Assembly (NCBI GenBank): GCA_018798825.1
Contig: CP076355.1
Span: 526,001-590,000, forward strand
DNA length: 64,000 nt
Origin: Ochrobactrum sp. BTU1
GTDB taxonomy: Bacteria > Pseudomonadota > Alphaproteobacteria > Rhizobiales > Rhizobiaceae
Direction: 5' to 3'
The position numbers and the translations under genes were made by a program. The notes beneath the pieces are model-generated. The model saw only the letters and a list, made by a program, of their open reading frames with translations. It searched no databases and was not told the origin of the DNA. Positions 1 to 64,000 of this stretch are shown here, piece by piece (position 1 is the first letter of the stretch; each line of letters opens with the position of its first letter).

Positions 1-188
1 CCGTTTTGAGGAAAGCCTTAGACTGTGGCCTTTGTTTAATAGCCGAAAGTCTTAACGACAATGTGGGATTTGGCGAATATTTGCCTTTCGTCAATGAAAT
101 GCGCTTAAACTATAGTGGAGCTATATGGGCAGGACAGACAAGACAACCTTGTTTTACCTCGGGAAAGATTAAGGCCAAGGAATATTCG

Positions 189-560
189 ATGACGAAAAGT
201 GTCATGATCGTCGAGGACAACGAACTTAATATGAAGTTGTTTCGCGATCTTATCGAAGCCAGCGGATATGAAACAATCAGGACACGAAACGGTCTTGAGG
301 CACTTGATCTTGCGCGCGAACATCGTCCCGATCTTATTTTGATGGACATCCAGCTTCCGGAGGTTTCCGGTCTGGAAGTGACCAAGTGGCTTAAAGATGA
401 TGAGGAATTGCGGCATATCCCAGTGATTGCGGTGACGGCCTTCGCCATGAAAGGCGATGAAGAACGCATTCGGCAGGGAGGCTGTGAAGCCTATATATCC
501 AAGCCGATCTCGGTGCCACGGTTTATAGAAACCATAAAGTCATACTTGGGTGACGCTTAA
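189..560 (+). CDS. divK: DivK single-domain response regulator
   Basis: Stand-alone receiver domain of 123 residues. It is known in alphaproteobacteria as the cell-fate/polarity regulator that receives phosphate from PleC/DivJ-type kinases and acts through DivL and CckA on CtrA. The frame shows the acidic pair after VMIVED, the phospho-acceptor in [13 protein letters not shown] at Asp53, the switch Thr in VIAVTA and the conserved Lys in YISKPIS. The open frame extends upstream to position 6, but the ATG at 189 follows a purine-rich AAGG stretch and gives the usual DivK length and N-terminus, so I chose it. It lies 55 bases upstream of pleD in the same direction, the classical divK-pleD pair. 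No output domain is present. Confidence 0.95.
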
Positions 561-615
561 ACCTTTTCGATTTGGGGAATCTCGCAAGGGTTAGAATTTT
601 GGGGGGCTGGCTGAT

Positions 616-2004
616 ATGACTGCAAGAATTCTTGTCGTTGATGCTGCAGAATCAAACGCAAAGCTGCTTGAAGCGCTGTTCTTGAGCGAATATTACGAGG
701 TCGTGACCGCTAATAAAGGCGCAGAGGCGATCGAGATTTGCCTGGGCGGGCAGATCGATGTGATTATCCTTGATGTTGTCATGTCGGATATGGACGGCTT
801 TGACGTTTGTCATCGCCTGAAAGTCGACCCGCGCACCTCCAATATTCCGGTTGTGATTCTAACTGCTCTGAATAGTTCTGAAGACAAGATCAAAGGGCTT
901 GAGGCCGGAGCGGATGATTTCCTTTCGAAGCCCGCGCAGGATCGTCAGCTCCTTTCACGGGTGAAAAGCCTTGCGCGTCTTAAAATGGTTTCGGATGAGC
1001 TTTTCCAACGCACTGGCACTGTCGCTGACACAGAAGTCGAAGCTCTACTCGTGACCAAATTATCCGGACGCTTTGGCGGCGGAGAGGATGCTGCACGTAT
1101 CCTGGTGGTGGATGAGAATGAATTGGCAGCAGCACGGCTGCGCCTCATTCTCGGCGAGGACTATTTCGTCGATGTCGCACATGATGCAAATACGGCGCTC
1201 ATCAAGGCGATTGAGAATGATTACGACAGCATCGTCATTTCGGCAGATTTTACCTATTACGACCCATTGCGCCTATGCTCCCAGATACGCACAATTGAAC
1301 GCACACGGCTTGTTCCGATCATTCTGATCGTCAATGAAGACGAGGGTGCTCTGGTCGTCCGGGCGCTTGAACTGGGCGTAAACGACTATGTGATGCGTCC
1401 GCTTGAGAAGCTGGAGCTTTATGCGCGGTTGCGCACCCAGATCAAGCGCAAATGCTACAATGATTTGTTGCGTCAGAGCTTACACCGCACAATCACAATG
1501 GCGGTGACTGACAGCCTCACCGGGCTGCATAATCGGCGTTACCTGGATACGCATATGCCAGTGCTCTTGTCACGTGCTACAGGGCGCGAGAGGCCGCTAT
1601 CGGTCATCATGATTGACTTCGACCATTTCAAGCAGGTCAATGACAAATACGGGCATGACGGTGGCGACGATGTTCTGCGAGAATTCGCTGCGCGGCTGCG
1701 TAAAAAGATACGCGCGATGGACGTCATGTGTCGCTATGGCGGCGAAGAATTTGCTATCGTGCTGCCGGATACAGATTTGACTGCTGCAACGGCGGTAGCA
1801 GAGCGCATTCGCGATGCTGTTGCCGAAGCGCCGTTCCTCATCATTGGCGGTAAGCACAAGATCAATCTGACGATCAGCATCGGTATTGCCGGGCTACGGC
1901 TTACGGGCGGAGATACCGCTGAGGCACTTTTTGCACGAACGGATGCAGCGCTTTATGAAGCCAAGAAAACTGGCCGGAATTGCATCGTCCTCTCGGCCGC
2001 CTGA
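616..2004 (+). CDS. pleD: PleD diguanylate cyclase response regulator
   Basis: 462-residue REC-REC-GGDEF protein that makes cyclic di-GMP from two GTP when phosphorylated. The first receiver has Asp53 (in DVIILDVVMSDMDGF), Thr83 and Lys105, the same positions as in Caulobacter PleD. The second receiver (about residues 155-280) is a degenerate adaptor. The GGDEF domain follows, with DSLTGLHNRRY and the active-site GGEEF at about 375-379. An RAMD sequence just before it matches the RxxD inhibitory I-site, so product feedback inhibition is expected. It is probably co-transcribed with divK. A strong hairpin follows the stop codon. Confidence 0.96.
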   Translation: MTARILVVDAAESNAKLLEALFLSEYYEVVTANKGAEAIEICLGGQIDVIILDVVMSDMDGFDVCHRLKVDPRTSNIPVVILTALNSSEDKIKGLEAGADDFLSKPAQDRQLLSRVKSLARLKMVSDELFQRTGTVADTEVEALLVTKLSGRFGGGEDAARILVVDENELAAARLRLILGEDYFVDVAHDANTALIKAIENDYDSIVISADFTYYDPLRLCSQIRTIERTRLVPIILIVNEDEGALVVRALELGVNDYVMRPLEKLELYARLRTQIKRKCYNDLLRQSLHRTITMAVTDSLTGLHNRRYLDTHMPVLLSRATGRERPLSVIMIDFDHFKQVNDKYGHDGGDDVLREFAARLRKKIRAMDVMCRYGGEEFAIVLPDTDLTAATAVAERIRDAVAEAPFLIIGGKHKINLTISIGIAGLRLTGGDTAEALFARTDAALYEAKKTGRNCIVLSAA

Positions 2005-2023
2005 ATAAGCCCATACGCAAATA

Positions 2024-2053
2024 AAAAAGTCGTCTCGTAAGAGACGACTTTTT
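2024..2053. terminator. Bidirectional terminator between pleD and rpmG
   Basis: A perfect 13-bp stem (AAAAAGTCGTCTC paired with GAGACGACTTTTT) around a GTAA tetraloop. T runs on both strands let it end pleD from the left and rpmG from the right. Confidence 0.9.
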
Positions 2054-2086
2054 GACTCCTACCAGTAATCTGGCGTCGGAAACGAA

Positions 2087-2255
2087 TTACTTGATCTTCG
2101 TTTCCTTGAAGTCGACGTGCTTGCGCGCAATCGGGTCGTACTTGGTCTTTGTCATCTTTTCCGTCATCGTGCGGCTGTTCTTCTTCGTTACGTAGAAGAA
2201 GCCGGTGTCAGCGGTCGACAAAAGCTTGATCTTGATGGTCGTAGCCTTGGCCATA
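2087..2255 (-). pseudogene. rpmG: 50S ribosomal protein L33, apparent frameshift
   Basis: Reverse-strand rpmG. The start at 2255 gives [10 protein letters not shown], and the downstream frame gives [15 protein letters not shown] and ends in FKETKIK, which together match the 55-residue alphaproteobacterial L33. The two halves are in different frames. On the plus strand a run of five A (2220-2224) stands where four are needed to read LLSTADTG. As written, translation leaves L33 after about 11 residues and stops at codon 16. All other codons are intact, so this is either a single-base homopolymer error in the assembly or a very recent lesion. L33 is dispensable in some bacteria, so a real mutation cannot be excluded. 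Confidence 0.85.
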
Positions 2256-2352
2256 TCGAAATACCTGCTCTTTCATGATTAAACCGCTGCGAGTCTGTCC
2301 AATTGGTCAGAAGCGGAAATTCGGCGCGACACTACGGATTAAGGGCGAAAAG

Positions 2353-3564
2353 TCAACCCCGCTTCTTCCTTTGAACAACTCTTATCGTAGCAAACAGTGC
2401 AAAAGCTGCAAAAAAGACGCCCAGAGTCAGCGGAAAGCCCTTGGGTCCCGCCATGTCCATGCCCACGCCGACGGCTTGTGGGCCCGCCAACATGCCGATT
2501 GCATAGCAGAAGATAAAGGCGGCATTGGCTGATGCAAGCTCGCGTCCCGTGAGTTCCGAACCAAGATGCGCAAGCCCAACTGTATATAGTCCGGCAACAA
2601 CGCCGCCCCAGAGGAACAAGACAGCTGCCATGAGATACCAGCTTTCCATCAGGTAAGGCAGGGCAATCATCCCGGCGAGACCCGTGACGGCGCAAAATAG
2701 CAGCAGTTTGCGGCGATCCGAAATACGGTCGCTAATGATCCCCAACGGTATCTGCATCAGCACATTGCCAAGGCCGATCATGGTCAGCAGCAAGGCTGCA
2801 TCGCCTTCGTCATAGCCAACACGGGCGCCAAATACCGGGAATAGGGCGAAGCCACCGGTTTCAACGGCGCCGAATACGAAGACTGCCATCGTTGCCGTCG
2901 GTACGGCAAAAATGAACGGCAGAAAGGGAACATGTTCGCCTTCCTCAAAGTCCGGGCTGTCGCGCCATGCGACCACCACCGGAATGATGGCGATCAAGAT
3001 GATGGCGAAGCCGACATAGAACGGCAAACCGCCCGCGCTACCGATCTTTGAAAAGAGCCAAGGACCGAGCGCAAAACCGAGCGAAAGCGATGTTGCATAT
3101 ATACCGAGCACAAGGCCACGTTTTTCAGGCGGGGCGGAAGCGTTGATCCAGTATTCTGAAAGAACGAAAAGCACCGTTAGCGCAAAATGCAGAACGATTC
3201 GCAGAGCAAACCATGCCCAGAGTGGCTGAAAAAAGTGGAAACCCAGAAATGCGACGCTGCCAATCAAGAGCATCAGAACAATTGCCTTGGCCACACCGAG
3301 GCGGGCGGCAATGGGCGCAGCGAGCGGTGCTGCAACGATTGAAGCGAGGCCCGCGACTGCAGTATTCGCACCGATAAGGCTGGCTGAGTGGCCGCGGCTT
3401 TCCAGCAGAACGCTCAGAAGTGGAATACCAAGCCCGATCGCTGCACCCATCGCGCTGATTGTGGCGATTGCCGCTGCTAAGGAACGCCAATGCATCTGGC
3501 CCTGGGTGTTGCCGCCGTCTGGTTCCTGGGGGATGATGTCGGCAGGATAAACTTCTTTATTCAT
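2353..3564 (-). CDS. MFS transporter
   Basis: 403-residue major facilitator superfamily permease of the inner membrane. After a hydrophilic N-terminus of about 25 residues come roughly twelve hydrophobic segments in two six-helix halves. Between the halves is a charged cytoplasmic loop (WRDSPDFEEGEH), and loop 8-9 carries the basic motif ISDRISDRRKLLL, typical of the family. The substrate cannot be read from sequence. Only four bases separate it from the upstream Nudix gene, so it is probably the distal gene of the topA-rnr-DUF983-Nudix cluster. It resembles the YcaD-like group, but that is a weak impression. Confidence 0.85.
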   Translation of the reverse strand: MNKEVYPADIIPQEPDGGNTQGQMHWRSLAAAIATISAMGAAIGLGIPLLSVLLESRGHSASLIGANTAVAGLASIVAAPLAAPIAARLGVAKAIVLMLLIGSVAFLGFHFFQPLWAWFALRIVLHFALTVLFVLSEYWINASAPPEKRGLVLGIYATSLSLGFALGPWLFSKIGSAGGLPFYVGFAIILIAIIPVVVAWRDSPDFEEGEHVPFLPFIFAVPTATMAVFVFGAVETGGFALFPVFGARVGYDEGDAALLLTMIGLGNVLMQIPLGIISDRISDRRKLLLFCAVTGLAGMIALPYLMESWYLMAAVLFLWGGVVAGLYTVGLAHLGSELTGRELASANAAFIFCYAIGMLAGPQAVGVGMDMAGPKGFPLTLGVFFAAFALFATIRVVQRKKRG

Positions 3565-3568
3565 TAGG

Positions 3569-4321
3569 TCAGATCACTTCGCGAACAAAGCGGCCATGCC
3601 GCTCGCTGTATTGCACCACTGGCAGCGTGGCTGGCAGTTCAAGCCGGGTTTCCGTCAGCAGCATTTGCGCTTCTTTCAGAATGGTCTGAGTAATACGGGC
3701 GACGTCTAGTTTATCAACGTCATCGACGGCCACCCAATCCAAATCTTGTAGTTCTCCACTGGGAAGAAGTCTCTGGCTTGCCAGTTCCGGCAAGCTGTCA
3801 CGGAAAGCAATAAAAAAGCGCGTGTCGAAACGGCGTACATTTCCAGGTGGTGTGATTGCACGGGCGAAATAGCGCAGGTCTCCCAGCGCGGGCAGCGCAC
3901 CGCCTTCCAGAAATGCCAACCAATCCTTGTTTGCAGGATAATTGGCACCGTTTAATGACAAGGCGTTTTCTGACCCGGGACGCGCGAGCCTCAATCCGGT
4001 TTCTTCGAATGTTTCGCGAATGGCACAAAGCCCCAGCGCTCTTGCTCGACGTCGCGAAGCCCGCGCCCCCATTCCTGATACTAGCTTCAGCGTGTCATCG
4101 GAACTAAGCTCGGAGGCAGCGCCAATGCTGCCATCGATCGGATCAGCTCTCCCGCCTGGGAATACATATTTCCCAGGCATGAACGCAAGTGACGGATGAC
4201 GTCTGCCCATCAGAATGCGCGGGACGTCTTCCGTGCGGTCAATAAGAAGCAATGATGCAGCATCGCGCGGGCGAAGCGGCAGAGTTGGTGTATGACTTGT
4301 GGCGTGTGAAGGGGATTTCAC
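3569..4321 (-). CDS. Nudix hydrolase with an interrupted Nudix box
   Basis: 250-residue Nudix-superfamily pyrophosphohydrolase. The usual G-x5-E-x7-REUxEExGU box is split: FPGGRADPID starts it and CAIRETFEETGL ends it, with about 35 extra residues (serine- and arginine-rich) between. Such an insertion is known in the NUDT19-like branch, whose members cleave coenzyme A derivatives, so a CoA or acyl-CoA substrate is a reasonable inference but not shown. The catalytic RExxEE residues are intact. It sits between the DUF983 gene and the MFS gene, all leftward with short gaps. Confidence 0.85.
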   Translation of the reverse strand: MKSPSHATSHTPTLPLRPRDAASLLLIDRTEDVPRILMGRRHPSLAFMPGKYVFPGGRADPIDGSIGAASELSSDDTLKLVSGMGARASRRRARALGLCAIRETFEETGLRLARPGSENALSLNGANYPANKDWLAFLEGGALPALGDLRYFARAITPPGNVRRFDTRFFIAFRDSLPELASQRLLPSGELQDLDWVAVDDVDKLDVARITQTILKEAQMLLTETRLELPATLPVVQYSERHGRFVREVI

Positions 4322-4335
4322 GGGGATGAACCCTG

Positions 4336-4800
4336 TCAGGTGACGTCGCCGTAATCACCTTCGCCCTGACCGCCGAAACCGTGCATGAACAGCGCCCATT
4401 GAAGGCCTATGGTTGCGCCTTTGATTGGCTGCAGCATGAGAAGTGACAGGATGACTGTCATCGGCCCCCAGATAGCCATATGCGCCCAAAGCGACAGGTT
4501 CGTGGTTGCTTCAACGCCCATGAAAGCGCCAACGACAATGTGGCCAACAACGAGGATTGTCAAATAGGCTGGAAGGTCGTCTGCACGCTGTGGCGTATAA
4601 TCTTCACCGCAGACAGAGCAGCTATCGACCGGCTTTACAAAAGCGCGAAACAGCTTGCCTTCGCCGCAATGCGGGCACCGGCACTTAAACCCGCGCCACA
4701 TTGCCTCACCCAGATCGCGGGTCGGGCGTGCAGTTTTCTGGCTTTCACCGCCGAAAACGTGGATCTGACTATCCGTGGAATTGGCCTCTAGCGTGCTCAT
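4336..4800 (-). CDS. DUF983 membrane protein with zinc-ribbon-like cysteines
   Basis: 154-residue DUF983 family protein. The N-terminal half carries two Cys pairs (CRCPHCGEG and CSVCGEDY) that look like a small zinc ribbon. Two hydrophobic segments follow (about residues 77-98 and 105-125), so it should be an inner-membrane protein with the Cys part in the cytoplasm. Its start overlaps the rnr stop by four bases, which implies translational coupling; this linkage to rnr is common in Rhizobiales. The molecular function of the family is unknown. Confidence 0.85.
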   Translation of the reverse strand: MSTLEANSTDSQIHVFGGESQKTARPTRDLGEAMWRGFKCRCPHCGEGKLFRAFVKPVDSCSVCGEDYTPQRADDLPAYLTILVVGHIVVGAFMGVEATTNLSLWAHMAIWGPMTVILSLLMLQPIKGATIGLQWALFMHGFGGQGEGDYGDVT

Positions 4801-7163
4801 CTGCGACCTTTTCTCTTGGAGCGCGAAATGCCCGCTGGCTTTCCTTTGCGCCCGCGCATCCCCTTGCTTGCCTTATGATGTGAACGCGTCGACATCGGCA
4901 AGGAGTGCGGTTCCGATACCATCTCAAACCGAAGCGCACCTGCGACAGGGAGCGCTTCCACCAGTTTAACCGTAACATTGTCGCCCAGACGGAAGCCTTT
5001 TCCGCTTCTCTCTCCGGCGAGTGCATGGCTTGCTTCGTCATACAGATAGTATTCATCACCCAAAGTTGAAATGGGGACAAGCCCATCTGCGCCATATGTC
5101 GCAAGGGATACGAAAAGCCCGGCTTTTGTAACGCCGGTTACGCGACCCTCATATTCATCACCAAGATGGGCTGCGAGGAAATGGGCAATCAGGCGATCAA
5201 CGGTCTCACGCTCTGCAAGCATCGCACGGCGTTCGGTCGAAGAAATGAGCGCCGCAGTTTCTTCCAGATGCGCTTCTTCATCGGTGGTCAGACCGTCCTT
5301 GCCAAGACCTAATGCCTTGATCAGAGCCCGATGCACGATCAGATCGGCGTAACGGCGGATCGGCGAGGTGAAATGCGCATATTTGCGTAAGTGCAAGCCG
5401 AAATGGCCGATATTATCCGGGCTGTAGATCGCTTGGCTTTGCGTACGTAGCACCACCTGATTGACCAGATCTTGATGATCTGTTCCATCAACAGCTTCGA
5501 GAATACGGTTGAACTGCGCCGGCCTGAGAGCAACGCCTTTGGCAAGGTTAATTTCAAGAGTGCGCAGAAACTCCCGCAACGATTCCTGCTTTGCCAGCGC
5601 TGGTTCATCGTGAATGCGGAAAATCAGCGGCTGTCGATGTGCCTCAAGTACTTCGGCTGCGGCCACATTGGCCTGAATCATGAACTCTTCGATGAGCTTA
5701 TGTGCGTCCAGTCGTTCAGGTACGATGACTTTGTCGACCTTACCATCAGGCCCGAGCAGGATTTTCTTTTCAGGCAAATCCAGCTCAAGTGGTTCTCGTG
5801 CATCGCGACCGCGTTTCAGGGCGCCATAAGCGGCCCATAGCGGCTTAAGGATGGTGTCGAGAATAGGCGCAGTTTTCTCATCCGTTGCGCCGTCGATCGC
5901 TGCCTGTGCCTGTGCGTAGGCCAGTTTTGCAGCCGAGCGCATCAGAATGCGATGGAATTTGTGAGATTTCTTATGTCCATTGGCATCGAACACCATGCGG
6001 ACGGCAAGTGCTGGGCGATCTTCCAGTTCACGCAACGAGCAGAGATCATTGGAAATGCGCTCTGGCAGCATAGGTACGACCCGGTCGGGGAAGTAAACTG
6101 AGTTGCCACGCTTCAGTGCTTCGCGATCAAGCGCCGAGTTGGGGCGCACATAGGCCGCCACATCGGCGATCGCAACGACGACCACATGACCACCGACATT
6201 TTCAGGATCAGTGTCCGGCTCCGCATAAACGGCATCATCGTGATCCTTTGCGTCTGACGGATCGATTGTGAGCAGTGGTAACTCGCGCCAATCTTCACGA
6301 CCGTCAAGCGTTGCAGGCTTTGCGGCTTCTGCTTCGCCGATCACATCATCCGGGAAAATATGCGGAATTTCATGCTCGTGGATGGCGATCATCGAAAGGG
6401 CTTTTTCACTGTCGATGGATCCCACCACCTGTCGCACCTTGCCGCTCGGCAAGCCATAGCGACGAGACGATGTCAGCTCCACCTCAACCAGATCGCCACT
6501 TTCCGCATTGGCAAGCGACTTTGGGTCAAGCTGTACTTCCGGCTGCTTGCGATTGACTGGCTCAAGCCGCCATTCGCCATTGCTGAGCTTGCGCAATACG
6601 CCGAGTACCGCGTTGCTGCTCTGATCGACAACCTTGATCACACGGGCGGAATACTCCGGCCCGTCATTATCCTTGTTGCGGAAAATCTTAGCCAGCACCC
6701 GATCGCCAACACCGACTGCCGGACCATCGGACGACTTGTTGAGGCGGGTTCGGCGGATGGTGACGACTGGTGGCTTGCCGTAGTTTTCTTCGTCCCACTC
6801 AGCCGGTAGCGAGATAAGTCCGCCATCATTGTCACGGCCGATAATGTTCAATACGGAAATTGGTGGCAGGGTGCCGGGGCGAGAGAGGCGACGGGCACGC
6901 TTTTCAAGCAGGCCCTCGTCACCGAGTTCACGCAGCAGATCCTTGAGGTAGACGCGTGCATCGCCCTTGATATTGAATGCCTTGGCCAAATCGCGCTTGC
7001 CTGAGCGGTCCGGGTTCTCTTCAATAAACCTGAGAACCTCGTCACGCGTCGGCAGGAAGGAGGTCGAATCTCCTGACTGTGCAGCTTCTGATTTTGCTTT
7101 AGCAGCACGCCGTTCAGTCCGTGCAGACCGTCCGGTATCGGATTTCGGGAAACGGCGTGCCAA
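4797..7163 (-). CDS. rnr: Ribonuclease R
   Basis: 788-residue processive 3'-to-5' exoribonuclease of the RNB family, which degrades structured RNA and defective transcripts in the cytoplasm. In order: a winged-helix N-terminal region (DEVLRFIEENPDRSGKRDLA), cold-shock domains, the RNB catalytic core with LTIDPSDAKDHDDAV near residue 300 (the metal-binding aspartates), an S1 domain at about 665-730 (GRVTGVTKAGLFVSL), and a basic tail rich in Lys, Arg and Gly. The start lies three bases after the topA stop, so the two are probably one transcript. Confidence 0.96.
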   Translation of the reverse strand: MARRFPKSDTGRSARTERRAAKAKSEAAQSGDSTSFLPTRDEVLRFIEENPDRSGKRDLAKAFNIKGDARVYLKDLLRELGDEGLLEKRARRLSRPGTLPPISVLNIIGRDNDGGLISLPAEWDEENYGKPPVVTIRRTRLNKSSDGPAVGVGDRVLAKIFRNKDNDGPEYSARVIKVVDQSSNAVLGVLRKLSNGEWRLEPVNRKQPEVQLDPKSLANAESGDLVEVELTSSRRYGLPSGKVRQVVGSIDSEKALSMIAIHEHEIPHIFPDDVIGEAEAAKPATLDGREDWRELPLLTIDPSDAKDHDDAVYAEPDTDPENVGGHVVVVAIADVAAYVRPNSALDREALKRGNSVYFPDRVVPMLPERISNDLCSLRELEDRPALAVRMVFDANGHKKSHKFHRILMRSAAKLAYAQAQAAIDGATDEKTAPILDTILKPLWAAYGALKRGRDAREPLELDLPEKKILLGPDGKVDKVIVPERLDAHKLIEEFMIQANVAAAEVLEAHRQPLIFRIHDEPALAKQESLREFLRTLEINLAKGVALRPAQFNRILEAVDGTDHQDLVNQVVLRTQSQAIYSPDNIGHFGLHLRKYAHFTSPIRRYADLIVHRALIKALGLGKDGLTTDEEAHLEETAALISSTERRAMLAERETVDRLIAHFLAAHLGDEYEGRVTGVTKAGLFVSLATYGADGLVPISTLGDEYYLYDEASHALAGERSGKGFRLGDNVTVKLVEALPVAGALRFEMVSEPHSLPMSTRSHHKASKGMRGRKGKPAGISRSKRKGRR

Positions 7164-7166
7164 TTC

Positions 7167-9818
7167 TTACTCCTCTGCCGCCTTCGCCTTTGCTTTGGAA
7201 GGGGCTTTCTTCTTTGCTGCCGGCTTCTTTGCAGCAGCTTTTTTCGGTGTGGCTTTCTTTTCACCATCTGCGGCTTTGGCAGCAGATTTGCGGGCAGGAG
7301 CCTTCTTTGTCTTGGTGCTGCCAGCTTTGGCAGTAACGAGTTCCAACGCTTCTTCCAGCGTCACACTGGCCGGGTCCTTGCCCTTTGGCAGCGTGGCATT
7401 TACCTTGCCCCAGTTGACGTAAGGACCGTAACGGCCATCACGAACGGTGACTGCGCCACCATCAGGATGGTCGCCCAGTGTAGCAAGCGCTGCAGGCGTC
7501 GAGCGGCCACGGCCACCCTTCGACTGCTTATCCGCAAGGACAGAAACAGCGCGATTGAGGCCCACCGAGAACACCTCATCAGCGTTTTCGAGATTGGCAA
7601 ACGTGCCATCGTGGCTCACGTAAGGTCCATAGCGACCAATGCCAGCCGAGATCATCTTGCCGGTTTCAGGATGCTGTCCAACGTCACGCGGCAACGAGAG
7701 CAACGCCATTGCTTTTTCGTGATCAAGCGTATCGACCGTCCAGCCTTTTGGCAGGCTTGCACGCTTGGCTTCTTTGCCTTCGCCCCGCTGGATATATGGG
7801 CCGAAACGACCGGTTCGCGCGGTGATTTCCTCACCGGTGAACGGATCTTTGCCCAGCTGCTTCGGTTCGTCGGAAGCTGCTGCTTCTCCGTTGCCTTCAC
7901 CGCCAAGCTGGCGGGTGAATTTGCACTCTGGATAATTTGAACAACCGACAAACGCGCCGTACTTTCCGAGCTTCAGCGAAAGCTGGCCAGTACCACAGGT
8001 TGGGCAGGTGCGCGGGTCGCTACCATCGCCGCGATCAGGGAAAGCAAGCGATGAAAGCTCTTCGTTCAGCGCATCCAGAACGTTGGTAACGCGGAGTTCC
8101 TTGATGTCGTCGACAGAACCGGAGAAATCGCGCCAGAAATCACGCAGAACGTCTTTCCAGGAAAGCTTGCCGTCGGAGATTAGGTCGAGCTTTTCTTCGA
8201 GGTCCGCTGTGAAATCATATTCAACATAGCGTTTGAAGAAGCTTTCAAGGAACGAAATAACCAGACGGCCCTTCGGCTCCGGCATGAGCTTACGTTTGTC
8301 AATGGTGATATATTCACGATCACGAAGCGTTGCGAGTGTCGCCGCATAGGTCGATGGACGACCAATTCCGAGCTCTTCCATCTTCTTGATGAGTGATGCT
8401 TCAGAATAACGCGGTGGGGGTTCGGTCGAATGTTGCGTGGCGTCGATCTTTTCGCGCGCAATCGCCTCACCAGAGCGGATTTCAGGCAGCTTTGCACTGT
8501 CTTCATCCTCATCTTCTTCTTCGCGGTGGTCCATGTAGGCCGCGAGGAAACCGTCAAACTTCGTTACCGAACCGTTAGCGCGCAGCATTGCCGAACGCGA
8601 ACCATTGATTGCTTCGATGTCAGCCGTTGTGCGTTCAATGTCGGCAGCCTGCATCTGGCTCGCGATAGCTCGCTTCCAGATCAGCTCGTAAAGACGCGCC
8701 TGATCTTCATCGAGATAGCGGCGCACTTCTTTTGGATGGCGCGTGAATTCCGTCGGACGGATCGCTTCGTGCGCTTCCTGAGCGTTCTTGGCTTTGCTCG
8801 AATAGTAGCGTGGCTTTTCCGGCACATATTGCGGGCCGAAGCTCTTGCCAATCGCATCGCGGGCGGCTGTGATGGCTTCAGGGGCCATCTGCACACCGTC
8901 GGTACGCATATAGGTGATCAGACCGGCGGTTTCGCCGCCAATGTCCACGCCTTCATAAAGGCGCTGCGCCACCTGCATGGTGCGCGACGCCGAAAAGCCG
9001 AGCTGTCCAGATGCCGCCTGCTGAAGCGTCGATGTGGTGAATGGAGGGCCAGGATTGCGCTTGGTCGGCTTGGCTTCGACAGAAACTGCCTTGAAGCTTG
9101 CGCCTTCCAGCATGGTACGGATGGCCGTTGCCTGCTCTTCATTCTTGATGTCGAGCTTGCCGAGCCTCTTGCCGTCAACCGCAGTGAGGCGAGCTGTGAA
9201 AGCATCGTTTCGCGGTGTTTTAAACGAAGCGGCGATATTCCAGTATTCTTCACGGATAAAGCGTTCGATCTCGGATTCGCGGTCACAAACGAGACGCAGG
9301 GCTACCGACTGGACACGACCTGCCGAACGAGCGCCGGGCAGCTTGCGCCACAAGACAGGTGAAAGCGTAAAGCCAACGAGATAATCGAGTGCTCGACGAG
9401 CGAGATAGGCATCGACGAGCGGCTCATCGATATCGCGTGGATTTGCGATAGCGTCGAGAACGGCTTTCTTGGTGATGGCGTTAAAAGCGACACGCTTGAC
9501 GGTCTTGCCCTTCAAGGCCTTCTTCTGGTTGAGCACTTCGAGTACGTGCCACGAAATGGCTTCCCCTTCGCGATCAGGGTCAGTTGCCAGAAAGAGGCCG
9601 TCACTGTCCTTCAACGCTTTGACGATATCCGCCAAGCGCTTGGAAGAGTTACTGTCAACTTCCCACGACATTGCAAAATCTTCATCGGGACGGACAGACC
9701 CATCCTTGGCTGGCAGATCTCGCACATGACCAAACGAGGCCAGAACCTTATAGTTCGACCCGAGATATTTGTTGATAGTTTTGGCCTTTGCAGGCGATTC
9801 GACGACAACGACGTTCAT
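7167..9818 (-). CDS. topA: DNA topoisomerase I
   Basis: 883-residue type IA topoisomerase that relaxes negative supercoils through a 5'-phosphotyrosine intermediate. The N-terminal Toprim domain (VVVESPAKAKTI; DPDREGEAISWH) is followed by the catalytic region with GLITYMRTDG, where Tyr303 is the nucleophile. A Cys4 zinc ribbon (CPTCGTGQL, CSNYPECKF) lies near residue 600, then repeated IGRYGPYV-type modules. The last 50 residues are a Lys/Ala/Pro tail resembling histone H1, a common alphaproteobacterial addition that probably adds non-specific DNA binding. In related genomes dprA sits just upstream; here that gene is broken. Confidence 0.97.
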   Translation of the reverse strand: MNVVVVESPAKAKTINKYLGSNYKVLASFGHVRDLPAKDGSVRPDEDFAMSWEVDSNSSKRLADIVKALKDSDGLFLATDPDREGEAISWHVLEVLNQKKALKGKTVKRVAFNAITKKAVLDAIANPRDIDEPLVDAYLARRALDYLVGFTLSPVLWRKLPGARSAGRVQSVALRLVCDRESEIERFIREEYWNIAASFKTPRNDAFTARLTAVDGKRLGKLDIKNEEQATAIRTMLEGASFKAVSVEAKPTKRNPGPPFTTSTLQQAASGQLGFSASRTMQVAQRLYEGVDIGGETAGLITYMRTDGVQMAPEAITAARDAIGKSFGPQYVPEKPRYYSSKAKNAQEAHEAIRPTEFTRHPKEVRRYLDEDQARLYELIWKRAIASQMQAADIERTTADIEAINGSRSAMLRANGSVTKFDGFLAAYMDHREEEDEDEDSAKLPEIRSGEAIAREKIDATQHSTEPPPRYSEASLIKKMEELGIGRPSTYAATLATLRDREYITIDKRKLMPEPKGRLVISFLESFFKRYVEYDFTADLEEKLDLISDGKLSWKDVLRDFWRDFSGSVDDIKELRVTNVLDALNEELSSLAFPDRGDGSDPRTCPTCGTGQLSLKLGKYGAFVGCSNYPECKFTRQLGGEGNGEAAASDEPKQLGKDPFTGEEITARTGRFGPYIQRGEGKEAKRASLPKGWTVDTLDHEKAMALLSLPRDVGQHPETGKMISAGIGRYGPYVSHDGTFANLENADEVFSVGLNRAVSVLADKQSKGGRGRSTPAALATLGDHPDGGAVTVRDGRYGPYVNWGKVNATLPKGKDPASVTLEEALELVTAKAGSTKTKKAPARKSAAKAADGEKKATPKKAAAKKPAAKKKAPSKAKAKAAEE

Positions 9819-10054
9819 TACAACAGCCCAGATTCGCGATGTTTACGGGTAAGTTGTCCCTGTATCGCGTTCAAATAGTTGCCTTTCACATGAACAGCGG
9901 TTCGCGTTTGGTCAAGAGCTAGACCGTAAAAATCGTCAAATACAACTTAAAGATGCGCGAATAAAAGAGAAAACCTGGGGTAGTGTGTGGGCTCGGTATA
10001 TCCGTCGGGTTTGAACCAGAAGGGTGATTTTCATTTGAAAGAAAGCGGCACGTT

Positions 10055-10234
10055 TTGCGGGCACAGCTCGTTCAACGAGATACGACACGTCAGGAGACAC
10101 TGGCTTACATAGAAGAAATGCTAAAAGGATTGGTCAAAATGGCCAGAGGGACAGATAGTTATCTTCTCGACTATCGCATGGACATCGGATTGCAGGAAGC
10201 ACGCGGCAATCTATACCATTGCGCGTCTAATTGA
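10055..10234 (+). CDS. Possible small protein between topA and dprA
   Basis: A 59-codon frame opening with TTG and ending at a TGA that overlaps the end of the dprA remnant on the other strand. The product contains RQETLAYIEEMLKG and a helical C-terminal half (DSYLLDYRMDIGLQEARG), which reads like a soluble helical small protein rather than random translation. A later ATG at 10118 would give 38 residues. No ribosome site is convincing, and I do not recognise the family. It could equally be part of the decay seen next door. Confidence 0.35.
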   Translation: MRAQLVQRDTTRQETLAYIEEMLKGLVKMARGTDSYLLDYRMDIGLQEARGNLYHCASN

Positions 10235-11175
10235 GTTTAAAATGCTCTTTGCGTGGCAAAAAGGCGACCTGATCGCGGGGAGAGCGTAAAGGCTTCCCGG
10301 CAAAATCAAGCTCCAGCAGGATCAGTTGAGCGTTGCTTGCATCAATGCCTGTGTGTCTGACAAGCGTATCAAAATCAATTAGAACCAACCCAAGAGCATC
10401 GACGCGAATATCGCGTTGCTCATCCGTCGTGATGGCTTGAAGTGGCCCAGGCGCTTCATTGATCTGGGTCAGCAGATCGGGCTGCTCTGCTTCGTTTTGA
10501 ACGTATCATGGCTGATCAGAAGGGACAAAGAATCGATAACGCCGGCAGCGCAGGTCACTAATGTTGCGTTTTGTTTCAGAAGTGCATTTGTTTCGTGGGT
10601 GCGTGGATCGAGCGGCGATCGAGCAATGCGAACACCGTGCGGTCATTTCACCAGCCATGCGGGCGCTGATGAGTGAACCTGAACGCTTACCACGCGAAAA
10701 TCCAGCTATGATGCGGTTCGACGTCGAAATTATTGCAAAGCCAACGTCACCCAAGTCGCGCGCTAGGCGCTCTGTAAAGCGTGCGCCGACCATTGACGCG
10801 TTGCGCGAGCCGACGATGGCGACAGGGGGAGAAAGACACCTGGATTGCTCTTGATAAAGACAAGTGGCGGCGGAGCTTCGCAGTTTTCCAATTGTTGCGG
10901 ATAGTCCGGCTCGGCCATGCCCAAAAGGCGCGCTCCCATCCGCTCGATGGCTTCCAGTTCGCGTTGGGCTCTTCCAGCGCACGGACTTTGCACCGCTGCC
11001 GCGTATGTTGAGGTCAGGTGGTCTTTCTATGGCGATGGCGGCATAGCCAAAGAATATGATGAGGTCGATGAAAGCGATGGGACCGATGTTTTTCAGTACG
11101 AATGAGGCGCAGTGAGTCGAGCCGCTGTCGGTCGGGGAGGCGAATTCCAGAAATTGAATTCGCCCGCTGTTTCAA
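10227..11175 (-). pseudogene. dprA: DprA (Smf) DNA-processing protein, degraded
   Basis: DprA loads RecA onto incoming single-stranded DNA during transformation. Remains of the whole gene appear in order on the minus strand but in changing frames: RLPDRQRLDSLRLIRTE at the start, GARLLGMAEPDYPQQLE, then VAIVGSRNAS and RLARDLGDVGFAIIS of the Rossmann fold, then RIIAGFSRG and RSGSLISARMAGEM, and finally a winged-helix tail containing RHTGIDASNAQLILLELD. At least four frameshifts are visible. The GLARGID-to-FPRRN portion, about 100 residues in the family, is missing at the IIS junction. It probably began with a TTG overlapping the plsY stop (TTGA). An internal deletion plus many shifts makes this real decay, not read error. 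Confidence 0.9.
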
Positions 11176-11777
11176 CCTTTTTTGCCTATCTTGCTTTCAG
11201 TGCCGCTGAGGAGGCGCGAGATATTGGCGTGATGCTTTATGAAGACGATGATGGTCAGCACAGCGAACAAAGCTGCAATCGCGTGATCACCGCGTGCATA
11301 AAGTGCGATTGGCACGATCAGACTGGCAACAAGTGCTGACAGTGAAGAATAGCGGGTGAGAAGTGCCGTTATGATCCATGCCGCGACGAAGACCAAAGCA
11401 CCTGGCCACGCAAGGCCAATCAGAATGCCAAGATAAGTGGCGACACCCTTGCCGCCTTTGAAGCCGATCCAGACCGGGAAGAGATGGCCGATAAATGCAC
11501 CGAAACCGGCTGCAATTGCAGCCTCCTGACCAAATTTTGAGGCGATTAATACAGCGGCCGTGCCTTTAAGCGCATCAAGAATGAGCGTTGCCGCCGCGAG
11601 CTTTTTGTTTCCGGTGCGCAGAACATTGGTAGCGCCAATGTTGCCGGAACCAATCGAACGTACATCGCCCAGTCCTGCAAACCGCGTCAGGATGAGTCCG
11701 AAGGGAATGGAGCCGAGTACATAGCCGAATATCAGCGTGCAGAGTGTCACTAAATTGACCAGACCTGTTTCGGCCAT
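11172..11777 (-). CDS. plsY: Glycerol-3-phosphate acyltransferase PlsY
   Basis: 201-residue inner-membrane enzyme that acylates glycerol-3-phosphate with acyl-phosphate (made by PlsX), the first step of phospholipid synthesis. Five membrane segments are visible, with the family motifs [25 protein letters not shown] and [12 protein letters not shown]. The frame runs up to 11804, but the ATG at 11777 is preceded by GGGGAG at proper spacing and gives the usual N-terminus MAETGLVN. It is downstream of pyrC, beyond a terminator-like hairpin. Its stop overlaps the old dprA start. Confidence 0.95.
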
Positions 11778-11817
11778 GGAACTCCCCATATGTTCTTTAT
11801 TCAAATTACTTGAGAAG

Positions 11818-11845
11818 AAAAGCCGCCCAAAAGCAAGACGGCTTT
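11818..11845 (-). terminator. Terminator after pyrBC
   Basis: On the minus strand AAAGCCG pairs with CGGCTTTT and is followed by CTTC. It lies ten bases after the pyrC stop and before plsY, so it probably ends the pyrB-pyrC transcript. Confidence 0.65.
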
Positions 11846-11854
11846 CTAATAATG

Positions 11855-13141
11855 TTAAGCCGAATAAACTGTCTTGCCACCAACTATAGTGCGGTTGACG
11901 CGACCTTGGAAGCGGGCACCTTCAAAGCAGCTATTCTTTGATCGTGAATGCAAATCGTGCTCACGAACCACCCACGGCTCGTCCAGATCGACAATCGCAA
12001 GATCAGCCTTGGCGCCGGGCTTCAGAGTGCCTGCATCCAGTCCGAAGATGCGTGCTGGCGCAGTCGAGAGCACTTCCACCAGACGAAGGAGCGGAATGCT
12101 GTCGTTATGATGAAGTCGAAGCGCCGCCGCCAGCAGTGTTTCCAGGCCGATTGCACCAGCTTCTGCATCAGCAAAAGGCAGACGCTTGGTGTCCACGTCC
12201 TGTGGATCGTGTGCTGACACGATAATGTCGATTGTGCCGTTCTTGACGGCTTCAACCATTGCCAGACGATCTTCTTCGCTGCGCAGAGGCGGCGATAAAC
12301 GGAAGAAAGTGCGGAATTCACCAATATCGTTTTCGTTGAGTGACAGATGATTGATCGAAACGCCTGCCGTTACCTTGGTGCCAAGGTCTTTTGAGCGCTT
12401 GAGCGCATCGGCTGACATGGCACAGGAAAGCTGTGCTGCGTGATATTTGCTGTGAGTGAGAGCGGCCAAGCGCAGATCACGCTCCAGTGGAATGACTTCC
12501 GCTTCGCGTGGACTACCCGAAAGACCCAGCCAGCTTGCGAAGAGGCCTTCATTCATGACCCCATTTGCACCGAGATAGGGATCACGGGTTTCACAGGCAA
12601 TCACAGCATCAAAGTCGCGCGCATAGGTCAGGGCACGGCGCATCAATTGTGTGTTGGTGAGCGTGTTTCGGCCTTCAGTGAAAGCAACTGCACCTGCATC
12701 GCGAAGCAGGCCGATTTCCGTCATTTCCTCGCCATGCAGGCCCTTGGTAATGGCAGCAGCGGGATGCACATTGACGATAGCTGTGTCGCGCGCAGTACGC
12801 TTCACAAACTCGACGAGCGCCACGTCGTCAATGACCGGATCGGTATCCGGCATCATTATCATGGAGGTTACGCCGCCAGCTGCTGCGGCCAGACTGGCCG
12901 ATGCGATGGTTTCGCGGTGTTCAGCTCCGGGCTCACCGATGAAAACGCGGGAATCGACCAGACCTGGCAGAATAGCCATGCCGTTGAGGTCAATGATTTC
13001 AGCGCCTTCAGGCGTGCCCTGATTGCGGATATCTGCACCGCTGGCGACGATCTTGTCGTCTTTGATCAGCAGACTTCCGACTTCATCAAGTCCACGAGAC
13101 GGATCAATGATGCGAGCATTTTCAAAAAGGATAGCACTCAT
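11855..13141 (-). CDS. pyrC: Dihydroorotase-like protein PyrC', probably inactive
   Basis: 428-residue amidohydrolase-fold protein encoded with pyrB. True dihydroorotases bind two zinc ions through a D-x-H-x-H motif after the first strand. Here that place reads [13 protein letters not shown], so both histidines are absent. The later ligand regions are also altered ([22 protein letters not shown]). This matches the pyrC' type known from Pseudomonas, a structural partner needed to assemble aspartate transcarbamoylase rather than an enzyme. Its ATG overlaps the pyrB stop by four bases, supporting a stoichiometric complex. If so, an active dihydroorotase must be encoded elsewhere. Confidence 0.85.
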
Positions 13142-14106
13142 GCGCGTTCTCCTGCGGCTTCTGCGCGACGCGGATCGAGCAGGGCTTCCATAACCGCCAT
13201 ACGCACAGCGACGCCCATTTCCACCTGTTGCTGGATCATGCTCTGCGGGCCGTCCGCAACATCGGATGCAATCTCGACACCCCGATTCATCGGGCCGGGA
13301 TGCATGACCAGTGCATCAGGTCGGGCAAGCTTCAGCTTTTCCTTATCGAGACCGTAGAAGCGGAAATATTCACGCACAGACGGTACGAAGGAGCCGGCCA
13401 TGCGCTCACGCTGGAGGCGCAGCATCATCACTACATCAGCGTCTTTCAGGCCTTCTTCCATGGTGTTGTAAACCTCAACACTCATATCAGCGATGCCGGA
13501 CGGCAGCAGGGTCGAAGGGGCGACGACGCGAACGCGTGCGCCAAGTGCATTTAGAAGCAGAATGTTTGAGCGCGCAACGCGCGAGTGAAGCACATCGCCG
13601 CAAATGGCAACGCTCAGGTTTCCGATGTCGCCCTTGGCACGGCGGATGGTCAACGCGTCGAGCAGCGCCTGTGTCGGGTGCTCGTGCGCACCGTCGCCAG
13701 CATTGACGACTGCACAGCCGACTTTTTGCGCAAGGAGCGCCGCAGCACCGGCAGAAGCATGGCGTATGACCAGAATATCTGGCTGCATGGCGTTCAGCGT
13801 CATCGCGGTGTCGATGAGCGTTTCGCCCTTCTTGACCGAAGAGTTGCCGACCGACATGTTCATCACGTCCGCACCCAGCCGTTTTCCGGCGAGTTCGAAC
13901 GATGATTGCGTTCGTGTCGATGCTTCAAAGAAGAGGTTGATCTGGGTGCGACCGCGCAGCACGGACTTTTTCTTCTCGGACTGTCTGGAGACAGCCACTT
14001 CCTGATCCGCAAGATCGAGAAGACAATTGATGTCCAGGGGCGATAGCCCCTTGATGCCAAGCAGGTGGCGATGAGGGAAAATCGGTGAGACCGTTTGATT
14101 TGTCAT
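13138..14106 (-). CDS. pyrB: Aspartate carbamoyltransferase catalytic chain
   Basis: 322-residue catalytic subunit that joins carbamoyl phosphate and aspartate in de novo pyrimidine synthesis. The carbamoyl-phosphate loop [13 protein letters not shown], the loop residues SVKKGETL and the [12 protein letters not shown] motif are all present. No regulatory pyrI lies nearby, consistent with the class that pairs PyrB with an inactive PyrC'. The start at 14106 is the first gene of the leftward unit. The 222-bp region to the divergent acyl-CoA dehydrogenase should hold both promoters, but I cannot point to a clear leader or attenuator there. Confidence 0.96.
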
Positions 14107-14328
14107 GGCAAGTCACCCGTATAGAGCCGAGAAAGCTGGACCGCAACCGCCCTTATAATGGCTTTGGCAGATTCACAAAGAAAAACCTGTATTCTTTGGG
14201 CATAAAGCGGTGAGCTGTCGGAAAATGTTAGTAAATTACAATGCAAGAACGCATAGAATGTCAGCTCTGCGCGCCTCAAGCGGCTCGCAAGCTGATTTTG
14301 AGTTGAACAAAGCCGAACGGATGAGCCT

Positions 14329-15957
14329 GTGAAAACGCACGAAGTCACCAACCAGACCCCGTCTATGACGGGTACGAATGCATATCTGGGCGATCCGCTT
14401 CTGATGCAGATCGCAGCGCGTTTCCCTAAAGAACTACATACTGATCTGGAGAATACCGGGCGTTTCGTCCTGTCAGCGGAAGCGCATGATCTTGCACGTC
14501 TCGCCAATACCGAATTGCCAAAGCTGCGCACCCATGATCGTCAGGGGCGCCGCGTCGATCTGGTGGAATATCATCCAGCTTATCATGCGTTGATGCGCCG
14601 TTCGATTGCGCAGGGGCTTCATTGTTCGATATGGGAAGCCAATCCAGCTGAAGCTGGACGTCGCCATCAGGCGCGCGCCGCGCGTTTCTACCTGACCGCA
14701 CAGCTTGAGGTAGGCCATCTCTGTCCCTTGACCATGACGAATGCTTCGCTCGCAGCGGTAATGGCTTCGCCTGATCTTTACAAGGAATGGTCGCCGCAGG
14801 TTCTGTCGCGCAAATATGATTCCATGCAAAAGCCCGCCTTGCAGAAGCAGGGCATTACGCTTGGTATGGGCATGACCGAGAAGCAGGGTGGCACGGATGT
14901 TCGTGCCAATAGCACCCGCGCAGAACGCAATGAAGACGGGACCTACACAATCAGCGGCCATAAGTGGTTCATGTCTGCGCCTATGTCGGATGCCTTTCTG
15001 GTGCTTGCGCAGGCGGAAGAGGGGCTTTCCTGCTTCCTGCTGCCGCGACTGACCAATGAGGCGGCTGGAAACGGATTCTTCTTCCAGCGTTTGAAAGACA
15101 AGCTCGGCAACAAGTCCAATGCTTCATCCGAAGTGGAGTTCGACGGGGCTATAGGTCATCTGGTTGGAAATCCTGGCGAAGGCATTAAAACCATCATGGA
15201 TATGGTCACGCTGACGCGACTTGATTGCGCGGTTGCCTCTGCTGGCCTGATGCGCTCGGGGCTGGCCGAGGCCGTTCACCATGCGCGCCATCGCGAGGTG
15301 GGTGGGCAAAAGCTTATTGAACAGCCGCTGATGAACCGCGTTCTTGCCGATATGGCACTGGATGTCGCCGGTGCGACCGCACTTTCTATGCGTCTGGCGC
15401 GTGCCTTTGACATGGCTGCAAGTGATCGCGCGGAAGCTGCTTTCGCACGCTGCATGACGCCAGTTGTAAAATACTGGGTCTGCAAAATCGCACCTTCATT
15501 GCTTTATGAAGCGATGGAATGCCTCGGTGGCAATGGTTACATTGAGGACGGCAATCTCGCACGCGCCTATCGTGAAGCGCCGGTCAATGCGATCTGGGAA
15601 GGTTCGGGCAATGTCATGGCGCTTGATGTAGCGCGCGTGCTCGCTCGCGCGCCGTCGCTGTTTGACGACGTTCTCGACTGGATCAGCGAACAACTGGGCG
15701 TACGTGGTCAAGGAACGATCGACGTGTTGCAGGCAGCCTTGCAGCTTACCGAAACCGATCAGGGCGTTGCGCGTCTTCTGACGGAGCAGCTCGCTTATGC
15801 TGCTTCTGCTGCCGAATTGCGCAATCTTGGTGCAGACGACGTGGCCGATGCCTTCATCGAAACGCGCCTTGGTGGGCAGTGGCGCTCGACCTATGGCATG
15901 CTAGATGCACGCCATAATGCCAACCGGATACTCGATCAGCTTTATCCAACGTCGTAA
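14329..15957 (+). CDS. aidB: AidB-like acyl-CoA dehydrogenase
   Basis: 542-residue flavoprotein of the AidB branch of acyl-CoA dehydrogenases. The N-terminal extension ([16 protein letters not shown]) and length fit AidB rather than the 380-residue metabolic enzymes. The acyl-CoA dehydrogenase core shows [32 protein letters not shown] and, near the C-terminus, [20 protein letters not shown] and [12 protein letters not shown]. AidB proteins are linked to alkylation damage; in Brucella abortus AidB has also been reported at the new pole and growth sites. The start is a GTG at 14329, chosen because it gives the family N-terminus. It converges on and overlaps ruvX by 16 bases. Confidence 0.88.
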
Positions 15958-16445
15958 TCGCTGTCGTGGGATTGTGATGAGCGTAGCATGTGCAGGCGAT
16001 CCAGTGCGCCTTGCAAAATGAAGGAAGCGGCGGCCGAATCGATGCGTTCGGCCCGCTTGCCGCGTGAAACATCCATGCCGATCAGTGCGCGTTCGGCTGC
16101 GACCGTCGATAGGCGCTCGTCCCAGAACACGAAGGGCAGATCGGTTAGCGGCTGCATGGTGCGCACGAAAGCCCGTGTTGCCTGAACACGTGGTCCTGCT
16201 GAACCGTCCATATTCATCGGCAGGCCAATAATAATGACGCCGACTTTGTCGGCTTCGAGTGCTTTCAGCAGTACCTGTGCATCGATTGTGAATTTGGTGC
16301 GTTTGATAACTGGACGGGGATGCGAGAACGACAGGCCCAGATCGGAAACCGCAAGCCCAATAGTTTTGGTGCCGAGATCAAGCCCGGCGATCGTCTGGCC
16401 GCGCTGCAGAATTTCCAAAACTTCTTCGATCTCAACGACGGCCAT
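15942..16445 (-). CDS. ruvX: Putative pre-16S rRNA nuclease / Holliday resolvase-like RuvX
   Basis: 167-residue YqgF-family protein with an RNase H-like fold. The first strand carries [17 protein letters not shown] with the catalytic Asp. Further conserved blocks are [18 protein letters not shown] and [17 protein letters not shown], and the C-terminal Asp lies in [15 protein letters not shown]. The family is implicated in 5' processing of 16S rRNA and was first predicted as a Holliday-junction resolvase. It is transcribed toward aidB and overlaps its end. Confidence 0.93.
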
Positions 16446-16544
16446 ATGTCCTCATAGTATTTTGATCAGGCTTCATATTGCCTGATGGAATTGAGCCGTA
16501 ATATCTGTTTTAAAGCTGAAAATCGAGCCGCAAGGAGAAACACA

Positions 16545-17252
16545 ATGAAAATCACCTGGTTGGGCCATGCAGCCTATCGCATTGAAACGGATAAGTCCGT
16601 CATTCTGATTGATCCGTTCATCAATGGAAATCCGGGTGCCAAGGGCATCGATTTCAAGGAAGTCACCAAGGGCACCACGCATATTGCGCTGACCCATGGT
16701 CATGGCGATCATATTGGGGACACCGTTGAGATTGCCAAAGAAACCGATGCGACTGTTATCGCAAATCCAGAAATCACCGGTTGGCTAGGGCGCAAAGGTC
16801 TGGAAAAGTTCAGCATGGGTAATACTGGCGGAACCATTGTCTGCGATGGTTTCAGTGTAACGTTTGTTAATGCACTGCATTCCTCAGCGTTGATGACAGA
16901 AGACGGCATCACTCAATCGATGGGTAATCCAAACGGCCTGGTATTCCATTTCGAGAATGCGCCGACACTTTATCACATGGGTGACACGGACATTTTCTCT
17001 GATATGGCGCTGATCAATGAACTGCATCAGCCAGAAATCGGCATTGTGCCCGTGGGTGATCGTTTTACCATGGGCGGTGCTGTGGCAGCTCTTGCGTGTC
17101 AGCGCTATTTCAACTTCAAAACCGTCCTGCCATGCCATTACGGCTCGTTCCCATTCATTGAAAAGACGGCAGACAAGTTTGTAGCGGCAATGTCCGACCA
17201 TAAGGAAACGAAGGTGTTGGTGGCTGACGCTGGCACCGTTCACACATTCTAA
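16545..17252 (+). CDS. UPF0173 metal-dependent hydrolase
   Basis: 235-residue protein of the metallo-beta-lactamase fold. The metal motif is in [12 protein letters not shown], with further His and Asp ligands in [15 protein letters not shown] and LPCHYGSF. I start it at 16545 because AAGGAGAAA stands eight bases upstream and the product then begins [14 protein letters not shown], typical for UPF0173. The frame extends 20 codons further up without support. The substrate is unknown. It precedes the gat genes in the same direction with 127 bases between. Confidence 0.92.
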
Positions 17253-17379
17253 TTTTGGCTAACTACGGAACGAAGCGCAAGAAATGTTGCGCTTCCCCAC
17301 CCGCACCGTTATAGCCGGTAAAAGAACCTTTTCGGGGTGGCGGTCGGCCGCTCTAAGTTATGAATTTGCGGAGAACAGA

Positions 17380-17667
17380 ATGTCCGTCGATATTTCCACC
17401 GTCAAGCGCGTCGCGCATCTTGCGCGCATTGCTGTCAATGAAGACGAAGCAGAGCGCATGACCGGCGAACTTAATGCAATTCTGGGCTTTGTCGAGCAGT
17501 TGAACGAAGTCGACATTGAAGGCGTTGAGCCGATGACGTCGGTCACGCCGATGAAGATGCGTTTGCGCGACGATGCAGTGACGGACGGCAATATCGCCAG
17601 TGCCATTGTTGCCAATGCGCCTGTGACCGAAGATAATTTCTTCGTCGTGCCAAAGGTCGTGGAGTAA
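17380..17667 (+). CDS. gatC: Asp-tRNA(Asn)/Glu-tRNA(Gln) amidotransferase subunit C
   Basis: 95-residue GatC, the small subunit that holds GatA and GatB together in the tRNA-dependent amidotransferase making Gln-tRNA and Asn-tRNA. The family pattern [12 protein letters not shown] and the tail LRDDAVTDG...[10 protein letters not shown] are clear. The ATG at 17380 is chosen over the earlier in-frame start at 17284 because it gives the standard length and follows GGAGAACAGA. It is followed after four bases by an acetyltransferase and then gatA, an unusual interruption of gatCA. Confidence 0.95.
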
Positions 17668-17671
17668 ATCG

Positions 17672-18145
17672 ATGGCTATTCGGGTTTCCGTCGAGACCCC
17701 ATTACAGGATGATGTGCGTGATCTTGTTAGAGCATTGAACACGCATATGCTGCCGCTTTCTCCTATCGAGTTCCAGTTCAAGATGACTGTTGAACAGATG
17801 GCGGAGCCGGACACTACGGTTTTCGTCGCGCGCGATGAAGATGGCAAGGCCGTCGGCTGTGGCGCGCTGAAGATGCACGGTAACCGAGTGGGTGAACTCA
17901 AGCGCATGTTCACGCGCCCGGAAGTTCGAGGCAAGCGTATCGGCTCACATCTTGTCGATGCGATTGTCGAGCTGGCAAGAGCCAAGGGTGCTTCGCGCCT
18001 GGTCCTTGAAACGGGCACCGGCCCGGGCTTTGATGCTGCCTGGCGGCTTTATGAAAATTCAGGTTTTGAGCGTTGCGGAGTGGTTCTGGATTATCCCGAC
18101 TCCGAATACAGCGCCTTTTTTGAAAAGCGTCTCGTTGAGGCGTGA
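17672..18145 (+). CDS. GNAT-family N-acetyltransferase inside the gat operon
   Basis: 157-residue single-domain GNAT enzyme that transfers an acetyl group from acetyl-CoA. The acetyl-CoA loop is [16 protein letters not shown], followed by the typical LVLETGTG strand and the [10 protein letters not shown] motif near the C-terminus. The substrate is not evident. It begins four bases after gatC and its stop overlaps the region just before gatA, so all three must be co-transcribed. The tight packing suggests co-expression with the amidotransferase rather than chance. Confidence 0.88.
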
Positions 18146-18162
18146 CTTTACAGGATTTGATG

Positions 18163-19644
18163 ATGAGCGAACTGACCGCACTGACCATTGCCGAAGCGCG
18201 CGACAAGCTGAAGGCCAAGGCTTTCACCGCGACCGAACTCACAGAAGCCTATATTGCGGCTATTGAATCCGCCAATGACAAGCTGAATGCCTATGTCGCT
18301 GTGACACCAGAAAAAGCGCGCGAAATGGCAAAAGCTTCTGATGCCCGCATTGCCGAAGGTAAGGCGGGTGCACTCGAAGGCATTCCGCTTGGCGTGAAAG
18401 ACCTGTTTGCGACCAAAGGTGTTCACACGCAGGCCTGCTCACATATTCTCGATGGCTTCAAGCCTGAATATGAATCGACCGTTACAGCCAATCTCTGGTC
18501 TGACGGCGCTGTCATGCTGGGCAAGCTTAACATGGACGAATTCGCTATGGGCTCGTCCAATGAGAGCTCCTATTATGGCCCTGTGAAGAACCCGTGGCGT
18601 GCGAACGGCTCGGACGTTGATTTGGTGCCGGGCGGCTCGTCGGGTGGTTCTTCGGCAGCTGTTGCTGCACATCTCTGCGCAGGCGCCACGGCAACCGATA
18701 CGGGCGGCTCGATCCGTCAGCCAGCGGCTTTCACCGGCACTGTCGGTATCAAGCCGACCTATGGTCGTGTTTCGCGCTGGGGCACAGTTGCTTATGCATC
18801 CTCGCTTGATCAGGCTGGCCCGATTGCTCGCGATGTGCGGGATGCCGCGATTCTGCTCAAGTCTATGGCATCGCTTGATCTCAAAGATACCACTTCGGTT
18901 GATTTGCCAGTGCCGGACTACGAAGCAGCTATCGGCAAGTCGCTGAAGGGCCTCAAGATTGGTATTCCGAGGGAATATCGTATCGATGGTATGCCGGAAG
19001 AAATCGAAGCGCTCTGGCAGAAGGGCGTCCAGTATCTCAAAGATGCTGGCGCTGAAATCGTCGATGTTTCGCTGCCGCACACAAAATATGCGCTTGCTGC
19101 CTATTACATTGTGGCACCTGCGGAAGCTTCGTCCAATCTCGCACGTTATGATGGCGTACGTTACGGTCTGCGCGTACCAGGCAAGGATATTGCCGATATG
19201 TACGAACAGAGCCGTGCTGCAGGTTTTGGCAAGGAAGTGAAGCGCCGTATTCTGACCGGAACCTATGTTCTATCGGCTGGCTATTACGACGCATATTATC
19301 TACGCGCTCAGAAGGTTCGCACGCTGATCAACAAAGACTTTGAAAATGTCTTTGCAAGCGGCGTTCATGCAATCCTGACGCCTGTTACGCCTTCCGCTGC
19401 GTTCAGCATTGGCGATAAGGAACTCGCAAACGATCCGGTCAAGATGTATCTCAATGACATCTTCACCATCACGCTTAACATGGCTGGCCTGCCGGGTATC
19501 GCGGTTCCTGCTGGCCTCAACGATCAGGGGCTGCCGCTTGGTCTGCAGCTGATCGGTCGCCCGTTTGAAGAAGAAACGCTGTTTCAGGCTGCTGGCGCAA
19601 TTGAGCAAGCTGCGGGACGCTTTACACCGAAGAAATGGTGGTAA
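18163..19644 (+). CDS. gatA: Asp-tRNA(Asn)/Glu-tRNA(Gln) amidotransferase subunit A
   Basis: 493-residue amidase-signature enzyme that releases ammonia from glutamine for transamidation of Glu-tRNA(Gln) and Asp-tRNA(Asn). The catalytic Lys is in [11 protein letters not shown], and the Gly/Ser stretch [12 protein letters not shown] together with [14 protein letters not shown] supplies the cis-Ser and nucleophile Ser. The start is set at 18163 (ATG ATG at 18160-18165, with AGGA upstream), giving MSELTALT. gatB is not adjacent in this window. A hairpin with a T run lies just past the stop. Confidence 0.95.
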
Positions 19645-20126
19645 AATCTGAAGTTTCCATTCGCCGGCCAGAAATGACCGGCGAATTTGTTTTTATGGCC
19701 GAAATCGCGGTGCGCGCATGGCAAAACACAGCGCGCGACATTGTGCTGAGGGATGAAAGCCGGTCGGAACTCCAAGCCAAATTCCTGCGCGACTTGCGCG
19801 GGAATGGCGATGGTGTTTTGTTGGCGGAACGATGCGGCGAAATATACGGTTGGGGCGCTCGTGTCCCGAAATCAAACTACATTTCCGACCTCTGGATTGA
19901 TCCCGTGTATCACGGTCAGGGCGTAGGCGGGGCATTGCTTGGTGCGCTGATGGTGCAGATTGTGCTTGACGGCTTTGCGGAGGCTGAAATCGGCACCCAT
20001 GCGGATAATTCACCAGCAATAGGGCTTTATGAAAAGGTAGGGTTCAAGACTTATCACCGCAGCGACGAATGGTCGGAGAGTTTTGGTCGTAAGGTTGAAA
20101 AGGTTAGAATGCAGGCAAAGCTTTAG
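19635..20126 (+). CDS. GNAT-family N-acetyltransferase overlapping gatA
   Basis: 163-residue GNAT protein. The start at 19635 overlaps the gatA stop and supplies the first strand (VSIRRPEM) expected before [14 protein letters not shown]. The acetyl-CoA loop is [16 protein letters not shown] and the C-terminal motif is [15 protein letters not shown] terminator-like hairpin lies within its first 20 codons, so expression from the gat transcript may depend on read-through. A later ATG at 19695 would avoid the hairpin but lose the first strand. Substrate unknown. Confidence 0.8.
19659..19694 (+). terminator. gatA terminator inside the next gene
   Basis: ATTCGCCGG pairs perfectly with CCGGCGAAT (9 bp, ten-base loop) and is followed by TTGTTTTT. 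It has the form of an intrinsic terminator 14 bases after the gatA stop, but lies within the 5' end of the overlapping acetyltransferase frame. Confidence 0.75.
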
Positions 20127-20195
20127 ACGAGCATTGCCATTTCAAGCAAAGCTCCTATCCTATTCTGTAGCAATTAGTTTCATGAGGAGGGGCAC

Positions 20196-20378
20196 ATGTG
20201 GATCATGCTTACGGATGTCAGCGGCGAGAGGGTTGCAGTGAACTTCAATCACGTCCTGTCATACAACGCTTACGGCACTGGAACCCGTATCGTTACGCTC
20301 AGCGCAGACCTGACATTTTTCGTTAAAGAGTCGACAGAGGAAATTGAAACCAAGCTTGGCATTGACGTCAAGAATTGA
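20196..20378 (+). CDS. Small conserved-looking protein, FlbD-like pattern
   Basis: 60-residue protein with a strong ribosome site (GAGGAGG, eight bases before the ATG). Its layout is a short beta-rich protein: MWIMLTDVSGERVAVNFNH, then a middle strand, then FFVKESTEEIETKLG. The VKES-EEI ending and length recall the FlbD family of small flagellar proteins, but no flagellar genes are near, so I do not assign that name. It may be a stand-alone regulator or an uncharacterised Rhizobiales protein. Confidence 0.7.
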   Translation: MWIMLTDVSGERVAVNFNHVLSYNAYGTGTRIVTLSADLTFFVKESTEEIETKLGIDVKN

Positions 20379-20486
20379 GCTTTTGCCTCAAAAGATTATC
20401 CATTTCCTTCACAAGATTGGGGACATGGTGAAATTCGTATCTCTCCCGACCATTCGACAAGCGCACGATAGGGAGAAAAACAAAGT

Positions 20487-22592
20487 TTAAATATCCAGTT
20501 CTTCCACAAAAGCGGCACGATCCTGAATGAACCGGAAGCGGGCTTCCGGCTTTGTACCCATCAGATCATCAACAGTGCTGCGCGTCTCATCTATGTAGTC
20601 TTCATCGACATGAACACGAAGAAGCGTACGCTTTTTCGGATCCATCGTCGTTTCTTTCAGCTGCTCGGCGCGCATTTCGCCAAGGCCTTTGAAACGGCCG
20701 ATTTCGATTTTTCCGCGTCCGGTAAACATTGTGCGAAGCAGCTCGTCCTTGTGTGCGTCGTCACGAGCATAGGCGACTTTGCCACCCTGGCTCAGACGAT
20801 AAAGCGGTGGGACTGCCAGATACAGATGCCCGTTGCGGATGAGATCTGGCATTTCCTGGTAGAAGAACGTAATGAGCAGCGATGCAATATGCGCGCCGTC
20901 CACGTCAGCATCGGTCATCACGATGACGCGGTCATAACGCAAATCTTCTTCACGATAATTTTTTCGCGTGCCACTGCCCAACGCCTGCACTAGATCAGCA
21001 ATCTGCTGGTTGGCTGTCAGCTTCTCACGACCAGCACTGGCAACATTGAGGATTTTACCGCGTAGGGGCAAGATCGCCTGATTGGAGCGATTACGTGCCT
21101 GCTTCGCGGAGCCGCCAGCCGAGTCACCTTCGACGATGAAAAGTTCTGCACCTGCTGCAGCATTCTGAGTGCAGTCCGCAAGCTTGCCCGGAAGGCGCAG
21201 TTTACGCGTCGCGCTCTTTCGAACGGTTTCCTTTTCTTGACGGCGACGAAGACGCTCTTCTGCACGGTCTACAACCCAGTCGAGCAAGCGCGATGCTTCC
21301 TGCGGTGAAGCTGTAAGCCAGTGATCAAACGGATCGCGAATAACATTTTCCACGATACGCTGCGCTTCGACGGTTGCAAGCTTATCCTTGGTCTGGCCCA
21401 CAAACTCCGGTTCGCGAATGAAGACCGAGAGCATCGCTGCTGCAGAAATCATCACGTCATCGGTGGTGATAATCGACGCACGCTTGTTATTGGTCAGTTC
21501 CGCATAGGCCTTTAGGCCACGCGTTAATGCAATGCGAAGACCTGCTTCATGCGTGCCGCCGTCGCCCGTAGGGATGGTGTTACAGTAGGAATTGACGAAG
21601 CCATCCCCCCCGTACCACGATACAGCCCATTCAACAGCGCCATGTCCGCCCTGCTTTTCTGTACGGCCTGAGAAAATCTCGCGCGTCACCTGATGTTCTT
21701 TGCCGAGCGAGGCAGAGAGATAATCCTTGAGGCCACCGGGGAAGTGGAAAACAGCCTTTTCCGGCGTTTCCTTCTTTGGGTCGAGAAGCGACGGATCGCA
21801 GCTCCAGCGAATCTCTACCCCACCAAACAGATAAGCCTTCGAGCGGGCCATGCGGTACAGCCGGTGCGGATCGAATTGCGCGGTTTTGCCGAAGATATCC
21901 GGGTCAGGATGAAAGCGGACGCGCGTACCGCGACGGTTATGGACTTCGCCGACATCTTCAAGGCCACCCTGCGGAATGCCGCGCGAAAAGCGCTGGCGAT
22001 AAAGACGGCGATTGCGCGCGACTTCTACTTCCAGAACATCAGAAAGCGCGTTAACCACCGAAACACCCACGCCGTGCAGGCCGCCAGAGGTTTCATAGGC
22101 TTTGCCATCGAATTTACCGCCCGCGTGTAGCTTGGTCATGATGACTTCAAGCGTCGATTTTCCCGGGACTTGCGGGTGTTCATCAACCGGAATACCGCGT
22201 CCGTTATCGCTTACCGTTAGGAAACCGTCGGCGTCGAAGCTGACTTCAATGAAATTGGCATGGCCTGCAACAGCTTCGTCCATCGAGTTATCGATGACTT
22301 CTGCAAAGAGGTGATGCAGAGCTTTCTCGTCCGTGCCGCCGATATACATACCTGGCCGCAGACGGACGGGCTCGAGCCCTTCCAGAACACGAATAGAGGA
22401 GGCGTTGTAATCATCTGCTCCAGATGAAACGGGCGGAGCCTTGGTTGCGACAGCAGCTGATTTCGGTGCGGATGGTGTCGTTGCCGCTTGCGCAATGGAT
22501 GTCGATGCGGGAGCCTTCTTGGGCTGCTGCTCCATCTGCCGTTCACGGGCATTGTTAACTACTCTGGAAAAGAGATCGTTGCTGTCGTCCAT
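20487..22592 (-). CDS. parE: DNA topoisomerase IV subunit B
   Basis: 701-residue ATPase subunit of topoisomerase IV, which decatenates daughter chromosomes together with ParC. The GHKL ATPase shows IDNSMDEAVAGHANF, VSDNGRGIPVDEHP and TSGGLHGVGVSVVNALS. The TOPRIM part shows EGDSAGGSAKQARNRSNQ and DADVDGAHIASLL. The length and lack of a GyrB-type insertion favour ParE. About 60 residues rich in Ala, Pro and Ser precede the conserved IRVLEGLEPVRLRPGMYIGG, an alphaproteobacterial extension. The start at 22592 (MDDSNDLFSR) is preferred to the long upstream extension, which is compositionally unlike the protein. Confidence 0.95.
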   Translation of the reverse strand: MDDSNDLFSRVVNNARERQMEQQPKKAPASTSIAQAATTPSAPKSAAVATKAPPVSSGADDYNASSIRVLEGLEPVRLRPGMYIGGTDEKALHHLFAEVIDNSMDEAVAGHANFIEVSFDADGFLTVSDNGRGIPVDEHPQVPGKSTLEVIMTKLHAGGKFDGKAYETSGGLHGVGVSVVNALSDVLEVEVARNRRLYRQRFSRGIPQGGLEDVGEVHNRRGTRVRFHPDPDIFGKTAQFDPHRLYRMARSKAYLFGGVEIRWSCDPSLLDPKKETPEKAVFHFPGGLKDYLSASLGKEHQVTREIFSGRTEKQGGHGAVEWAVSWYGGDGFVNSYCNTIPTGDGGTHEAGLRIALTRGLKAYAELTNNKRASIITTDDVMISAAAMLSVFIREPEFVGQTKDKLATVEAQRIVENVIRDPFDHWLTASPQEASRLLDWVVDRAEERLRRRQEKETVRKSATRKLRLPGKLADCTQNAAAGAELFIVEGDSAGGSAKQARNRSNQAILPLRGKILNVASAGREKLTANQQIADLVQALGSGTRKNYREEDLRYDRVIVMTDADVDGAHIASLLITFFYQEMPDLIRNGHLYLAVPPLYRLSQGGKVAYARDDAHKDELLRTMFTGRGKIEIGRFKGLGEMRAEQLKETTMDPKKRTLLRVHVDEDYIDETRSTVDDLMGTKPEARFRFIQDRAAFVEELDI

Positions 22593-22889
22593 ATTGGTGC
22601 GAAAAGCTTTCTGTCTAAAACCGAATGAACCGCCCCTACCGAACGGCACGAAATAAGTTAGCTGCGAATCACGTGAATAATGCCACGAGATTAGCCGCAA
22701 TGCGAACAGAGTTCGCCTTACGTTCCATTTTTGACCCAAGTTATCAAATGGTTTTGCTCACAGTGAAACCGATTTGCACCAGAAACATGGCGAAAGTCAA
22801 ACCGGGCGCTTTGCTTGAGCGAATTAAGATGGAAACGGGCAGGCCATTCGCGTAAGCGCAATGGCAGTTGGAAAATTGCGAGTAATGAG

Positions 22890-23810
22890 ATGCAGGGTAG
22901 GGTAGTAGGCGGCACAGAAGCCCACGTAAAGGGCATGGCGATCATGGTGCTTTCGGTATTGCTGCTGCCTCTCATGGATGCCATCGGTAAATGGCTTGCC
23001 ATGATGGATAATATGCCGCCGGCCACTGTCACCTTCATGCGCTTTTTCATTCAGTCAGTGCTGATGTTTTTCGTGCTGATCGTCATGAGTGGTTTCGCGT
23101 CCCTACGGACCACTCATCTTGTCGGCAATCTTGTGCGCGGGGCGCTGATGGGCTTTGGAGGAACGTGTTTCTTCACGGCTGTAAAATATATGCCTCTGGC
23201 AGACGCCATGGCTGTGTTTTTTGCTGAACCGTTGATCCTGACGCTGCTTTCAGCCGTTTTCCTCAAGGAAAAAGTCGGCTGGCGTCGTTTCAGCGCTGTG
23301 GGTATCGGTCTCATTGGCACGATGATCGTTATTCAGCCAAGTTTCGAGATTTTCGGGGCAGTATCCTTGTTGCCTCTCGCAACCGCTGTAACTTTTGCAA
23401 TTTATCTGATCCTGAACCGAAAGTATGGCACAAAGGAAAGCCCGGTCGTCATGCAGCTTTATGCCGGTATCGGCGGGGCGGCGCTAGCAGGTTTGGCGAT
23501 GGTATTCGGCACGGGTCTAGGCATTGAAGATTTGAGTTTTGCGCTGCCGCATAGCCTGCAGCCTTGGCTGCTTCTGCTTTTGCTCGGTACAATTGGTACC
23601 GTCAGCCATCTCCTCGTGGTGCAGGCATTCAAGCTCGCACCCGCATCCATGCTTGCGCCGTTCCAATATCTGGAAATTGTTAATGCGGTTCTGGTCGGTT
23701 TGCTGGTGTTTGGCGATTTTCCGACGCCGTCCAAATGGTTCGGCATCGCGATCATCGTGGGATCAGGCTTCTATGTCTTCATGCGCGAGCGGCGCGTGAA
23801 GAGCGCCTGA
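22890..23810 (+). CDS. DMT-superfamily (EamA) transporter
   Basis: 306-residue inner-membrane protein with ten hydrophobic helices forming two EamA repeats. The first repeat is at about residues 15-145 and the second (SLLPLATAVTFAIYLILNRKYG onward) at about 155-300. Family features include the Glu-Pro in FFAEPLILTLLSAVFLKEKVGWRR after the fourth helix. Substrates of this family range from metabolites to drugs and cannot be read here. The start at 22890 is chosen by comparison with the family; the frame is open to 22815. It converges end to end with lipB with no gap. Confidence 0.85.
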   Translation: MQGRVVGGTEAHVKGMAIMVLSVLLLPLMDAIGKWLAMMDNMPPATVTFMRFFIQSVLMFFVLIVMSGFASLRTTHLVGNLVRGALMGFGGTCFFTAVKYMPLADAMAVFFAEPLILTLLSAVFLKEKVGWRRFSAVGIGLIGTMIVIQPSFEIFGAVSLLPLATAVTFAIYLILNRKYGTKESPVVMQLYAGIGGAALAGLAMVFGTGLGIEDLSFALPHSLQPWLLLLLLGTIGTVSHLLVVQAFKLAPASMLAPFQYLEIVNAVLVGLLVFGDFPTPSKWFGIAIIVGSGFYVFMRERRVKSA

Positions 23811-24566
23811 TTATTTTGTCTGGCGAGGTCCGAAGACGTTTTCGAAGGCCGTGCCCAATGCAACATCGACATCGCCCATCGTCACCGGAAGACCTAGATC
23901 GACGAGACTTGTCACGCCGTAATCAGAAATCCCGCACGGAACAATGCCGCCAAAATGTTCGAGTTCCGGCTCGACATTGATGGCAATACCATGGAAGCTT
24001 ACCCACCGGCGCAGACGAATTCCAATAGCGGCAATCTTGTCTTCGCACATGCCGCCACTGGCAAGCAGCGGCTTTTCGGGACGGACAACCCATACACCAA
24101 CGCGATCTGCACGCCTTTCACCTTTGACATTGAACTGCGCGAGCGTTTCTACAATCCATTGCTCAAGCGCGGTCACAAATGCGCGCACATCTTCACGGCG
24201 CCGCTTCAGGTCGAGCATGACATAAGCCACACGCTGGCCGGGACCGTGATAAGTATATTCGCCGCCGCGTCCGGTATTGAACACGGGAAAGCGATCGGGC
24301 GTTAGCAGATCTGCTGATTGAGCACTGGTGCCAGCCGTGTAGAGCGATGGGTGCTCGACGAGCCAGACGAGTTCGTTGGCCGCACCTTCACGAATAGCTG
24401 CCACGCGCGCTTCCATAAAAGCGAGCGCTTCGTCGTAATCCGTCAAACCGTCCGATATCAGCCAATCAACAGGCGGCGCGTCGACTATGACGGGGAGGAA
24501 ATGCGTTTCCTTCTGCTGAGCGGTGACTTCGGATTGTTCGGAAAAAAGAGCAGAGCTGTCGTTCAT
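23811..24566 (-). CDS. lipB: Octanoyl-[acyl-carrier-protein]-protein N-octanoyltransferase
   Basis: 251-residue lipoate-synthesis enzyme that moves octanoyl from ACP to the E2 and GcvH lipoyl domains. The signature [21 protein letters not shown], the Lys region ([22 protein letters not shown]) and the Cys in [14 protein letters not shown] form the Cys-Lys active site. An N-terminal extension of about 25 residues precedes the domain, as in related genomes. It is divergent from nothing obvious: the LOV kinase lies upstream in the same direction, 70 bases away. Confidence 0.95.
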
Positions 24567-24636
24567 GATGGCAGCATATGGCGTTTTTTATGCTCTGCCG
24601 CCAGATGTCAAAATGCCTCTACGCGAAAGCGTGATG

Positions 24637-26232
24637 TCAGACGATTAGTGGGCTCGCACTTATCCTATGATCAAAGCCTGGAAATACATCGGTTGTGATC
24701 GGCGCGAGCACATTTATTCTCAAGCCTGTGGGATCAAAGTCGATGTCGCACCGTGCCTTGAGCTCTTCGGCAAGAACAAGCCGGATAAGCCGCTGGCCAA
24801 AGCCTCGTCGCGAAGGTCGCGCAACGGACGGACCATTGGTTTCCAGCCAACGCATCTGGAATTTTTTTTCGCCTTGGTCATCGACAATATCCCAGCTGAA
24901 ATCGACGCTACCATGCTCGTTGGACAGGGCACCGTACTTCACCGCATTGGTCGTAAGCTCATAGAGACCGAGAGAAAGCGATACCGTTACCCGGTCACTT
25001 ACAAAGAGCGAAGGCCCACTCATGCGGATGCGATTGCCAAAAGTTCTGTTGAACGGAGCCAATGCCGTATTAGCGATCTGCATAATGGTTGTGCCACCCC
25101 AGTCATCTTGCAGCAGCATGTCATGCGCTTGGGCCAACGCGTGAAGACGCTCGTTGAACAGCTTGCTTGCCTGTTCGGAACTTTCTGCATTACGTAAAGT
25201 CTGGTTGGCGATGGATTGGACCATAGCCATGGAATTTTTGAAGCGGTGGGAGATTTCCCTCGTCACTAATGCCTTGTCAGCTTCGGTCTGCTTGCGTTCG
25301 GTCACATCCAGCATAACGCCAAGCAATGTCGGATTGTCGCCGAGCAGCGCTTTGGCTCGCGTTTCCACCCAGATTGTCTGCCCGGTTCTGTTTACGATCC
25401 GATATTCCATGGAATACGGCTCACCAGTTAAAAAAGCAGCCTCCGTCTTTTGAATTACCGACATACGATCCTCAAGCGCGATCAGCTCAAGAATTTGGTC
25501 GAAATTTATGTGTTCATCGTCCCTAAAGCCAAAAATCCGGCGGCACTCAACAGAACCGGTTACGCTCCCTGTCTTCAGATCACGGGTCCAATAGCCGATA
25601 TTTGCGGCATTAACGATGTAATCGAGATAGTTCTGATGCCGTTTTGTCTCACTGGAAAGCGAGTCACGCTCTTGCTCCAATTCAACCAGACGTTTTAGCT
25701 CGAGCGTGACATCGAGTTGTGTGGAAACGAAATGCTGGATTACACCATCGGAGCTTCTGACTGGTGAAATGTGCAGCCGGTTCCAAAAGGCTTCGCCTGA
25801 TTTCTTATAGTTTAATATGTCGATATCGATTGAAGTGCCTGCTGAGATTGCCGTTTTTATTGCAATCACATCATCTGGATTGGTTCCAGAACCTTGCAGG
25901 AAACGGCAATTTTGGCCGATCACCTGATCTGCCGAATATCCCGTTAACAGCAAAAATGCTTTGTTCGCAAAGACAATCGGATTGTCGGAAAATTGCGGAT
26001 TGGTGATAAGCATAGGTGTGGGTGTATTTTCTACAGCCGCCAGAAAAGGATCAGCTTCTTTGGAAATCATGTCTGCAGCACAAAATCTGGATGCTTCCAA
26101 CTCAGTAGACACGGCAAACCCCACCATAAACACAAAGTTACGACGCCCATCAGCCACGGGCAAAACTAACTGATAATGTGGACCATGGCGAATAAAATCG
26201 CTTTGAGACTTAAGTCGGATTAAAGCCAACAT
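24637..26232 (-). CDS. LOV-PAS-HWE blue-light sensor histidine kinase
   Basis: 531-residue soluble sensor kinase. Residues about 60-165 form a LOV domain with the flavin-adduct motif GQNCRFLQG (Cys99) and the downstream [22 protein letters not shown] block, so covalent FMN photochemistry is expected. A PAS_3-type domain follows (about 205-315), and then an HWE-family kinase with the phosphorylated His in [15 protein letters not shown] and W-x-E in MRWLETNGP. The architecture and sequence resemble the Brucella LOV-HK, a blue-light-activated kinase tied to virulence and general stress. The start at 26232 has GAGG at good spacing; a shorter product from 26070 (MISKEADPF) is possible. No partner regulator is adjacent. 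Confidence 0.92.
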
Positions 26233-26380
26233 GACATGAGCCTCAACACACGAGATTGCTTTTCCCTAAACCATGCCAATCACTTGTCAGATGTATAGGG
26301 CGCTATATATTCCTCATTATCATTCAGCACACGTTCATCTAGCATCGATAATGATGTGTGCAGTTGAACTGGAGAACAAG

Positions 26381-26902
26381 ATGATAAACAACTTAAAGAA
26401 AATGATGGTTGGCTTGGTCGGCGCAGCTTTTATGATCGGTGCGATGGCGCCTGTCTCTGCTGCTCCGGTCCTGCCCACCGCTCAGCTTGTTGATGCCAAT
26501 AATGTCATGCAAGTACGTGATCGTTGGGACCGCCGTGGTCATGGTAATTGGAACGGTCATCGTCCCGGTCGCCCTGGCTGGAATGGGCACCGCCCTGGTC
26601 CGCGTCCGGGTTGGAATCATCATCGCCCTCGTCCGGGTTATTGGAATGGTCATCGCGGCTATAACCACTATCGTCATGGCTATCGTCGTCATAATGATGG
26701 CTGGTGGTATCCGCTGGCAGCGTTCGGCGCTGGCGCGATCATCGGTGGTGCAATCGCTCAGCCAGCACCTCAGCCGGTTTACCGCGCTAGCAATAGCCAT
26801 GTTCAGTGGTGCTATAACCGCTACAGATCGTATCGCGCTTCGGACAATACGTTCCAGCCATATAATGGTCCGCGTCAGCAGTGCTATTCGCCATACCGTT
26901 AA
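26381..26902 (+). CDS. BA14K family protein
   Basis: 173-residue exported protein. A signal peptide ([22 protein letters not shown]) is followed by a middle segment of about 70 residues made of irregular G-H-R-P-G-W-N repeats. Then come a hydrophobic stretch ([19 protein letters not shown]) and the conserved BA14K tail, with [21 protein letters not shown] and a final QQCYSPY. The Brucella 14-kDa protein of this family is an immunoreactive, lectin-like envelope protein. The start at 26381 follows GGAG and gives a proper signal peptide. A strong terminator follows the stop. Confidence 0.92.
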
Positions 26903-26924
26903 TAGTATCGAAAATTCGGAAATG

Positions 26925-26951
26925 CAGCCGCCTCAAGAGGGCGGCTGTTTT
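26925..26951 (+). terminator. Terminator after the BA14K gene
   Basis: CAGCCGCC pairs with GGCGGCTG around a seven-base loop, followed by TTTT. It lies 22 bases after the stop codon. Confidence 0.88.
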
Positions 26952-26971
26952 CATGTGTGGGATCGGCTCTT

Positions 26972-28690
26972 TCACCGACAGGACGGTATCGTGCTACTAA
27001 CCGCCGCGCTGGTCGTATCCTCGATGTTGTCACCGGTCATTTTATGATGCAGATATTGCTTCAAGCGATTAATCTGTTCCGTGCTCCAACCATTCACATC
27101 AGCGACTTCTAACCAAGCATCGACATAATGCTCTGGTGCGTAAACATGACCGTGTCCCATGGGCGTTGCAGTTGCGAATGCCATATCCAACGTTAGTTGC
27201 AGCATTGTCACGACCGGATACCAGCGGAGTTGTGCGGAAACGTCGGGGCCGCGTGGTTCGTTCATCCAGTCCGGCTGACGATAAAAAGAATGGGTGTCAA
27301 AGAAGACGACTGCATCGCTGGCATATTGCAGATAAACGATGCGTAGCGGTCCCCAATGGTCACCGTTGCCAGGTGCTTCACCGTCCTGGTTCATAAAGCG
27401 AACAAAAGACCCATCTTTGAATACAGGAAGCCATTCAGGTGTCCCAATGTTTCGGTCTCGCGTCATCTGCATCCAATTGCGACTAGGAAAAGGAGGCCCA
27501 CTCCAGAGAGCGCCATTAATCGGATCTCCCAGCAGTTCGAAGAGCGAAACCGATTTTTCCGAGTTCATGGCTCCAAGGCTCAGACCGTAGAGATACAGAC
27601 GTGGCCGCTTGTCCTTCGGGAGTGTTTTCCAGTGGTTGTAGACAGTTGTGAACAAAGCACGCGAGGCTTCGGCGCCATATTCCGGCTGAAAAAGAAGTGA
27701 AAGCGGGCTGTTTAAATAGGAGTATTGCATGGCGATGCTGGCTACATTGCCATCGTGAAGATATTCGAGACCATCCATAGCCGCGGGATCAACCCAGCCT
27801 GTCCCAGTGGGCGTAATAATTACAAGGACTGAACGATCAAATCCATTTTGCCGCTTGAGTTCACCCAATGCTCGCTCAGCACGCTCTTTGGTCGTGTCAG
27901 CCACATTTAGACCTGCATAAACGCGGATAGGGTCGACAGCAGGGCGTCTTGTGAACGATGAGATGTCGGTGCCCGTTGGACCAGACGAAACAAATTCGCG
28001 CCCGGCTCGACCAAGCTCATCCCACTGGAGCAGCGAAAGGGGACTTCCCGTTTTGTTTGCCGCCAAAGGCTGGGGTCGATCCGGCTCGATGAGCGCATCA
28101 TATTCGCGAAACGAACGATCAAGTACCTTGAAAGTGGATTGGATCAACAGGCCGTTAGCAATTGTCCAGATCAGGATAATTGTTATCGCGACACCAATGA
28201 CATTTGCTACTCTGCGAGGCACTACACGGTGTATTCGTGCAGAAATAAAGCGGCCAAGTCCGATGAGGCTGCGCGCCAACAGCAGGAGAAACAAAAAGGT
28301 GATAACAGCTAGTGCGCAGACACTTGCTGGATAGGCGCTTGGCACCGGTTCCATACCCATCACTGCGCGGACTGAATTTTGCCAGCCCTGCGAAGAGTAA
28401 AGCGCAACGATCGCAAATGCCAGACAGATAAGGCTAACGACCAGATTTACTCGGCTGCGCCACCAGTGCCCCGGTTCGGGTAGCTCCAAATAGTGCCAGA
28501 GCCAACGCCAAAAAACACCCAAGCCATATCCTGAACCAAATGCGACACCGCACAATATTCCCTGTAGAACGTAGGTTCGTGGGACGAGACTTGGTGTTAG
28601 CGCCGCTGCAAACAATAAAGTTCCGAGTGCAAGCCCTATGCCTGATAGGGAGTGCCTGAACTGAAAAAATGCTTTGGCTACTAAGGACAT
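26972..28690 (-). CDS. Membrane-anchored alpha/beta-hydrolase family protein
   Basis: 572-residue protein. The first about 210 residues carry five hydrophobic helices (starting MSLVAKAFFQFRHSLSGIGL). The C-terminal half is an alpha/beta-hydrolase domain with the nucleophile elbow YGLSLGAMNSE near residue 370 and a catalytic-looking His in the final part (MGHGHVYAPEHYVDAW). This two-part layout matches the Abhydrolase_9 (DUF2319) families, which are of unknown substrate. The start at 28690 is chosen because it begins the hydrophobic domain; the 55 extra upstream codons are polar and unlike it. It converges on the BA14K gene. Confidence 0.85.
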   Translation of the reverse strand: MSLVAKAFFQFRHSLSGIGLALGTLLFAAALTPSLVPRTYVLQGILCGVAFGSGYGLGVFWRWLWHYLELPEPGHWWRSRVNLVVSLICLAFAIVALYSSQGWQNSVRAVMGMEPVPSAYPASVCALAVITFLFLLLLARSLIGLGRFISARIHRVVPRRVANVIGVAITIILIWTIANGLLIQSTFKVLDRSFREYDALIEPDRPQPLAANKTGSPLSLLQWDELGRAGREFVSSGPTGTDISSFTRRPAVDPIRVYAGLNVADTTKERAERALGELKRQNGFDRSVLVIITPTGTGWVDPAAMDGLEYLHDGNVASIAMQYSYLNSPLSLLFQPEYGAEASRALFTTVYNHWKTLPKDKRPRLYLYGLSLGAMNSEKSVSLFELLGDPINGALWSGPPFPSRNWMQMTRDRNIGTPEWLPVFKDGSFVRFMNQDGEAPGNGDHWGPLRIVYLQYASDAVVFFDTHSFYRQPDWMNEPRGPDVSAQLRWYPVVTMLQLTLDMAFATATPMGHGHVYAPEHYVDAWLEVADVNGWSTEQINRLKQYLHHKMTGDNIEDTTSAAVSSTIPSCR

Positions 28691-29026
28691 GAAAACCGAA
28701 TTGCTGGAGTGGGTTATATCCGTGAACCTATAGTAACATGTCAACAATCGGAATCGATTTTTAAAAGCTCGAGTTTTTTGGGCTATTTTGCCATTGGTGA
28801 TGCGAATCTTTGTCGTCTCGGATGAGCAGGTAAGCGAATTTTTGTTGATACACACGCTTTGTGATCATCAAAAATCGACCGCCTACCCAATATTTCATGG
28901 AAATTTGTCCATAGGTGTCGATTTTTTGAGTTCATGTTGAAGAAACTTGATTTTATGGTGTTGACCATTTGGAAAGTCGCCCGTATGTTCCGCCGCACTT
29001 CCAGGGAAGATTTGGTTCCCTTCTGG

Positions 29027-29102
29027 GAGCGCGTAGCTCAGCCGGTAGAGCAACTGACTTTTAATCAGTAGGTCCAGGGTTCGAATCCCTGCGCGCTCAC
29101 CA
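29027..29102 (+). tRNA. tRNA-Lys (anticodon TTT)
   Basis: 76-base tRNA with encoded CCA. The acceptor stem GAGCGCG pairs with CGCGCTC. The D arm contains TAGCTCAGCCGGTAGAGCA. The anticodon stem ACTGA/TCAGT encloses CTTTTAA (anticodon TTT at 29060-29062), and the T arm contains GGTTCGAATCC. It marks the edge between the dense core block on the left and the sparse accessory region on the right. tRNA genes of this kind are common integration sites, but I saw no repeated 3' end further on. Confidence 0.97.
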
Positions 29103-29391
29103 AGACACTCCTACAATATCAAATGCTTGAGCTTGCTACAGCTTTGCTAGCCATGTTCCGTAAGATTCCATTTTCTACACTGCTTATCACTGTTTTCAGG
29201 GCGTAGCGGGGAGTCCACGACACATGGTTTGGCAGATGGCGCATGGGTTAAGCCACCTGATTTGACTCCAAATTTTCCATCCATTTTTTGAGGCTCGATT
29301 TGCGGGCAGCAACAGTACCAGCCAGTTTAAGCTAGGAGCCCGGATTGCCTCATACCCAATGATGCTGTCAAAACCACAGAAGAGCAATGGC

Positions 29392-29682
29392 ATGAGTTTA
29401 TCAACAATAGCGGGCATCGCAAAAGTCATTGAATATAGCTCGCCTGTACCGGAGCCGGACCCGTCGTGACTATCATCACAGCCGTCGCACTCTGGGGAAC
29501 GTACTTCGAAGACCAAAGCTGCCCAGATTGAAGCTGCAATGGATACGCAGGGCCCGCGGTCGCGAAATATCGTCCGTGCAGCTCAAACCTTCCGTTCTGA
29601 TCACGAGCTTTGGCCGCTGCTTGAACAGTTAGCTACGCAGTTATTAGGTGAGGAAAGAGCGGCGGAATTGCTTGCTCCATAA
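29392..29682 (+). pseudogene. Remnant of an unknown gene with an in-frame stop
   Basis: Reading from the ATG at 29392, one frame stays sensible for 96 codons except for a TGA at 29467. The first part is MSLSTIAGIAKVIEYSSPVP; the second contains KTKAAQIEAAMD, RAAQTFRSDHELWPLLEQL and ends EERAAELLAP. The second half is helical and polar and looks like genuine protein, possibly a small phage or regulatory protein. A related stretch of DNA recurs near 32500. I do not recognise the family. The stretch between the tRNA and this point (29103-29391) shows no intact gene. Confidence 0.45.
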
Positions 29683-29685
29683 AAA

Positions 29686-29713
29686 CCCCGGCCCTGAGGT
29701 GTTAGGGCCGGGG
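29686..29713 (-). terminator. GC-rich terminator hairpin 1
   Basis: CCCCGGCCCT pairs with AGGGCCGGGG (10 bp, eight-base loop). Read on the minus strand it is followed by TTTTT, so it ends the leftward transcript carrying the two tiny membrane proteins at 29766-29950. Confidence 0.85.
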
Positions 29714-29765
29714 CTATGCAGGCCATCCAGTCGCGTCGTTAAGGCTTGCCCGCATATTCAAATGC

Positions 29766-29870
29766 TCATTGCGGAAGCTTCCATAAAAGAATGCAAGCTC
29801 CGCCTGTCGCGACAATCGCGCCTAGCACGAGCAAACCTTGATCAGAAATTAAGAACCCAAACAGCGTCAT
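29766..29870 (-). CDS. Tiny single-span membrane protein (34 aa)
   Basis: 34-residue frame beginning MTLFGFLISDQG. A hydrophobic helix (GLLVLGAIVATGGACILLW) is followed by the polar end KLPQ. Its ATG overlaps the stop of the preceding 27-residue frame (ATGA), and GGAG stands eleven bases upstream within that frame, so the two are translationally coupled. A terminator follows 50 bases later. The function is unknown; size and setting beside an endolysin would suit a holin-like or small toxin-like membrane peptide, but this is speculation. Confidence 0.55.
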   Translation of the reverse strand: MTLFGFLISDQGLLVLGAIVATGGACILLWKLPQ

Positions 29871-29950
29871 TTTCTGCGACACTCCTGCCATATCATAAAG
29901 CCAATCAAAGCAAGTAGGGCAGCCGTCGTGAAGCCGATAAACCAACCCAT
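29867..29950 (-). CDS. Tiny single-span membrane protein (27 aa)
   Basis: 27-residue frame MGWFIGFTTAALLALIGF followed by MIWQECRRK: one membrane helix and a short basic tail. The ribosome site GGAGG lies eight bases before the ATG and is the strongest in this part of the window, which is the main reason for calling such a short frame. It is the first gene of a two-gene unit with the 34-residue frame. The function is unknown. Confidence 0.55.
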   Translation of the reverse strand: MGWFIGFTTAALLALIGFMIWQECRRK

Positions 29951-30013
29951 AGTCGATCCTCCAGCCGAATAAACTCGTATGACGGGAAAAAGTTCAGTGT
30001 ACTGGGGAAAGAA

Positions 30014-30048
30014 AACCCCGGTAGGCGGGCAAGCCCTGGACCGGGGTT
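30014..30048 (-). terminator. GC-rich terminator hairpin 2
   Basis: AACCCCGGT pairs with ACCGGGGTT across a 17-base loop. Read on the minus strand it is followed by TTCTTTCC. It stands upstream of the 27-residue membrane gene. Confidence 0.7.
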
Positions 30049-30137
30049 ACTGACTTTGCATTCAAGCGGGGGCTGTGATGCCGTGAATGACCAATAGCTA
30101 GATCAAAAAATCGGGGCGTCAAGAGTTGAGACTTAAA

Positions 30138-30176
30138 AAGCCCCGGCTCGTGGGTAATCGTTTCGAGCCGGGGCTT
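30138..30176 (-). terminator. GC-rich terminator hairpin 3
   Basis: A perfect 13-bp stem (AAGCCCCGGCTCG with CGAGCCGGGGCTT) around a 13-base loop, followed by TTT on the minus strand. No protein gene lies in the 90 bases on either side, so it may bound a short RNA. Confidence 0.75.
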
Positions 30177-30264
30177 ATCACTGGTGCAACACGAGCAGGT
30201 GCTTCGATACAGTGAATGGTTGGGAAGTAGGGCGCAAAGATTGTGAGACAAGATGCAAAGTAAA

Positions 30265-30289
30265 CCCCGGCGCGTTGCCGGGGCTTTTT
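30265..30289. terminator. GC-rich terminator hairpin 4
   Basis: CCCCGGC pairs with GCCGGGG around GCGTT. CTTTTTA follows on the plus strand and TTTACTT on the minus strand. It ends the leftward transcript of the 37-residue membrane gene and possibly a short rightward RNA. Confidence 0.8.
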
Positions 30290-30300
30290 AGTCTTGGTGA

Positions 30301-30414
30301 CTACGGGCGGCGAGGATGTTTCCTATGGTACTTAATCTCCTTCCAAGCCAGTGTCGTCGTTACATAGGCGAGAGCAGCTATTATTGCTGCTAGGATTAAC
30401 AGAAACCAAAGCAT
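30301..30414 (-). CDS. Tiny single-span membrane protein (37 aa)
   Basis: 37-residue frame with a hydrophobic N-terminal helix (MLWFLLILAAIIAALAYV) and a basic tail (KEIKYHRKHPRRP). AGGAG lies seven bases before the ATG. It follows the DUF982 gene in the same direction by nine bases and is ended by hairpin 4. The helix-plus-basic-tail design suggests an N-out, C-in membrane peptide. The function is unknown. Confidence 0.55.
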   Translation of the reverse strand: MLWFLLILAAIIAALAYVTTTLAWKEIKYHRKHPRRP

Positions 30415-30423
30415 GACACGCTC

Positions 30424-30726
30424 CTATGCCTGAACCCGTCCGCCACCTGGTGTTTTCCCCGTCATCCAAGGAATTGCGACCTCGGGCTCTTCAAGTATAC
30501 CGCGCTTCTTGGCGAACCCTCGAATGGCGCTTTCTGCTGCTTCAACTGGTTTGATACAGTCGTGAGCATCGCAGCACGCTTTCCAAGCTGTCTCATAAAT
30601 CAGATCACGGTCGTGTAAGGGGCGCTCATCTAGAAAATCTAAGGCATCTCCGATGCTGCCAATTTCGCGGACGATATAAGGTCCGTCCTTCACGAAAACA
30701 GGACTGTCAAACAAACGGTCGCTCAT
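30424..30726 (-). CDS. DUF982 domain protein
   Basis: 100-residue protein of the DUF982 family, which is abundant in Rhizobiales and of unknown function. The pattern IVREIGSIGDALDFLDERP, followed by a helix with WKACCDAHDCIKPVEAAESAIRGFAKKRGI, matches the family core. The start at 30726 is preferred over 30738 because GGAG then sits eight bases upstream. Genes of this family are often found in accessory or mobile regions, which suits its place here next to an endolysin. It probably shares a transcript with the 37-residue membrane gene. Confidence 0.8.
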   Translation of the reverse strand: MSDRLFDSPVFVKDGPYIVREIGSIGDALDFLDERPLHDRDLIYETAWKACCDAHDCIKPVEAAESAIRGFAKKRGILEEPEVAIPWMTGKTPGGGRVQA

Positions 30727-30892
30727 CGAAATCTCCATTTGATCGAACGAGTTTTGTCAGGATGACCGCTTCGATTTAGTCAGTAATTCCGCCCTTTCAA
30801 GAGGGTGTTTCTTACAAATTTTTGAGTAAACACTATGGCACGACGCATCAAAGCGGCGGGGCTTTCTCCAATCTAATTACAAGGACAATCAA

Positions 30893-31531
30893 ATGAACAA
30901 AGCAACGTTCTTCGCGTATGCGAGGCGCGCGCCTTTTGGCGGCCGTTTGAGCCAGGCTGATGTGAGCGGCACAGAGGCTGTCTTTGCCGACGCTGAGCGT
31001 AAGAATTTGCCGGACGAGCAAATCGCTCACATCCTTGCGATGGTTTTTCATGAAACCGGAGGCAAGATGCAGCCGGTCGTTAAGTATTTGAATTATTCGT
31101 CGGCTGCGCGGATAAGGCAAGTGTGGCCAAAGCGCTTTTCGTCTATTGCAGCAGCCCGGCCATATGTGATTAACCCGCAGACACTTGCCAATAAGGTCTA
31201 TGGCGGCGGCATGGGCAACGACAGCGTTAATGACGGTTGGACCTATCGCGGACGCGGCTTAAAGCAGATAACAGGTGAGGACAATTACAAGGAGTTCGGT
31301 ATCGCCGATGCGCCTGAGAAAGCGCTTGAGCCCAGAACGGCAATTTGCTTCCTCTTCGAAGAAATGGTGCTGGGCAAGTTCACCGATCGTAAGCTCACAG
31401 ATTTTTTCGGCAAAGGGAAAGCTGATCCAGAAGGCGCGCGAACTGTCGTCAAGGGCACCGATAAAGCAATGCTGATCGCCGGCTATTACCGCAACTTCCT
31501 CGACAGCCTACTCAAACATCTAGGAATATGA
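30893..31531 (+). CDS. GH19-type endolysin (phage lysozyme/chitinase fold)
   Basis: 212-residue peptidoglycan hydrolase of the glycoside hydrolase 19 fold, as in many phage endolysins. The catalytic Glu is in AMVFHETGGKMQPV, and the substrate groove is marked by VYGGGMGNDSV and DGWTYRGRGLKQITGEDNYKEFG. There is no signal peptide, so it would need a holin or cell lysis to reach the wall. AAGGA precedes the ATG. It is the only intact phage-like gene in the window; a broken copy of its 5' end lies at about 32272. Confidence 0.88.
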   Translation: MNKATFFAYARRAPFGGRLSQADVSGTEAVFADAERKNLPDEQIAHILAMVFHETGGKMQPVVKYLNYSSAARIRQVWPKRFSSIAAARPYVINPQTLANKVYGGGMGNDSVNDGWTYRGRGLKQITGEDNYKEFGIADAPEKALEPRTAICFLFEEMVLGKFTDRKLTDFFGKGKADPEGARTVVKGTDKAMLIAGYYRNFLDSLLKHLGI

Positions 31532-31687
31532 ATTGTGGTTCCGGCGGAATTAAATTCAGCCGTCCGTTACAGCAATACCCGGGCGAATACACAGCCAATA
31601 CCAGGATTACACTGCCAAGAACTTTGGCTTAGCCTTCAATGTCTGCTTAATTGTTCCAATCTGGATCATCATCCGGAGGGTCGTTGT

Positions 31688-31929
31688 CTATAGGCTAGCA
31701 TCAATCCCCGTCACTATCTTCCCGAATTGCCACTTGTAACCGCCGTACACGCCGTGCGGCCGATGAGTCGAATTCGGATTAGCATTTGGAGCGTTCCACT
31801 CATAAAATTCTTCGCCCATCTTCCGCCGATCTTCGCGACTATATAGCCGCCAAACCAATCAAATGCCTCGCCAACAGCAGTGTTTACCTAGGTGCCAGTG
31901 ATAAGTGCGCCAACAGGTAAATGCTTCAT
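31688..31929 (-). pseudogene. Broken small gene downstream of the endolysin
   Basis: A GGGGAG site precedes the ATG at 31929. Translation begins MKHLPVGALITGT, meets TAG at codon 14, and continues in frame as VNTAVGEAFDWFGGYIVAKI. A shift near 31810 then leads into EEFYEWNAPNANPNSTHRPH and YGGYKWQFGKIVTGIDASL. The good ribosome site with one stop and one frameshift indicates recent loss. The original product of about 80 residues is unknown; the glycine-rich helical start is reminiscent of phage tail or holin-type small proteins, without proof. Confidence 0.45.
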
Positions 31930-32026
31930 AGCAATCTCCCCAAGGCTACCCCGCTGGAGATTATGACCCGAATCAAATCTGCAGCTGAATGTCTGCCGCC
32001 CTTCAGGCGATCTCATGCTGAAAAGT

Positions 32027-32056
32027 GCCCTGACAAACTCCCCAGTATGTCAGGGC
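32027..32056 (-). terminator. Terminator-like hairpin
   Basis: GCCCTGACA pairs with TGTCAGGGC across 12 bases. On the minus strand ACTTTTC follows. It stands upstream of the broken gene at 31929 and could end a leftward transcript, though no gene is seen upstream of it. Confidence 0.5.
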
Positions 32057-32271
32057 GGTGATCCGACAAGAAGCTCAATAATTGTCGTCCACCAGTCAGT
32101 TATTAGCTCGAATACCAGAGAGAGAACTCCCGGCAAGCGAAGGGCCGACTGGATATTTGCGCGTTGGCTTGGTCCGCGTCGCAAGTGAATCATCTCACAC
32201 TACATTGAAAACACAATGTCGCTTCCCATCAGATGCTGGCACTTTGCCGGATCTAATTTCAGAATGACAAT

Positions 32272-32650
32272 GTGAACACAACAACGTGCTTCGCCTATGC
32301 GAGGCGCGCAGTTTCATTTCTTCGCGAAAGGATGAGTCAAAACAGATGATGTCCGGATGTCTACGAAGCTATTCACGAGAACGCTCTTCTGCCTTTGTTC
32401 TTTTGCCTTCCTGACAATTGGCATTGTCTTGTCCGCAGTCTTTATCCTGAAGCGCGCACCTGTTCTCCCTTATGTGGTCCACAGCGCGCCACTGAGGTAT
32501 GCGATTCTTATCAGCCCAAAGCGTCGCAGACCTTCAGTTTTATCACGAGCTGTGGCCGCTGCTTAAACATTTGGCGACGCTGCCATTCTGTGAAGAAAAG
32601 CTCCTCAGTTGCCGGTACCATAATGTCGATCAAGCTCTTGCTGAGATAGT
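32272..32650 (+). pseudogene. Decayed partial copy of the endolysin region
   Basis: From the GTG at 32272 the frame reads MNTTTCFAYARRA, nearly the same as the endolysin start MNKATFFAYARRA, and the DNA stays alignable for about 80 bases. It then breaks up. A short hydrophobic frame (MSTKLFTRTLFCLCSFAF, from 32357) follows. Around 32520-32590 the DNA resembles the tail of the remnant at 29392 (the DHELWPLL stretch) with indels. No intact product is possible. The region appears to be a rearranged second copy of the local module. 32651-32834 holds nothing I can support. Confidence 0.55.
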
Positions 32651-32834
32651 TTGTAAATAAGAAGATCTGGTCTGGCCGATTAACTTTGCGCACAAGATGG
32701 GGAACCTGAGCATCAAAGTATCGACATGTTTTCCTCAAATCCAAACTCCAGGGCATCGCTATCAATAAAGCTTTACAATTGGCGTCTGTCCGCTACTAGA
32801 TGGCGAAAAATTATAACAAAAGCAGGGGCAAGGC

Positions 32835-33707
32835 GTGAAAATTACAGGCATTATGCTGCAGCGCGATGAAATTGACGTTGTCCTTTTTAACGTTTTGCAT
32901 CACCTAAATACTCTTGGGTTTTCTCGTCTTATCATCGGCGATAATGGATCTACTGACGGCTCAAGAGAGGCACTTCGGCGGCTCGAAAAGCGTGATCCGC
33001 GCTTATTGGTTGTTGATATGCCGGGTGAGTTTGCTCAGGCAGATAGGACAAATCTATTATATCAAATTGCTATCGATAATGGAGCGGACTGGGTAGTTCC
33101 CTTGGATGCCGACGAATTTCTCTCAGTGAATCGTAACGAATTGAACGATGTCCTGAAGAAAAGCGATGACCCTGCTGTCCACATGCGAATTCGAAATTTC
33201 GCTCAAACAAGAAGAGCGGAAAGAATGAGGATGCATAACCTCGCGAGCATGTATTATGCAGTTCCTCCGAGCGCCACCGCCGCAGATGCGATGAATTACG
33301 TCCTTGAAGGAAAGATTTCATTTCTTGAGAGCATTTATCCACCAAAGTACATTTGGAGGGCAGATAAAGCGTTGTTGATCGCCAAAGGCAACCATAAAGC
33401 AAATATAGACCTTCCCGACGTCAAGTTTTCAATTGACTTAAATCATGCACCTCTACGGTCAAAGTCGGCTATTTCAGACAGAATTGTCAGAATTTCCCGC
33501 CTTGAGGAGGGGCCGCCTACCCAGTCATGGCATATAAAACGACTAGCTTTCGTAGACATTGAAGAAGAATGGAGACGTAGTTCCGTTTCAAATGGCCATC
33601 TAGATGTTAAGGATACCCGACGCCGACTGCAATTTGCCCCGTTCTTCCTAAAGGTATTTTTAAAACATGCACTATCAGTGCGTAGTCTAGTAAAATCCGC
33701 CTCCTAG
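32835..33707 (+). CDS. Glycosyltransferase family 2-like protein, copy 1
   Basis: 290-residue GT-A fold protein of the Glyco_tranf_2_4 type. The N-terminus MKITGIMLQRDEIDVVLFNV, the nucleotide-binding turn IIGDNGSTDGSREALRRLE and the metal-binding DADEF in DWVVPLDADEFLSV are clear. A conserved HAPLRSK motif lies near residue 215. No membrane helix is seen, so it is a soluble transferase. The acceptor is unknown and no polysaccharide genes surround it. A GTG start with AGGGGCAAGGC upstream is used. It is closely related to the second copy at 34301. Confidence 0.88.
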   Translation: MKITGIMLQRDEIDVVLFNVLHHLNTLGFSRLIIGDNGSTDGSREALRRLEKRDPRLLVVDMPGEFAQADRTNLLYQIAIDNGADWVVPLDADEFLSVNRNELNDVLKKSDDPAVHMRIRNFAQTRRAERMRMHNLASMYYAVPPSATAADAMNYVLEGKISFLESIYPPKYIWRADKALLIAKGNHKANIDLPDVKFSIDLNHAPLRSKSAISDRIVRISRLEEGPPTQSWHIKRLAFVDIEEEWRRSSVSNGHLDVKDTRRRLQFAPFFLKVFLKHALSVRSLVKSAS

Positions 33708-34300
33708 CCGGAGCCCAGCTTAAAAAGAAAACTCCGGATAGTTGGGGGCGATCCGGTGCCGCGCTCACCGATCGATCTGGAACTGTTAAAACGCTCGCTG
33801 ATGATCTTACAGCCTCAGGAAAAGACAATGCATTGCACGAGCTTGCGAGCATTTCCTAGCGTTGCTGTGTGCTGTTTTAACTTGAATGAAATTGACGAAT
33901 GGGCTCACCAGGGTCTGTGTCGCAATATTCTGCCCGTGCAATGCAGTTTTGAGAGCGCGCTTACTCAACGCCAGCTCCTACGTTCCAACCGCTCCGGTTA
34001 GAGGTCTCGGTTAAAGCGGGTGGTGTCGGGTTTTGGAACACCTAGACTGTGTATTATCGTTCCGGACATATAGATAGCCGACTGTGCCGTAAGCCAGTAT
34101 CCGGCCGAACGCAGGGCCAGTACGAACATCAACGTTTCCAATCAATGTGGCTTTCGCTTCTACTTCCACGTGCCCATCCCAAATGTAGGGAAAATTCGAG
34201 AGAATATTGTTTGATGCTTTCAAATCAGCCTTGATAATTTCGTCGTATTTCGGCAGAGCAGCGATAAATTTCAATCATGGGTTGATGTGTGCAGGCGAAG
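33708..34300. other. Spacer between the two glycosyltransferases
   Basis: 593 bases with no gene I can support. Short frames exist on both strands. One on the minus strand (34011-34274) has a beta-barrel-like ending (FGRILAYGTVGYLYV) that may be a scrap of an outer-membrane protein, but there is no signal peptide and no family match that I can defend. Confidence 0.4.
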
Positions 34301-35170
34301 ATGAAGATAATCGGTATTTTGCTTCAGCGAGATGAGATCGATGTCGTATTGTTCAATGTCTTGTATCACCTGAACGTCGTTGGCTTAGACCGACTTATTG
34401 TAGGCGACAATGGTTCAACGGACGGTTCAAGGGAGGCACTTCACAAGCTCGAGCGGGTCGATCCACGCCTTATCGTCATCGATATGCCAGGTGAATTCGA
34501 ACAGGCCTTGAGGGTGAATGAGCTTTATCAACTTGCCATAAGTTTGGGCGCAGATTGGATTTTACCTCTAGATGCCGACGAATTTTTGCCGATGAAAAGA
34601 TCAAAATTAGCAAATGTTCTGCGTGAGACTGACAGCTTGGCCGTTGAAATGGAGATAAATAACTTCGTCCAAAGGCGCGGTGCTTTGCATAAGCGTCTAC
34701 GCAACTTAGCCAGCATGCTTTACAGAGCCCCAATTTTGGGTTCGAAATCGGAAGCTATGGCTCTCGTAAACTCTGGTGAAGTCGGATTTGTTGAAGCTGC
34801 ATATCCCCCTAAATTCCTATGGCGAGCCAATAAGCAGCTTTCGCTTTTGAAAGGAAATCACGGCGCTGACATCTGTCTAGGGAATGTACCCATCTGCATC
34901 CCTCTCTACCACGCGCCGTTAAGGTCCAAGGCGTCTATTTTTTCTCGGGTTGCAAGCATTGCTCGACTAGAGAGCGGAACGCCCGACACTGCCTGGCATA
35001 TTAAACGTTTGATAGACGTCAACGTGGAAGAAGAATGGCGCCGAAATTCGTATAAGCGTGGTCAGGTGGGTACGAATGCCGAGAAACACCGACTAGAGTT
35101 CGATCCCTTCTTCCTGAGAGTGTTCTTACGATACTATTTGAAAGTTATCCGACTGGTTCGACAGAATTGA
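34301..35170 (+). CDS. Glycosyltransferase family 2-like protein, copy 2
   Basis: 289-residue paralogue of the preceding transferase, alignable end to end: MKIIGILLQRDEIDVVLFNV, IVGDNGSTDGSREALHKLE, DWILPLDADEFLPM, HAPLRSKASIFSRV, WHIKRLIDVNVEEEWRR. By eye well over half of the residues agree. The start at 34301 follows GCAGGCGAAG; four extra codons upstream are open. The metal-binding DADEF is intact. Two copies in tandem without other sugar genes suggest duplication within the accessory region. The target could be O-antigen or another surface glycan, as inference only. Confidence 0.88.
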   Translation: MKIIGILLQRDEIDVVLFNVLYHLNVVGLDRLIVGDNGSTDGSREALHKLERVDPRLIVIDMPGEFEQALRVNELYQLAISLGADWILPLDADEFLPMKRSKLANVLRETDSLAVEMEINNFVQRRGALHKRLRNLASMLYRAPILGSKSEAMALVNSGEVGFVEAAYPPKFLWRANKQLSLLKGNHGADICLGNVPICIPLYHAPLRSKASIFSRVASIARLESGTPDTAWHIKRLIDVNVEEEWRRNSYKRGQVGTNAEKHRLEFDPFFLRVFLRYYLKVIRLVRQN

Positions 35171-35744
35171 TGATTTCTCAGTATTTTAATCTCAATCCGA
35201 TCAAGCGGATATATGTTACCGATAGGGAGCCCGACAAGACCTCAGGGCCCAAGCTAAACTTGGCACCTTTCGCGTAAGAAGAATCGGATTCTTTGTATGT
35301 TCCGCTTGTGTTCTCACTTTGGGCAGCCGTATATGTGGGGTGTGGATAACTGACTAACATACAATCTCACCAGCCGCGGCAGCTCAACACACTTCCGCCA
35401 GATGGTAAGTAACGGACTGGAGGCGTCCTCTGGGTGCTGGCATGTGCCTTGCGCAGCCTCTTCTGTGCACCTGACAAGAGGCGCCGTCGCTTTGCCATTG
35501 ATGAACGCGGCTCACTTCTAACTAAAGAGCGGCGATTTTAGCGAGTTCGTCCAGAATGCATACGCCAGTGGGTCGACAGCAATTGGCACGACGCTCACTG
35601 TTAAGGTCCGTCAGCCTATTATTCGCTGATATCGGCGTATACGTGTACGGTTGAAGGCAGCTTCGAGATGTGAAAAGCTTTCCAGTCGCTGGAAATCTTT
35701 CAGCTGTTGGAGGTGCCAATATATAACAACACTTTGATATAGTA

Positions 35745-35924
35745 TCAGTATCGAGGCTTGCTAATCGATCCGGTGATTGTTTTGTCGATTGCAAAAGTCA
35801 CGCGGCTTTCTTTGTCATAAGCTGAGTAAACGGCAAGCATAGCGATCACCATTGGTGCGGCGAGAATGGCACTTCTGATTGCGGTTTCTGCGATTGGAGA
35901 GCGAGCTCGTTTTTTCATATTCAT
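35745..35924 (-). CDS. Small single-span membrane protein (59 aa)
   Basis: 59-residue frame: a basic start MNMKKRARSPIAETAIRSA, one hydrophobic helix (AILAAPMVIAMLAVYSAY) and a polar tail ending SKPRY. The positive-inside pattern and clean helix favour a real inner-membrane protein; the upstream ribosome site is weak. It lies alone between the second glycosyltransferase and the sRNA. 35171-35744 to its left contains nothing else that I can support. The function is unknown. Confidence 0.5.
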   Translation of the reverse strand: MNMKKRARSPIAETAIRSAILAAPMVIAMLAVYSAYDKESRVTFAIDKTITGSISKPRY

Positions 35925-36540
35925 TTATTGTAATATTTTGCTTAAAGCTCAGTAAATCGACGTGGTTAATCATCCGTATCCGTCAGAGAAGTTGACACTC
36001 TGCAATCAGATTTTCTCAACTTCCAGGGGGGTACCCATCTGGAATGGGTTTAGGAGGCTGGTTTTACCCCACATCAATTTCTAGGATTGCTTCGTATGAA
36101 CATCCATCCGAAAAATTCCCGACATCGACCGTTACGTCGAGAAGAAGCGGCTGTCAGTTTCACGGTGGCACGCAACAAAAGCTTACGTTTCTTTTTCCGC
36201 TTGTATGATTGTGGAGTTGAAGGAATTCGGCAGTGTTGCGTCGCTTTCATACTCACCACAAGAGCATTTGCATCGTTGAGTGTTTGAACTCCAAGGCTTT
36301 AAACTTAGATCGGCTAAAGCGGGTGAACGAGGAATGGTTCTTCATCGTCAACGGGTACTGTTATTAATGGATGCTCAAAGTGAAGGGGCTGAAAGAGAAT
36401 AATCGATCCATTCCTCGAATTGCTGATATCCATCCCGGTTCCGTTATTCTCCAGGAGTGCTTGCAACAACTCTTTCAGGCTGTCGACCTTACTCGAAGAG
36501 TGAGACACAGTTTTGATCGATCGGGAGGTGACAGACTTAA
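35925..36540. other. Intergenic stretch without a supported gene
   Basis: AT-rich DNA with only short, compositionally random frames on both strands and no clear repeats. It separates the 59-residue membrane gene from the sRNA terminator end. Confidence 0.5.
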
Positions 36541-36662
36541 AACAAGAACGCCCGCTGCACTGGGAGGAGGAGTGTGCAGCGGGCGGATCTGGAAAGCGCG
36601 GCGATTGGGAGGAGGAGTGCCACGCTTCGAGTTCAGCCTCTGGGAGGAGGAGTGAGGCTGGA
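36541..36662 (-). ncRNA. Anti-Shine-Dalgarno sRNA, alpha-r14 / cuckoo type
   Basis: Three successive stem-loops each show the loop ACTCCTCCTCCCA on the minus strand. Plus-strand stems are: 36550-36560 with 36574-36584 (GCCCGCTGCAC, 11 bp perfect); 36594-36602 with 36619-36627 (AAGCG and GGC, one mismatch); 36634-36640 with 36654-36660 (CAGCCTC, 7 bp). The stems differ in sequence while the 13-base loop is identical, the mark of a selected loop. After the last hairpin the minus strand reads GTTCTTGTTTT, so it doubles as the terminator. CUCCUCCC loops define the alpha-r14 and cuckoo (CcsR) sRNAs of alphaproteobacteria, which pair with Shine-Dalgarno regions. The 5' end is estimated at about 36662. 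Confidence 0.85.
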
Positions 36663-36753
36663 CAATATAAAAATAGGTCACTGGTACGATGATTACAATG
36701 AGCAATGTTGCACACTAGGTATGCGGTGGATGCATAGTGGCTCATTAAAATGG

Positions 36754-36790
36754 AAAACCGCCCGGCAGCGCCGAAGCGCGCGCAGGCGGC
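36754..36790 (-). terminator. Terminator-like hairpin upstream of the sRNA
   Basis: On the minus strand CCGCC pairs with GGCGG outside an inner GCGC-TTCG-GCGC stem, followed by TTTTCC. It could end a leftward transcript just before the sRNA promoter and insulate it. Confidence 0.55.
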
Positions 36791-36906
36791 CTTATCCTCC
36801 CAGATAACCGTCACTAGCAGTATTGAATTAGTAAATCAACAAGTACCGTCAAGTACATAATCATACTAATTTAGTGAGATTTATCTTTGTTCTTGAAGGT
36901 ATCATT

Positions 36907-36996
36907 GGGCGCGGTCGCCCATCTTCATGTGGCCCGTATCGCGCTTTGGGCGGGGGGCTTGGGTTGCGCGATACGGGTGCAGTCCTGCGAACAGGA
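36907..36996. other. Strongly structured element of three hairpins
   Basis: Three hairpins in 90 bases: GGGCG/CGCCC (36907-36920), a perfect 12-bp stem CCCGTATCGCGC with GCGCGATACGGG (36933-36977) around a G-rich 21-base loop containing a run of six G, and TCCTG/CAGGA with a CGAA tetraloop (36983-36996). There is no U run on either side, so it is not a simple terminator. It may be a structured RNA, a mobile palindromic repeat of the kind common in Rhizobiales, or a protein-binding site. From 36997 to 37546 nothing else is seen. Confidence 0.5.
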
Positions 36997-37546
36997 TGCC
37001 TACATTAAATAAGTATTATCGTCGAATTCCGAAATGACAGTTTGTTGCAGTTGAAAATGGTTAGTGCCGCAACCAAAAGCTTCCGTGTTGAGAGGACTTG
37101 CAAAACGAATGCGTATGGTCCCCCGCTGAACTCAGCGCGCAGTTAAAGTGTAACGTCAATGGTCTTAATCAATAAGCATCATCCGGCAGCTTTGTGCAGC
37201 AATGTCGCTAAGGTATCAAAGCGCAGACAATTTAGAGCAGGTTTGTATCATGACGCACTGGCGATTGGCATGCCTGTCTAAAAGTGAGTATTAGACGGTG
37301 ATTTACTTCTGACGTTGATATCGAGAATGGTTGGGAGCTTCCATCGAGATCTTGCTACACGAGCGGCTAAGAAAAACAGTTGAAGATGCGAGAACAGTGA
37401 ACTGTTATCACCGACCGCCGGTCAGCAAAAACGCACAGCTCCCTGTGCCGATTATTTGAAGTCTATGCGAACAATAGCCTGTTTAGACAATTATAGGCCG
37501 ATTTCATTGCGATGAATATTTGCACATCGAGGGTACTGATCTGAAC

Positions 37547-38071
37547 TTAGGCCGGTAACAGGAACGGGCATCCTATATTTGCTTTCGCCCATTTATTCCA
37601 GACCATTTCAAATCGTCCATGTGGAAATTCCTGACGGTCTTTATAAAACGATGCGTCCGCATAAAGCAGTTTCGTACGCCACAGCTCCATCATAAAATTG
37701 AGGAGCATGTGCTTTCGTTTCGCTAAAAAGTCTACAACAGGAACGGTCAAATCGGATTCAGAAAATGTACCTGCTTGATCTGACAGCTCGAAAATCCTGA
37801 CCCTTACCAGATGTCTCATGACCGGGTCTGGAGTGAAGCGCCACACCGCCCCTCCTGGTTCGTCGAAGAAGGGTTGAGTGTGCTGGTGATTGTCAACCAC
37901 AGCTTCGCAACACTCAAGGATATTGGTGACTACGCTGGAAAATATATCAGTTACAGTCGACGTGTGAGTTTTCTCCGGCAGGCTCAGCACAATGTTTGAC
38001 CAGCCATGCTTCCGAATAAGCAAGGAAATCTGAAACTCATCAAAAATCTCGTTCTGTTCAATATTCATCAA
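37547..38071 (-). CDS. Unknown cytoplasmic protein, possible immunity-like partner
   Basis: 174-residue soluble protein with no signal peptide or membrane segment and no domain I recognise. Visible features are a beta-rich first half (FQISLLIRKHGWSNIVLSLP) and a middle HLVRVRIFELSD strand. The C-terminal half is aromatic and basic, with LLNFMMELWRTKLLYADASFY and VWNKWAKANIGCPFLLPA. It starts 13 bases after the 86-residue frame upstream, in the same direction. A small basic gene followed by a larger soluble one, in an accessory region, resembles toxin-immunity layouts, but no motif confirms it. Confidence 0.6.
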   Translation of the reverse strand: MMNIEQNEIFDEFQISLLIRKHGWSNIVLSLPEKTHTSTVTDIFSSVVTNILECCEAVVDNHQHTQPFFDEPGGAVWRFTPDPVMRHLVRVRIFELSDQAGTFSESDLTVPVVDFLAKRKHMLLNFMMELWRTKLLYADASFYKDRQEFPHGRFEMVWNKWAKANIGCPFLLPA

Positions 38072-38083
38072 TACGTTACGCGG

Positions 38084-38344
38084 TTAATTGCCGTTGTGTT
38101 TTGACCAAACCGCGCGTCTCCGATCTAACCAATATATGATCAGACTCGTCTGCTCTTGTCGAGTAATGCGAGCTGGACCAGCTTCGCTTTGCTGTTCTCG
38201 GATATACGGGTGATTTGTCTGCTCCATAGTGAGCGGGTTCACGGGAAAGACACCTGAGCCGTAAAGGTCTGAAAATTCATAGTCCGGTATATCTGTGCCA
38301 ACAATCGCGGCAGTCCGGGCAGAGATCAAATTAGAGCTCTGCAA
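38084..38344 (-). CDS. Unknown small protein or gene fragment
   Basis: 86-residue frame opening at a TTG (38344) without a ribosome site. The second half is basic and looks like real protein (PARITRQEQTSLIIYWLDRR, then RAVWSKHNGN); the first half contains DIPDYEFSDLYGSGVFPVNP. The absence of a proper start suggests the 3' end of a larger gene whose 5' part is lost, for example a C-terminal toxin domain left in front of its partner gene. That reading is inference. The next 200 bases upstream (38345-38560) show no continuation. Confidence 0.4.
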   Translation of the reverse strand: MQSSNLISARTAAIVGTDIPDYEFSDLYGSGVFPVNPLTMEQTNHPYIREQQSEAGPARITRQEQTSLIIYWLDRRRAVWSKHNGN

Positions 38345-38580
38345 AGTCTATATCAAAGAGTGAAAACCTCTCCATAACGCCATGGAAATTATCGGTACAG
38401 CATTTCATTTCGGTGCGCAAAATGTTGGAGGGATGGTCTTGAGATTTCCGCTAAGTTTATTTGATGCGTGAATAGTTTACGTCATTACAACTAATTGATC
38501 CCTTCCAGTTGTCGGCGAAGCTTTGCGATACCGCTGAGCGGTTATTTGCTTAAATTGACATGATCTTTCGGGGAATGATC

Positions 38581-38892
38581 ATGCGATTAAAAATAAGATG
38601 TTATATCATTATGGCTATTGTGGTCTCAAGCGGCATAAGGGCCTCTGTTCCTCCGGCGGGAGCCGTAAGCTGCAACCTCGTTCCGCTTGAAGGCACAGGC
38701 GCTTTGAGTGACCAATCTGCTCCACCTGCCTGGCGCATCAAGCCGGAATTGCGATCGGCAAGGGATTTGCCATTGTTTGCACCTTCAGCGTCACCACAAC
38801 TCTACCAGTTTGATTGCTCTGACAATCCCAAAGGTAAACCGCAGTCTGGAGTTGCGCCAAAAATTCCCATTCTGCAGTTAGATAAGAAATAG
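38581..38892 (+). CDS. Small exported protein of unknown function
   Basis: 103-residue protein with a basic start and hydrophobic segment (MRLKIRCYIIMAIVVSSGIR) typical of a signal peptide, followed by a proline-rich mature part with two Cys (SCNLVP, FDCSDNP). The ATG at 38581 is preferred over 38560 because GGGGA stands seven bases before it. It is followed by the DUF2946-like gene in the same direction. No family is recognised; it may be periplasmic or surface-exposed. Confidence 0.6.
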   Translation: MRLKIRCYIIMAIVVSSGIRASVPPAGAVSCNLVPLEGTGALSDQSAPPAWRIKPELRSARDLPLFAPSASPQLYQFDCSDNPKGKPQSGVAPKIPILQLDKK

Positions 38893-38968
38893 TTCCAAAA
38901 AATTTTCTGTCGCTTGGCTCTCGTATTTGTCGCAGTGACAATCTCGTCGAGGGATGAGATGAGCGACT

Positions 38969-39373
38969 ATGAGCCTTAAAGCCAGAATAGTCGGCGATAA
39001 ATTTGAAGCTGCCCTTTGGGTCGCCTCAATTTCGCTCGTTATTCTGATTCAGGCCATCATAACGTCCTACGCTCAGGCCTCGATGGTTGCATGGTCCAAC
39101 GGCCCGAACGCAATCATCTGCTCAATCCATGAAACCCAGGAAATGAGGGATGAGGCCCCACTTAAGGAGCTGGCACGTTCCTGCTGCTCGACGCTTTGTC
39201 AGGCTGCATGTGCGATAGGAACAGGCCTTGCTGCGCAAACGTTTTCGCTTTCCTATCAAGCCATCTTCATCCCTGCGAACCATATTATACGGCTTGCTAT
39301 TCTTGGCCCACCAGATCATCTGGCAAAAACGCATCTTCCCAGAGGCCCCCCTGCATTTTTATCTGATGCATGA
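38969..39373 (+). CDS. DUF2946-like small membrane or exported protein
   Basis: 134-residue protein with a hydrophobic N-terminal segment (LWVASISLVILIQAIITSYA). A Cys-rich stretch follows (AIICSIHE, then RSCCSTLCQAACAIGTG), with an ending LPRGPPAFLSDA. The Cys pattern and the terminal RGPPA resemble DUF2946 proteins, which are often found beside PepSY or TonB-type metal-uptake genes; here a PepSY gene follows after 138 bases. The Cys cluster may bind a metal. The assignment is by pattern only. Confidence 0.6.
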   Translation: MSLKARIVGDKFEAALWVASISLVILIQAIITSYAQASMVAWSNGPNAIICSIHETQEMRDEAPLKELARSCCSTLCQAACAIGTGLAAQTFSLSYQAIFIPANHIIRLAILGPPDHLAKTHLPRGPPAFLSDA

Positions 39374-39511
39374 ATCAAATCCGACGTTACGCAAGCTCGC
39401 TCATTCTGACTGAGGCGATGTTGCGAGCCGTCTGGCTGTTTCACATAGGCTGGAGATGCCAATGTTTTCTACTCATCTATCCGCAAATGCTGCACCAGAT
39501 GAGGTGCTGTC

Positions 39512-40921
39512 ATGACAGATACTGTACTATCGAAGCCCAAATCTCATTCGACCGAGGCAATGCGTGCAACCGGTTCAAGCTTGAAGGCTTTCATTACACG
39601 GCTGCACTTTTATGTAGGACTGTTCGTCGGCCCATTCATTCTGACTGCCGCGTTTACAGGCACGCTTTACGTCCTCACACCGCAACTCGAAGATCTACTT
39701 TATAGCGGCCAGTTACGCACATCTTCGATTGGGACTGTGCTGCCGTTGGAGGAACAGGTTAAGGCCGCACGTGATTTTATTGGTGACGAACCAAAGCTTT
39801 TCGCTGTTCGTCCATCCACGAGTCCGGGTTGGAACACGCGCGTCATGTTTAATGAGCCGGGCCTTGGTGAATCCGAGAGCCGAGCGATTTTCGTCGATCC
39901 GATAACGTTGGCGATCAAAGGCAATCTGATCGTCTATGGAACGAGTGGGATTTTGCCGTTACGTGCGTCAATTGATTATCTTCATCGGAGTCTCATGCTC
40001 GGTAATTTGGGGCGCTATTATAGCGAGCTGGCTGCGTCTTGGCTTTGGGTTGCAGCGCTTGGCGGGGTTCTACTGTGGTGGTGGAAGCGCGATTTGCGGC
40101 GTAATGCAAAGGCCAAAGAGAACACGCACCTCCGCACTCGCCGTCTGCATGGACAGATAGGTATCTGGATTGCAGTCGGACTGATCTTTCTTTCAGTAAC
40201 AGGCATGACCTGGTCGCAGCTGGCTGGCGGACGGATCGATGATTTCCGTACTGCTGTTGGATGGATAACACCGTCTGTGTCGGTGTCCCTTGATAAGCTT
40301 GGCGTCGCTGCTGATCCAAATGCTGAACATCACGATCATACAAATCATCAAAATCAATATGCAGCACTATCTACGATTGACTATACTGGCCAGCTGGACG
40401 CCGTAAATCTTCTGGCAAGACAATCCGGCCTTGAATCGCCGATGCTGGAAATTCGGTTTCCGCGCAACGCCGAGCAGGCATGGCTGGTTCGAGAATATGA
40501 TCGTTCATGGCCAACGCAGGTAGATACGATTGCAATCGATCCGCGTGATATGCAGGTCATCAGCCGAGCGGATTTTGAAACGTTTCCAATTATCGCAAAG
40601 CTTATTCGCTGGGGAATCGATCTACATATGGGCGTCCTGTTTGGCGTCGCCAATCAAGTCGCTATGGCTTTGCTGGGTTTGGGACTTATGGGAGTGATCA
40701 TCTATGGTTATCGCATCTGGTGGAAGCGCAGGCCGCCTGCCGGTTCCACGCCTCGAACGCTCATCCAGAGCTGGCTCTATCTTCGTATTTCGCAGCGGGT
40801 TGTGGTTGTCCTAATTGCGGCTGTTATCGGATGGACATTACCGATGATCGGTCTGAGTCTGTTGGTATTTTTGGCTATCGATTTGGTGCGGTGGAAAGTG
40901 GCTGCAATTGCCAAAGCATAA
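39512..40921 (+). CDS. PepSY-associated transmembrane protein
   Basis: 469-residue inner-membrane protein of the PepSY_TM family. The first helix region is FITRLHFYVGLFVGPFILTAAFTGTLYVLTPQ, a second group lies at ELAASWLWVAALGGVLLWWWKR, and further helices are at IAVGLIFLSVTGMTW, VAMALLGLGLMGVIIYGYRIWW and VLIAAVIGWTLPMIGLSLLVFLAI. Periplasmic PepSY segments lie between them, and a His-rich loop (AEHHDHTNHQNQ) could bind metal. Members often act with TonB-dependent siderophore uptake, possibly in iron reduction or release. No TonB receptor is adjacent. A strong terminator follows at once. Confidence 0.88.
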   Translation: MTDTVLSKPKSHSTEAMRATGSSLKAFITRLHFYVGLFVGPFILTAAFTGTLYVLTPQLEDLLYSGQLRTSSIGTVLPLEEQVKAARDFIGDEPKLFAVRPSTSPGWNTRVMFNEPGLGESESRAIFVDPITLAIKGNLIVYGTSGILPLRASIDYLHRSLMLGNLGRYYSELAASWLWVAALGGVLLWWWKRDLRRNAKAKENTHLRTRRLHGQIGIWIAVGLIFLSVTGMTWSQLAGGRIDDFRTAVGWITPSVSVSLDKLGVAADPNAEHHDHTNHQNQYAALSTIDYTGQLDAVNLLARQSGLESPMLEIRFPRNAEQAWLVREYDRSWPTQVDTIAIDPRDMQVISRADFETFPIIAKLIRWGIDLHMGVLFGVANQVAMALLGLGLMGVIIYGYRIWWKRRPPAGSTPRTLIQSWLYLRISQRVVVVLIAAVIGWTLPMIGLSLLVFLAIDLVRWKVAAIAKA

Positions 40922-40926
40922 ATGTT

Positions 40927-40954
40927 AAAGGCACCGGCTTGGCCGGTGCCTTTT
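40927..40954. terminator. Bidirectional terminator between the PepSY gene and acvB
   Basis: A perfect 12-bp stem (AAAGGCACCGGC with GCCGGTGCCTTT) around TTG, with T residues on both sides. It serves the two convergent genes. Confidence 0.92.
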
Positions 40955-40962
40955 ATAAGATT

Positions 40963-42375
40963 TCAGCTGGCAGGGCGCGGTGGCAAGCCCGCGCGCGCGC
41001 GCATCTTGTCAAGCAAAGCCGCTGCAATCGGTTCGTAGTTTTCGTCGAAGTGATGACCGCCCGATAGTTTCATCAGGTCCGCACCTTTGAGCTCTGGTGC
41101 GGTGCAGGCGGTATCGTCTTCCTCTTCCCCATAAACGCAGACGATGCGATCAAGCGGAATTGTCGCGATGGCGGGGACGACGTTCTTGTCGCCATCCATT
41201 CCGAGCCAACCTTCAATTGAAACCTGGAAAGTGGTCGTGGTTTCGACGCCGAGGAGTCCGATCATTTTTGTGCGATCCTGTAATGCAGGGTCGAGATATT
41301 TCCACGCAAAGGGGAATGTATCCGCACCAAAAGAATAACCGAGCACGGCTACTGGCAGCTTGCCGGTTGGGTCGGCTTTATGGATCATAGCCGTTGTATC
41401 CCGAGCAATTTCTTCCGGTGTGCGTTCCGACCAGAAATAACGCAGAGAGTCGACGCCGATGACGTGGACGCCATGTGCCTGCAACCACTCGCCAATTGAT
41501 TTGTCGAGATCGCGCCAACCACCGTCGCCGGAATAAAACACAGCAACCATATCAGCACTGCCGTTTTTTGCAGGCAGGTCGACGATGGGCAAAGCTTCGT
41601 TTTTTGCGTCCTGATCGGCCATGGCAACGACGTTATCGACCGCCATTCTCATCCGTGTCGGAAAATCTGCTCCGGATTGCAATACTGCAATCTTCTTCTG
41701 ACGTGCTTGCACCGGGTTATTTACGGGAGAACCTGTTGGCCCGATAACGAGCGTAGGCGCAGGCATGTTCGCGTCATAGCCATAAGTAAAGCCTCCCTCC
41801 GGTGTCTTATTGGCTTCGGCTGCTTCAGTACAGGAGGGCAAACGCGTTTTTGCAGGCGTTGGATCGAGAGAAATTGCCCCTGCGATTGTAGCATCAGGTG
41901 AGTCAGATGCTGCAGCGTAAGCAATCGTTGCACCCTGACCGATGCCCGTCACGACGGGATGGAAATAGACATCAAGATCAAGTCCGCGCAGCGCTTCTTT
42001 CGCAATCGCTTCAAAATCGGAGTCGAGGTAGTTGCACTCGCCATCTTCTTTGTCGAGCGCGGCGCGCCAAGGGCCAAGCTCCACAGGCAATACAATTATA
42101 TTACGTTCTAACATCGCATCTAAATAGCTGCGTTCTTTGTCGCCAACGCCATTTTCATCACTCAAGAGAATAGCAATCCCAACCGGATCACCTTTCGGCA
42201 TATAGACCGGGATGTTGGAAAGCCGTTCGGCGCTCGCATGGATGAGAGGTTTGTCTGCATTGAAGAACTGAGCCCATTGACGGGCAATCTTGCCTGGATG
42301 AAGGGCAGCATAGCCGCCAGCGCCAACGATCAGCGCCAGCCCGAGGACAGTCAAAAGAATGCGCCGCTTCTTCAT
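40963..42375 (-). CDS. acvB: AcvB/VirJ-like periplasmic hydrolase (lysyl-PG hydrolase)
   Basis: 470-residue exported protein of the AcvB/VirJ family. A signal segment ([20 protein letters not shown]) precedes two alpha/beta-hydrolase-like halves; the second holds the nucleophile elbow [12 protein letters not shown] and a late His pair in [11 protein letters not shown]. In Agrobacterium, AcvB hydrolyses lysyl-phosphatidylglycerol made by LpiA, and the two genes lie together. The four-base overlap of its start with the mprF stop here supports the same pairing. It should act in the periplasm on lipid flipped by MprF. Confidence 0.9.
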
Positions 42376-44990
42376 TTGCGAATGAACTCCAGAGGGTTGC
42401 CGTTGATCAGTGTAGTAGCGTCGATAAGCGTACGCGGTGTTTCAAGGCCACCGGGACAAACCATGTAGTGTGGCGTCCAGATCGGGTCGAACTTCTCTTT
42501 GAAGGCTTTGAGACCGTCAAAGTGATAGAGGTCCGCACCTCGTCGATAAATGAACGACCCGAAACGATTCCAGCGTGACGCGAGCCTGCTGCGGTTTAGT
42601 CCAGAGAGTGGCGCCGCGCCCAGATTGAACCATTTATATCCCTGATCCTTGCTATAAATAAGAAGCTTTGCAAAAAGCGCGTCCATTAAAAGCTTATGCA
42701 CATTGGGCATATAGCGCATCAGGTCGACGGTGATTTCGTATTTCTCAGCGCCGCGCCAGAGATTGGCGAAGGCTACGATTTCACCATCCTTCTTCAATAC
42801 GGCCACGTCAAAACGCTTGATATAATCATCATCAAAATAGCCCAGAGAGAAACCTTTTTCACTGCCCGATTTATGTTCAAGCCATGCGTCTGAGATTTCG
42901 CGCAGGCGTGGGACCAACGTAGGCACGTCCTTAACGTCGACGACTTCAAAGGTCAGTCCGTCCTTCTCAACCTTACGATCGGCATAGCGGAACGGCTGGC
43001 GACGAGGACCTTCAAGTGAAAAATTGGTCAAATCGACGCGTGCAACTTCACCAAGCTTCAGAACAACAAGCCCCATATCGAGGAACAACGGCAGGCTTTG
43101 TGGACCAACGCCGTAAAACACAGTGCGTAGAGCCATTCTGTCGGCAAGACCGTGGAAAGACCATGCAAGCTCCTTGGCCGCTTCTGCATCGCCAATAGGC
43201 TCACCCAGTGCGATCAAGCTGCCGCCAGACTGCGCGTACATGATAAATGCACTGCTATCAGGTGAGAGCATGAATTGCTTGTCTCCGAGCATAGCAAGTG
43301 CCGCATCCGTGTGAGGACAAGCGGCTACGAGTGCGGGTACCGCGGCTGGAATTGAGTAGTCGCGTTTGCGTTTGCGCTGGCTGTGCCGGTTGATAATGGA
43401 GTGAAGTCCAACGGCCGCAACCACTGCGAACACCAAAACCGTTGCCCGAAGGAAACGGGGCGCATTGTCGTTCCAGGCAAAATCCCACCAAAGATCGCTG
43501 GAATATTCGACATGACGATAAACGAAGAAGCCTAGCCAGGTGGAAACTATAACAGTGGTTCCGACCGATGCTATCCAGCTCCAGCTAAGCTCGAATGGGC
43601 CGGATATTGGACGGCGATAGAATGAATCACGGAAGCCCCACAACGCGAAGGCAAACATGCATAGAATAGTTGCTTCTTCCCAGTCGAGACCTTTGGTGAG
43701 CGAAAATACAGCACCGAAAAGCAGGAGTGCTAGGGCTGCAATCCAGGCGCGTTCCAGCCGTTTAAACAAACCGCGTGCAACAATAAGTAATGCGACACCG
43801 ACCAAGCTTGCAGCCAAATGAGATGTTTCTACAAAAAACTCAGGGACAATATCTGAGAGAATTTTGGTTCGATAATGCAGATCTGGCGTGGCTCCCGAAA
43901 TGAGCAGGATAATGCCGCCCAGAAAAATGATGCTGGCGGACAGGCCCGGAATAAGCGGCTCAACGAGGCGCTTGGCAAGCTTAGCATGTTGTCCAAGTTT
44001 TTTTCTGCGACGTAAGATTTCCCAGATCAGAATTCCTACAGTAGCAACGACGAGCGGCATGACCGTGTAAATCAAACGGTATGCTAGAAGCGCAGCTATA
44101 GCCTCTGGTTTTCCGCCAATGCCCAAGCCCGCAATAATTGTTGCTTCGAACGCTCCCAGCCCGCCTGGCGCATGACTGGCAATGCCAAGCACGATAGCAA
44201 TCACATAAACCAATGAGAAAAGTGCAAAACTTGGAACTGCATCTTGTGGCATCAACACGTAAAGCGTTGCGGCAGCTGCGCCGACATCAACGAGACCCGC
44301 AAAAATCTGGGTGATTGCGCCTTTCGAATTGGGCAGACGAAGGCTAAGCGCGCCGAGGCGTAGGGTGCGCTGGCCATGCGAAAGCCAATAAACCAGCCAC
44401 GTGATTCCACCAAGAATCACGATGCCGGCGACAATGTCGATGCGTGCGTCGATGTTAGAAATCCATGGCACATCTTGCGGGTCGATAAGTAAAGCTGCTC
44501 CGACCATGATTATGAGAGCAAACCAGATCGCAAACCACGAGGTGCCGACGATTTTGCCAATGTCGGCGAGACTTATGCCCTCGGCCGCATAGATACGATA
44601 TCGAAGTGCGCCGCCGGTCAGCAGCGAGAAACCGATTGCGTTTGAGATCGCATAGCCTGCTGCACCTGCTACAGCTGCAATTCGGCGCGGAATTTGGTTG
44701 GGTGCAATCGTGTCAACGGCAACCACATCGTAAAGTGCTACTGCGGCATAGCTAAGCATTGTAAAGAGTACGGCGAGGCCGATCGTGGACCCCGAAAAAC
44801 TGTGAAACGCCTCAAGGGTATCTTTTCGAGATGTGTTCTGAAGGAGATTTTCTAGAACATATATCGCCAGCAGGGCAATCGCTATGCCGGCGACGGGAAA
44901 CAGAAAGTGCTGAAATCGCCTCAGCCACCCAATTAATCTATTTGGTCTAGTGGTAACTGAAGAAGGTTCATCATCATCAAGTAGGCTCAT
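42372..44990 (-). CDS. mprF: Bifunctional lysylphosphatidylglycerol synthase/flippase MprF (LpiA)
   Basis: 872-residue inner-membrane protein. The first about 540 residues hold some fourteen hydrophobic helices (the flippase part). The C-terminal about 320 residues are the DUF2156 synthase domain, which moves lysine from Lys-tRNA to phosphatidylglycerol ([52 protein letters not shown]). Lysyl-PG lowers the negative charge of the membrane and protects against cationic peptides and acid. The ATG at 44990 is chosen; the frame opens eight codons earlier at a TTG. acvB overlaps downstream. It is divergent from ccdA, with about 260 bp between. Confidence 0.94.
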
Positions 44991-45253
44991 CGGAGCGTCG
45001 TCCAGTTGGAACAATATAAAATCGCGCAGTGATCCCGATTTAGGGCGAACTTATGTTCGAGCGAGATGCCGCATTGAAAATATGCAAAGTAATGCCGAAG
45101 TTGGGTTATAAGGCCAGCAAAAGGCTTTCATCGCAAGCAGTTTCAGTGAAGTCGGAAAGTTCGTCATTTTTCCGTACCTTGTTCAAAAACAAATCAATAG
45201 AACGATTCATCTGGTTAAGATAAGAAAAGTTCTTTTGTGAAAATGAGGTTTTG

Positions 45254-46003
45254 GTGCTCAGTGTTTCTTATTTGACAGCTGCTGGTGCAGGTGCGCTGTC
45301 GTTTCTTTCGCCCTGTGTTCTGCCGCTTGTGCCGCCTTATCTGTGCTATATGGCTGGTGTAAGTGTTGAAGATTTTCGCGCCGAGAAAGAATCACGGATC
45401 GCTGCTGCCCCCTCGCATCGTCGTTCGCTCGCTTTTGCGGCTATCTGTTTTGTACTCGGCTTCACCACCGTATTCGTCGCTCTCGGCGCTGGAGCGTCGT
45501 CTGTTGGCGCATTCCTGAGGATGTGGCAGCAGGAAATCGCAATGGCGGCGGGTGTCGTCATCATTCTCATGGGCCTGAACTTTCTGGGTGTCTTGCGTTT
45601 TTCTTTTCTTTCGCGCGAAGCACGATTTCAGGCGCGTAATGCTCCCGCATCGCCGTTGGGCGCTTACATCATGGGTTTGGCATTTGCCTTTGGCTGGACG
45701 CCGTGTATTGGCCCGGTTCTGGGCCCGATTCTCACGCTGGCAGGCGGTAGCAGCACTGTAGGCGAGGGTGCTGCACTACTCGCTGTATATTCGCTGGGAC
45801 TTGGTATCCCATTTCTGATCGCAGCGCTTTTCTCTGGAGCGTTCATGCGGTTTTTGTCACGCTTCCGTGTGCATCTCGGAAAGGTCGAGAAGGCGATGGG
45901 CGCACTTTTGATCATGGCCGGCATTCTGTTTCTGACGGGCGGAATGCAGTCATTCTCATTCTGGCTGCTTGAAACGTTTCCTGCATTGGGCAGACTTGGA
46001 TAA
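45254..46003 (+). CDS. ccdA: Cytochrome c biogenesis protein CcdA
   Basis: 249-residue inner-membrane thiol carrier of the DsbD/CcdA family with six helices. It passes electrons from cytoplasmic thioredoxin to periplasmic thiol proteins used in haem attachment. The two redox Cys sit in the inverted repeats FLSPCVLPLVPPYLCYMAG and FGWTPCIGPVLGPIL. The start is ambiguous between TTG 45251 and GTG 45254; GAGG at 45245 fits the GTG better. The gene stands alone between mprF (divergent) and glmU. Confidence 0.93.
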   Translation: MLSVSYLTAAGAGALSFLSPCVLPLVPPYLCYMAGVSVEDFRAEKESRIAAAPSHRRSLAFAAICFVLGFTTVFVALGAGASSVGAFLRMWQQEIAMAAGVVIILMGLNFLGVLRFSFLSREARFQARNAPASPLGAYIMGLAFAFGWTPCIGPVLGPILTLAGGSSTVGEGAALLAVYSLGLGIPFLIAALFSGAFMRFLSRFRVHLGKVEKAMGALLIMAGILFLTGGMQSFSFWLLETFPALGRLG

Positions 46004-46074
46004 AGAGCCGTAAGCTTCCATATACGCTTTGATGCTATTGAGCAGAGAAGCCTTCAATCATTTTGGACGATACA

Positions 46075-47439
46075 ATGACAGACCGTACCTGCCTTTCCAT
46101 CGTGCTTGCCGCTGGCGAAGGCACACGCATGAAGTCACATTTGCCAAAAGTTCTGCATCCGATAGCAGGCCTGCCACTCGTCTCACATGTGGTCAAAGCC
46201 GTTCAGGGAACAGGTAAGAGTGACGTTGCGCTGGTCGTCGGACGCGGAGCTGAAGAAGTGCGTGGCGCTGTGGAAAAAGTAACTGATGCGGTTTCAGCTT
46301 TTGAGCAGAAAGAACGCCTTGGGACAGCACACGCAGTTCTGGCCGCACGCGAAGCAATTAAGCACGGCTATGACGATTTGCTGATCGTCTTTGGCGATAC
46401 GCCGCTTATTGAAGCGCATTCATTGCAGGCAGCACGTAACAAGCTTGCAGAAGGCGCAGATGTTGTCGTTATCGGTTTTCGTCCTGCAAGCCCGCATGGC
46501 TACGGCCGTCTGCTCGAAGAAGGTGGCAAGCTCACCGCGATCATCGAGGAAAAAGAAGCGAGCGAAGCACAGAAGAAAATCGGCTTCTGCAACGGCGGAC
46601 TTATGGCCGTTCGCGGTAGCCACGCGCTTGCTCTCCTCGATGCAGTTGATAATAAGAACGCCAAGGGCGAATATTATCTTACCGATATTGTCGGCCTTGC
46701 CCATGGCAAGGGCTTGAATGTTGTTGCGATTGAAGTGCCGGTCGATAATGTGATTGGCATCAATAATCGCGCTGAACTCGCTGAAGCTGAAAACATTTGG
46801 CAGAACCGCAAGCGTCAGGAAATGATGCTGGCCGGTGTGACACTTATTGCGCCTGAAACCGTCTTTTTCTCGCATGATACGCTGATTGAAGCTGACGTTG
46901 TGATTGAGCCAAACGTCTTCTTCGGGCAGGGCGTGCAAGTAGCATCGGGCGCGCTGATCCATGCTTTCTCGCACATAGAAGGTGCGAAAATTGGCGTTAG
47001 TGCCGAAATCGGACCGTTTGCGCGTTTGCGTCCGGGTGCTAATCTTGGAGAAAAATCCAAGGTCGGCAATTTCTGCGAAGTGAAGAATGCTCATGTCGGC
47101 AAAGGTGCGAAGATCAATCACCTAACGTATATCGGCGATGCAACCGTTGGCGCGTCGAGTAATATTGGAGCTGGCACGATTACCTGCAACTACGACGGCT
47201 ATAACAAATACAAGACCGTAATCGGCGAAAACGCTTTCATCGGTTCCAATAGCTCGCTTGTTGCGCCACTCTCGATTGGAGATAATGCCTATATCGCATC
47301 CGGCAGCACGATCACAGATGATGTGCCCGCAGATGCTCTGGCTTTCGGTCGTGCGCGACAGGAAACCAAAGAAGGTCGGGGAAAGATCCTTCGGGAGAAG
47401 TATGCGGCCATCAAAGCGGCTAAAATCTCCTCGAAATAA
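46075..47439 (+). CDS. glmU: Bifunctional GlmU uridyltransferase/acetyltransferase
   Basis: 454-residue enzyme that acetylates glucosamine-1-phosphate and then couples it to UTP, giving UDP-N-acetylglucosamine for peptidoglycan and LPS. The N-terminal nucleotidyltransferase shows [22 protein letters not shown]. The C-terminal left-handed beta helix (from about residue 260) ends with [35 protein letters not shown] and [15 protein letters not shown]. The ATG at 46075 is preferred to an upstream TTG. glmS follows after 102 bases, so both steps of amino-sugar supply are together. Confidence 0.97.
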
Positions 47440-47541
47440 ACGACCAACAGATGAATAGAACGGATGTCCTTTGGGTTGCCGTTCGGCGTTAGAATCTTTA
47501 AATCGCAATTAAATGCGTGAATCTCGGATCTGGAGCACCCT

Positions 47542-49365
47542 ATGTGTGGAATTATCGGCATTATCGGCAATGACGAAGTCGCGCCGCGTCTGGTTGATGC
47601 GCTGAAGCGGCTTGAATATCGCGGTTATGATTCAGCCGGTATTGCCACACTTTTGGATGGCAAGCTGGATCGCCGTCGCGCGGAAGGCAAACTGGTCAAT
47701 CTGGAGAAGCGTCTGGCAGGCGAGCCGCTTCCAGGCGTCATTGGCATTGGCCATACGCGTTGGGCTACGCATGGCAAGCCTGTTGAGCGCAACGCGCATC
47801 CGCATATTACGTCGCGATTGGCCGTTGTTCATAACGGCATTATCGAAAATTTTGCCGAACTGCGCACGATGCTTGAAACGGAAGGCTACAAGTTCGAGAC
47901 AGAAACCGATACCGAAGCTGTCGCGCATCTCGTTACGCGCGAACTGGAAAAAGGCAAGTCGCCGGTTGAAGCCGTGCGCGATTGCCTACCCAAGCTACAG
48001 GGCGCATTTGCTCTCGCTTTCCTATTTGAAGGCGATGAAGAAACCCTGATTGGTGCGCGTCAGGGACCGCCACTCGCCGTTGGATACGGCGAAGGCGAAA
48101 TGTTCCTTGGTTCTGACGCTATCGCGCTGTCACCGTTCACGGACACGATTGCCTATCTCGAAGATGGCGACTGGGCTGTTCTGACCCGCAAGGGTGTGAC
48201 CGTCTATGATGAGAACAATGTAGAGGTTGAACGCGCGATCCAGAAATCACAGACCGCGAACATGCTGGTCTCTAAGGGCAATCATCGCCACTTTATGCAG
48301 AAGGAGATGTTTGAGCAGCCGGAAGTGATTTCGCACACGCTTGCCAACTATCTCGACTTCACCACCGGCAAGGTGCGTCAGGAAGCAGTCAATATTGATT
48401 TTAGCAAGATTGATCGTCTGACGATCTCTGCCTGCGGCACGGCTTTCTATGCAGCTTCGGTGGGCAAATACTGGTTCGAGCAAATCGCCCGCCTGCCGGT
48501 CGATAGCGATATTGCTTCGGAATTCCGCTACCGCGAAATGCCGCTCTCAAAAGAATCGCTCGCTATGTTCGTTTCACAGTCGGGAGAAACGGCTGATACG
48601 CTTGCATCGCTGCGCTATTGCAAGTCTCAGGGCCTGAAAATTGCTTCTGTAGTCAATGTAACGGGTTCGACCATTGCGCGTGAATCGGACGCCGTGTTCC
48701 CGACGCTTGCCGGTCCTGAAATCGGTGTTGCATCGACCAAGGCTTTCACTTGTCAGCTTTCGACCATGGCGTCACTCGTGATTGCAGCTGCGAAAGCGCG
48801 CGGTGCGATTGACGACAAGCGCGAACAGGAACTTGTGCGTCAGCTTTCGGAAGCTCCACGTTTCATCAATCAGGTTCTCAAGCTTGAAGATCAGATTGCT
48901 GCCGTCTGCCATGAACTGGCAAAGGTTAATCATGTACTTTATCTCGGCAGGGGAACATCCTTCCCGCTCGCTATGGAAGGTGCGCTGAAGCTTAAGGAAA
49001 TTTCCTACATTCACGCCGAAGGCTATGCGGCTGGCGAACTCAAACACGGGCCCATCGCACTCATTGACGAGACCATGCCGGTCATTGTCATTGCACCGTC
49101 GGACCGTCTTTACGAGAAGACCGTTTCCAACATGCAAGAAGTGGCAGCACGCGGCGGTCGCATCATTCTGATCACCGACAAAAAGGGTGCTGCTGCGGCG
49201 AGCCTTGATACGATGGCGACCATTGTTCTGCCGGATGTGCCTGAGTTTATCACGCCCCTGGTCTATGCTCTGCCGATCCAGATGCTCGCTTATCACACTG
49301 CAATTTTGATGGGTACAGATGTCGATCAACCGCGTAATCTCGCAAAGTCGGTGACCGTAGAATAG
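47542..49365 (+). CDS. glmS: Glutamine-fructose-6-phosphate aminotransferase
   Basis: 607-residue isomerizing aminotransferase making glucosamine-6-phosphate. Cys2 of MCGIIGIIGND is the glutaminase nucleophile after removal of Met1. Further glutaminase motifs are GIGHTRWATHGKP and HNGIIENF. Two SIS domains follow (SACGTAFYAA, VSQSGETADTLAS, AEGYAAGELKHGPIAL), and the end is NLAKSVTVE. There is no sign of the Gram-positive glmS ribozyme upstream. It ends at a bidirectional terminator shared with recG. Confidence 0.97.
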   Translation: MCGIIGIIGNDEVAPRLVDALKRLEYRGYDSAGIATLLDGKLDRRRAEGKLVNLEKRLAGEPLPGVIGIGHTRWATHGKPVERNAHPHITSRLAVVHNGIIENFAELRTMLETEGYKFETETDTEAVAHLVTRELEKGKSPVEAVRDCLPKLQGAFALAFLFEGDEETLIGARQGPPLAVGYGEGEMFLGSDAIALSPFTDTIAYLEDGDWAVLTRKGVTVYDENNVEVERAIQKSQTANMLVSKGNHRHFMQKEMFEQPEVISHTLANYLDFTTGKVRQEAVNIDFSKIDRLTISACGTAFYAASVGKYWFEQIARLPVDSDIASEFRYREMPLSKESLAMFVSQSGETADTLASLRYCKSQGLKIASVVNVTGSTIARESDAVFPTLAGPEIGVASTKAFTCQLSTMASLVIAAAKARGAIDDKREQELVRQLSEAPRFINQVLKLEDQIAAVCHELAKVNHVLYLGRGTSFPLAMEGALKLKEISYIHAEGYAAGELKHGPIALIDETMPVIVIAPSDRLYEKTVSNMQEVAARGGRIILITDKKGAAAASLDTMATIVLPDVPEFITPLVYALPIQMLAYHTAILMGTDVDQPRNLAKSVTVE

Positions 49366-49406
49366 AATAAAAACAGCGTCTTATTGATTTATTTTGATAG
49401 ATAAAT

Positions 49407-49435
49407 AAAAGGGCCGCAACGATGCGGCCCTTTTT
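49407..49435. terminator. Bidirectional terminator between glmS and recG
   Basis: A perfect 12-bp stem (AAAAGGGCCGCA with TGCGGCCCTTTT) around ACGA, with T runs on both strands, between the two convergent genes. Confidence 0.93.
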
Positions 49436-49440
49436 GTTTG

Positions 49441-51549
49441 CTATCCTGCTCGGAGCAGGCGGATTGCCTCATCGCGACCGAAAAGATAGAGCAGAATACG
49501 AAGTGCTTTTCCACGCTCGCTAACAAGATCGGGGTCACAGGTCAGTACATAACGGGCATCCTTGCGGGCGGTTTCAAGCAAGTCTGCGTGTGCCTCAATC
49601 GAAGCAAGCCGGAAGCCGGGCGTGCCCGATTGCCTTGTGCCAAGCAACTCGCCTTCACCACGCAGTTTCAGGTCTTCTTCGGCAATGCGAAAACCGTCTT
49701 CCGTCTCACGCATCACTTTGAGGCGCGCCTGTCCGATCTCACCAAGCGGGCCTTTATATAGCAGCATACAGGTGGATGGTTTGTCACCACGTCCAACGCG
49801 CCCACGCAGCTGGTGCAATTGGGATAGGCCGAAACGTTCAGCATGTTCGATTACAATAATCGTTGCATCCGGTACGTCGACGCCAACCTCGATGACTGTG
49901 GTGGCGACTAGCAACCGTGTCTCTCCCTGTTTGAATGCACGCATGGCTTCGTCTTTTTCAGCACCACTCATGCGGCCATGAATGAGACCAATCTTCCCGC
50001 CAAAAACAGACTTGAGCGATTCAAAGCGTTCTTCGGCGGAAGTTAGATCAACCACTTCAGATTCCTCCACGAGCGGGCAAATCCAGTAGATTTTTTGTCC
50101 TTCGTGAACGGCTTTTCGAATGCGCTCCACAAGCTCGCCCATACGCTCCATTGGCAGAATTGCCGTGGTGATCGGACGGCGTCCAGCGGGTTTTTCAGTG
50201 AGCTTTGATACATCCATATCGCCAAATGCGGTCAGTACCAGTGTGCGTGGAATAGGCGTTGCCGTCATCACAAGCATATCAGGCGCGGTGCCCTTCGCCG
50301 TCAGCATCAGGCGCTGATGCACGCCGAACCGATGCTGTTCGTCGATGATCACGAAGACGAGATCGTGATACTCGACCTTCTCCTGAAATAGCGCATGGGT
50401 ACCTATGACTATATCGACTTCCCCGTTTTTCAGGCCCTCAAGCACGACATTACGTTCTTTGCCTTTTTCACGACCCGTAAGAAGGGCGGCTCTCAGCCCG
50501 ACTTTTTCCGCCAAAGGTGCAATGGTCGCAAAATGCTGTCGTGCCAGTACTTCTGTCGGGGCCATAAGGGCCGACTGACCGCCAGATTCCGCAGCATGTG
50601 CCATCGACAAAAGGCCAACAACCGTCTTACCCGAGCCGACATCGCCTTGCAGCAGGCGAAGCATACGCTCAGGCGATTTAAGATCTGTGATAATTTCGCA
50701 AACCGCCTGATCCTGACTTTTGGTCAGCTTGTAGGGGAGGTGGCGCATGATTTCAGCAACGATGCGGCCGTTTCCTTCGAGTGGACGCCCTGACAGGCGG
50801 CGTGTTTTTGAACGCACGAGAGCAAGAGCTAACTGCCCTGCCAGAAACTCGTCATAAGCCAGCCTGCGCCGTGTTATGCTCTCAAATGCAATATCGCTGG
50901 GGTCTTCCGGCAAATGCATTGTGTTGAGTGCGTCTTTGAAAGCAGTAAATCGCTCACGCGCAATCAACGGCCTGTCAATCCATTCAGGCAGTGACGGCAC
51001 GCGGGTGAGTGCTTCTTTCATCGCGCGGCCAAGGGTTTTGGACGAAAGACCCGCCGTCAGCGGATAGACGGGCTCGACCATGGGCAGATGGGCTGCATCC
51101 TCAAGGCTTGCAATATAATCGGGATGCACCATTGAGGCACGCCCGTTGAACCATTCGACCTTTCCGGAAACAACGACAGTATCGCCTTCCGGCAGCATCT
51201 TTTCCAGCCAGGGCAGTTGCGCGTGAAAGAAAGTGAGGATGATTTCGCCAGTGTCATCATGGGCAATCACGCGATGTGGAACATTGCCGCGGCCACGCGG
51301 TGCTGGCTGATGCTGATCAACTACTACTTCAAGCGTTACAATCGCACCTTCGTGCGCAAAGGCTACTCCTGGGCGATTGCGCCGGTCGATTACACTGTGA
51401 GGCGGCAGCAAGAGAAGCTGGCCGACTCTTGGTTCGGCACCCGGCACGTCTGTGCCTAAGAGTTTGCTGAGCAAAGCTGCTACTTTCGGGCCAATGCCGG
51501 AAAGCGAGCGGACGGAAGCGAAAAACGGATCAAGCATAGACGGACGCAT
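49441..51549 (-). CDS. recG: ATP-dependent DNA helicase RecG
   Basis: 702-residue superfamily 2 helicase that remodels stalled forks and Holliday junctions. The wedge domain (PEPRVGQLLLLPPHSVIDR-like region) lies in the first 190 residues. Then come Walker A (QGDVGSGKTVVGLL), the DEQH box (IDEQHRFGVHQR), the motif III-like MTATPIPRTL and motif VI (QLRGRVGRG). The frame extends to 51723, but the ATG at 51549 gives the family start MRPSMLDPFF and the usual length. The upstream part overlaps the divergent sdhE start region and is not protein-like. Confidence 0.95.
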   Translation of the reverse strand: MRPSMLDPFFASVRSLSGIGPKVAALLSKLLGTDVPGAEPRVGQLLLLPPHSVIDRRNRPGVAFAHEGAIVTLEVVVDQHQPAPRGRGNVPHRVIAHDDTGEIILTFFHAQLPWLEKMLPEGDTVVVSGKVEWFNGRASMVHPDYIASLEDAAHLPMVEPVYPLTAGLSSKTLGRAMKEALTRVPSLPEWIDRPLIARERFTAFKDALNTMHLPEDPSDIAFESITRRRLAYDEFLAGQLALALVRSKTRRLSGRPLEGNGRIVAEIMRHLPYKLTKSQDQAVCEIITDLKSPERMLRLLQGDVGSGKTVVGLLSMAHAAESGGQSALMAPTEVLARQHFATIAPLAEKVGLRAALLTGREKGKERNVVLEGLKNGEVDIVIGTHALFQEKVEYHDLVFVIIDEQHRFGVHQRLMLTAKGTAPDMLVMTATPIPRTLVLTAFGDMDVSKLTEKPAGRRPITTAILPMERMGELVERIRKAVHEGQKIYWICPLVEESEVVDLTSAEERFESLKSVFGGKIGLIHGRMSGAEKDEAMRAFKQGETRLLVATTVIEVGVDVPDATIIVIEHAERFGLSQLHQLRGRVGRGDKPSTCMLLYKGPLGEIGQARLKVMRETEDGFRIAEEDLKLRGEGELLGTRQSGTPGFRLASIEAHADLLETARKDARYVLTCDPDLVSERGKALRILLYLFGRDEAIRLLRAG

Positions 51550-51695
51550 GGCGGGAGCATTAACTGCTTTGCGTTTCTGTGCAAGCCTTTGAAATGATTT
51601 TGTACTATTTTTGTTCTTGTCTTCTAAATGGGTTCCCACTTCCACAACAGATGCTATATACCGGCTGCATATTTTGTTAACGGAGCGCTCAAACA

Positions 51696-51983
51696 ATGAC
51701 TGGCAGCACACTTGCGGCAGCAAATCTTGATGTAAGGCGTCGCAAGCTTCTGTTTCGCGCCTGGCATCGCGGTATGCGCGAAATGGATCTGATCCTTGGT
51801 CAATATGCCGATCAATATCTTCCAGCTTTTACCGATGCACAGTTGGATGAGTTCGAGCAGATTCTTGAAGTGCTAGACCGAGATCTTCTGAAGTGGGTGA
51901 CAGGCGAAAGCGAAACACCTCAGGAATATGATACGCATTTGTTCCGCGACATCATTGCTTTCCGCGACCGTATAGAATTCTGA
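51696..51983 (+). CDS. sdhE: FAD assembly factor SdhE (succinate dehydrogenase)
   Basis: 95-residue SdhE/SDHAF2 family protein, which helps covalent flavinylation of SdhA. The signature RAWHRGMREMDLILGQYAD contains the conserved RG-x-x-E. The second half (DEFEQILEVLDRDLLKWVTG) is the usual helical bundle. It is divergent from recG and followed after twelve bases by mfd, an arrangement seen in other Rhizobiales. The likely promoter is in the 51550-51695 gap. Confidence 0.93.
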   Translation: MTGSTLAAANLDVRRRKLLFRAWHRGMREMDLILGQYADQYLPAFTDAQLDEFEQILEVLDRDLLKWVTGESETPQEYDTHLFRDIIAFRDRIEF

Positions 51984-51995
51984 GAATCAGCACCC

Positions 51996-54900
51996 ATGCC
52001 CGTATTCAGTAAATTTGGTCTTAAAGCCGGCCCGAGCGCTAAAAATGGCAAGCATATTGTTATCGACGGCGTAGCCGACGGTTTCGAAGCCTTTTGTCTT
52101 GCGCGGCTGGTCGAAGAGATCGGAGAACGCGGGCCTGTTTTGTATATTGTACGCGATGGACAGCGCATCGCTGATCTGGAACAGGTGCTGAACTTTGTTT
52201 CACCTGACCTGCCCGTGCTGCATCTTCCGGCATGGGATTGTCTGCCCTATGACCGTGTGTCGCCTGGCGCTGATGCGTCAGCACGTAGGCTTGCCGCACT
52301 CGCTGCCTTGGCATCGCTAAAGAAATCGCCGCATCCAGCTGTCATCATAACGACCGCCAATGCTGTTCTGCAAAAACTGCCACCGCAGGCCGCAATCGCT
52401 GAACAGGTGATTTCCGCACGCCCCGGCAATCAGCTTAATATGAATGATCTGAGTGCACGGCTTGAGCGTAACGGATTTGAGCGTGTCTCGACCGTGCGTG
52501 ACATTGGCGAATATGCGGTGCGCGGCGGCATTCTTGATCTTTATGCGCCGGGATCAGAAGAACCGCTGCGGCTCGATTTCTTTGGCGATACACTTGAAAC
52601 AATCCGCGCTTTTGATCCGGCCTCGCAGCGCACCACAGGCGCGCGCAAAGAATTCGTGCTTCAGCCGATGAGCGAAATTTCGCTCTCGCCGGATATGATC
52701 AGCCGTTTCCGTAAGAATTACGTTGCGATGTTTGGCGCACCACAGCGCGATGATGCACTTTATCAGGCAATCAGCGAAGGGCGTCGCTTTGCTGGCATGG
52801 AACACTGGCTGCCGCTGTTCTATGACAACCTCGAAACCGTTTTTGACTATGCGGGCGACATGCCGGTGGTGTTCGATCATTTGGTGCATGAAGCGCTGAC
52901 CGAACGTCATACGATGGTCGTCGATCATTTTGAGTCGCGGTTACGACAGTCAGAAGGCAAAGAACCTGGCACCGATGCGGTGCCCTATAAGCCGGTTAAG
53001 CCGGAAACGCTTTATCTCACGCCGCGCCAAGTTGAAGCAATCGCAGAAACGAGTGGTCTGCGAATTGACTTAACACCTTTTGGCACGCCGGAAGTGTCAG
53101 GACGCTCGGTTGTTCATGCTGAGGTTCATAAAGGTCGCAGTTTTGCGGAGGAGCGCGCCGCGACCGATGTGAACCTGTTTGAAGCGGCTGTTAAGTATAT
53201 TGCCGATCTGCGCGTGGCTGGCAAAAAAGTGCTGGTGGCGGCATGGTCGGAAGGTTCGCTCGACCGCCTCCTGCAGGTGCTGGATGAGCATGGCCTTGAA
53301 AAAATCGAAACCGTAGATCGTCTATCAACCGTGAAGGCGCTATCGCGTGACAAGATCACGGCTGCGGTTCTCGCGGTCGAAAGCGGCTTTGACGCAGGTG
53401 ATCTGGTTGTCGTGGCTGAGCAGGATATTCTAGGCGACCGCCTTATCCGACGTTCCAAGCGCCGGAAGCGCGATCAGGATTTCATTTCGGAAGCCGCTTC
53501 GCTTTCGGCTGGCGATATCGTGGTCCACGTCGATCACGGTATTGGTCGCTTCATAGGTCTCAAGACAATCACGGCAGCGGGTGCACCGCATGATTGTCTT
53601 GAGATTCACTATGCGGGCGATGATCGGCTGTTCCTGCCAGTTGAAAATATCGAGCTGCTCTCTCGTTTTGGGTCGGAAGGTTCGGAAGCCATTCTTGATA
53701 AGCTTGGCGGCGGCGCCTGGCAGATGCGCAAGGCCAAGCTCAAAAAACGCCTGCTTGAGATTGCCGGTCATCTGATCCAGATTGCAGCCGAGCGACAAAT
53801 GCGTGGCGCACCAGTAATGCAGCCGCCTGAAGGCCTTTACGCGGAATTCGCAGCGCGTTTCCCTTACGATGAAACCGAAGATCAGCTGCGCGCCATTGAT
53901 GCCATCACGGACGATCTGGGTGCAGGCAAGCCGATGGATCGCCTCATCTGCGGTGACGTTGGCTTCGGCAAAACAGAAGTTGCATTGCGCGCTGCTTTTG
54001 TTGCGGCGTTGAGTGGCTTTCAGGTAGCTGTCGTCGTACCGACCACGCTTCTATCACGCCAGCATTTCAAGACTTTTTCGACGCGCTTCCATGGTTTGCC
54101 GGTCAATGTCGCTCACGCATCGCGTCTCGTCGGCACCAAAGAGCTGGCCGCCACCAAGAAGGGCCTTGAAGACGGCACTGTCGATATTGTCGTTGGCACC
54201 CATGCGCTCTTGGGTAACTCCATCAAGATCAGAAATCTCGGCCTACTCATCATTGATGAAGAGCAGCATTTTGGCGTGAAGCACAAAGAGCGGCTCAAGG
54301 AACTGAAGTCGGATATTCACGTCCTAACCCTTTCCGCAACGCCAATCCCGCGCACATTGCAGCTGGCATTGACGGGCGTGCGTGAGCTTTCGCTTATTAC
54401 GACGCCGCCAGTCGATCGAATGGCTGTGCGCACCTTCGTATCGCCGTTTGATCCGCTGGTGATCCGTGAAACATTGCTGCGCGAACGCTATCGTGGTGGC
54501 CAGAGTTTCTATGTTTGCCCGCGCATTGCCGATCTCACAGAAATCGAGGAATTCCTGAAGGATCATGTGCCGGAACTGAAAGTGGCCGTGGCACATGGCC
54601 AGATGGCACCAGGTTTGCTCGACGACATCATGAATGCTTTTTATGACGGGCAGTATGATGTGCTGCTGTCGACGACCATCGTGGAATCGGGCCTCGATAT
54701 TCCGACGGCCAATACGATGATCGTGCATCGTGCCGATATGTTCGGTCTGGCGCAGCTTTATCAGTTGCGTGGGCGTGTTGGCCGCTCCAAGCAGCGTGCT
54801 TTCGCGCTATTCACACTGCCTGCCGGTCGCACACTGACGCAGACAGCCGAACGCCGCCTCAAGGTCCTACAATCGCTTGACACACTTGGTGCGGGCTTCC

Positions 54901-55511
54901 AGCTTGCAAGTCATGACATGGATATTCGCGGGGCAGGCAATCTGCTTGGTGAAGAACAATCCGGTCATATCAAGGAAGTGGGCTTCGAGCTTTATCAGCA
55001 GATGTTGGAAGAAGCGGTTGCAACCCTCAAGGGCACCATTGAGGTCGAAGATAGTCAGTGGTCGCCGCAGATTGCAATCGGTACGGCTGTGATGATTCCA
55101 GAAGCCTATGTGCCGGATCTGCAATTGCGCCTTGGGCTGTATCGTCGTCTTGCAGACCTTGAAGAACCGCAGGAAATCGATGCATTCGGCGCAGAGCTGA
55201 TCGATCGTTTCGGACCAATGCCGGAAGAAGTGCAGCATCTGCTCAAGATTGTTTACATTAAGGCCCTCTGCCGCCGTGCCAATGTCGAAAAGCTCGATGC
55301 TGGTCCGAAGGGCGTGGTTATCCAGTTCCGCAATGCAACTTTCAACAATCCGGTAGGGCTGGTGAAGATGATCGGTGAGCAGGGTTCAATGGCCAAGATC
55401 AGACCAGACCAGAGCATCGTTTTCATTCGCGACTGGGCAACGCCCGAAAAGCGTCTTAATGGCTCGGCTGTCATTATGACTCAACTGGCCAAGATTTCTA
55501 CTGGAAGCTAA
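51996..55511 (+). CDS. mfd: Transcription-repair coupling factor
   Basis: 1171-residue DNA translocase that removes stalled RNA polymerase and recruits UvrA. In order: a UvrB-like N-terminal module (DISARLERNGFERV-like region, AVRGGILDLYAPG), the RNA-polymerase interaction domain around residues 500-570 (AGDIVVHVDHGIGRFIGL), helicase domains with GDVGFGKTEVALRAAF, the DEEQ box (IDEEQHFGVKHKE), LSATPIPRTLQLAL and QLRGRVGRSKQRAFA, then the TRCF C-terminal domain. It follows sdhE closely and is probably co-transcribed. Confidence 0.96.
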   Translation: MPVFSKFGLKAGPSAKNGKHIVIDGVADGFEAFCLARLVEEIGERGPVLYIVRDGQRIADLEQVLNFVSPDLPVLHLPAWDCLPYDRVSPGADASARRLAALAALASLKKSPHPAVIITTANAVLQKLPPQAAIAEQVISARPGNQLNMNDLSARLERNGFERVSTVRDIGEYAVRGGILDLYAPGSEEPLRLDFFGDTLETIRAFDPASQRTTGARKEFVLQPMSEISLSPDMISRFRKNYVAMFGAPQRDDALYQAISEGRRFAGMEHWLPLFYDNLETVFDYAGDMPVVFDHLVHEALTERHTMVVDHFESRLRQSEGKEPGTDAVPYKPVKPETLYLTPRQVEAIAETSGLRIDLTPFGTPEVSGRSVVHAEVHKGRSFAEERAATDVNLFEAAVKYIADLRVAGKKVLVAAWSEGSLDRLLQVLDEHGLEKIETVDRLSTVKALSRDKITAAVLAVESGFDAGDLVVVAEQDILGDRLIRRSKRRKRDQDFISEAASLSAGDIVVHVDHGIGRFIGLKTITAAGAPHDCLEIHYAGDDRLFLPVENIELLSRFGSEGSEAILDKLGGGAWQMRKAKLKKRLLEIAGHLIQIAAERQMRGAPVMQPPEGLYAEFAARFPYDETEDQLRAIDAITDDLGAGKPMDRLICGDVGFGKTEVALRAAFVAALSGFQVAVVVPTTLLSRQHFKTFSTRFHGLPVNVAHASRLVGTKELAATKKGLEDGTVDIVVGTHALLGNSIKIRNLGLLIIDEEQHFGVKHKERLKELKSDIHVLTLSATPIPRTLQLALTGVRELSLITTPPVDRMAVRTFVSPFDPLVIRETLLRERYRGGQSFYVCPRIADLTEIEEFLKDHVPELKVAVAHGQMAPGLLDDIMNAFYDGQYDVLLSTTIVESGLDIPTANTMIVHRADMFGLAQLYQLRGRVGRSKQRAFALFTLPAGRTLTQTAERRLKVLQSLDTLGAGFQLASHDMDIRGAGNLLGEEQSGHIKEVGFELYQQMLEEAVATLKGTIEVEDSQWSPQIAIGTAVMIPEAYVPDLQLRLGLYRRLADLEEPQEIDAFGAELIDRFGPMPEEVQHLLKIVYIKALCRRANVEKLDAGPKGVVIQFRNATFNNPVGLVKMIGEQGSMAKIRPDQSIVFIRDWATPEKRLNGSAVIMTQLAKISTGS

Positions 55512-55583
55512 ACAGTAATCCATTAAACACTGAGGGTTCCGAGCCATCCCCAGGCTCTGAAGTTTAAAACGGAGAGAACTTTG

Positions 55584-56015
55584 ATGCTAAAGAATGCTTT
55601 GCACGTTTCTTGCGCTGCGGCTGCGCTCCTATTCATTTGTCAATCGGCGTTTGCTCTGACCACACCCAATTGCAAGGTTGAGGAGATTGAGCACTTCGTT
55701 AAGAGGTTCAGCCACGAAATTGCGATTCAGGAAGCTTCTACGGCACAGACAGTCATCTTTGAGAGCTTGGATATGGAAGCTGACCCGGAGCCAAAGAAGG
55801 TCAGCAAGGAAGTTCCGCTTGCTGATGTTGAATGGCCGGTGATGCCGGACGTGGCAACTTTGGCTGGAAGAAAAACACAGGCTGAGTATAAAGACGGTGA
55901 AAACGGCAATAAGGTTGTCGTGATCAAAGGCACCGACAATGGCGAATATATGGAGTTTGAATTTGCCAAGCAGCCGTGCTGGACTCTGGTTCGAGTATCC
56001 GACGAAAGCATGTAA
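55584..56015 (+). CDS. Exported protein of unknown function
   Basis: 143-residue protein with a clear signal peptide (MLKNALHVSCAAAALLFICQ, cleavage after SAFA) and an acidic mature part rich in Glu, Asp and Val. It includes PEPKKVSKEVPLADVEWP and ends with FAKQPCWTLVRVSDESM. Two Cys (TPNCKVEE, KQPCWTL) could form a disulfide in the periplasm. The ATG at 55584 follows GGAGAGAAC; the TTG one codon earlier is unlikely. I do not recognise the family. A terminator follows. Confidence 0.8.
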   Translation: MLKNALHVSCAAAALLFICQSAFALTTPNCKVEEIEHFVKRFSHEIAIQEASTAQTVIFESLDMEADPEPKKVSKEVPLADVEWPVMPDVATLAGRKTQAEYKDGENGNKVVVIKGTDNGEYMEFEFAKQPCWTLVRVSDESM

Positions 56016-56036
56016 ACATTTACTTGATATTTAAAG

Positions 56037-56075
56037 AAAAAGCCCACGCATTCGAGTGAATGAGCGGGCTTTTTT
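56037..56075. terminator. Terminator between the exported protein and frnE-like gene
   Basis: AAAAAGCCC pairs with GGGCTTTTT, with an inner ATTC/GAAT stem. T runs on both strands fit the two convergent genes. Confidence 0.88.
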
Positions 56076-56092
56076 CGTTTCTTATTCGAATA

Positions 56093-56767
56093 TCAGCGGT
56101 CTTCGGAAATGCCTGGCTCAAAGCCTTCCGCTGTTTGCTGAATAGCGTCAGCTAGAGCGGAGGCTGATTGCGCACCCATGACGGCATATTTCTGGTCGAT
56201 GATGAAACACGGAACGCCGCGCACGCCGATGCGGTTTGCAGTGTCGATTTCTTCGCGGATTGTCTCTTTATCGGCCTCGCTTTGCAGAAGGCGGGCAACG
56301 ATAGGCGCTTCCATACCTACGCTTGCTGCCGCATCAACCAGCACTTCATGATCACCAATATCCTGTCCCTGCTCGAAATAGAGCGAAAACAGTCTGCCAA
56401 CCAACTTGTCCTGAAGGCCGGGGCCGGCCTGTGCAGCCCAATGGATCAGACGGTGCGCATCGAGTGTATTGGGCGCGCGCGTAATGGCTTCAAAATCGAA
56501 AACGATATCGTTTTCTTCGCCAAGCTCTGTTAGTTGCTTGTGAATATCGTCAATTTTCGAGCCCGTACCGAATTTTTCGCGCATATAGGTCTGACGATCC
56601 TTGCCTTGAGCAGGTAGAGAAGGATCGAGCTGATAAGGACGCCAGCGAACTTCCGCGTCGACCTCCGGCGTTAATTCGAGTGCCTGTTCAAGCCGTTTGC
56701 GGCCGACAAAGCACCATGGACAAACGACATCAGACACAACGTCGATGGTAATTTTTCTTTTGGTCAT
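56093..56767 (-). CDS. DsbA-family oxidoreductase, FrnE-like
   Basis: 224-residue thioredoxin-fold protein with the redox motif CPWC in VVSDVVCPWCFVGRKRLEQAL and the cis-Pro region GVRGVPCFIIDQKYAVMGAQS. There is no signal peptide, so it is cytoplasmic, as for FrnE and the related 2-hydroxychromene-2-carboxylate isomerase-like group. FrnE proteins act as disulfide isomerases in oxidative stress in some bacteria. A ribosome site (GGAGCACC) precedes the start. It converges on the exported-protein gene. Confidence 0.9.
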   Translation of the reverse strand: MTKRKITIDVVSDVVCPWCFVGRKRLEQALELTPEVDAEVRWRPYQLDPSLPAQGKDRQTYMREKFGTGSKIDDIHKQLTELGEENDIVFDFEAITRAPNTLDAHRLIHWAAQAGPGLQDKLVGRLFSLYFEQGQDIGDHEVLVDAAASVGMEAPIVARLLQSEADKETIREEIDTANRIGVRGVPCFIIDQKYAVMGAQSASALADAIQQTAEGFEPGISEDR

Positions 56768-56867
56768 AAGGTGCTCCGTCCGTTCGCCAAGCAGGAGACC
56801 TATCCTCCCACTTGCTTATCTTTATAGATCAAAAATGTTGGGTGAATTACGACGTGACCAACTCAGT

Positions 56868-58712
56868 CTACTTGCTCGCCTGCCACCAGGATGGCAACTG
56901 ATAGCCGTAAAGCGATGTTTTCTCCGGATGTCCGATCCGATCCCATCGTGCTACCCACTGATACGGCAGGTAATAGAGCGGGATGTAATAATCACCGGAG
57001 ATGAGAATGCGGTCGAGAGCACGCACTGCACTCACAAAATCATCGCGCTCCCGCGCTGCAAGCATAGCTTCGATCATCGCATCGACTGCTGGATCGGCAA
57101 CACCGGGATAGTTGAAGCTGCCTTGTGCATCGCGAGATGCAGAACCCCAACGCATCCATTGCTCATTGCCTGGTGATAACGAGCCAGTGAGGGCTCCGAG
57201 GATCATGTCGTAGTCGAAAGTCTGCAAACGTTGCTGATACTGTGCGTCATCAGCGGTGCGAATTTCGGCATCGATTCCCAGGCGGGCGAGGTTGCGCTTA
57301 TAGGCGAGCGCTACCTTTTCCTCGTCGGCCGAACGCGTCATGATTTCAAACTGGAATTGCTTGCCAGATGGATCAATCGCCTTGCCATGCTCAAACGAGA
57401 AGCCGGCATCCGTGAGCAATTCATAAGCTTCCTTGGCCGGGCCGCGATCATGGCCGGTGCCATCGGTGATCGATGGATGCCATGTACCTTCCAGCACATC
57501 CTTGCGAACAACATGAGGGAAAGCTGCGAGAAGCTCCCGCTCGCGCGCATCGGCAGCTTTGCCTACCGACGACAGGTCCGAGCCTTCCCAGAAGCTCTGG
57601 AGACGTTTATATTGACCCGCAAAAAGATTGCGATTGGCCCATTCGAAATCGAACAGAAGCCCGAGTGCTTGTCTGACACGACGATCTTCGAATACCGGAC
57701 GGCGTGTGTTGAAGACGAAGCCAAGCATATTTGCTGGCGTTCCTTTCTCGAAGTTTTCTTTAACGACTTTGCCCTCCTTGACCGCAGGGAAGTCGTATGA
57801 CTTTTCCCAGCGCGTCGGGTTGGCATCGATGAATACGTCGAGAATGCCTTTCTTGAAGGATTCAAACAGCGATGTCTCGTTGCGATAATACTCAATCGAG
57901 ATCGTGTCGAAGTTATTCAGCCCGTGCTGAACTGGCAGGCCGTTGCCCCAATAGTCCGGATTGCGCTTATAAGTGATGCGCTGACCGGGCTGCACGCCAG
58001 AGATGGTGTAAGGGCCGCTACCCACTGGAGGCTTGAGTGTCGAGTTGCCAAATGTCGCCGGATCAATAGCGTGCTTGGGCAGCACCGGCATCGTTCCAGC
58101 AATCAGCATCGGAAACTCGCGATCCGATTTGTCATTGAAAACAAAGCGCACGGAGCGCTCGCCGGTCTTTTCGATTTTCTCGATCCGGCTCATGCGGTTA
58201 TTGTACGGCGGACGGCCTTTTTCGGTAAGGATGTCATAGGTGAATAAGATGTCGTCAACTGTGACCGGCTTACCGTCCGACCATTTTGCTTTTGGATTAA
58301 GCGTGAATTCGACCCATTTTCGTTCTGGGTCGATTGCTACCTTCTCAGCAAGCAAGCCGTAAAGCGTGAAAGGTTCATCGCGCGAACGCTGCATCAGCGT
58401 TTCATAGACCAAGTTCCCAAAATCGGCGTCGCTAAAAAGCGCCCGCGCGGTTGTACGCATACTTTTAAGAACGAAGGGATTGAGGCTGTCGAATGTGCCG
58501 ACGACGCCCATACGCAGCGTGCCGCCTTTTGGGGCGTTGGGATTGGAATAAGGAAAACTGTTGAAATCAGCATGCAGTGCCACGTCACCATGCATCGAAA
58601 GTGCATAATCTGGTGCGGCACGATTTTCGGCACTCGCTGGAGCGATGCTGGCACAAATGCCGATAAGGCTGGCTAAAGCTGCGCTGCGGAAAATAGCAAA
58701 CAATCCAGTCAA
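56868..58712 (-). CDS. Peptide ABC transporter substrate-binding protein, YejA-like
   Basis: 614-residue family 5 solute-binding protein. A signal peptide (ALASLIGICASIAPASA) is followed by the YejA-type opening SMHGDVALHADFNSFPYSNPNAPKGG. The SBP_bac_5 core includes ALFSDADFGNLVYETLM and PKAKWSDGKPVTVDDILFTYD. YejA-class proteins bind oligopeptides, and the Yej system of Brucella is linked to resistance to antimicrobial peptides and intracellular survival. No permease genes are adjacent in this window, so it may be an orphan paralogue. The start is a TTG at 58712 with GAGAAAG upstream. Confidence 0.9.
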   Translation of the reverse strand: MTGLFAIFRSAALASLIGICASIAPASAENRAAPDYALSMHGDVALHADFNSFPYSNPNAPKGGTLRMGVVGTFDSLNPFVLKSMRTTARALFSDADFGNLVYETLMQRSRDEPFTLYGLLAEKVAIDPERKWVEFTLNPKAKWSDGKPVTVDDILFTYDILTEKGRPPYNNRMSRIEKIEKTGERSVRFVFNDKSDREFPMLIAGTMPVLPKHAIDPATFGNSTLKPPVGSGPYTISGVQPGQRITYKRNPDYWGNGLPVQHGLNNFDTISIEYYRNETSLFESFKKGILDVFIDANPTRWEKSYDFPAVKEGKVVKENFEKGTPANMLGFVFNTRRPVFEDRRVRQALGLLFDFEWANRNLFAGQYKRLQSFWEGSDLSSVGKAADARERELLAAFPHVVRKDVLEGTWHPSITDGTGHDRGPAKEAYELLTDAGFSFEHGKAIDPSGKQFQFEIMTRSADEEKVALAYKRNLARLGIDAEIRTADDAQYQQRLQTFDYDMILGALTGSLSPGNEQWMRWGSASRDAQGSFNYPGVADPAVDAMIEAMLAARERDDFVSAVRALDRILISGDYYIPLYYLPYQWVARWDRIGHPEKTSLYGYQLPSWWQASK

Positions 58713-59051
58713 CTTTCTCGGTTCCCGTTCAACTTAATAGGTTCGTTGTAAATAAGTGTGAAATCTTAGTATCGATTCGTGTGGCGAAATTAGCATGAAC
58801 CTTGAGTTTTTGCGGATTAACAGCGTGTCTGATGCGCGACAGTGTAGATTAAAACAGAAAATATGTCGTATTTTGCTGGTTGAATGGCTTGGACCATCTG
58901 GATTCATATCAGAAGTCGTTGTAACACGACGCCCGGAATGGGATGTTAATTCCCGAAGGTCACGCTGTTGCCGCATTTTCTAATCAGTGACGGTCTATCG
59001 CTGACTCAACCAGAGACGGAAGATCATAGCGTTGAAAGGAACCTGTTGATC
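58713..59051. other. Intergenic region upstream of the IalB-like gene
   Basis: 339 bases between divergent genes, AT-rich near the solute-binding gene start. No further gene, repeat or convincing riboswitch is seen; it should hold both promoters. Confidence 0.5.
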
Positions 59052-59669
59052 ATGACCAGCACGAAGACAATCGCTGCCGCATCCGCATTTGCTGGCGCGT
59101 TCGCCCTGCTTGCCTCCGCGACGATGCCTGCAGCTGCACAGCAGCCGCCTCAGGGTTGGTTCAAGGTTTGCTCGAAGCAGGAAGACAATGACATCTGCAA
59201 TACGCAGAACATTATCACTGCAGACTCCGGCCAGTTGCTGACCGCTGTTAACCTCATCGAGATCAAGGGCAAGATCAATCGTAAGATCTTTCAGGTTACC
59301 GTGCCAATCGGCCGCCTGATCCCTGCTGGCGTTGGTCTTCAGATCGACAACAACAAGCCGACCAAGCTCGAATACGGCATTTGCTTTCCGGATCGCTGCA
59401 TCGCGGAAGCTCCTCTTTCTGAGGACCTGATCAATGCTCTCAAAAAGGGCAGCAAGGTAACGCTTACCTCGGTCAACTATCAGAACAAGCAGAACCCTAT
59501 TCCAGTTGCTCTGACCGGCTTCTCGGCAGCCCTTACCGGCCCGGGGCTTAAGCAGTCTGAACTCGAAGAACGCCAGAAGGAACTTCAGGACGCTGTAGCA
59601 AAGCGCCAGAAGGAATTCGAAGAAAAGATGAAGGCTGAACAGGCCAAGGCAAAGGGCGCGGCTAACTAA
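59052..59669 (+). CDS. Invasion-associated locus B (IalB) family protein
   Basis: 205-residue exported protein. The signal peptide (AASAFAGAFALLASATMPAAAQ) precedes an IalB domain with GWFKVCSKQEDNDICNTQN, VTVPIGRLIPAGVGLQIDN and YGICFPDRCIAEAPL; the paired Cys are conserved in the family. The last about 40 residues are a charged helical stretch (ELEERQKELQDAVAKRQKEF) likely to form a coiled coil. IalB of Bartonella promotes erythrocyte invasion, while family members are widespread in Rhizobiales with unclear roles. The ATG at 59052 begins the signal peptide, so upstream codons are discounted. Confidence 0.9.
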   Translation: MTSTKTIAAASAFAGAFALLASATMPAAAQQPPQGWFKVCSKQEDNDICNTQNIITADSGQLLTAVNLIEIKGKINRKIFQVTVPIGRLIPAGVGLQIDNNKPTKLEYGICFPDRCIAEAPLSEDLINALKKGSKVTLTSVNYQNKQNPIPVALTGFSAALTGPGLKQSELEERQKELQDAVAKRQKEFEEKMKAEQAKAKGAAN

Positions 59670-59693
59670 GCTGCTCTGCTGCTATGAATCGAG

Positions 59694-59718
59694 AAGGGCG
59701 CTTTTTAGCGCCCTTTTT
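59694..59718. terminator. Terminator after the IalB-like gene
   Basis: AAGGGCGC pairs with GCGCCCTT around TTTTTA, followed by TTT. It lies between the convergent IalB-like and hspQ genes. Confidence 0.88.
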
Positions 59719-59763
59719 GTTTGTCCATTTAATTAAGTAATCCGTGTAAATGCCAGATTTTGC

Positions 59764-60093
59764 TTAATTGGCGTGCAGTTTTACACGATACGACCCGTTA
59801 TCAAGCCTGTCGAACATTTCACTGATCTGCGGATGACGCAGCGGCTCATCGCTGAGGTCCGGCACGAGGTTCTGCTCGGAGACATAGGCCACATATTCGG
59901 ACTCGGAGTTTTCTGCCAGCAAATGATAAAACGGTTGATCGCGGCGCGGCCGAGCCTCTTCAGGGATAGAATCATACCATTCCTCAGTGTTCGCAAATTC
60001 CGGATCAACGTCAAAAATGATCCCGCGGAAAGGAAACAGCCGATGCTTGACCACCTGTCCGATCTGAAACTTAGCGTGCTTTATCTGTGCCAT
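59764..60093 (-). CDS. hspQ: Heat shock protein HspQ
   Basis: 109-residue YccV-like protein. The fold signature KFQIGQVVKHRLFPFRGIIFD is followed by the acidic stretch VDPEFANTEEWY and the paired RPRRDQPFYHLLAE and YVAYVSEQNLVPD motifs. In enterobacteria HspQ is a substrate and enhancer of Lon protease. The ATG at 60093 has AGGA at five bases and gives the family N-terminus MAQIKHAKFQ; longer starts are possible. It is transcribed toward the IalB-like gene. Confidence 0.92.
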   Translation of the reverse strand: MAQIKHAKFQIGQVVKHRLFPFRGIIFDVDPEFANTEEWYDSIPEEARPRRDQPFYHLLAENSESEYVAYVSEQNLVPDLSDEPLRHPQISEMFDRLDNGSYRVKLHAN

Positions 60094-60172
60094 ACCCATC
60101 CTACATATGTAGTTCACCGCGCGCTGAATTAAAGCTGCGGGAGGTTTCAGGTTCGGTTATTGAGGCGATTTA

Positions 60173-61414
60173 TTATTTTGTCGCACTTTTCCCGCGATCA
60201 CGGAGGTTCGGAAGCCTTGGTAAGAGCTGAGAAAAACCGCTACCGGGACGCAAGCCTTCACGCATGAAGAATGCGCGGAGTGGCGCAAAAGAGCGCAGCA
60301 TTTCCAGACCAACGCCGCGTGCAATCTGTGCTGGCAGCATGGGTGAGAGCAGAGAACGGTTGAGTGCATCCACAGAGCCGGTGCGGGCTAGAATATCAGG
60401 ACGACGACCACGGTCATAAGCGTAGATCACACGGTCCGAACCGGGGTCAGATGGATCGCTTGCAATGGCCCTGATCAGTGTTTCGACATCGCGTGTACCG
60501 AGATTAAGCCCTTGCGCGCCAATTGGAGGGAATACATGTGCTGCTTCGCCGATCAGGATGGTGCGCTTTGATGCAAATGAAAGAGGTACCATTCCGGATA
60601 GCGGCCACGCCTGCGGACGGATATCAATAGTCACCTTGCCAAGCATGGATTGCATCATGTTTTCAATACGCTGACCAAGGGCTGCGTCATCGAGTGTGAG
60701 CAGAATTTCGGCGCGATCCGGATTAACCACCCAGACGAGGCTCGAACGTTTTCCCTTGAGCGGAACCTGTGTGAATGGGCCTTCTTCGGTATGGAATTCA
60801 GTTGAGATATTCTCATGCTCTACTTCATGCGCGAAAGAAAGCACCACTGCGGTCTGCGGATAGCTCCAGCGGCGTGTGCGAATACCAGCGGCTTCCCGGG
60901 CAGCGGAATTGCGTCCATCAGCCGCCACGACCAGACGCGTATGCAGTGTATTACCACCTGCAAGTGTGATGGTGACGTGATCGCCATTGTTTCGATATTC
61001 GATTGCAGGTTGTGTGATGCGTTTGATCGCTGGGTTGTTTTCAACGGCTCCCGCAAGCTTCTGGTTCAGCGCTGCATTTGGAATGTTGAATCCAAAGGCT
61101 GTTTCATCGATTTCGCCTGCGCGGAATGTTACGGCGGGACTTCTAATAAGACGCTGAGTGGCATCAACAATACGCATTGAAGCAAGAGGAGCAGCCTCGG
61201 GCGTGATATCGTTCCAAACGCCGATTTTTTCAAGAAATCGGATAGCCGGCATCATCAGCGCTGTGGTGCGGCGGTCGTTTCTGTCTGTTTCCGGACCAAG
61301 CAGTGCCGTGCGATAACCTTTGGCGCTTAGGGCCAATGCTGCCATCATTCCAGCAGGGCCACCGCCACTGATTGTGATTTCGGTGAGGGGCTTTTCTACA
61401 ACCACGTCATTCAT
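60173..61414 (-). CDS. UbiH/UbiF-family FAD-dependent hydroxylase
   Basis: 413-residue flavoprotein monooxygenase of the ubiquinone-synthesis group. The FAD-binding dinucleotide motif is ITISGGGPAGMMAALALS. The DG motif is LVVAADGRNSAAREAAG, and the GD motif appears as ILIGEAAHVFPPIGAQGLNLG, with Glu replacing the usual Asp of GDAAH. It should hydroxylate a ring position of the ubiquinone precursor at the membrane, but which one (UbiH, UbiF or the alphaproteobacterial UbiL type) cannot be told from here. It is divergent from pcs across about 280 bp. Confidence 0.9.
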   Translation of the reverse strand: MNDVVVEKPLTEITISGGGPAGMMAALALSAKGYRTALLGPETDRNDRRTTALMMPAIRFLEKIGVWNDITPEAAPLASMRIVDATQRLIRSPAVTFRAGEIDETAFGFNIPNAALNQKLAGAVENNPAIKRITQPAIEYRNNGDHVTITLAGGNTLHTRLVVAADGRNSAAREAAGIRTRRWSYPQTAVVLSFAHEVEHENISTEFHTEEGPFTQVPLKGKRSSLVWVVNPDRAEILLTLDDAALGQRIENMMQSMLGKVTIDIRPQAWPLSGMVPLSFASKRTILIGEAAHVFPPIGAQGLNLGTRDVETLIRAIASDPSDPGSDRVIYAYDRGRRPDILARTGSVDALNRSLLSPMLPAQIARGVGLEMLRSFAPLRAFFMREGLRPGSGFSQLLPRLPNLRDRGKSATK

Positions 61415-61695
61415 GTGCTCTATCCTTGGCCAGAAACGTCAGGCCCAAAGCGATTCTTATCGCGTCGTATTTGTTGCCACTTAATCGCAAATGGCGGTCA
61501 AAGGCCATTGTCGCATAAGCTAAAACCCAATCTTTGGTGGAATGAGGGCGGTTTTGTCTCACGACTTACTTGCTCTTTTCGCCTTATTCGGGGAAAGCTT
61601 TGTACAACAGCATGGCTTCCACCGATCATTCGCGTTGGAGGTCTTATCTGCCGCCTCACGCCTTGTTGGAAGATTGAAGGCGGCGATCAAGAGAA

Positions 61696-62496
61696 ATGGC
61701 AAACGGCGTGAAAAGCAAACTAACCGGAAAACTCAAAGCCAAGAAAGTGACTGCGCCACAGGCGAAGGCATTTTCTGTTCATCTGCTCACCGCGTCCGGT
61801 TCGTTTCTGGCGTTTCTGTCAATCGTGGCCGCAAGTGATGGCCGCTACACCGCTATGTGGTGGTGGCTTGGCCTTGCATTGTTCGTCGATGGCATCGATG
61901 GACCAATTGCGCGTAAGCTCGAAGTCAAATATGTGCTGCCGAACTGGTCGGGCGAGTTGCTCGACAACATCATCGACTATGTGACCTATGTTCTGATCCC
62001 GGCCTTTGCGCTCTATCAAAGCGGATTCATGGGGACGAACCTGTCTTTCATATCCGGTGCAATTATTGTGGTTTCAAGCGCGATTTACTATGCCGACACC
62101 GGCATGAAGACGAAAGAAAACTTCTTCAAGGGCTTCCCGGTCGTTTGGAATATGGTGGTGTTTACGCTCTTCATTGTCCGGCCAGGGGAATGGGAAGCCT
62201 TCGCGATTGTGGTCCTGTCGGCCATCCTTTCCTTCCTGCCAATCAGCTTCCTGCATCCAGTGCGTGTGGTGCGTTTGCGCCCGCTCAATCTGACGATCTT
62301 TTTACTGTGGTGTGCCTTTGGGGCTGCAGGCCTTTATTATACCCTTGATGCGCCACTCTGGGTGCGCGTCGGCATCACAGTGACGGGACTATATATCTAT
62401 TTCATCGGCGCAATCATGCAGTTCTTCCCCAATCTTGGACGAACTGCTGCTGTTATAGCGGCTGAACAGGCTGCAGAAGCGAAGAAGAGAGGCTGA
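61696..62496 (+). CDS. pcs: Phosphatidylcholine synthase
   Basis: 266-residue CDP-alcohol phosphatidyltransferase that joins choline directly to CDP-diacylglycerol, the one-step route of Rhizobiales and Brucella. The catalytic motif D-G-x2-A-R-x8-G-x3-D-x3-D is seen across VDGIDGPIARKLEVKYVLPN and WSGELLDNIIDYVTY. About seven membrane helices follow. In Brucella this enzyme makes the membrane phosphatidylcholine needed for full virulence. It is followed after six bases by the quinone oxidoreductase gene, so the two are probably co-transcribed. Confidence 0.95.
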   Translation: MANGVKSKLTGKLKAKKVTAPQAKAFSVHLLTASGSFLAFLSIVAASDGRYTAMWWWLGLALFVDGIDGPIARKLEVKYVLPNWSGELLDNIIDYVTYVLIPAFALYQSGFMGTNLSFISGAIIVVSSAIYYADTGMKTKENFFKGFPVVWNMVVFTLFIVRPGEWEAFAIVVLSAILSFLPISFLHPVRVVRLRPLNLTIFLLWCAFGAAGLYYTLDAPLWVRVGITVTGLYIYFIGAIMQFFPNLGRTAAVIAAEQAAEAKKRG

Positions 62497-62502
62497 GGAA
62501 AC

Positions 62503-63477
62503 ATGATCAACGCTATTCGAGTTCACCAGACGGGCGGTCCGGAAGTTCTGCAATACGAAAAGATCGAGATTGGTGAGCCAGGAGCAGGCGAAGCCAAGGT
62601 GCGCCATGAGGCCATTGGGCTGAACTTCATCGACGTCTATTTCCGGACGGGGCTTTATAAAGCGGCGCAGATGCCGTTTACCCCTGGCAACGAGGGTGCC
62701 GGCATTGTTGTGGCTGTTGGCTCTGGCGTCGAGACCGTCAAAGTAGGTGATCGGGTTGCCTATGCAGCGACGCCCGGTTCCTATGCCGAAGAGCGCATTT
62801 TGCCTGCCGACAGGCTTGTTAAAGTACCTGATAGCATCGAACTGAAAACCGCTGCTGCCATGATGCTCAAGGGCATGACGGCGCAATATCTTCTGCGTCA
62901 GACCTTTGTTGTGAAGCCGGGACACACGATCCTGTTTCATGCGGCAGCAGGTGGCGTCGGGCTTATTGCCGGTCAATGGGCGAAACATCTTGGTGCAACC
63001 GTTATCGGTACAGCCGGATCAGAAGAGAAGATCGCTCTGGCCAAAGCGCACGGCTACGACCACGTTATCAATTACCGCACCGAAAACTTCGTTGAGCGTG
63101 TGAAGGAATTGACCGGCGGTGAGGGCGTGAATGTTGTCTATGATTCTGTGGGACATGACACCTATATGGGTTCGCTCGATGTTCTGAAGCCGCTGGGCAT
63201 GTTTGCCTGCTTCGGCCAGTCATCCGGCGTTATTCCTCCGTTTGATCTCAATCTTCTTGCTCAGAAGGGTTCGCTTTTTGCCACCCGCCCGACGCTGTTT
63301 AATTATGTTGCAAAGCGTGCTGAACTCGAGAAGACGGCGAACGAGTTGTTCGATGTCGTGGCAAGTGGTGCAGTGAAGATCGAAATCAACCAGACCTATG
63401 CGCTAAAAGATGTGCGTAAGGCGCATGAAGACCTCGAAGCGCGCAAGACGACGGGTGCGAGTATTCTGCTTCCGTAA
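62503..63477 (+). CDS. Quinone oxidoreductase (zeta-crystallin type)
   Basis: 324-residue medium-chain dehydrogenase/reductase without catalytic zinc. Features are GLNFIDVYFRTGLYK and MPFTPGNEGAGIVVAVGSGV, the NADPH-binding Rossmann motif HAAAGGVGLIAGQWAKHLGA, and the late block FGQSSGVIPPFDLNLLAQKG. Members reduce quinones or similar enones by one or two electrons with NADPH. The GAGGAA ribosome site is placed well. It is linked to pcs in a two-gene unit. Confidence 0.92.
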   Translation: MINAIRVHQTGGPEVLQYEKIEIGEPGAGEAKVRHEAIGLNFIDVYFRTGLYKAAQMPFTPGNEGAGIVVAVGSGVETVKVGDRVAYAATPGSYAEERILPADRLVKVPDSIELKTAAAMMLKGMTAQYLLRQTFVVKPGHTILFHAAAGGVGLIAGQWAKHLGATVIGTAGSEEKIALAKAHGYDHVINYRTENFVERVKELTGGEGVNVVYDSVGHDTYMGSLDVLKPLGMFACFGQSSGVIPPFDLNLLAQKGSLFATRPTLFNYVAKRAELEKTANELFDVVASGAVKIEINQTYALKDVRKAHEDLEARKTTGASILLP

Positions 63478-63639
63478 TATAGAAGCTGTGAGCACGATCC
63501 CGAAAAGTTGCGAGGCTTTTTGGATCATAAATTGCGTGAAATGAATCGGCGGTGTGCATATGTCCTCCGCCGTTTTCTTTTTGGCTTTTCAAGAACGAAC
63601 TTGCTGGATAAGGTCGTTCAAAAATAACCTTGGGGAACA

Positions 63640-64000
63640 ATGTCAGCGCCTTTATCCGACCGGCCTCTTTTGGATGTCCGCCGGCTCACTAAAGTATTTG
63701 GTCAACTCAGAGCGTGCGATGCGGTAGATCTCGTCATCGAAGCTGGGGAAATACACGCCCTTTTGGGTGAAAACGGTGCTGGCAAATCCACATTCGTGAA
63801 AATGCTGTTCGGAGCGCTCCAGCCTCTGGAGGGAGAGATCGTCTGGAAAGGTCAGCCGGTAACGATCAACGAACCAGCTACGGCAAGAAAACTTGGCATC
63901 GGCATGGTTTTCCAGCATTTCTCGCTGTTTGACTCGCTCACTGCTGCCGAAAATATTGCGCTGTCGCTCGATGGTTCGCTGTCCCTTTCCGATGTCGCCA
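63640..64000 (+). CDS. ABC transporter ATP-binding protein (partial, cut by window end)
   Basis: The first 120 codons of an ATPase, still open at the window end. GGGGAACA precedes the ATG. Walker A is LLGENGAGKSTFVKMLFGAL, and the Q-loop region is IGMVFQHFSLFDSLTAAENI. The sequence around VRRLTKVFGQLRACDAVDL and the Q-loop is of the simple-sugar/nucleoside type with two fused ATPase domains (usual length near 510 residues), so a nucleoside or purine uptake system is a fair guess. Permease and binding-protein genes would be expected to the right. Confidence 0.9.
   Translation, partial: MSAPLSDRPLLDVRRLTKVFGQLRACDAVDLVIEAGEIHALLGENGAGKSTFVKMLFGALQPLEGEIVWKGQPVTINEPATARKLGIGMVFQHFSLFDSLTAAENIALSLDGSLSLSDVA

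What the first reader, a model, noticed from the sequence alone, without database searches (positions are those of the whole stretch)
36541..36662. Triple-hairpin sRNA displaying three identical anti-Shine-Dalgarno loops
Seen directly: three adjacent stem-loops with different stems but the same 13-base loop, which on the minus strand reads ACTCCTCCTCCCA; the last hairpin is GC-rich and followed by GTTCTTGTTTT, a terminator. Loop identity with stem divergence is the signature of selection on the loop. Established knowledge: CUCCUCCC-loop sRNAs (alpha-r14, NfeR1, CcsR/cuckoo RNAs) in alphaproteobacteria bind Shine-Dalgarno regions of many mRNAs. Inference: this copy sits in an accessory region, so it may be an extra, horizontally moved member acting as a broad translation regulator. 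The extended CUCCUCCUCCC is longer than the minimum motif and could pair with GGAGGAGG sites such as that before the small gene at 20196.
Basis: partly seen in the sequence, partly recalled or inferred. Interest (0 to 1): 0.75.

Follow-up and report, generated by a model that had tools for sequence, protein, structure and literature searches.

The report
ar14 sRNA with a decoy-like neighbour
The three-hairpin sequence belongs to a known family of bacterial regulatory RNAs thought to block ribosome-binding sites, and just upstream of it sits a short RNA element that itself looks like a ribosome-binding site and may soak the regulator up.

Summary
Minus-strand 36545-36670 is a full-length match to Rfam ar14 (RF02344; 76.2 bits, cut-off 58.8) and folds into three hairpins with one shared loop (z -8.3). 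CCUCCUCCC loops on diverged stems define this published family (PMC10746234, passages), so the RNA itself is a new member of a known kind. The genome holds 6 ar14 matches. This copy has a LysR-type box like NfeR1's and shares only about 420-540 bp with related loci in other surroundings: "extra, moved copy" is partly supported.

The new part lies just upstream: a candidate RNA ("U2", 36749-36811), GGGAGGA (complementary to the ar14 loops) followed by a terminator hairpin. A U2 model gives 57 matches of at least 52 bits in 31 of 35 genus genomes; 56 of 57 lie 59-215 nt upstream of an ar14 copy, same strand. Best reading: ar14 with a co-located Shine-Dalgarno mimic, probably a sponge, as with Caulobacter CrfA. 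Against it: one U2 subtype has little exact complementarity, six of 62 listed ar14 copies lack a strong U2, covariation is limited, and no expression data were seen.

The parts
36539..36664 (-). ar14-family sRNA, three hairpins, about 126 nt (ends inferred)
   Evidence: Rfam RF02344 36545-36670, 76.2 bits; fold z -8.3; 5' end inferred from promoter-like spacing, 3' end from the terminator tail
36641..36653 (-). loop 1, ACUCCUCCUCCCA anti-Shine-Dalgarno
36606..36618 (-). loop 2, same 13 bases
36561..36573 (-). loop 3, same 13 bases, in the terminator hairpin
36671..36698 (-). promoter-like TTGTAA-N16-CTATTT of the ar14 copy
   Evidence: a like pair (CTTGTAA...CCTATT) stands at this place in many same-subtype copies; the consensus scan found no sigma-70 hit
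36721..36734 (-). TGCA-N6-GCAT LysR-type box, as reported for the NfeR1 promoter
   Evidence: sequence; motif from PMC10746234 passages; binding not tested
36749..36811 (-). U2: candidate companion RNA, Shine-Dalgarno-like 5' part plus intrinsic terminator-like hairpin (5' end inferred)
   Evidence: model R1 match 36749-36807, 64.8 bits (this sequence was in the model); linkage 56 of 57; terminator scan lists one site, 36769-36757 (-), inside it
36795..36801 (-). GGGAGGA of U2 (TGGGAGGA with the preceding base), complementary to the ar14 loops
36933..36977 (-). U1: second conserved hairpin with C-rich loop (AAGCCCCCCGCCC), candidate separate RNA
36536..37075 (-). block shared with related loci whose available flanks differ (ar14 + U2 + U1)

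Best explanation
The finding is an ar14-family trans-acting sRNA with its own promoter; its three identical loops pair with Shine-Dalgarno regions and block translation initiation (inferred from published family work on NfeR1). Its locus is a two-RNA unit. Directly upstream, a short RNA (U2, about 60 nt) shows GGGAGGA/GGAGGAG in a 5' segment before a terminator hairpin. U2 most likely acts as a sponge: it mimics a Shine-Dalgarno site, pairs with the ar14 loops (and possibly with other anti-SD sRNAs, such as the DUF1127-linked copies), and titrates or destabilises them when its own promoter is on. Shown: family membership, conservation of U2, its tight linkage to ar14, and complementarity in two of three U2 subtypes. 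Inferred: transcription, pairing in the cell, direction of effect.
For: ar14: (76.2 bits); over the cut-off in 35 of 35 genus genomes and 73 of 81 drawn at family level, own genome included. U2: this genome has exactly 2 strong matches (65.8 and 64.8 bits; next 25.2), each just upstream of an ar14 copy; in the genus 57 matches of 52 bits or more, next 31.7, and 56 of 57 lie 59-215 nt upstream of an ar14 place on the same strand. Its helix forms in 98.5% of cells, with 11 cells changed on both sides against 4.3 in shuffles (see against). At least 7 nt of exact complement to the loop within 300 nt upstream: 41 of 56 subtype-B copies, against 2 of 56 downstream of them, 0 of 39 DUF1127-linked-type copies, 4 of 23 subtype A, 0 of 43 copies in the 30 best loci from other genera; mononucleotide shuffles 5-10%. 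23 subtype-2 loci share TTTCAGTA..TGAAA, TTGCTTT and TTATT with variable spacers between, as a promoter would. One genome (G041) has U2 with those blocks but no ar14 after it, so U2 looks like a unit of its own. 31 of 32 U2 forms in which a purine motif was found have no start codon 3-12 nt after it. Precedent: CrfA, a G/A-rich sponge of the anti-SD alphaR8 sRNAs (PMC12559287, section 7).
Against: No transcript of either RNA was seen. Subtype-3 U2 has 7 nt or more of exact complement in only 1 of 11 forms (8 of 8 and 14 of 14 in subtypes 1 and 2, but those classes were partly defined by the motif); in 9 of these 11 forms at least 9 of 200 composition shuffles pair as well with the loop. Six of the 62 ar14 places that I listed lack a strong U2 match, one of them in this genome. 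Covariation is limited: the number of pairs changed on both sides (3) and of further pair types (6) is reached by 210 and 418 of 500 shuffles. Copies are related, so counts are not independent events. GGAGGAG also pairs with the 16S anti-SD. In several U2 forms the motif is partly paired in the predicted fold. The promoter of the window-type U2 is not clear.
Confidence: 0.45

Rival explanations
1. Ordinary ar14 copy; U2 is only a conserved terminator or insulator of an upstream transcript with a purine-rich lead and does not act on ar14.
For: U2 ends in an intrinsic terminator-like hairpin; subtype 3 has little complementarity; ar14 copies exist without U2; covariation is limited; no expression seen.
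Against: Linkage 56 of 57, promoter-like blocks conserved between variable spacers in subtype 2, U2 present where no ar14 follows, and the unit staying together where flanks differ are more than a terminator needs.
Confidence: 0.27
2. U2 is a real sRNA but its motif serves another partner: the 16S anti-SD, alphaR8- or AbcR-type sRNAs, or a protein.
For: The motif also pairs with the 16S anti-SD (typed from recall), more weakly than with the ar14 loop in 32 of 33 forms, and with the UUUCCUCCCU core published for alphaR8 (PMC12559287); subtype 3 diverges.
Against: Strong matches are linked to ar14 copies specifically.
Confidence: 0.17
3. U2 acts in cis: read-through transcripts pair GGAGGA with the downstream ar14 loops and tune termination or ar14 processing.
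For: Fixed order and strand, 59-215 nt apart.
Against: U2 has its own terminator-like hairpin and, in subtype 2, a promoter-like upstream region, and many ar14 copies have their own box; U2 stands without ar14 in G041.
Confidence: 0.08
4. Not a functional RNA (a chance or decayed repeat).
For: At least one copy in the genus has damaged loops (G043).
Against: All three loops, the stems, the LysR-type box and the terminator are intact in the window copy.
Confidence: 0.03

Closest known systems
ar14 family (RF02344), NfeR1/Smr14C2 of Sinorhizobium meliloti
   Same: Three hairpins, CCUCCUCCC in each loop, variable stems, terminator, TGCA-N6-GCAT box upstream, several copies per genome (six in S. 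meliloti, PMC7143759 passages; six here)
   Different: Carries U2 immediately upstream; none of 43 ar14 copies in 30 loci from other genera has 7 nt or more of exact loop complement upstream
CcsR / cuckoo RNAs with DUF1127 protein (CIN1 locus)
   Same: CCUCCUCCC loops; two other copies in this genome follow a DUF1127 gene
   Different: No DUF1127-like ORF seen just upstream of the window copy (by eye); 20 bits against a CcsR1 cut-off of 65.3
CrfA sponge of SisA-D (alphaR8), Caulobacter crescentus
   Same: G/A-rich RNA complementary to the anti-SD core of a family of sibling sRNAs
   Different: Other sRNA family; the text read (abstract, passages, section 7) does not place crfA beside its targets, whereas U2 adjoins ar14; U2 drew only chance-level Rfam scores
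CJnc190/CJnc180 of Campylobacter jejuni
   Different: There the partner is antisense (section title in the outline); U2 is upstream on the same strand and does not overlap

Membership tests
ar14 (RF02344) | covariance-model score over the curated cut-off | tested here: met
   76.2 against 58.8 bits, full length
ar14 (RF02344) | three hairpins with identical CCUCCUCCC loops and variable stems | tested here: met
ar14 (RF02344) | Rho-independent terminator in hairpin 3 | tested here: met
   GC-rich stem then GTTCTTGTTTT by eye; the automatic scan allows loops of 3-8 only and did not list it
ar14 (RF02344) | own promoter with conserved upstream LysR-type motif | tested here: inconclusive
   TGCATCCACCGCAT fits TGCA-N6-GCAT, about 57-70 nt before the inferred start; core hexamers weak, promoter scan negative
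ar14 (RF02344) | trans-repression of mRNAs by anti-SD pairing | not testable with these tools
   needs experiment; published for NfeR1
CcsR / cuckoo | downstream of a DUF1127 gene | tested here: not met
   no DUF1127-like ORF by eye among those listed at 36660-37100 (not scanned with Pfam); met for L002 and L006
CcsR / cuckoo | CcsR1 model over cut-off | tested here: not met
   20 bits against 65.3
sponge RNA (U2) | complementarity to the seed of the sRNA | tested here: met
   8 nt in the window form; weak in 10 of 11 subtype-3 forms
sponge RNA (U2) | separate transcript | tested here: inconclusive
   terminator-like hairpin and, in subtype 2, promoter-like blocks; no RNA data
sponge RNA (U2) | binds and antagonises the sRNA in the cell | not testable with these tools
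   needs experiment

The most novel reading that the evidence does not exclude
A relocatable two-RNA control unit: an anti-Shine-Dalgarno sRNA (ar14) encoded together with its own Shine-Dalgarno-mimic sponge, each with a separate promoter, so that the pair sets a threshold for repression of many mRNAs and moves as one module of about 0.5 kb.
Probability: 0.35. Interest if true: 0.7.

Novelty: new variant of a known kind. Interest (0 to 1): 0.45.

Why it matters
The sRNA alone adds one more copy to a known family. If U2 is a sponge, the locus would suggest how bacteria with several near-identical anti-SD sRNAs, which could in principle hit many mRNAs, keep them in check, and would be a case of a regulator and its decoy inherited side by side. 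The prediction is simple: one short transcript, one pairing of about 8 bases.

Tried and rejected
A plasmid search with 501 bases around the locus found nothing. A genome-contig scan with the neighbouring glycosyltransferase found no relative. The sigma-70 scan found no promoter. The 'extended motif' as a special feature was rejected: it is the family loop. A Shine-Dalgarno of a small ORF was rejected for U2: 31 of the 32 forms with a motif lack a start codon 3-12 nt after it; the 33rd form had no motif to test. Pairing between U1's C-rich loop and the GGGGGCUU of subtype-3 U2 was considered by eye and dropped, because the two seem to occur mostly in different genomes. Weak R1 matches outside the genus (11 places, best 34.2 bits) had no ar14 over the cut-off in the loci scanned (10 of the 11; the other overlaps one scanned; one own-genome place also scanned). 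No tree of copies was built, so transfer between species is not shown.

Prior description of U2: literature searches were (PMC open-licence full text only; not all aimed at U2). None of the titles and abstract openings listed, nor the passages I read, describes an SD-like RNA upstream of ar14. Subscription papers, among them the first NfeR1 paper, were not seen. Papers opened: PMC10746234, PMC7143759, PMC3927594, PMC10253847 (passages found by term); PMC12559287 (abstract, passages, section 7); PMC8687705 (abstract, outline). The rest were seen as listings only.

Full report
Observation. The 13-mer ACTCCTCCTCCCA occurs three times on the minus strand, at 36641-36653, 36606-36618 and 36561-36573, and not elsewhere in the window. 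The stretch folds into three hairpins with different stems, -54.8 kcal/mol, z -8.3 against 200 dinucleotide shuffles. Rfam ar14 covers 36545-36670 end to end at 76.2 bits, cut-off 58.8.

Identity. Published work describes ar14 sRNAs as three hairpins, each with the identical ultraconserved CCUCCUCCC motif in its unpaired region, with stems that differ (PMC10746234, passages; PMC7143759, passages; loop noted in 2011, PMC3927594, passages). NfeR1 uses its three motifs redundantly against translation initiation regions, and its promoter holds TGCA-N6-GCAT, bound by LsrB. The window copy has TGCATCCACCGCAT at 36734-36721. This genome has six ar14 matches, the same number as reported for S. meliloti.

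Copies and subtypes. All 35 same-genus genomes searched have ar14 over the cut-off, as do 73 of 81 genomes drawn at family level, own genome included. By eye the genus copies fall into four kinds: A (L001-like), B (the window, C2:806014 and C4:345109 in this genome), and two kinds like L002 and L006, which follow a DUF1127 gene (Pfam 63.2 and 55.6 bits), matching the DUF1127-CcsR association described for alphaproteobacteria (PMC10253847, passages). An exact pattern of the three loops finds 13 loci in named genomes: 12 are titled Brucella or Ochrobactrum and one is a Hyphomicrobiales MAG (lineage looked up for one of them). The species of the window is not known.

Place in the genome. The block shared with related loci is 36536-37075; nothing else in the 64 kb window matched the loci compared, which carry up to 10 kb on either side, one of them (G045 C48) ending at a contig edge about 0.3 kb beyond the RNA. 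Among 11 such loci, one set of four and one set of three keep synteny within the set over about 7-19 kb, but the window copy, two copies in G045 and one in G046 share only about 130-540 bp with the others, and a G001 copy about 120-190 bp. GC is 46-49% from 32 to 39 kb, 49-52% to the left and 53-54% from 40 kb; a tRNA-Lys lies at 29027. This fits an accessory region and a relocated copy; it does not show transfer between species.

The companion. Seven aligned loci share a block, U2, just upstream of ar14 on the same strand, and six of them (the seventh is cut by a contig end) a further block, U1. U2 is GGGAGGA followed by a GC-rich hairpin and a T-rich tail. 46 of 48 B-type copies, deduplicated by core sequence, have this hairpin upstream. 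I built a model from 26 of the 33 distinct forms. In this genome it finds two strong places, 65.8 and 64.8 bits, both just upstream of ar14 copies; the next is 25.2 bits. In 35 genus genomes it finds 57 places at 52 bits or more in 31 genomes, then drops to 31.7; 56 of 57 lie 59-215 nt upstream of an ar14 place on the same strand. The model was built from ar14-linked forms, so finding those forms again is expected; the informative part is that strong unlinked matches are nearly absent, with the limit that the tool scored only up to 150 candidates per genome after a loose first look. The exception, G041, has U2 and its upstream blocks but no ar14 after it. Of 62 B-like ar14 places that I chose (not exhaustive), six lack a strong U2: one in this genome (C4) and one each in G001, G004, G043, G049 and G050. 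Outside the genus, none of 79 genomes drawn at family level had a match above 34.2 bits (up to 68 candidates scored each).

Is U2 an RNA? Its helix forms in 98.5% of cells (shuffle mean 95.0), with 11 cells changed on both sides (shuffle mean 4.3) and a covariation score above all 500 shuffles; but the number of pairs changed on both sides (3) and of further pair types (6) is reached by 210 and 418 of 500 shuffles, so covariation is limited. Sliding the partner gives 0-5 such cells. In 23 subtype-2 loci TTTCAGTA..TGAAA, TTGCTTT and TTATT are invariant between variable spacers; CTTGGAGGAG is invariant there because I selected on it. For window-type loci the promoter is less clear. 31 of 32 forms with a motif have no start codon 3-12 nt after it. 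The terminator scan lists one site in 36400-36900, inside U2 on the minus strand, against 0.3 expected.

Does U2 fit the ar14 loops? The window form has TGGGAGGA, 8 exact bases against UCCUCCCA. Subtype 1, 8 of 8 forms, and subtype 2, 14 of 14, have at least 7 exact bases (classes partly defined by the motif); subtype 3, 1 of 11. Predicted duplex energy with one loop is -14.5 to -22.5 kcal/mol in subtypes 1 and 2, where 0-13 of 200 composition shuffles do as well, and -4.4 to -15.7 in subtype 3, where 0-102 of 200 do; in 32 of 33 forms the loop pairs better than the recalled 16S anti-SD. An exact complement of at least 7 bases within 300 nt upstream occurs in 41 of 56 B copies, against 2 of 56 downstream of them, 0 of 39 copies of the DUF1127-linked kinds, 4 of 23 A, and 0 of 43 copies in the 30 loci held from other genera; copies with under 150 nt upstream were dropped; mononucleotide shuffles give 5, 6, 10 and 8% for the four groups. 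These copies share ancestry, so the counts are not independent.

Mechanism. Shown: an ar14 sRNA gene, an adjacent conserved RNA-like element tightly linked to it, and complementarity between them in two of three subtypes. Inferred: both are transcribed; ar14 blocks translation starts; U2 titrates ar14. [quoted passage not shown] The weak fit of subtype 3 is the main result against a pure sponge reading; it could mean a changed partner, or that pairing to ar14 is not the function.

Verdict. The finding as stated is correct in the main and describes a known family. The upstream companion is, within the literature searches named under Tried and rejected, undescribed, and makes this locus worth a second look.

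Noticed in passing
window 36933-36977 (-) and the stretch upstream of it to about 37075: U1: a hairpin CCCGTATCGCG...CGCGATACGGG with a C-rich loop (AAGCCCCCCGCCC), in most copies preceded by a GGTTGC..GCAACTGCAACAAACTGTCATTT-like block. An exact pattern finds it at 9 places in 6 of 35 genus genomes, 7 of the 9 upstream of ar14 copies and 2 (in G010 and G019) without ar14 within 800 nt downstream. No Rfam match over cut-off. Possibly a third small RNA.
   Followed up: partly
L040, L046, L051, L080, L083, L087, L092, L095 (relatives): Two B-type ar14 genes facing away from each other, less than 1 kb apart, each with its own U2, in at least eight genus genomes.
   Followed up: no
L002 and L006 (same genome, C1:891979 and C2:961814): A DUF1127 gene followed by a four-hairpin and a three-hairpin anti-SD RNA, which also score over the ar14 cut-off, so that the ar14 model alone does not separate the two kinds.
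   Followed up: partly
L192 (G043:C3, 3.3 Mb genome): The ar14 copy has shortened loops in hairpins 1 and 3 and no U2 match, as if decaying in a small genome.
   Followed up: no
window 32835-33707 and 34289-35170: Two similar family 2 glycosyltransferase genes (Pfam PF13704) in the lower-GC stretch beside the sRNA.
   Followed up: no
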